Of a stretch of DNA of 20,110 nt, positions 1-20,110 are shown piece by piece. Both the position numbers and the translations under genes were made by a program. Each line of letters starts with the position of its first letter. Position 1 is the stretch's first letter. This stretch comes from a virus. Under the pieces are notes generated by a model. It was not told the DNA's origin. It was given only the letters and a program-made list of their open reading frames with translations, and did not search any database. The stretch covers positions 1 through 20,110 of IMG/VR virus record IMGVR_UViG_3300015371_000230; one strand, given 5' to 3'.

Positions 1-564
1 AGTGCCTACGGTCAACCGCTGAACGGCGTCGAGGGTCGTATTCGTCGACTCGGCCAGAACAATAAAAGATGTCGCCGCGGCCGAACCCTCTTTCGCCATG
101 TCAAAGATCGCCTCGCCGGCCTTAACGGCGCCCGTCGCGAGTGCCGTCACGCCTGCGATCGCGAGGCCGATCGGCGCCGCGATCGCGGCGATCGATGACG
201 CCATTTCTAAAAACCCGCCAGAGACTGCCGCCGACTCTGTTTGAAGTGCCGACAATGCGCCTTGTGCCGAGGCCATTTCGGCGTTTGCCTTGCCGAATAG
301 CGCCGTGATGCGATCGATCGAGGCCGGGTTCGGTAATGCCGAACTAGCGGCGCCAGGTAATAGACCGGTGACCGAATTTCGATTCGCAAACCCTGAAAAC
401 CCGCCGAGAGAATTATTCTGTGTGAGTGAATTAGCGGCCGCCCGTGCCTCGGTGACGGCCTTGCCGGTCGTCGTCTCGATCGCCTTCGCGGCCTCGACCG
501 CGGCCTCTTTGATGTCCTTCTCAAATTCGCGCGTGTCGGCGCTGATTTTAATTACTATCGCCAT
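1..564 (-). CDS. Tail tape measure protein, N-terminal part (cut by window edge)
   Basis: The reading frame starts at an ATG (564-562), one base after the stop of the preceding tail chaperone frame, and runs open for 188 codons to base 1, so only the N-terminus is visible. It begins MAIVIKISADTREFEKDI, followed by an Ala-rich amphipathic stretch (EAAVEAAKAIETTTGKAV), an Asn/Ser-rich linker, and a hydrophobic Ala/Gly/Ile segment around residues 115-160. The last visible residues, STNTTLDAVQRL, resemble the early part of many siphovirus tape measures. In this family the protein fills the tail tube during assembly, sets tail length and is ejected at infection. Placement directly after the chaperone pair is the canonical position and is the main evidence; the total length cannot be known from here. 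Confidence 0.8.
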   Translation of the reverse strand, partial: MAIVIKISADTREFEKDIKEAAVEAAKAIETTTGKAVTEARAAANSLTQNNSLGGFSGFANRNSVTGLLPGAASSALPNPASIDRITALFGKANAEMASAQGALSALQTESAAVSGGFLEMASSIAAIAAPIGLAIAGVTALATGAVKAGEAIFDMAKEGSAAATSFIVLAESTNTTLDAVQRLTVGT

Positions 565-565
565 G

Positions 566-901
566 TCAGGTTCTGCCGGTCATCGCCTTTAATCTCTGTT
601 CGCGTTCTTTCATTTCGGCGTCGTCTTTTTGCTTTTGTATCTCATTGGCCTCGATCTTGCGCCGCGCCCTTTGGAGTTCCCTTAATGCGATCCATTCCTC
701 AAGGTCGAGGGCGTTCGGATAATCGAAAGAGGCGCCGACTTGATGCAGTTCGTCGAGGTCGATCGCGCGCGCCATAAGCAAGGCGAGTTCGAACGGAAAG
801 TCAGGGTCATTCTCATCGCGTTCGCTCTTTTCGTCGCGATCGTTCTCGGCGACAAAGGCGTTAAAAAGAGCGGTCGTCAGTCCGATAAATCCGCAGCCCA
901 A
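566..901 (-). CDS. Tail assembly chaperone, frameshift extension (gpT-like)
   Basis: This is the second half of a tail assembly chaperone pair, in the -1 frame relative to the upstream gene that ends at 877. The frame opens after a TGA just upstream and has only a TTG (901) as a start, with no convincing ribosome site, so it is probably not initiated independently. It is more likely reached by a -1 slip at 892-886. A slipped product would join residue 245 of the first protein to residue 6 of this frame, giving about 351 residues. The visible sequence is acidic at first (residues 19-36) and then a long charged helix rich in Arg, Glu and Lys (residues 66-105). In lambda the equivalent gpGT binds the tape measure and tail tube subunits. 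Confidence 0.7.
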   Translation of the reverse strand: MGCGFIGLTTALFNAFVAENDRDEKSERDENDPDFPFELALLMARAIDLDELHQVGASFDYPNALDLEEWIALRELQRARRKIEANEIQKQKDDAEMKEREQRLKAMTGRT

Positions 902-1620
902 TGTTCAGCAAAGGCGCGAGTGATGACCCGCTTATGTATCGGGTCGATCGCCTGAAGGAACGCCTCGCGGTTCGCCGCCGAATACGCCTCGCCGTTCAAG
1001 GTCGCGCCCTCGATGCCGGTAATCAAGGCGTCATAGAACGCGACGGCGGCCGAAAGGTTCGTCGTCGTCTTGAACCGAGGCGTCATCGCGCCTCGAATCT
1101 GAATCGTTCTTTGAATGCCGCGCCGGTAACTTGTCCATTCGCTTTCGTTCGGCCGCCTTAATATATGCGTGATCTCGAACGCCGGCGCCTGGCGATCGCC
1201 GAGGCTCAAGACGACCCGCGTTTCGGTCGCGCCTAACAGGCGAAACCCTTCGACATGACCGTTAGTTGCGGCCTTTTCAATGCGACCCTGGCACATATAC
1301 ATTGCAGCGACGGCCTTGATCTTGTGTTCGCTCGGTATAAGTGCCCTTAATTCGTCAGTGACCGGCCGCCAGTCGATCGTTCCGTCGCCGAGGTCATAAC
1401 CTGCGATCTCGCGGATACAGTCGTCATAGAGGCGCGCATTCGCGCCGTCGTCGTCATAAACGTTCTCGACCTGATTGTCATCGAGTGAAATTTCTTCATT
1501 CTTAACGCGCGACTCGCGTTCGATTAGCTGAGTCTTACTCGGCCGTTCGAACCGGTGTTTGATAGTGTGACCCTCGGCCTTTAACTCGACCTCGATCGTT
1601 CTTTCGTCTAATGGATACAA
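877..1620 (-). CDS. Tail assembly chaperone, first frame (gpG-like)
   Basis: A 247-residue protein lying between the tail tube gene and the tape measure, which is where tail assembly chaperones sit. The start is a TTG (1620) with AAAGGGA about 10 nt upstream; there is no ATG in frame nearby. The N-terminus (YPLDERTIEVELKAEG) looks like a beta-strand-rich domain; the rest is mainly helical and acidic. No catalytic motif is seen. By analogy with lambda gpG it would coat the tape measure during tail assembly and be absent from the virion. Its 3' end overlaps the next frame by 25 nt and carries an in-phase slippery heptamer, which supports the role more strongly than the protein sequence does. 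Confidence 0.65.
   Translation of the reverse strand: MYPLDERTIEVELKAEGHTIKHRFERPSKTQLIERESRVKNEEISLDDNQVENVYDDDGANARLYDDCIREIAGYDLGDGTIDWRPVTDELRALIPSEHKIKAVAAMYMCQGRIEKAATNGHVEGFRLLGATETRVVLSLGDRQAPAFEITHILRRPNESEWTSYRRGIQRTIQIRGAMTPRFKTTTNLSAAVAFYDALITGIEGATLNGEAYSAANREAFLQAIDPIHKRVITRAFAEHWAADLSD
886..892 (-). promoter_or_regulatory. Programmed -1 ribosomal frameshift site GGATTTA
   Basis: On the coding strand the heptamer reads G GAT TTA, in phase with the zero-frame codons GAT and TTA of the upstream chaperone gene. It lies inside the short window between the last -1-frame stop (TGA, about 907) and the zero-frame stop at 877. The same heptamer is the known slippery sequence at the pro/pol junction of mouse mammary tumour virus. 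No strong downstream pseudoknot was found by eye, so efficiency is unknown. Confidence 0.6.
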
Positions 1621-1636
1621 AACTATTCGTTCCCTT

Positions 1637-2710
1637 TCATTTGAAATTCGAGGTTATGTCGTTCCTCACATAACCGACCGGCATATCGGCCGGCACACTC
1701 TGAACGATGACCTCGACCGCGATGCCATAACTCGCGTTGCCCTCATTGTCGGTCGCCTGAACCGCGCGAAAGTAAAACTTTGGCACGACGACGCCGATCT
1801 CGAACACGTCAGTCGTTACGCCGATCTTGCCGCCTTTGACGCCGATCTTGAGATTCGTCAAAGGCGTGTTCATTAAATACCGGTCATATTCAGGATTTTC
1901 GGCGGCAAGTAAGAACGTGAAACCGATGTCGAGGCTTTGTTCCTGACGTTGCACTCTTGTGACGACGTTCGCCGTCCCATTCGGCGGCGCGATCGGCATG
2001 GTAAGTTCAGGGTCGGACGGACATCGATCACCGATAAGTAAGTTATTGTTCAAGGCGACCGCCAGGTCGACAAAATCACAGCCCTGTTCGCCGAGGTCGA
2101 CGACGGTCGCGGCCTCATCGGTATACTGAACCGTGATTCCCGACTTCGGACATTGCGCCGACGACGTGTAAGGCGGCAAACCCGTCAGTGTGTGAGGATT
2201 GACATGGTTCGCCGTGCCTACCAGCGAATAACTGAGGGTCGGCCGGTCGCGCCGCGTTTTTGAAAGGGTCGCCTGACCGACGACCATGCCGGTCTCTAGA
2301 ACCTTTTCGGTTCCGTTCTCGACGATCATCGAGGTTCCTGGCAATTGCGACCCGTCGGCCTCGCTTTGCATCTTTGCCGAGTGCAAATGACCGCCGCCTG
2401 AACCGACCGTATCGGCGACAGTGCCGCCGAACGCCCTCAACCATATTCGCCCGTAGATTTCGAATAGCGCGATCTGAGTCGAAAGATCGACGCCAGGTTG
2501 TGACCAGTAATCATTACAAAGATGAGTCGCGAAATGCGACCCTGTTCCTATTTGGCCGGCGTCGGAGGTCTTGTCGATCGTCGGCAAAAGGTAAAACGGA
2601 TTATTCGACACAAGGGCGTCGAAATCTGCGCCCGTTGCCGGCGCCGTGTTATACGGGTTTTCCGGCAAATGTGACGCCCACAATTTAGTGTTTCGTGTTC
2701 TATATGCCAT
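1637..2710 (-). CDS. Major tail tube protein
   Basis: A 357-residue protein preceded by a good ribosome site (GGAG 9 nt before the ATG at 2710) and located between the tail terminator and the tail chaperones. The N-terminus (MAYRTRNTKLWASHLPENPY) and the beta-rich body, with a middle section containing repeated Gly/Thr/Val-rich strands and a C-terminal EIGVVVPKFYFRAVQ strand, fit a tail tube subunit that polymerises into stacked hexameric rings. It is longer than the minimal tube proteins (150-250 residues), which suggests an extra surface domain. Four cysteines occur (in HLCNDYW, SAQCPKS, EQGCDF and DRCPSD); their role is unclear. Assigned from position and overall character; the family was not recognised from a specific motif. 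Confidence 0.65.
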   Translation of the reverse strand: MAYRTRNTKLWASHLPENPYNTAPATGADFDALVSNNPFYLLPTIDKTSDAGQIGTGSHFATHLCNDYWSQPGVDLSTQIALFEIYGRIWLRAFGGTVADTVGSGGGHLHSAKMQSEADGSQLPGTSMIVENGTEKVLETGMVVGQATLSKTRRDRPTLSYSLVGTANHVNPHTLTGLPPYTSSAQCPKSGITVQYTDEAATVVDLGEQGCDFVDLAVALNNNLLIGDRCPSDPELTMPIAPPNGTANVVTRVQRQEQSLDIGFTFLLAAENPEYDRYLMNTPLTNLKIGVKGGKIGVTTDVFEIGVVVPKFYFRAVQATDNEGNASYGIAVEVIVQSVPADMPVGYVRNDITSNFK

Positions 2711-2728
2711 GTTCTTTTCTCCGATCGA

Positions 2729-3187
2729 TTAACAAGATAAAACCGTTAGTTCTAGCCATGCCCAATGTATTAACTCGGCGCCCGTTTGTTGAATGCCCTC
2801 GATGACGACCTGTAATTCGGTGTGATTCGAGACCGCCAGGGCGTCGGGCGAATGTATCGCGAGTCGATTTCTGATCGCGTCGATCTCGGCCTTGAACAAA
2901 TCCTCTGAATTAGTCGAATCGTTGCCGGCCTCGAAATAGTGAACCGCGACGATCACATAACGCGATTCGGTCGAGACGTGTGCGCTCATTTCGCCGACAC
3001 TCGATGACGACCTTCTCGACATCGAATAGCCATGAACCCGCCCTTGATCGTTTGCCGATCGCATGACGGCCGGCCAGTCGGAAGGGTCGATGCCGAGAAC
3101 CCATCGAGGCCAGACGATCGCCAGAGGCGCCGCGATCTCGATCTCGGCCGCAAGTGCCATGCGAATTTCGTTGTCGGGCGTCGTCAT
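2729..3187 (-). CDS. Tail terminator protein
   Basis: A 152-residue protein whose ATG (3187) overlaps the stop of the gp10-like gene as ATGA. It contains the pattern typical of tail terminators: an N-terminal helix (MALAAEIEIAAPLAIVWPRW), a central strand pair around STESRYVIVAVHYFE, an acidic helix (SEDLFKAEIDAIRNRL) and a C-terminal LIHWAWLELTVLSC strand. Such proteins cap the finished tail tube as a hexamer and form the tail-side face of the head-tail joint. The Ser-rich loop at about residues 57-64 (SRRSSSSVG) is probably disordered. The order gp10-like gene, terminator, tail tube is the same as in HK97-type phages. Confidence 0.65.
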   Translation of the reverse strand: MTTPDNEIRMALAAEIEIAAPLAIVWPRWVLGIDPSDWPAVMRSANDQGRVHGYSMSRRSSSSVGEMSAHVSTESRYVIVAVHYFEAGNDSTNSEDLFKAEIDAIRNRLAIHSPDALAVSNHTELQVVIEGIQQTGAELIHWAWLELTVLSC

Positions 3188-3729
3188 ATGTTCGAACCGC
3201 TTGCCAGGTCGGCCGGCGTGACCCTTTCGAAACTACTTATCACATCGCTTTCGACTAACTTCGACAGGATTTCGTTGATCGCCGGTATGACGTAAGGCCG
3301 CGGCGCCATTTTGCGCCTGACCGTCGTGCCGAGTTCGAGAAACGTTTCGTAACCTGTATCGATCGTAAGTTCGGCCGTCAGTAATAACGGAAACGTGAGA
3401 CCTCGCCATGTGGCGTTCAAAAGATCGCCCGACTTGATCGCTGGCGGTTCGCCAGGCGCCGAGGCGCGATACGTGCCGCCTTTGCCTTTGCCGTCGGGAT
3501 AAACTCGGCCGGTCTTAGGGTCGCGAAACGACCTGATGATCTGCGCCTGAATATCGCGCGCGATGTGCCGAACTAAGGCGTCGACCTGGCCGGCCTCGAT
3601 CGGTTCCATCTTTACGTCAATCTTTTCGACGACGACTAGACTCGCCGAATCGACAAACCTTCGAAACGGGTCATCGATATTAGTAAAGCCAGGTATTAAG
3701 GCGCCGATCGGTTGCGGAATCTTGTTCAT
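3184..3729 (-). CDS. HK97 gp10-like neck/minor tail protein
   Basis: A 181-residue protein with recognisable HK97 gp10 family features: an N-terminal helix (VDALVRHIARDIQAQIIRSF), a central conserved loop with ASAPGEPPAIKSGDLLNATW (about residues 90-110) and a closing YETFLELGTTVRRKMAPRPY motif followed by a C-terminal helix. The family sits at the neck or joins tail completion in siphoviruses. The ATG (3729) overlaps the stop of the large LamG-domain gene as ATGA, so translation is probably coupled. The first 40 residues, with many hydrophobics and Pro, are longer than in the minimal family members. Confidence 0.75.
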   Translation of the reverse strand: MNKIPQPIGALIPGFTNIDDPFRRFVDSASLVVVEKIDVKMEPIEAGQVDALVRHIARDIQAQIIRSFRDPKTGRVYPDGKGKGGTYRASAPGEPPAIKSGDLLNATWRGLTFPLLLTAELTIDTGYETFLELGTTVRRKMAPRPYVIPAINEILSKLVESDVISSFERVTPADLASGSNI

Positions 3730-5906
3730 TTCTGCTCGATCGCCTCACATCGCAGTAAATACACGTGGCCAGGTTTCATGGCGTTCTCGACCTGTAAAAC
3801 CCTATACCTTTGTGTTTCCTGGGTCGTCGCGGCGAATATCTCGACCGTCGCGATCGTCTGAACCATTGCCCATGTCATGTCCATCGAGGTGACCTCGACC
3901 CGCCATTGCTCATCGGCGCCTGACTCGATCGTCGGTATTCGCCTCGCTGACCATCCGTTCTTTAGTTCGATGAGGACGGTCTCGCCTGATCGAGTCATCG
4001 AGTAAAACGTCGCGGTCGCGCCCTTGCCAAATAGAATTTGCTTCTCGCGATCGAGGACGGCCGGATAAAGAATCGACCCTAATGACGAATGGAAACCTTG
4101 AACCAGCTTATTCGCGCCGATGCCGCCGACATAGGCGAGGCCGGTGACCCTTGCGACCTGGCCGCCGGTCGAGGTTCCAGTCGGCATAATGCCGATGCCT
4201 CGAACTAATGCGACCGTCGGCGCGTTCGCCAGGGCGCGCGCCGAGGCGCCCGTCGAGGCGAACCCGATGCCATAGACTGCGGCCGCGCCTTGAACGCCCG
4301 ACATGGCGACCGAGGTCGACCTTTGAGTTATGCCTTTGACGGTCTCGGTCGTCGTCTGAACGCCCGACAAGGCGACGCCGATGCCGGCGCCCGTTGCCGC
4401 CGTGCCGATGCCTCGAACTAACGGCGTTCCCGATACTTTGCTTAGTGGAACCGGCGGCGCCGGCGGCACGTCAAAGATGAGCGGAAACGATCGTGCCGCG
4501 ATATATTCGCCGGCGTTCTTTCGGTATCCTCGCGCGTATAACTCAAGAACCTGGCCGGCCGTTATTTCGGTGTTCCAGACCCTCAGATCGCGAACGCCGC
4601 CATAAAACGTCTCGCCCTCGGTGTTCGCCAGGAACAAACGCGCGCGTGACATTGCCGCTTGCGGCGTCGCGCTTTGATGCTGACCTTCAAGGCGCCCGTT
4701 GAAATATAGCTTTAGCGTCAGGTCGGCCGATAACGTGACCGTAATATGCGCCCATGTGTCCTGGCGCATGATCGAGGTGCTTGGCACATCTGAAACAAGA
4801 TCGTTCGCGGCGCTGGCGAACCTGTGCACCCGAACGATGCCGTCGGGCGCGTCAGATCGCAGTTTAAGGCCGGTATGATAGCCGTAAACGCCCATGTGAA
4901 AGATCGTGCCGTCTATGTAAAAACTTTTCGCCCATAACGAAAAACTCAAAGGTGGCAACGGCACGACATAACCGATGCCTGGATTATTCCAAAGTGCCTC
5001 AAGTTCGAGTGAATAATTAGTAAAGGAACGATTGATGCCGCCGTCGGCGTCCCAACGAAAATACGTGTCGGTAACAGGCGGCACGGTAAAGACGGCGCCA
5101 TTCTGAACGTCGGCGATCTGTTGAGTATAGGTCTCGGTCATCGGTAACGATGCCGTGAGGTTCCGACTTAACGGGTCATCGAGTGCCGGCGACCCTATCC
5201 TCGAACCTGGCAAATAGTCGCGATAGCTATTCGAAAGCAGGGTCGTGATCTTTGCCGACAAGGCCGGAGGGTCGGCCGTCGCAGGCACGGTTCCGTTTGC
5301 CGTTAAATCCGGCAAGGTTCCGGCATTCGACTCAAGGCCGCCGGCCTGTAGCAGTCGCCAGTAACCTAAAATGCTAGACGCCTGAATCGCGTCAGGCGGC
5401 ACGCCGGTCGCTAATTGCGTGACCTCGGCCGACGTTAATGCCGTGTGCCACATGGCAACGTCGGCGACATTGCCGTCAAAGGCGAAAGGCGGATAAATGC
5501 CGGAAACCAAAACGCCGCCGATCGTCAAGTATTTCGGGTCAAGACCTGGAACCGGCGTGACATCGGTTCCGGTCGCCGTTTGCGCCGCATTATCAAGATA
5601 TATCGTTCGCTTTGATGCTGACTCAAAGACCACGACGCCGAGATGCCAGTCGTTCGCGCCGATCGTGCCGACGTTCGATGAGCCGACAAAGGTTAGTGCC
5701 TTGCCAGATGCTGCAGTCGCGCCAGTCGACGCAATGGAGAGATAGTCGGCATCCCATGTCGTAATCGCCTGACCGTAGGTGACGACGATCGCCGACGCGG
5801 CGACTGAATCGGCCTTGAACCTCAAACTTAATGTATAGGGATAAGAGACGGCCGGCGCTGATAGGCTTAAAAAAGAATTACTTGAACCTGTAACATGACG
5901 CGCCAT
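3726..5906 (-). CDS. Large LamG-domain virion protein with head-closure-like C-terminus
   Basis: A 726-residue protein with four visible regions. Residues about 20-170 form a LamG/concanavalin-like domain (WHLGVVVFE strand, then YLDN, then GNVADVAMWHTALTSAEV). Residues about 296-460 form a second one (TWAHITVTLSADLTLKLYFN, then GGVRDLRVWNTEITAGQV). Residues 492-600 hold about five degenerate repeats of the form VxGIGxxxTG. Residues about 605-726 are a compact beta-rich domain ending YRVLQVENAMKPGHVYLLRC, which resembles small head-closure or stopper proteins. LamG domains in phages usually bind carbohydrate, as in tail fibres or capsid decorations. The gene lies between the capsid region and the neck gene rather than among tail fibres. 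I infer a neck- or head-attached adhesin/whisker; function is not proven. Confidence 0.6.
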   Translation of the reverse strand: MARHVTGSSNSFLSLSAPAVSYPYTLSLRFKADSVAASAIVVTYGQAITTWDADYLSIASTGATAASGKALTFVGSSNVGTIGANDWHLGVVVFESASKRTIYLDNAAQTATGTDVTPVPGLDPKYLTIGGVLVSGIYPPFAFDGNVADVAMWHTALTSAEVTQLATGVPPDAIQASSILGYWRLLQAGGLESNAGTLPDLTANGTVPATADPPALSAKITTLLSNSYRDYLPGSRIGSPALDDPLSRNLTASLPMTETYTQQIADVQNGAVFTVPPVTDTYFRWDADGGINRSFTNYSLELEALWNNPGIGYVVPLPPLSFSLWAKSFYIDGTIFHMGVYGYHTGLKLRSDAPDGIVRVHRFASAANDLVSDVPSTSIMRQDTWAHITVTLSADLTLKLYFNGRLEGQHQSATPQAAMSRARLFLANTEGETFYGGVRDLRVWNTEITAGQVLELYARGYRKNAGEYIAARSFPLIFDVPPAPPVPLSKVSGTPLVRGIGTAATGAGIGVALSGVQTTTETVKGITQRSTSVAMSGVQGAAAVYGIGFASTGASARALANAPTVALVRGIGIMPTGTSTGGQVARVTGLAYVGGIGANKLVQGFHSSLGSILYPAVLDREKQILFGKGATATFYSMTRSGETVLIELKNGWSARRIPTIESGADEQWRVEVTSMDMTWAMVQTIATVEIFAATTQETQRYRVLQVENAMKPGHVYLLRCEAIEQK

Positions 5907-5921
5907 TCATTTAGTCGGGTT

Positions 5922-6278
5922 CTACAAACTGAAGTCGATTCGTTTAGTGCCGGCGGCCGTGAAATTGAGTTTCACCATGACGGCGCCGAGTGTCGTGTCC
6001 GGCCAGTGTGCCGCGCCGCCGTCGGTCGCGCGATGCAAATATAGAAAGGCGTCGCCGGCCGGCGTGCCGGTCGTCGTGACCTCGAACACAAAGTCGCCTG
6101 ATAAATACTTGTCGGTCGCGTTCGAGATCGTCGCGCCGACATCCGAAACCGCAGTCGCGACCGTCGCCGCGTTCGAGTAAACGGCCGCCTCGGCGGCCTC
6201 AAAGAATAGCTGACCATCGGCCGAGGCAATGCGTCGGCGCCTGGCATAGACCTTTGCCGCGCCGGCCGCCAGGGTCAC
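5922..6278 (-). CDS. Hypothetical small virion-region protein, non-ATG start
   Basis: About 118 residues read from a GTG (6278). The frame opens nine codons further upstream after a TAA, and those codons (ATT CTG AAC TCG ACC GGC before GTG) read ILNSTG, which continues well into VTLAAGAAKVY. The true start may therefore be the ATT at 6296, but no ribosome site is clear for either. The protein is beta-rich and Ala/Thr-rich (KYLSGDFVFEVTTTGTPAGD, then GAVMVKLNF), in the style of phage structural or decoration proteins. It lies directly before the LamG-domain gene and probably shares its transcript. No family recognised. Confidence 0.55.
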   Translation of the reverse strand: MTLAAGAAKVYARRRRIASADGQLFFEAAEAAVYSNAATVATAVSDVGATISNATDKYLSGDFVFEVTTTGTPAGDAFLYLHRATDGGAAHWPDTTLGAVMVKLNFTAAGTKRIDFSL

Positions 6279-6325
6279 GCCGGTCGAGTTCAGAATCGCG
6301 AACCGTTAAGTATGTGGTAATCCGA

Positions 6326-6643
6326 TCATCGTGTTCTGACCTGTATCGCGAGACTCGCGTCATATGCTCGAATCATTGTCGGCGCCAGGGCATCGACCGC
6401 CGCTTGAATGTTCTCATCGGTCGGCGCGACTGCATCGGCGACCGCAGGGTCGGTACAAATCACGACCTGATATTTTGACGCCTCGGCGCGAGGGTTCCCG
6501 ACGGCATAGGTCGCCCATTGGATAGCATCGCCCTCGACCGAGGTGCCGAGAATGTATTTCGCTTGCGTCGAGATCGCGACGCCGATCTGCGCGTTTATAT
6601 TTGCGTCTTGTGATCGCGCCCAAATTTCGCTATACGTCGCCAT
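6326..6643 (-). CDS. Hypothetical small phage protein
   Basis: A 105-residue protein whose ATG (6643) follows a strong ribosome site (GGAAGGG about 7 nt upstream). The N-terminal half (YSEIWARSQDANINAQIGVA) and the motif AIQWATYAVGNPRAEASKYQ are helical and soluble, followed by an acidic stretch (PTDENIQAAVDALAPTMI). No signal peptide, membrane segment or catalytic motif is visible. It sits between the capsid and the LamG protein, so a head-decoration or connector role is possible, but nothing in the sequence shows it. Start is well supported. Confidence 0.6.
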   Translation of the reverse strand: MATYSEIWARSQDANINAQIGVAISTQAKYILGTSVEGDAIQWATYAVGNPRAEASKYQVVICTDPAVADAVAPTDENIQAAVDALAPTMIRAYDASLAIQVRTR

Positions 6644-6657
6644 TTCTTCGCCCTTCC

Positions 6658-7062
6658 TCAGATCGAAATGATGCCTTGTGGCGTTTGCGCCTGCATCGCG
6701 CCGCCGTTGCCGCTAAAGAGAATCGGCGACCCGTCAGGTTGTTCGTCTGTATAACTCAAAAGCCACGAATCGGCGTCGCCCGTGCCCTGCTGATAACAGA
6801 TATACGCCGAGACCGTCTTACCTTGCGCGATGACCGGAAACGGCACGTCGGACGTATCGAACGAACCCGACGTGAACGTTCGACCCGTAGTCGTGACGCC
6901 GGCGGCGACCCTCGCGCCGGCCGGCACATCGGAAAGAGACGCATGCGTCACAAGTGCGCTATATAGCGTCTTGTCGATCGGCATTAACCGAACGTCGCCG
7001 GTCGCGAGTTTGATCGTCTCGCTTAATAGCTTCTCTTTGCCTGACGTATAAAATATTTTCAT
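6658..7062 (-). CDS. Hypothetical beta-rich virion-region protein
   Basis: A 134-residue protein beginning MKIFYTSGKEKLLSETIKLA; its ATG (7062) directly abuts the stop of the 52-aa membrane protein upstream. The rest is rich in Thr, Gly, Ser and Val with predicted strands (VRLMPID, VSAYICYQQG, WLLSYTD) and ends in a Gly-rich GNGGAMQAQTPQGI tail. This looks like a small structural or decoration protein, a guess drawn from composition and position only. No family recognised. Confidence 0.6.
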   Translation of the reverse strand: MKIFYTSGKEKLLSETIKLATGDVRLMPIDKTLYSALVTHASLSDVPAGARVAAGVTTTGRTFTSGSFDTSDVPFPVIAQGKTVSAYICYQQGTGDADSWLLSYTDEQPDGSPILFSGNGGAMQAQTPQGIISI

Positions 7063-7221
7063 TTACTTTAACCCGACGGAATAACCGTTAATCGAGAACG
7101 CCAGGGCGAACGCGCCGGCCGCAAACATGACGCGACCGAGTTCGGCGACCTTTGCATTCGCCGCGATCATATAGACGACCGCGCCGACGATCATGAGCAA
7201 AACCGAGACTAACGTAATCAT
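7063..7221 (-). CDS. Small two-helix membrane protein, 52 aa
   Basis: ATG at 7221 overlaps the stop of the preceding tiny gene as ATGA, and the frame ends in TAA at 7063, immediately before the next ATG. The protein starts MITLVSVLLMIVGAVVYMIA, one transmembrane helix, followed by a short soluble linker (ANAKVAELGR) and a second hydrophobic segment (VMFAAGAFALAF). Small two-helix proteins of this sort occur in many phages, and some act as holins; no lysin gene is visible nearby, so a lysis role is unsupported. It was found only by following the overlap chain. Confidence 0.65.
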   Translation of the reverse strand: MITLVSVLLMIVGAVVYMIAANAKVAELGRVMFAAGAFALAFSINGYSVGLK

Positions 7222-7328
7222 TTGCGCGCCTTTCGTATTCTGAGAAACTCGCGAACTAAGACGGCAACAAGGCCGACAAGACCGAACGCGCCGAGAACCT
7301 CATAAACGGATTCGAGAACCTCATCCAA
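7218..7328 (-). CDS. Tiny membrane protein, 36 aa
   Basis: A short frame with a hydrophobic core (VLGAFGLVGLVAVLVREF) followed by basic RIRKARK, so a single inner-membrane helix with a positive cytoplasmic tail is likely. The frame extends upstream to an ATG at 7493, but that part would overlap the previous gene by 92 nt and reads across a terminator-like hairpin. A TTG at 7328, with AAAGG a few bases upstream, gives the shorter product reported here; a GTG at 7394 is a third option. The end overlaps the next ATG as ATGA. Function unknown. Confidence 0.45.
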   Translation of the reverse strand: MDEVLESVYEVLGAFGLVGLVAVLVREFLRIRKARK

Positions 7329-7337
7329 TTCGCCTTT

Positions 7338-7363
7338 AAAAATGCGGCCGGCCTCGACCGGCC
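7338..7363 (-). terminator. Terminator-like hairpin after the capsid-associated genes
   Basis: On the minus strand the arms GGCCGG and CCGGCC pair across the six-base loop TCGAGG (7363-7346), followed by GCA and five T (7342-7338). It comes about 40 nt after the stop of the 99-aa gene. It may end or attenuate the capsid transcript. The tail is short, so strength is uncertain. Confidence 0.4.
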
Positions 7364-7401
7364 TCAAATGAAAGGAACGAAAACCGACAGTCACCAAGTT
7401 G

Positions 7402-7701
7402 CTACGAAACTCTGACCGGTAATCGACGCCTGAAAAACCGTTCGCGTTCCTCACAGTGTGCTTTGACCTGCGACGCCTGAAACGTTCGACCATTGACCGT
7501 CACGTCATGGTGATCGGTAACTCGACCCGTCTTGATTAACCATACGTCGGCAACACATTGATTGAGCATGTCGTCAGGAACCTCGCCGTTCTCATCGATG
7601 CACGCCGTTATTAACTGATTTATTTCGCTCGATGAGAGTTCCGGCGGCGTCGAGGTCGCGCCGTATAACTCGATATAGGCTTTCGCCTCGGTCGTCGTCA
7701 T
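7402..7701 (-). CDS. Hypothetical head-tail connector-region protein
   Basis: A 99-residue protein whose ATG (7701) overlaps the previous stop as ATGA. It has a helical N-terminal half (TEAKAYIELYG, then SSSEINQLITACIDENG) and a DVWLIKTGRVTDHHDVTVNG segment before a strongly basic C-terminus (CEERERFFRRRLPVRV). The size, the location two genes after the capsid, and the helical character would suit a head completion or adaptor protein, but I do not recognise a specific family. Confidence 0.6.
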   Translation of the reverse strand: MTTTEAKAYIELYGATSTPPELSSSEINQLITACIDENGEVPDDMLNQCVADVWLIKTGRVTDHHDVTVNGRTFQASQVKAHCEERERFFRRRLPVRVS

Positions 7702-7919
7702 CGTTGTTTCTTTTTCTCGCGAGGTTCCTCGATCGCCTTATTTTCCGGCGGCGCCTCGATCGCCTTTGTCTCTGACGGGTCAAGCGGAAACTTTACAAGG
7801 TCGGCATCGTCAAACTCTGAACCCGCCCTCACAAGTAAGCTGACCGCGCGTCGGTTCCTTTGTCGAACGCGAGTGCCGACGCGCGTCAAATACCATGTTT
7901 CGTCTGCGATCTTTCGCAT
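7698..7919 (-). CDS. Hypothetical small protein following capsid
   Basis: A 73-residue protein whose ATG (7919) immediately follows the capsid stop codon with no gap. The N-terminal part is basic (WYLTRVGTRVRQRNRRAVSL) and contains a short strand-rich core (LLVRAGSEFDDADLVKF). The C-terminal third is low-complexity, charged and imperfectly repeated (KAIEAPPENKAIEEP, then REKKKQR), and is probably disordered. It is likely translated by reinitiation after the capsid gene. Function unknown. Confidence 0.6.
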   Translation of the reverse strand: MRKIADETWYLTRVGTRVRQRNRRAVSLLVRAGSEFDDADLVKFPLDPSETKAIEAPPENKAIEEPREKKKQR

Positions 7920-9161
7920 TTATAGCGCCGTCAGATCGGCATTAACGAAAGCACTCGGCCGGCGAATAGCTAACGCCAGGCGCGCCTCGCATACGATCGT
8001 CTGAATGTTCTTGATGAGGTCGTCGTTCTTGAGACCGACGATAAAGGTCACGCCCCAACGTTCAAAGATCGTGCCGAATGAGAAATCGCCGACGATAGCA
8101 AACCCGACAGGTTGCGCCGAGGTCGTCACGACCGGCACGCCGAAAAGACGCATGGTTCCTGATTCGGTCGGCGACCCAAAGACCCAAACGCCGGCCGAGA
8201 CGGTCGACCTGACGGCCGCCCAATCCGCAGGGTTCATGACGATGCCCGTCGGATAACCGGCGCCCGTTGCAACTACTTTCGTAATTGCGGCGAGAATTGT
8301 CGTGATCGGGTCGGTCGCGAACGCCTGCGCCTGAACGCCTGGCGTCGATGTGATGCCGAGTATTTGCGGCGGCGTGCCGTTGCCGTTCAAAAGGCCGTCG
8401 TTAATCTTCCACATGAGCAAATTTCGCAGGTCATCGAAAAGAACCGCGCGCAATTGCGGCACGTCATCGAGTGCCTGCAAGGTGACGGCCGTCCATTCGG
8501 CGACGACCTCAAGAGGCGCGTCTTTTGGAGTCCATCTTAGCTGTACTTCAGGCTTCGCGGCGCCCTCTGCGACCCAATTCACACCATTGACCGCGACCGG
8601 CATCGTCGCCAGGAAGAACCGAACCGAGGCCGCGCCGGTGATCGGCACGACTCGAAAGAGGTCATATACGCTCGGCGCCGGCGCGTAATGCAAAGGCGGC
8701 GCTGACGGGTCGGTCACGATCGGCGTAAACTGACTCGACATGATCGGGTCGCCGGCGGCCTTTATCAGACCTGGAACCTCGACCGAATAACTCACGCCGT
8801 GATGATGACCCGCTTTCGTCATCGACTTATAAACCGACGACTGAATGAAACCGTCAAAGACGTTCGGCGTCGCGCCGTTCGCCTTTGTATCTGTGCCAAG
8901 TCGACCGCCAAACGGCACAAGGCCGACGGCCTTTTCGGCATTTACCTTTGCGGCGGCCTCGGCCTCGATCGCGCCCTTTGTCGCCTCGCCGGCGGCCTCG
9001 ATGTCGCGAACCTCTTTGTATTTCGTTTCGAGAACCGCCAGGTCGTCATGCATCTTTTTGGCCGTCTCGACATCTTCGGCGGTCGGTTTCTCGATCGCCG
9101 TCGCTTTAACGAATTGATCGCGCAATGCGGCGACCTGATTACCGATCTCCGTGGAATACAT
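7920..9161 (-). CDS. HK97-family major capsid protein
   Basis: A 413-residue protein. Residues 1-75 are a charged coiled-coil (KPTAEDVETAKKMHDDLAVL and onward) matching the delta domain that acts as an internal scaffold and is removed by the prohead protease. The mature part begins near residue 85-120 and has family features: an E-loop-like section, the conserved WVAEGAAKPEV (about residues 200-210), a spine helix with LDDVPQLRAVLFDDLRNLLM, the INDGLLNGNG turn and a C-terminal GDFSFGTIFERWGVT strand region. It assembles the icosahedral shell. It overlaps the protease gene by 23 nt, with GAAAGGG upstream of its ATG as ribosome site. The protease-capsid pairing supports both calls. Confidence 0.92.
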   Translation of the reverse strand: MYSTEIGNQVAALRDQFVKATAIEKPTAEDVETAKKMHDDLAVLETKYKEVRDIEAAGEATKGAIEAEAAAKVNAEKAVGLVPFGGRLGTDTKANGATPNVFDGFIQSSVYKSMTKAGHHHGVSYSVEVPGLIKAAGDPIMSSQFTPIVTDPSAPPLHYAPAPSVYDLFRVVPITGAASVRFFLATMPVAVNGVNWVAEGAAKPEVQLRWTPKDAPLEVVAEWTAVTLQALDDVPQLRAVLFDDLRNLLMWKINDGLLNGNGTPPQILGITSTPGVQAQAFATDPITTILAAITKVVATGAGYPTGIVMNPADWAAVRSTVSAGVWVFGSPTESGTMRLFGVPVVTTSAQPVGFAIVGDFSFGTIFERWGVTFIVGLKNDDLIKNIQTIVCEARLALAIRRPSAFVNADLTAL

Positions 9162-9729
9162 AGTCTTTTGACCCTTTCAAATTGAGTAGAATTAACCGTC
9201 GCATTTCGACGCGACGCCCTTCGAAAACCTTTTCGTTATCCTCATCGACCGCGGCCTTGATGCCGGCCAGATGCGCGCGAGGGTTCGCCGGAACCGTGAC
9301 GATCGAGACCTCGAACAAGTCGATCGCCTTAATGACCCTGATCCCCGTCTTTTCTTCAAACTCGAAATCAGTCACGCCGAACCCGATCGACATGCCGACC
9401 GACTTACCTCGCGCCAGGCGTTCGCGCGTGACCTGGCGTACTAGCTGCGCCGAGGGCGTCGAGTGAAACTCGCCCTCGACCTCAAGACCCGCCTCGGTCT
9501 CGATCGCCGTCTCGATCGTGCCGACAGGGTTTGACCAGTCATGAGCATTTGCGAGAAACCCGTTCTTGATAAATTCGCCGAGGGTCAAGGCAAAGGCGCC
9601 AGGTCGAATAATGTCGCCCTGGCGGTCGATGTTCGAAAAGACCGCGGCGACGCCCTTGAACCGGCCGAACCCGCCCTCGGTCTCAAACATCTTGAAACTC
9701 GCCTCAAACTCGCGTTTGTCGATCGCCAT
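9139..9729 (-). CDS. HK97-type prohead maturation protease
   Basis: A 196-residue protein of the HK97 prohead protease family (peptidase family U35). Key features are the N-terminal GRFKGVAAVFSNIDRQGDII, the NAHDW motif with probable catalytic His63, and KSVGMSIGF with probable catalytic Ser114, followed by the conserved IDLFEVSIVTVPANP strand. In this family the enzyme is packed inside the prohead, digests the capsid delta domain and then itself. Length and motif spacing are typical. The gene follows an intrinsic terminator and precedes the capsid gene with a 23-nt overlap. The last 25 residues are basic and not conserved. Confidence 0.93.
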   Translation of the reverse strand: MAIDKREFEASFKMFETEGGFGRFKGVAAVFSNIDRQGDIIRPGAFALTLGEFIKNGFLANAHDWSNPVGTIETAIETEAGLEVEGEFHSTPSAQLVRQVTRERLARGKSVGMSIGFGVTDFEFEEKTGIRVIKAIDLFEVSIVTVPANPRAHLAGIKAAVDEDNEKVFEGRRVEMRRLILLNLKGSKDYVFHGDR

Positions 9730-9759
9730 TTCTGCTATTTCTTTCTGAGGCCGGCGCTA

Positions 9760-9801
9760 AAAAGAAATAACGCCGCGAATACCTGAAGGATATTCGCGGC
9801 G
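9760..9801 (-). terminator. Strong intrinsic terminator between head-assembly and protease/capsid genes
   Basis: A perfect 11-bp stem, CGCCGCGAATA against TATTCGCGGCG (9801-9791 and 9781-9771), closes a 9-base loop. On the minus strand it is followed by TTATTTCTTTTT. It lies in a 123-nt gap between the 61-aa zinc ribbon gene and the protease. No clear promoter is visible before the protease, so partial readthrough is likely and the element may tune capsid expression. Confidence 0.8.
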
Positions 9802-9852
9802 CCATTCGCGAAACTTGTGTCGAATTTCTTCGACGCCCCAAATTACGTTAAG

Positions 9853-10038
9853 TCACATCTTGTCAGGTTTAATCTTTTTGTCAATTACTCTTTGCGGCGG
9901 ATACCATTTCGTTCTCGTCAGGCATTCGCCGCACAAGACGACGACCGACTTCAGAAACCGGCCGTTAGTCGAGGCCACAAGGGCGCCGCAGCGGTCGCAG
10001 AGTATTTGATTATGCGGCGGCGACGGTCGATTCGGCAT
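9853..10038 (-). CDS. Small zinc-ribbon protein, 61 aa
   Basis: A 61-residue protein with two CxxC pairs (Cys14/17 and Cys36/39), which would bind one zinc ion. The region between them (GALVASTNGRFLKSVVVL) is strand-rich, as in ribbon folds, and the C-terminus is basic (VIDKKIKPDK). It overlaps the end of the MuF-like gene by 29 nt and is the last gene before the terminator. The N-terminus (MPNRPSPPHNQIL) is Pro-rich. Possible nucleic-acid binding, unproven. Confidence 0.6.
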   Translation of the reverse strand: MPNRPSPPHNQILCDRCGALVASTNGRFLKSVVVLCGECLTRTKWYPPQRVIDKKIKPDKM

Positions 10039-10840
10039 CGTCTTTCACCCTGCGATAATTTATCCAACAACGGCAACGGGCGCCGCATGTCGTCTCGCCG
10101 ATCGGCACGACATCTTCAATGCGCGCAAAGTCTAACTGATTGCCGTCGGCGTCCTCGGCCAGAGAAGGGCAATCAGGTAACCCGCGATCGGGGTCGGGTT
10201 TGCAGTGTTCTGATTCCGGGTCAAGTATGCGGCGCGCCTCGATGTGACCGGCCGAACGCCTGGCGATCGAGGTCGACCCGCTCATCGTCGCGTAAGTCGC
10301 CTCGGCATACTGCGAGGTTCTAACGATCGTCTGCGCCGGCGTTACAGGGTCGCGAGGCGGTTCGCCCTCGACCGTTGCCGGCGTCACGCCGCCATTCATT
10401 GCCGCCGCGAACCTGACCGCGAACGCCTGTTCTGACTGAACCCGTTTCGCCGCATAGTTCCATGTAGCGATCGAGGCCGCGGCGAACCCGCCGGCGCCGA
10501 TCATCGCCATGACCTTATGCGACTTGTCGATCTCGCTTTGTAGCTTAATTTGGAACGACGGCGGCGATAGCTGACCGCCTAACGCCTGAACCCGCCTTGC
10601 GACCTGCGGTCGAATCGAGGCCGGCACAAGTTCGAATATCTCATCGATCGTCATGGCGGCCGCCTGTGAATAGCGCACGTTAGAACGCCGCCATAACAAC
10701 AAGGCGACCGCCAGGGCAATTAGTTCGACCTTATGTGACGCCTCGGTCGACGCCTGAATCTTTCGAACCTCGGCGTCGCTTAACACGCGCCCTTTCGGGT
10801 CGGTATATTTGCCGGTCTTAGGGTCGTATCGCCAGGTCAT
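10010..10840 (-). CDS. MuF-like head morphogenesis / minor head protein
   Basis: A 276-residue protein located after the portal and before the protease, where Mu gpF / SPP1 gp7-like proteins lie. The C-terminal third has a cysteine-containing module, EHCKPDPDRGLPDCPSL followed by CGARCRCWINYRR, which resembles the C-terminal region of MuF proteins. A hydrophobic helix (LIALAVALLLW, about residues 40-50) and an Ala/Gly-rich segment (MIGAGGFAAASIATWNYAA, about 112-130) precede it. These proteins bind the portal, enter the capsid in few copies and may aid DNA ejection. ATG (10840) overlaps the preceding stop as ATGA. Position and the Cys module are the main evidence. Confidence 0.6.
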   Translation of the reverse strand: MTWRYDPKTGKYTDPKGRVLSDAEVRKIQASTEASHKVELIALAVALLLWRRSNVRYSQAAAMTIDEIFELVPASIRPQVARRVQALGGQLSPPSFQIKLQSEIDKSHKVMAMIGAGGFAAASIATWNYAAKRVQSEQAFAVRFAAAMNGGVTPATVEGEPPRDPVTPAQTIVRTSQYAEATYATMSGSTSIARRSAGHIEARRILDPESEHCKPDPDRGLPDCPSLAEDADGNQLDFARIEDVVPIGETTCGARCRCWINYRRVKDDAESTVAAA

Positions 10841-10923
10841 TTCTTTTTCGGTTTGGGTTTAGGTTTCGAGGTCGTCTTTTTGGGTTTCGTCATGTCGATC
10901 TCGCGATCTTTAGGTTTTTTCAT
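10837..10923 (-). CDS. 28-aa lysine-rich peptide
   Basis: ATG at 10923 overlaps the stop of the Lar-like gene as ATGA, is preceded by AGGAAAGG at good distance, and the frame ends in TGA overlapping the MuF-like ATG. The product begins MKKPKDREIDMTKPKK; 12 of 28 residues are Lys and the second half alternates Lys and Pro. It would be extended and highly positive, so binding DNA or RNA is conceivable. The same frame is open further upstream to 11109, but that part overlaps the Lar-like gene and lacks a good start. Confidence 0.5.
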   Translation of the reverse strand: MKKPKDREIDMTKPKKTTSKPKPKPKKK

Positions 10924-11171
10924 GTGACCTTTCCTTTCCTGTTCATTAGAGTATCGATGATCTTTGAGTGTCGGTTCCATCGCCCTATCGCGCCGACTCG
11001 CGTCGAGCAACTCACGCGCGTCGACCTGGCGCATACTGCGGCGCGTTCGCATTCGACATAGAACATAAGGCCGAGACCGTATTCGACCGCCTCGGCGCCG
11101 CATGCACACGGCCTGATCGTCGGCATCGAGGCGTCATGCGCGAGTACTGTTATTCGAACGTCGACCGTCAT
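10920..11171 (-). CDS. Lar-like zinc protein (restriction alleviation family?)
   Basis: An 83-residue protein whose ATG (11171) overlaps the portal stop as ATGA. The layout fits the Lar family: a PCACGAEA start of the zinc knuckle (Cys22, Cys24), a central GLGLMFYVEC strand with Cys41, Cys47 in AAVCARS, and the closing AIGRWNR motif at residues 61-67 that is typical of Lar and related short phage proteins. Lar in the Rac prophage counteracts type I restriction by helping modification of incoming DNA. Only CxC rather than the usual CxxC is present at the first pair. Many family members have no tested role, so anti-restriction activity is inference. Confidence 0.55.
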   Translation of the reverse strand: MTVDVRITVLAHDASMPTIRPCACGAEAVEYGLGLMFYVECERAAVCARSTRVSCSTRVGAIGRWNRHSKIIDTLMNRKGKVT

Positions 11172-12526
11172 TCCTTCTCGACCTCGGCGTCGAGCATGCC
11201 GACCGCATCGCCTGGCGCGTATCGCTTGAACCATGCGCGTAGTTCGTCGTTTTGATCGACCGATAATGCTTTCGTGTCGGTCAAGGTCGAGGGCGCCGCC
11301 GAGGCCGGCGTAACTAGAAATTCTTCGCCGCCAGGTTCGTCTAATGCCTGCATTCCCATTTCTGCGCGCGCCTCATTCCTTGTCACTAGACCCGCTTGAA
11401 ACTTCATGACCTCGCGTTTCGCGATCGCGTTCTCATCGGCCTGTAACGCCCAAATCTCGCCGGTATCAAACTGAACCCATTGACCGCGCGTATTCGCAAA
11501 TTCCGGTAATAGCTGAGTCGTCAGTTCGGTCGCGAATAGTTTGAGGGTCGGTATGACAAAGTTCTGCCAGGCGGCCTCTAAGGCCGTCTTATAGTTCGAA
11601 TAGGTCGCATGCTCATCGAAACCGAAACCCAACACTAACGCCGGAATGCCTAGCACAGCACAGATTCTTTCCTCTGGTAGTGAGTGCGACTCTTTAAGTG
11701 CCATTTGATCGGGCGAGAACCCGACCGTTCCAATGTCCATAGGCGCCGAGAATACGACCGGAGTGCCGAGGTTCTTGCCGGTCGTCGCCTCGATGAGCGA
11801 CGCCTTAACGGCCGCCTGATCGATTTGATAGATCGAATCAGCGTTCGGTTTCGGCCATAAGAAATACGGCGGAATGCCGCCGGCGCCGAAACTATTCTTT
11901 GAATAGGCAAATGCCGCCTCATCCGTGAATATCTCCGAATAGAGTGCCGTCAGAGGCGAAAGGCCGAGGCGATGATCGCAAGGGTCGAGGCCATATCGAA
12001 AATGAATGATGTCGCCTCGATCGACCTTAGTCGCCTGATTCCGAATCGTGACCTCATAGTAAGAAATAAATTCGTCGGGCGACTCTGTGACTGGCCTCAC
12101 CATTGCCGAATCGATTAACCATAACTCGCGACATATGCCGTTAGTGTCGCGCCGTTTGCCGATGTACACGTTGCCGGCCGTGAGCCAGTAATACGCGATC
12201 GCTTTCATCATCGTGCCGCCGGAATAATACGGGTTCGGCAATTCCCACAGCTTAGTTAAGGGCGCGTCGGTAACGGGTTCCCATTCCTGCGGCGCCCGTT
12301 GCTTTAAGACCTGAACGATCGGTTCGGCGAATACGGTTCCCGCCCAATTGGCCGCCGCCATGACAAGACTCGACTCGAACGGCGCGCCTCGACCGCTCAA
12401 GACGACGGCGTTCGACTGACTCGGCCAGTCCGGCCAGAATACTTGCGCGCCGGCCGTCGTCGCCGGCGGCATATCGCGAAACGCCAGGTCATAAAGACTC
12501 TTGATCGATCTTTGAACGATGTTCAT
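11168..12526 (-). CDS. HK97-family portal protein
   Basis: A 452-residue protein with the expected motifs: an N-terminal helix that ends in the AAANWAGTVFAEPIVQVLKQ region (residues about 55-80), LWELPNPYYSGGTMMKAI (about 95-115), a wing strand set with GNVYIGKRRD and DIIHFRYGLDP, then a GLSPLTALYSEIFTDEA helix and a clip/stem region. The C-terminal EICAVLGIPALV-like segment (RICAVLGIPALVLGFG) and WAL-containing stretch are typical. Twelve copies form the ring through which DNA is packaged and ejected. It follows the terminase genes as in HK97. The intervening 163-aa gene interrupts the usual direct terL-portal order. Confidence 0.92.
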   Translation of the reverse strand: MNIVQRSIKSLYDLAFRDMPPATTAGAQVFWPDWPSQSNAVVLSGRGAPFESSLVMAAANWAGTVFAEPIVQVLKQRAPQEWEPVTDAPLTKLWELPNPYYSGGTMMKAIAYYWLTAGNVYIGKRRDTNGICRELWLIDSAMVRPVTESPDEFISYYEVTIRNQATKVDRGDIIHFRYGLDPCDHRLGLSPLTALYSEIFTDEAAFAYSKNSFGAGGIPPYFLWPKPNADSIYQIDQAAVKASLIEATTGKNLGTPVVFSAPMDIGTVGFSPDQMALKESHSLPEERICAVLGIPALVLGFGFDEHATYSNYKTALEAAWQNFVIPTLKLFATELTTQLLPEFANTRGQWVQFDTGEIWALQADENAIAKREVMKFQAGLVTRNEARAEMGMQALDEPGGEEFLVTPASAAPSTLTDTKALSVDQNDELRAWFKRYAPGDAVGMLDAEVEKE

Positions 12527-12537
12527 TTCGCCGTCCT

Positions 12538-13029
12538 TTAGTAATCGGTGAATAAAACCGTATGTACGTCATCTATGACTTGGTGTACGTGTAACCGATG
12601 AGTGATTAAACACCCATCGACGCCGCATAAACACCCGGCCTTTCGCGAATCACAAGGGTCTTTAATCTTTTTTTCCATGTGTCGGTTATAAAATAACTGC
12701 TGTTCGACATTTGCTTCCTTCTCCATCGCGGCGAGTTCGTCTACCACCGCGTCGTGCCAATACTGCTGGCTCAAATATCCCTTGGGTGCGTATTCTTTAC
12801 TGCGCTTCTCCACCCGCTCCACGAATGCGCGGATTGCTTCGATTTGCGCTTCACGTTTGATGGCATTTTCGAGTACCTGCGTTAGTCCATCCTTTTGCTC
12901 ACGGTGCTGTTCGAGAATGGCGCGGATGGCTTGGGACAATGCTTTGCCATCAGAGAAGTCCTTCAACGTGTAAAACGATTCCCATCGACTAACTTCAGCC
13001 AGCATTTCATCTATCGTTGGTTTGCTCAT
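12538..13029 (-). CDS. Unknown 163-aa protein with foreign codon use (moron-like)
   Basis: ATG at 13029 overlaps the previous stop as ATGA. Residues 1-105 are charged and helical (TIDEMLAEVSRWESFYTLKD, then AIRAILEQHREQKDGLTQVL), suggesting a coiled coil; the C-terminus holds four Cys and several His (DPCDSRKAGCLCGVDGC, then THRLHVH), a possible metal site. Codons differ from neighbours: GTG, CTG, AGC, CAG, CGT and GCA are frequent, while the GTC/TCG/CGA bias of the phage is weak. Its place between terL and portal, usually empty, supports a recently gained cargo gene. Function not recognised. Confidence 0.7.
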   Translation of the reverse strand: MSKPTIDEMLAEVSRWESFYTLKDFSDGKALSQAIRAILEQHREQKDGLTQVLENAIKREAQIEAIRAFVERVEKRSKEYAPKGYLSQQYWHDAVVDELAAMEKEANVEQQLFYNRHMEKKIKDPCDSRKAGCLCGVDGCLITHRLHVHQVIDDVHTVLFTDY

Positions 13030-13118
13030 TCCTTAACCCACTTCCAGTATCGCCAGAGGAACGCGCCGGCAAATAGAAAGACCGTGATAGTCCATGCGAT
13101 GTCGTTCGCGTCGGTCAT
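13026..13118 (-). CDS. 30-aa membrane peptide between terL and downstream genes
   Basis: A short frame with start and stop both in ATGA overlaps (with the terL stop upstream and with the 163-aa gene downstream). The product is MTDANDIAWTITVFLFAGAF followed by LWRYWKWVKE: a short acidic N-terminus, one hydrophobic helix, and an aromatic/basic end, consistent with a single membrane span. The double overlap makes it a convincing translated gene despite its size. No function can be assigned. Confidence 0.55.
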   Translation of the reverse strand: MTDANDIAWTITVFLFAGAFLWRYWKWVKE

Positions 13119-15250
13119 ACTGCGGTAATCATGACGACCTTTTTCGAAAGCATTAAATCTGTGAACCCGTGAACAAGGGCGTCGAGTCGGTTCGGTGATG
13201 CGTCGCCCGGCACCCAACTACACAATTCGTCTTCGAGATCGGGAAAGACGCCGACATGATGGATTTTACAGTTATGAACGAGTATCCCACCGGCGAAAAA
13301 CTCGGGACATCCCTCGACGCGCAGATTATAGACTCTGCGCCTTTGCCAGTTTTCGACGGCGCCAATTCCACCATTTCGCGTTACAGGTCGGTGTACAGAA
13401 TCGAACAGGTTTAGAACATCGGGTTTCGTAGACTCGGCCGCATTGTTCGCATGTTGCGGCGTGCGGTTCCACTCTTTTCCAATGTTCGATGCGTGCGCGT
13501 CGTATCTTAGCGCGCACATTGTCGGTATAGAACCGCGACCGATCGTAATGGCGCTTTGCGTGTTCCGAGGGGGCGATGAGTTCAAGGTTCGCGAGATTGT
13601 TGTTTCCAGGGTCGCCGTCAATGTGATGGATGTGTCGGCCGGCAGGAATGCGACCATTGGCCGCCGCCCAAACTGCGCGATGTAAAAGGCCGGATCGTGC
13701 GTGCCTCGACGCGCGCCAATAGCCGTCATCCTGGCGATAGTAACGTCGGCCGTTAAATTCCACGAACGGTCGTTTAGGTTCGCGCGTTCGCCATCTTTTG
13801 ATCGCAGCACACGATCCGCAGCGGCGATCGCGTTTCCAAACAGGCGCGGCGCATTCGATACACACATATCTTTGTTTTCGTCCCATACGGTGAGTATATC
13901 CGTTTTAGGAACAAGTTCCACGGCTTTAATAAATCCACGTTGGCAAAAGATAGGGTGATCGGCCGTACAATTCAGCGAACCGCCGTCATAGTGAACGACG
14001 ACCGTCTCGCGTTCGCCCGTCTGACCCGCCCAAAGAACACGCCGTAAGCCTTGCCGAGTCCACACTAGATCATCGGGTCGAACCTGTTCGATCGGTACTC
14101 GACCGCCGGCCGTCTCGACCAATTCGCCCTCGGCGATGCATTGTTCGTATAGCGCCGAGATCGGTTCGGCGCGCGTGAATTTACCACGACTTGCATGCAC
14201 GCCGCGATAAGAAACGCGAGGGTCGATCGAGGCGATCGTCTGACGAACCATTTCGCCGCCCTGATTCGTCTCGGCGACAAGGCGATCGGCCTTGAAACGG
14301 TGATAGGCGGCGACCGCCTGGCGACTCCATTCGGCCGGCGTGCCTTGAGTCGACACGTCGTCGAGCAAGTATCCGACGCCGGCATCGTCGACGCCCTGAA
14401 CCGTAATCCCGCACTCGGCGCCGCCGGCCGTGATACTAGGGTCGACCGAGACGACGACTCGCGCCAGGTCAGGAAAGGCGACGACCCGCAGATCGTCGAG
14501 GGTCTTTCGTGTCCACAAGGCGCCGGCAATGTCCTCAAGTATCTCGCCGGCGAGTTCCTGGCGGCCGAGTCGGGTGCCGTCGTATCGATCGTATAACCGG
14601 GCGCGAACGCTTTCATGCAAATGCGGATTGTCGCGAGTCGCGGCGCGAGTCACGACGGTCGAAGGGTCAGCGATGATCGCCTGCAGTCGCTTGCGAGGTT
14701 TCGGCGTCGTCGAAACGATGAGTCGAGGGTTCACGCCGAGGCGTAAGCCGAATTGCATATTGTCAAAGCATTCGTCTAGCTGCCTGGCGGCGGCGAGTTC
14801 CTCGAACCATACAAGGTCATGCTGCGCGCCTCGCAGACGTTCGGCGTCGTCGGGCGTATGCGCGCCGAATAAGACCGCCCTGGCGCCGTTCGGCCATGTG
14901 AGTTCTCCCCATGACCTATTGAACCTGACGCCTCGATTGAATGACAAGATACCGGTCTCGCCCTCGACACATGTTTTCCTGGCGTCGCCGAGAGTCGGCG
15001 CGATGATCGCGATTCGTGCGGTCGGGTTCTTTGAGGCGTAGCGATCGACGTAATAGGCCGCGGCGAATGTCTTGCCGCCGCCTCGACCGCTCATAAGTAA
15101 CCATGTGTGCCAGTCGCCAGGCGGCGGCGTTTGATGAGGCAATAACTGAACGCCGAGGCCGGCGGCGCGTCGGCGCCTTAGTTCGAGTTCAGCTTTCGCT
15201 TTCAATTGCAGTGAGGGTTTCGAGTTCCGAATCTGAAAGGGTCGTGACAT
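13115..15250 (-). CDS. terL: Terminase large subunit interrupted by an intein
   Basis: A 711-residue precursor; removing the 290-residue intein leaves 421 residues, a normal TerL length. The N-terminal ATPase has Walker A SGRGGGKT (residues 54-61) and a Walker B-like DLVWFEE (145-151). The nuclease has VVVSVDP (Asp270), a second acidic site near LLDDVS (297-298), Glu327 in AETNQGG, and after the intein NRLDALVHG (Asp690). The intein lies in the conserved stretch ALYEQ/KIHHVG, so it interrupts the nuclease domain before its last acidic residue and TerL cannot be active until splicing. The enzyme cuts concatemers and pumps DNA through the portal. It overlaps terS by 62 nt. Start ATG lacks a clear ribosome site, suggesting coupling to terS. 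Confidence 0.95.
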   Translation of the reverse strand: MSRPFQIRNSKPSLQLKAKAELELRRRRAAGLGVQLLPHQTPPPGDWHTWLLMSGRGGGKTFAAAYYVDRYASKNPTARIAIIAPTLGDARKTCVEGETGILSFNRGVRFNRSWGELTWPNGARAVLFGAHTPDDAERLRGAQHDLVWFEELAAARQLDECFDNMQFGLRLGVNPRLIVSTTPKPRKRLQAIIADPSTVVTRAATRDNPHLHESVRARLYDRYDGTRLGRQELAGEILEDIAGALWTRKTLDDLRVVAFPDLARVVVSVDPSITAGGAECGITVQGVDDAGVGYLLDDVSTQGTPAEWSRQAVAAYHRFKADRLVAETNQGGEMVRQTIASIDPRVSYRGVHASRGKFTRAEPISALYEQCIAEGELVETAGGRVPIEQVRPDDLVWTRQGLRRVLWAGQTGERETVVVHYDGGSLNCTADHPIFCQRGFIKAVELVPKTDILTVWDENKDMCVSNAPRLFGNAIAAADRVLRSKDGERANLNDRSWNLTADVTIARMTAIGARRGTHDPAFYIAQFGRRPMVAFLPADTSITLTATLETTISRTLNSSPPRNTQSAITIGRGSIPTMCALRYDAHASNIGKEWNRTPQHANNAAESTKPDVLNLFDSVHRPVTRNGGIGAVENWQRRRVYNLRVEGCPEFFAGGILVHNCKIHHVGVFPDLEDELCSWVPGDASPNRLDALVHGFTDLMLSKKVVMITAV
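13271..14140 (-). mobile_element. Intein in TerL (290 residues)
   Basis: The splice boundaries are clear. Block A starts at Cys371 (CIAEGELVETAGG, then VPIEQV). Block B is SLNCTADHPIF with the TxxH motif (Thr429, His432). Block F/G is RVYNLRVEGCPEFFAGGILV ending His659-Asn660, followed by Cys661 as +1 extein residue. This is a class 1 Cys1/Asn/Cys+1 intein. The Hint halves need about residues 371-455 and 638-660. The intervening in-frame translation, residues 456-637, resembles no endonuclease; instead the same DNA encodes an HNH protein in the -1 frame. Intein insertion at ALYEQ is a conserved TerL site, so it would be hard to lose without restoring the gene exactly. Confidence 0.93.
13326..13886 (-). 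CDS. HNH homing endonuclease nested out of frame in the terL intein
   Basis: A 186-residue protein in the -1 frame relative to terL, entirely within the intein. Cys9/12 and Cys23/26 form an N-terminal zinc ribbon. A FVEFNGRRYYRQDDGYW strand pair leads to an HNH_3-type core: LHRAVWAAANG (His69), HIHHIDGDPGNNNLANLELI (His87/88, Asp90, Asn97 region), then APSEHAKRH. A second Cys cluster (Cys146, 149, 157, 164, 168) is followed by a basic tail (NWRRRKLAK). The family cleaves intein- or intron-free alleles to promote homing. ATG at 13886 is the only sensible start because a TAA lies 21 nt upstream; the ribosome site is weak. It begins exactly where the N-terminal Hint half ends and stops inside block F. 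Confidence 0.88.
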   Translation of the reverse strand: MGRKQRYVCIECAAPVWKRDRRCGSCAAIKRWRTREPKRPFVEFNGRRYYRQDDGYWRASRHARSGLLHRAVWAAANGRIPAGRHIHHIDGDPGNNNLANLELIAPSEHAKRHYDRSRFYTDNVRAKIRRARIEHWKRVEPHAATCEQCGRVYETRCSKPVRFCTPTCNAKWWNWRRRKLAKAQSL

Positions 15251-15614
15251 TAGGTTCGGGTTCGACGGTCGTCTCTATGCGTTCGCGGCGCGCCCAACGT
15301 TCGGGATATTTTCGTTCAAGGAACCATGCGCGCGCCGTCCATGTGGTAAGGCCGGCCGTTTGAATAACGCGAATAGATTCGGCCTCGCATGCGGCCTCGA
15401 CAGTTTTTACTTCGTCATAGAAGTCGCGATATACGCCCGACTTTTGTTGTTCGCCGTCGGCCATCCAACGAAAGAACGTCGCGCGATCGATGCCGGCGGC
15501 ACGTGCGGCGACATGGATATAACATCCGTTTCGAATAGCGTCGATGATCGTTTGACGAACGCGCGGGTTAAATAGCTTAGTCGGTCGACCTGACCGGCCT
15601 TTTTTACCGGCCAT
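15189..15614 (-). CDS. terS: Terminase small subunit
   Basis: A 141-residue protein beginning MAGKKGRSGRPTKLFNPRVR, the usual basic start of TerS, followed by a helix-turn-helix (IDAIRNGCYIHVAARAAGID, then RATFFRWM, residues about 24-51) that would bind the packaging site. Residues 60-110 form the helical oligomerisation region with KTVEAACEAESIRVIQ and the conserved ARAWFLERKYPERWARR. The C-terminus is acidic (SDSELETLTAIES), which in this family contacts TerL. It overlaps terL by 62 nt and the preceding gene by 11 nt. In the packaging motor it recognises the genome and loads TerL. Confidence 0.9.
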   Translation of the reverse strand: MAGKKGRSGRPTKLFNPRVRQTIIDAIRNGCYIHVAARAAGIDRATFFRWMADGEQQKSGVYRDFYDEVKTVEAACEAESIRVIQTAGLTTWTARAWFLERKYPERWARRERIETTVEPEPNVTTLSDSELETLTAIESES

Positions 15615-15858
15615 ACTTTTTATTACGTCGTAATACTTTAGGCATATTTATTTGTGTTTCGTTTATCTCGATGTCGCCGAGTAAATCGCAGGGTCGGCAA
15701 CGGCCGAGGATAGAACAAAACACGCAAATGTGACCAGTACAAACTGAACATTGACCGAGGCAACGTAAGGGCGCCGAGGCGTTACAGGCGAGGCACGTCG
15801 CGTTAAATTCGAACGCGAGGCCGGACAATTTGACAGGGGTCAATTTGTCAGGGGTCAT
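15604..15858 (-). CDS. Small Cys-rich zinc-binding-type protein, 84 aa
   Basis: ATG at 15858 overlaps the preceding stop as ATGA; earlier in-frame starts (15870, 15876) lack a ribosome site. The product has nine cysteines in residues 22-57 (CLAC, C33, C37, CSVC pair, CVFC, CRPC), enough for two zinc ions, like a treble-clef or cross-brace finger. The N-terminus carries the short duplication TPDKL-TPVKL, encoded by a 15-nt imperfect tandem repeat (about 15825-15856). The C-terminus is basic (VLRRNKKYGR). Probably binds nucleic acid or a protein partner; no family recognised. Confidence 0.65.
   Translation of the reverse strand: MTPDKLTPVKLSGLAFEFNATCLACNASAPLRCLGQCSVCTGHICVFCSILGRCRPCDLLGDIEINETQINMPKVLRRNKKYGR
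15621..15635. promoter_or_regulatory. 15-bp palindrome just upstream of terS
   Basis: The sequence TATTACGTCGTAATA is an inverted repeat with 7-bp arms around a single T, in the end of the 84-aa gene and 7 bp before the terS start. It is too tightly closed to make an RNA hairpin, so a dimeric protein site is the more likely reading; TerS has a helix-turn-helix and could be the binder. It may equally be chance within codons. Confidence 0.3.
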
Positions 15859-16184
15859 AGTTTCATACATAAACAATTTCGACAGTCAGGCAAGGCGTTA
15901 TATAACTTTTCGTAGGCGACATCGTAGGCGGTCGACGTACACAATTCCGGCGGCGCGAATCCTAATTCGTGATTATCGCGATGACGGCCGACACACAAAG
16001 ATAAAGACTGTTTAAATCCACAACCGCGAAACCTGTTGTAGCCATACCACAATTCATTAGCACAGAAATATCGCTCGGTCGGGTCGTCGTGAACGGCCTC
16101 GATTTCGGCCAGTAATTGACCGAGGAAGGGTTCCAACACAATCAAGTCATCCCAAGTCAATGTGACCTGCTGCACAAGTTTCAT
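15855..16184 (-). CDS. Hypothetical Cys-containing protein, 109 aa
   Basis: ATG at 16184 overlaps the preceding stop as ATGA, with GGAAAG upstream; a longer frame to 16316 lacks a comparable start and would overlap the previous gene. Residues 1-35 are acidic and helical (LIVLEPFLGQLLAEIEAVHD). The middle has Cys41, Cys55, Cys64 and His68/72, and the end has Cys82 and CRNCLC at 101-106, so metal binding is plausible though spacing is irregular. No family recognised. Confidence 0.6.
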   Translation of the reverse strand: MKLVQQVTLTWDDLIVLEPFLGQLLAEIEAVHDDPTERYFCANELWYGYNRFRGCGFKQSLSLCVGRHRDNHELGFAPPELCTSTAYDVAYEKLYNALPDCRNCLCMKL

Positions 16185-16465
16185 GGTTCGGGTTCTTTCC
16201 ACTTCAGGCGTTTTGAGAAAAGCCACAGAGGAATAGGCGCGTCGAACGGTCGCGTTTCGCATTTGACATATTTTGGGCGATCGACCGCGGCGCCAGGTCG
16301 GCGGCACACACGGCAATAGTAGGTTCTGGCGATACGTCTATTTGGTGCCGGCGATTCGAGCATAGGACGAACGCGCCGGCACAGTCGGCAATGTATGACG
16401 CCATAGACCGAGGCGTTCGGGTCAAGAACGCCGGTTCGGGTCAAACGGTTTGTTTGTGGCGGCAT
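16181..16465 (-). CDS. Small zinc-ribbon protein, 94 aa
   Basis: ATG at 16465 with AAGG about 9 nt upstream; it overlaps the end of the Gln-rich gene by 44 nt. Two CxxC knuckles, HCRLCRR (Cys26/29) and YCRVCRRPG (Cys51/54), separated by a 21-residue basic loop, fit a single zinc ribbon of the type found in nucleic-acid-binding phage proteins. The C-terminus is hydrophobic/basic (PLWLFSKRLKWK). The next gene overlaps its stop as ATGA. Exact role unknown. Confidence 0.6.
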   Translation of the reverse strand: MPPQTNRLTRTGVLDPNASVYGVIHCRLCRRVRPMLESPAPNRRIARTYYCRVCRRPGAAVDRPKYVKCETRPFDAPIPLWLFSKRLKWKEPEP

Positions 16466-16676
16466 TAGGGTCGCCTTGCGTTTGCTGGTGCTGCTGCAAA
16501 ATGCGTTTGATCTGTTCGCGTTTCTGAGGATTGTCGAGTGTCGGCACACTCGCGAACCCTTGATCGAGGAACGTCACGAGATCATCGACATCTACGTCGC
16601 CATGCTGGCCTTGTTGCCCTTGTTGCCCTTGTGGTAGGCCTTGCGGTCGGTTCGGGTCATTGGGATTATTTGCCAT
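16422..16676 (-). CDS. Gln/Asn/Pro-rich small protein, 84 aa
   Basis: ATG at 16676 follows GAAAGGAAA. Residues 1-26 are low complexity (NNPNDPNRPQGLPQGQQGQQ), encoded partly by a tandem 9-nt repeat (about 16606-16631) that could vary in length. A soluble acidic helical segment follows (DVDVDDLVTFLDQGFASV, then KREQIKRILQQHQQ). No cysteine or membrane segment. The low-complexity start is probably disordered. It lies between the methyltransferase and the zinc-protein cluster; function unknown. Confidence 0.6.
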   Translation of the reverse strand: MANNPNDPNRPQGLPQGQQGQQGQHGDVDVDDLVTFLDQGFASVPTLDNPQKREQIKRILQQHQQTQGDPNAATNKPFDPNRRS

Positions 16677-16737
16677 TGTTCGGGGTTTCCTTTCCTGCGA
16701 GATTTCGAAAGTTTAACGCCTCGCATTCTACGCCGAG

Positions 16738-17871
16738 TCAGGTCGCCAGGGCGAATAGACCGAGGTTCTTTCGAATCATTTCGCAGTATTCGGGGTTTAG
16801 TTCGATGAGAACCGCGCGGCGGCCGAGTTTAACGGCGACCTCGCCGGTCGTGCCACAACCGCCGAACGGGTCAAGAATAACGCCGTCAGGCGGCGCGCCG
16901 GCCTTAATGCAAAGTTCGACAAGTTTCGTCGGAAACGTCGCGAAATGCGCGTCGCCAAACGGTTCGCCTTGAATTGTCCACACGTCACGCCGATTTCGCA
17001 GATCGCCGGCACGACCTGACGACATTGCCAGGTCATGATTTTGGAATGTGCGAGGAATGCCGGTATCTCGACGGTTTAGTGTGCCGGCGTTCGAGGTTCC
17101 CTTGAGGTCGTCGAATAGTCTCGAGGGTTCGGCGATCGCCTCGGCGTCATAGAAATATCGCGCCGATTTCGTAAGCATAAAAATATATTCGTGCGATCGA
17201 GTGCATCGGTCGGTAACGGATTCCGGCATCGGGTTCGGTTTCGCCCAAATGATATCAGATCGCAGATACCAGCCGCGCTCTTGAAGTGCGAATGCGAGCC
17301 GCCACGGAATACCGCAGAGGTCTTTGGGTTTGATTGAGTCGCCCTTATAACCGCGAATCATCGTCCCATTACAAGAACCTCGGTTGCCCGTCTGTACCTT
17401 CCCGGCGTGGCCCCGCTCAGCCCCGCCCTTACCCGACCCTGCATAGCTATCCCCAATCACAATCCAGCACGTTCCTTGTGGCTTCAGCACACGCCGCACT
17501 TCTTCGAATACTGCTGCCATCTTCTCAATGTACTCAAAGGGCGAAGGCTCAAGACCCATCTGCTGATCTATGCGAGATGCACCACATCGGCCACAAGTGC
17601 CTGCATATGCTTTCGTATCCTGCGCGATCGTTACGTAGTTTGCACCGTGGAAATCTCCATTGATGGGTCGCGTCTCACGTGGCCTTGACGGAACGAGATG
17701 ATTGCACTCATCTGCGCCGCCTTCCCATGTTGCGGTTCCGTAATCACGCAATCCCCAATATGGCGGTGAAGTAATACAGGCGTCGATCGAGTCGGCCGGC
17801 AATGTCGCCAGGGTCGCGAGTGCCTCGCCATTGTAGAGATCGAGAAAAGCATTAGAAATTATTTTAATCAT
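16738..17871 (-). CDS. DNA methyltransferase (N4-cytosine/N6-adenine type) with zinc insert
   Basis: A 377-residue amino-methyltransferase of the beta arrangement: catalytic TSPPYWGLRDYG (motif IV, residues 34-45) near the N-terminus and the S-adenosylmethionine site DPFGGCGTTGEV (from residue 334) near the C-terminus. SPPY favours N4-cytosine but does not exclude N6-adenine. An insert with Cys56, His58 and CGRC (Cys93/96) probably binds zinc, as in related phage enzymes. ATG (17871) overlaps the previous stop as ATGA. No matching restriction enzyme is visible, so it likely protects phage DNA or regulates. DNA between about 17390 and 17720 has different codon use from its flanks. Confidence 0.9.
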   Translation of the reverse strand: MIKIISNAFLDLYNGEALATLATLPADSIDACITSPPYWGLRDYGTATWEGGADECNHLVPSRPRETRPINGDFHGANYVTIAQDTKAYAGTCGRCGASRIDQQMGLEPSPFEYIEKMAAVFEEVRRVLKPQGTCWIVIGDSYAGSGKGGAERGHAGKVQTGNRGSCNGTMIRGYKGDSIKPKDLCGIPWRLAFALQERGWYLRSDIIWAKPNPMPESVTDRCTRSHEYIFMLTKSARYFYDAEAIAEPSRLFDDLKGTSNAGTLNRRDTGIPRTFQNHDLAMSSGRAGDLRNRRDVWTIQGEPFGDAHFATFPTKLVELCIKAGAPPDGVILDPFGGCGTTGEVAVKLGRRAVLIELNPEYCEMIRKNLGLFALAT

Positions 17872-18188
17872 TCGCGTTCGCGCCTCATCGCGTCGAGTTC
17901 CATCGAGGCGACAAAGATCGAGACGCCTTCAGAGTCGAGATATTTCGTCGCGGCACTGGCCTTGATGCGTTCGATAAATCCCTCGATGACGGCCAGGTCA
18001 TCGCCGAGGTCGACAAGATCGTGTAGTCGCCGCTGTAGCTGATCGAACCGCTTGCCACGAACGCCGGAAGGCCGGCCGAAAATCGCCGCCTGAATGTGAT
18101 CGTGTAACTCGGCGCTCGTGATCGGCCGCGGGTCGGTTTCGAGGTCGGGTTCGGGATAGGGTTTCGGTCTCGGTTTAGCTTTTTGCAT
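17868..18188 (-). CDS. Hypothetical small charged protein, 106 aa
   Basis: ATG at 18188 is preceded by GAGGG at 7-8 nt; a TTG at 18221 would add 11 residues but has no ribosome site. Residues 1-22 are Pro/Lys/Glu-rich (QKAKPRPKPYPEPDLETDPR), followed by two helices (AELHDHIQAAIFG and FDQLQRRLHDLVDLGDDLAV) and a C-terminal charged helix. No metal or catalytic motif. Its stop overlaps the methyltransferase start, so a linked role is possible. Unknown family. Confidence 0.6.
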   Translation of the reverse strand: MQKAKPRPKPYPEPDLETDPRPITSAELHDHIQAAIFGRPSGVRGKRFDQLQRRLHDLVDLGDDLAVIEGFIERIKASAATKYLDSEGVSIFVASMELDAMRRERE

Positions 18189-18241
18189 TTTAAAGCCCTC
18201 AGACGCCTCTAATAATTCCAAAAGGTACTACGACCGCAGTC

Positions 18242-18270
18242 GGGCGCTAAAAACGCCGTGACGGGCGCCC
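18242..18270 (-). terminator. Possible hairpin at the end of the 256-aa gene
   Basis: On the minus strand GGGCGCC begins at the TAG stop, and CGCC/GGCG pair with a 6-nt loop followed by TTTTTAG; a wider pairing GGGCGC/GCGCCC (18270-18265 with 18247-18242) is an alternative fold. The core stem is only 4 bp, so an attenuator or chance are both possible. Confidence 0.3.
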
Positions 18271-19040
18271 TAATCGCCGTAAACCGATGTTCTCTTTCCG
18301 ACGGGTTCCCAAATATCGGAGTTCGGGCGTTTGCGATAGTCAGGTTCGCGCAAGGGTTCGGAGGGTTTGACGGCGATCACGTCGCCTTTGCGGTCGCGAT
18401 AAGTGCCGCAGGAATGAATAACCTCGGCCGGCGCCGATGAGCATGCACATAATCGCAAACCGATATTTTCGTTCCCGCCCTCGCCCATGTACGCGATCGC
18501 CTGCCATCCAGTGCCGTTGCAGTAATAGCAAAGTTCGTCATCGACGCGAGGCGCGGGTTCGGGTTCGCCGTCCTTTTCGACCCGCTTGTCAAAAAGGCGT
18601 TTCATCATCGCGATCGTGTCCGGCGGAAACGTTGCCTCGATGTTCTCGCGATCTTTGGCGAACCATTGCGCGAAAGTCATATCGCCAGGTCGGCGGGAAC
18701 GCGACGGCGGCCGCTCGCGGTCGAATCGTTCGCGCCTGATCGAGTGCCAGGCGTCGCGAACCCAAACGGCGCCGAACGGTCGCGAGTCGTCAAAGTTTTC
18801 GAGGGCGCGACGGAATGCCTCGGCGAGATCGTCGTCGGGAATAATCCTGAGACCGAACCCGTCCCAAGTCGCCGCCTGTTCGGCGGCCTCAGTCGGTTCC
18901 ATTTCCGATAGCCCTCGGAAAAATCGCGATAGCTGAATTAAGCGGGTCATCATTTCGAGGCGCGAAAAGTTCTCGCGTTTCGCGTTTGATTCGTTCGTGT
19001 CGAGTTTCGCGGCGTGATGTATTTCGTCGAATAATCCCAT
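18270..19040 (-). CDS. Hypothetical protein with Cys pair motif, 256 aa
   Basis: ATG at 19040 with AAAGGAA upstream; a longer frame to 19139 exists but lacks this signal. The start lies 152 nt inside the end of the replication gene. The N-terminal half is helical and charged (LFDEIHHAAKLDTNESNAKR and RLEMMTRLIQLSRFFRGL). The middle has FAQWFAKDRENIEATFPPD, and the C-terminal part has CYYCNGTGW with Cys171/174 and LCACSS (Cys198/200), which together could bind zinc. Its placement after the replication gene suggests a helper in replication (for example a helicase loader analogue), but no ATPase motif is present. Function unproven. Confidence 0.6.
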   Translation of the reverse strand: MGLFDEIHHAAKLDTNESNAKRENFSRLEMMTRLIQLSRFFRGLSEMEPTEAAEQAATWDGFGLRIIPDDDLAEAFRRALENFDDSRPFGAVWVRDAWHSIRRERFDRERPPSRSRRPGDMTFAQWFAKDRENIEATFPPDTIAMMKRLFDKRVEKDGEPEPAPRVDDELCYYCNGTGWQAIAYMGEGGNENIGLRLCACSSAPAEVIHSCGTYRDRKGDVIAVKPSEPLREPDYRKRPNSDIWEPVGKRTSVYGD

Positions 19041-19809
19041 TGTTCGGCGTTCCTTTCGAAATCTGAATGAATTGCTCAAGTTTCTCGCCTGACCGACAGA
19101 TGAGTTCGAGGTCATCGTAAACCCGGCCGCCGTTCTCATTGTCGCCTTGATGAAAGGCCGATGAGGCGTTCCCGTCGATGCCGGCCTTGATGTCCTCGAC
19201 CGTGTAGCCGTCCTTTAGCCTGGCCGCGATCTTTGCGCGACGTTTCGGCGTCAATTTCGCGGTCGCGTGTTTGAGGGTCACGCGCCAGTAATCAAAAACC
19301 AGATCGACCGAGGCAGAAACGGCCGTCGAGGCGCCTTGCGAATCGACCTCTTTCTGTTCCACTACTTTCCCTTGTTTTGAAGTTGAAACTGAAACTGAAA
19401 CTGAAAGAGCATCGTTACATTTTCGTTTCTCGCGATGCTTTGCGACCCGCTCGGCCGTAGAAGTCCTTTGTATATGTTCGCGATACAGGCGTCGCGACGT
19501 GACCGTTATTTCGCTGTTACCAGGCGTTACATGTAACGGAAATGTAACATTTGCCGCGCCTGTTTTTTCGAGTTCGTCGAGAGCATTTCTGAGTTCCGAA
19601 ACGTTGCATCGGCACACTCGCGCAAGTTGCTCAAGAGTACCCTGAATAATGCCCGTTCGGTCGTGATCCTGTTCATACATTGCACAAAGCAGGTCGACCC
19701 AAATGCCTCGCGTCGAGGGCGCGCACATGCTCAAGGCAGGGTCTTTCATCCAATCGCCGGTATAAAACAAAAACGCCGGTCGTTTGTTTGCCGTCTTGAT
19801 CTTTTTCAT
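18889..19809 (-). CDS. Phage replication initiation protein (two-domain, lambda-O-like layout)
   Basis: A 306-residue protein. Residues 10-115 form a winged-helix-like domain with FLFYTGDWMKDPALSMC, RGIWVDLLCAMYE and TLEQLARVCRCNVSELRNAL, similar to the N-terminus of many phage replication proteins. Residues 130-165 are a low-complexity linker (SVSVSVSTSKQGK). Residues 168-250 match a conserved phage C-terminal domain: LVFDYWRVTLKHATAKLTPK, then LKDGYTVEDIKAGIDGN, then DDLELICRSGEKLEQFI. The family starts phage DNA replication and recruits host helicase. ATG 19809 is chosen because the upstream part of the frame is the hairpin leader. Inverted and repeated GTTACA sequences lie within the gene. 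Confidence 0.75.
   Translation of the reverse strand: MKKIKTANKRPAFLFYTGDWMKDPALSMCAPSTRGIWVDLLCAMYEQDHDRTGIIQGTLEQLARVCRCNVSELRNALDELEKTGAANVTFPLHVTPGNSEITVTSRRLYREHIQRTSTAERVAKHREKRKCNDALSVSVSVSTSKQGKVVEQKEVDSQGASTAVSASVDLVFDYWRVTLKHATAKLTPKRRAKIAARLKDGYTVEDIKAGIDGNASSAFHQGDNENGGRVYDDLELICRSGEKLEQFIQISKGTPNNGIIRRNTSRRETRHERIKRETRELFAPRNDDPLNSAIAIFPRAIGNGTD
19414..19552. repeat. Cluster of GTTAC repeats (possible origin iterons)
   Basis: Inside the replication gene: GTTACAT at 19414-19420, GTTACC at 19516-19521, the perfect palindrome GTTACATGTAAC at 19526-19537 and AAATGTAACATTT at 19540-19552. A purine-rich, lower-GC stretch with three GAAACT repeats (about 19385-19403) lies beside them. 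This resembles the lambda arrangement where the origin iterons lie in the middle of gene O. Confidence 0.35.
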
Positions 19810-19835
19810 TTGTGGAAACCTGGCGCTCGTAGCAG

Positions 19836-20003
19836 AAAGAGAAAAGGCGTCATTCCGTCGAAAGACTCTGACTCTTGACAGTTTGTCCTGTTCGTTGCGC
19901 GACGAACCCAAACAAGACAAATGAGTCGAGAGTCCTTCGACCGAAAGACGCCCTAAAAAAAACGAATCGTCACGCAATTATCAAACGCCCCTGTCAAAAG
20001 GCG
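19836..20003 (-). ncRNA. Structured leader or small RNA with long hairpin
   Basis: From the predicted transcription start near 20003, the RNA would contain a small hairpin (GGCGT/ACGCC, 20004-19985) and then an imperfect hairpin spanning 19952-19846: outer stem GGCGTC/GACGCC, an 18-bp stem with one bulge (GTCGAAGGACTCTCGACTC against the 19888-19858 side), UUUGUCU/GGACAAA and a terminal UUCGU/ACGAA. A T-rich stretch (TTTTCTCTTTCT) follows on the 3' side, so the outer stem can act as an intrinsic terminator. It could be an attenuator for the replication gene or a separate regulatory RNA. The gap 19810-20034 has no convincing gene; an open frame that extends here is read from the hairpin itself. 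Confidence 0.45.
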
Positions 20004-20009
20004 TCTTAC

Positions 20010-20038
20010 ATTATCGCCGCAGTCGCGCCGCCGGTCAA
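20010..20038 (-). promoter_or_regulatory. Sigma70-like promoter
   Basis: On the minus strand TTGACC (20038-20033) and GATAAT (20015-20010) are separated by exactly 17 bp. It reads into the leader and the replication gene. The -35 overlaps the stop codon of the upstream gene. This is the only good promoter I found in the window and probably drives the replication and downstream genes. Confidence 0.6.
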
Positions 20039-20109
20039 TGTTTCATGCGGTCAGGAAACCGTAACCCGCGATCGAGGTCGATGCCGAGTTCATGACACCT
20101 GGCCTCATA
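20035..20109 (-). CDS. C-terminal end of an upstream gene (partial)
   Basis: The last 24 codons of a minus-strand frame that continues beyond the window edge: YEARCHELGIDLDRGLRFPD followed by RMKH and TGA at 20037-20035. The codon use (GTC/GAC/CGC/ATC) matches the phage. Too short to identify. It overlaps the promoter -35 by a few bases. Confidence 0.45.
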   Translation of the reverse strand, partial: YEARCHELGIDLDRGLRFPDRMKH

Positions 20110-20110
20110 G

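Follow-up and report, generated by a model that had tools for sequence, protein, structure and literature searches.

A phage terminase intein overlapped out of frame by a gene for an HNH endonuclease

The terL gene contains an intein and, in another frame, an HNH gene

The stretch of DNA analysed here, called the window, is a virus record of 20,110 bases, the minus strand of which carries a module of terminase, portal and capsid genes. The features of main interest lie within the terL gene (Table 1). As an earlier note had read from the sequence, terL is open for 711 codons and its product has the blocks of an intein. The matches to Terminase_6N and Terminase_6C extend to residue 370, and the intein begins at the next residue with Cys371 (Cys1); block B reads T429-A-D-H432, and the intein terminates in HN, with Asn660 as the last residue, followed by Cys. 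Also borne out was the presence within the intein of an HNH endonuclease gene of 186 codons in the -1 frame, with zinc ribbons, complete from ATG to TAA. It starts where the N-terminal Hint half ends and stops inside block F, within the codons for Tyr641 and Asn642. Elsewhere in the window are two ordinary phage genes, one for an N6/N4 DNA methyltransferase (16738-17871) and one for a large protein that has a LamG-like domain (3726-5906).

Table 1. Features of the terL locus in the window. A slash in a residue string here and in the text marks the edge of the intein or its insertion point.
Feature	Position	Strand	Evidence
terL, terminase large subunit precursor, 711 aa	13115..15250	-	Terminase_6N 2.4e-20, Terminase_6C 5.3e-12; unbroken across the intein
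N-extein, TerL residues 1-370, C-terminal YEQ	14141..15250	-	Colinear with the intein-free terL of L090
Intein, TerL residues 371-660, exactly 870 bp (290 codons)	13271..14140	-	Empty site in L090; Intein_splicing and Hint_2 matches; catalytic residues invariant in 41 relatives
N-terminal Hint half, block A Cys1 and block B T59-x-x-H62	13886..14140	-	AlphaFold pLDDT 96-98
C-terminal Hint half, blocks F and G, ending HN	13271..13390	-	Profile matches and AlphaFold; first ~20 codons double as the HNH C-terminus
C-extein, begins with Cys+1 (CKIHHVG)	13115..13270	-	Sequence; comparison with intein-free terLs
terL-frame stretch overlapping the HNH gene, predicted unstructured, intein residues about 87-250	13391..13882	-	pLDDT mostly <50, no secondary structure
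HNH endonuclease ORF, 186 aa, -1 frame relative to terL, entirely within the intein	13326..13886	-	Pfam HNH_3 2.9e-15, PHROG 15471 9e-25; structure pLDDT 90.1
HNH core HIHHIDGDPGNNNLANLE...H	13548..13634	-	H85, H87, H88, D90, N96, N100, H109 invariant in the family
N-terminal zinc ribbon CxxC..CxxC (C9, C12, C23, C26)	13809..13862	-	Sequence; common to the closest relative, L002
C-terminal zinc ribbon (C146, C149, C164, C168)	13383..13451	-	Invariant in 31 relatives
HNH stop TAA, last base of Tyr641 and two bases of Asn642, Hint block F (VYNL)	13326..13328	-	Sequence

The residues C1, T59, H62 and N290 were invariant across 41 inteins, and 37 of 38 related inteins matched Pfam Intein_splicing. 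In the AlphaFold model of the intein, residues 1-80 and 261-290 had a pLDDT of about 97 and formed the strands of a Hint fold; the value fell to about 39-57 for residues ~91-250. Foldseek matched the model to the Spl DnaX, Mtu RecA and gp41-1 mini-inteins (E 1.6e-6 to 1e-5). The structure models were built without three alignment rows from annotated phages. The intact catalytic residues (Cys1, TxxH, HN/Cys+1) and the predicted fold suggest that the TerL precursor contains a Hint mini-intein that splices out in cis. In a canonical homing intein, however, the endonuclease is in frame with the splicing domain, whereas here it is in the -1 frame.

The overlapped part of the terL frame is free of stops, as the earlier note had stated, but its estimate that some 182 of these codons encode meaningless peptide was too high. 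The AlphaFold model gives about 165, as the last ~20 overlapped codons encode a Hint strand (intein residues 253-272), and that stretch therefore yields folded protein in both frames.

The nested protein resembles I-HmuI and probably initiates on its own

The nested protein has the catalytic motif and the zinc ribbons of an HNH homing endonuclease, as judged from the HNH_3 match, the invariant residues and the fold, and its AlphaFold model (pLDDT 90) was I-HmuI-like. I-HmuI (PDB 1u3e) is its closest solved relative, with modest scores (sequence profile E 0.0019, Foldseek 6.3e-3) and a similarity limited to about 95 residues. The gene for I-HmuI resides in a group I intron of a phage, whereas the HNH of the window is inside an intein.

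Upstream of the nested starts, the mean Shine-Dalgarno energy was -5.20, compared with -2.52 for background ATGs, and 48% of these starts fell in the best tenth. The start in the window has a weak Shine-Dalgarno sequence (-3.3, rank 0.31). Separate initiation of the HNH appears the likeliest mode of translation.

Out-of-frame nesting is the most frequent arrangement in this HNH family

Searches with the HNH as query retrieved 80 relatives in IMG/VR, then more, and six loci in genomes. These searches were based on a pattern of the HNH core and are therefore biased towards intact nucleases; the sample reached with terL queries is smaller. The relatives were sorted by means of profiles of the HNH and of either Hint half, and 106 remained after deduplication. 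In 67 of them, a single unbroken ORF carried both Hint halves, and the HNH was encoded between these in another frame; in six, the HNH was between Hint halves carried on separate ORFs, that is, in a split intein. No Hint was found nearby in another 33, and an in-frame HNH was found in none of the 106. Thus, the arrangement that the earlier note took to be uncommon is the most frequent one found in this family. Its recurrence in independent contigs, at 67 deduplicated loci, also rules out a sequencing error, including the pair of compensating indels that the note had considered. At 66 of the 67 loci, the phase of the nested HNH was the same as in the window. The exception (L213:1386-3800), with the HNH in the other phase and a host frame open throughout, is apparently an independent capture.

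The hosts of nested HNH genes were nearly all terminases, and within terL the inteins were inserted at YEQ/C, at LEDQL/C, at the nuclease motif NH/C-DA and at a Walker B site. When intein loci were reached with terL rather than HNH queries, the nested HNH was intact in all except two, L293, in which it is cut by the contig end, and L263, which has a different intein, at Walker A, without this HNH. Freely broken HNH frames beside an intact terL, a case raised in the earlier note, were not found at these sites. The Walker A intein of L263 (400-1700), in a terL 94% identical to that of L028, has a low-complexity middle with no match to the HNH family of the window, and may harbour a decayed or different nested nuclease.

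Several loci had more than one intein. One terL (L056) carries two, at 112-939 and around 2076-2669, each with a nested HNH in the same phase. The core of the first HNH reads VVHHKDEDKSNN, outside the reach of the pattern searches, so the prevalence of the arrangement is underestimated. In L002 (2529-5546), a second TerL intein follows closely after the one at the YEQ site, and the TerLs of L194 and L227 have an extra upstream intein in addition to the intein with the nested HNH. LAGLIDADG_3 was matched by two hosts in the set.

The six split inteins are in L033, L042, L054, L072, L076 and L245, and the C halves of the last four start with their own Met; in the window, terL is a single ORF. 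In L072 and L076, the same HNH family is found between the split intein halves of a DnaB-like helicase gene. The annotated TerL of Lactobacillus phage CL2 (L254, 455-2771) terminates in the N-terminal Hint half and is followed by an HNH ORF and by the C-terminal Hint half on another ORF, a layout also found in Brochothrix phage BL3 (L252, 666-2561). These two are apparent split inteins in cultured phages and are not annotated as such.

The terL frame is kept open over the nuclease gene

The number of stops expected in the overlapping frames was obtained by shuffling synonymous codons within each HNH gene, for 40 non-redundant nested genes and 28 unnested relatives. The host (terL) frame of the 40 nested genes contained no stop, against 92.8 expected. 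The same frame in the 28 unnested relatives had 262 stops (273.8 expected), and the other overlapping frame in the nested genes had 679 (694.6 expected). We conclude that stops are specifically kept out of the terL frame where it overlaps the nuclease. For the ORF of the window alone the effect is modest, with a stop-free host frame in 3.6% of the synonymous shuffles (P 0.036). As the nested genes were initially recognised partly by their openness, independent support comes from the location of both Hint halves in the same ORF (67 of 67) and from the finding that the six relatives that have Hint halves as well as stops are split inteins. The other phase would require the removal of far more stops, which explains why the phase is shared.

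Substitution patterns, the comparison of which had been proposed with the original observation, were then set against each other in both frames. Between the window and L170, identity was 50% in the HNH frame but 19% in both the terL frame and the third frame, which is unused. At the three HNH codon positions, the numbers of substitutions per position were 0.43, 0.31 and 0.70, a pattern repeated in other pairs. By this sequence comparison, substitutions preserve the HNH frame in a purifying pattern. Because identity in the terL frame equals that in the third frame, there is no detectable constraint on the terL-frame peptide beyond the absence of stops, except near its ends. The avoidance of stops, the codon-position pattern and the predicted structures together agree with two proposals of the earlier note, that the overlapped intein frame is made to stay open and that splicing and nuclease are assigned to separate frames that overlap.

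Intein-free alleles suggest mobility

A precise, in-frame insertion of 870 bp is evident from comparison with L090, which has an intein-free terL, 98% identical in protein, with a clean empty site (YEQ/GKVHHVG, compared with YEQ/intein/CKIHHVG in the window). None of 35 TerLs that lack an intein at the YEQ site has Cys as the +1 residue. Identity to L090 averaged 0.913 over the left flank but was lower beside the insertion site, at 0.80 over the adjacent 30 bases on the left and at 0.77 and 0.67 across the first 60 bases on the right. Such divergence is as expected from co-conversion with a diverged donor, but in this one comparison, with few sites, chance or relaxed constraint could also explain it. 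At other sites, terLs as much as about 95% identical differed in whether they had the nested intein (L028 compared with L258-L262; L018 compared with L274 onwards), and one metagenome sample contained both states (L028, L261). The sporadic distribution and the flank divergence would be indirect signs of homing by the nested HNH.

Free-standing relatives of the HNH adjoin terminase genes in cultured phages, so that it is plausible, as proposed in the earlier note, that a free-standing HNH gene was captured by an intein; the direction of change, however, is not given by the unrooted tree. The tree requires at least 10 label changes, of which well-supported branches force three, and nested and free states therefore interconvert. 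The window, L002 and L170 form a supported clade, all at the YEQ site. A free gene whose product cuts terL close to the insertion site of an intein could be taken up by that intein, a step beyond what has been termed collaborative homing (PMC12724721).

A probable composite mobile element and the alternatives

We consider it quite probable that the locus as a whole is a composite mobile element, formed by a cis-splicing mini-intein and a separately translated HNH homing endonuclease in the -1 frame. Splicing, independent initiation, terL cleavage and homing are steps that we infer. The HNH would probably cut intein-free terL near the YEQ site, and repair of the break would copy the whole 870 bp, intein and nuclease together, into the cut gene. 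As terL is read through the nuclease gene, selection would purge stops in the terL frame and protect only the protein sequence of the HNH. The overlapped terL-frame peptide would then be a disposable linker, lost with the excised intein.

Other readings account for parts of these observations. Phage introns commonly carry HNH ORFs, and the insert could be a group I intron or another RNA element with such an ORF; but the terL frame is open throughout, the Hint residues and fold are intact and no Rfam match was found in the window or in 19 related loci, and we give this reading practically no credence. Programmed -1 frameshifting from the N-terminal Hint half, with a Hint-HNH fusion as product and no separate protein, would suit the -1 position of the HNH at 66 of 67 loci. 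However, the HNH frame is mostly closed by a stop within ten codons 5' of the start, there is no excess of slippery heptamers (present at 13 of 66 loci, with 9.7 expected) and the nested starts show the Shine-Dalgarno enrichment described above, all of which make frameshifting decidedly unlikely. The same enrichment, together with an own start and stop, speaks against a decaying, functionless relic of an in-frame endonuclease that was shifted out by two indels. The relic would accord with canonical inteins, such as SPbeta BnrdE, having the endonuclease in frame; yet no relative is in frame, the phase is the same in 66 of 67 loci, the catalytic and zinc residues are invariant and the HNH frame has a purifying pattern, so that we regard it as very improbable.

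It is also conceivable, if rather improbable, that the nested HNH is a packaging accessory and not a homing endonuclease, placed in terL for co-expression. This reading draws on the position of the free-standing relatives beside terminase genes in cultured phages, on the near restriction of nested hosts to terminases, and on a GVE2-like HNH between terL and portal thought to aid packaging (PMC12724721). HNH proteins encoded beside terminases have been reported to work together with TerL and can have a role in packaging instead of homing. It fits poorly with the sporadic presence of the HNH among terLs up to 95-98% identical and with the nearest intein-free phages, which pack without it. Nor would it lead one to expect several different terL insertion sites, a relationship to I-HmuI or, among the six split-intein relatives, DnaB-like helicase hosts.

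Relation to known systems

Layouts in which an endonuclease gene separates the two halves of a split intein were reportedly described by Dassa in 2009 as 'fractured genes'. The six split relatives have the same layout, with the same HNH family; in contrast, in the window and 66 other loci the host gene is unbroken and the frames overlap.

As in the window, the Hint domain of canonical phage inteins (SPbeta BnrdE; mycobacteriophage TerL inteins, PMC5050341) is inserted in a conserved motif, the protein is one essential to the phage, and the distribution is sporadic. Their endonuclease, however, is in the splicing frame, whereas that of the window is a separate HNH gene in another frame. The BnrdE intein has an in-frame LAGLIDADG, and its other frames are full of stops. 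The possibility that this intein contains yosQ as an out-of-frame HNH was rejected, as yosQ is in the bnrdF intron.

The ShiLan domain is a zinc-finger HNH encoded out of frame in a mycobacteriophage methylase, with the host frame open and a sporadic occurrence (PMC11855218). It shares with the window the out-of-frame HNH in an open host frame, and also the phase (checked on JN020143), and the two HNH sequences are weakly related (1.5e-10). Its authors, however, found no intein or intron around it, whereas the HNH of the window is flanked by Hint halves. Nor did they see a ribosome-binding site for ShiLan (PMC11855218), whereas the nested starts in the family of the window are enriched in Shine-Dalgarno sequences.

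For overlapping frames, the same paper cites a 2025 preprint by Gosselin, Arsenault and Gogarten, 'Actinobacteriophage Inteins: ... Non-Canonical Architecture' (doi 10.1101/2025.01.02.630785), as well as Gorbalenya 1998, 'Non-canonical inteins'. Going by these citations, both works may describe similar inteins, and priority is uncertain. The chances seem to us about even that the loci belong to a large class of dual-coding phage inteins that had not been described before. In such a class, a separate endonuclease gene overlaps the splicing domain out of frame, the phase depends on which overlapping frame of the HNH genes can be cleared of stops, and the pairing of HNH and intein has been repeatedly resolved as an overlap, a split intein or a free gene. 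Splicing and homing would be divided between two proteins from one stretch of DNA, each mutable in the silent frame of the other, so that their contributions could be cleanly told apart. The independent loci number in the dozens and, with split and free-standing relatives to serve as controls, would also amount to a replicated natural experiment for overlapping genes, one in which one of the frames has only to stay open.

Automatic annotation overlooks the nested nuclease: in the deposited genomes that carry it (Tetrasphaera TJE1, Rhodobacteraceae MD07 and Acinetobacter Highwayman), only terL is annotated. Terminase family profiles, for their part, appear to contain the junk linker. The terminase profile PHROG phrog_30251 was matched by 47 of 57 hosts; its match in the window covers residues 369-443, which is the intein, and the profile thus seems to contain intein sequence.
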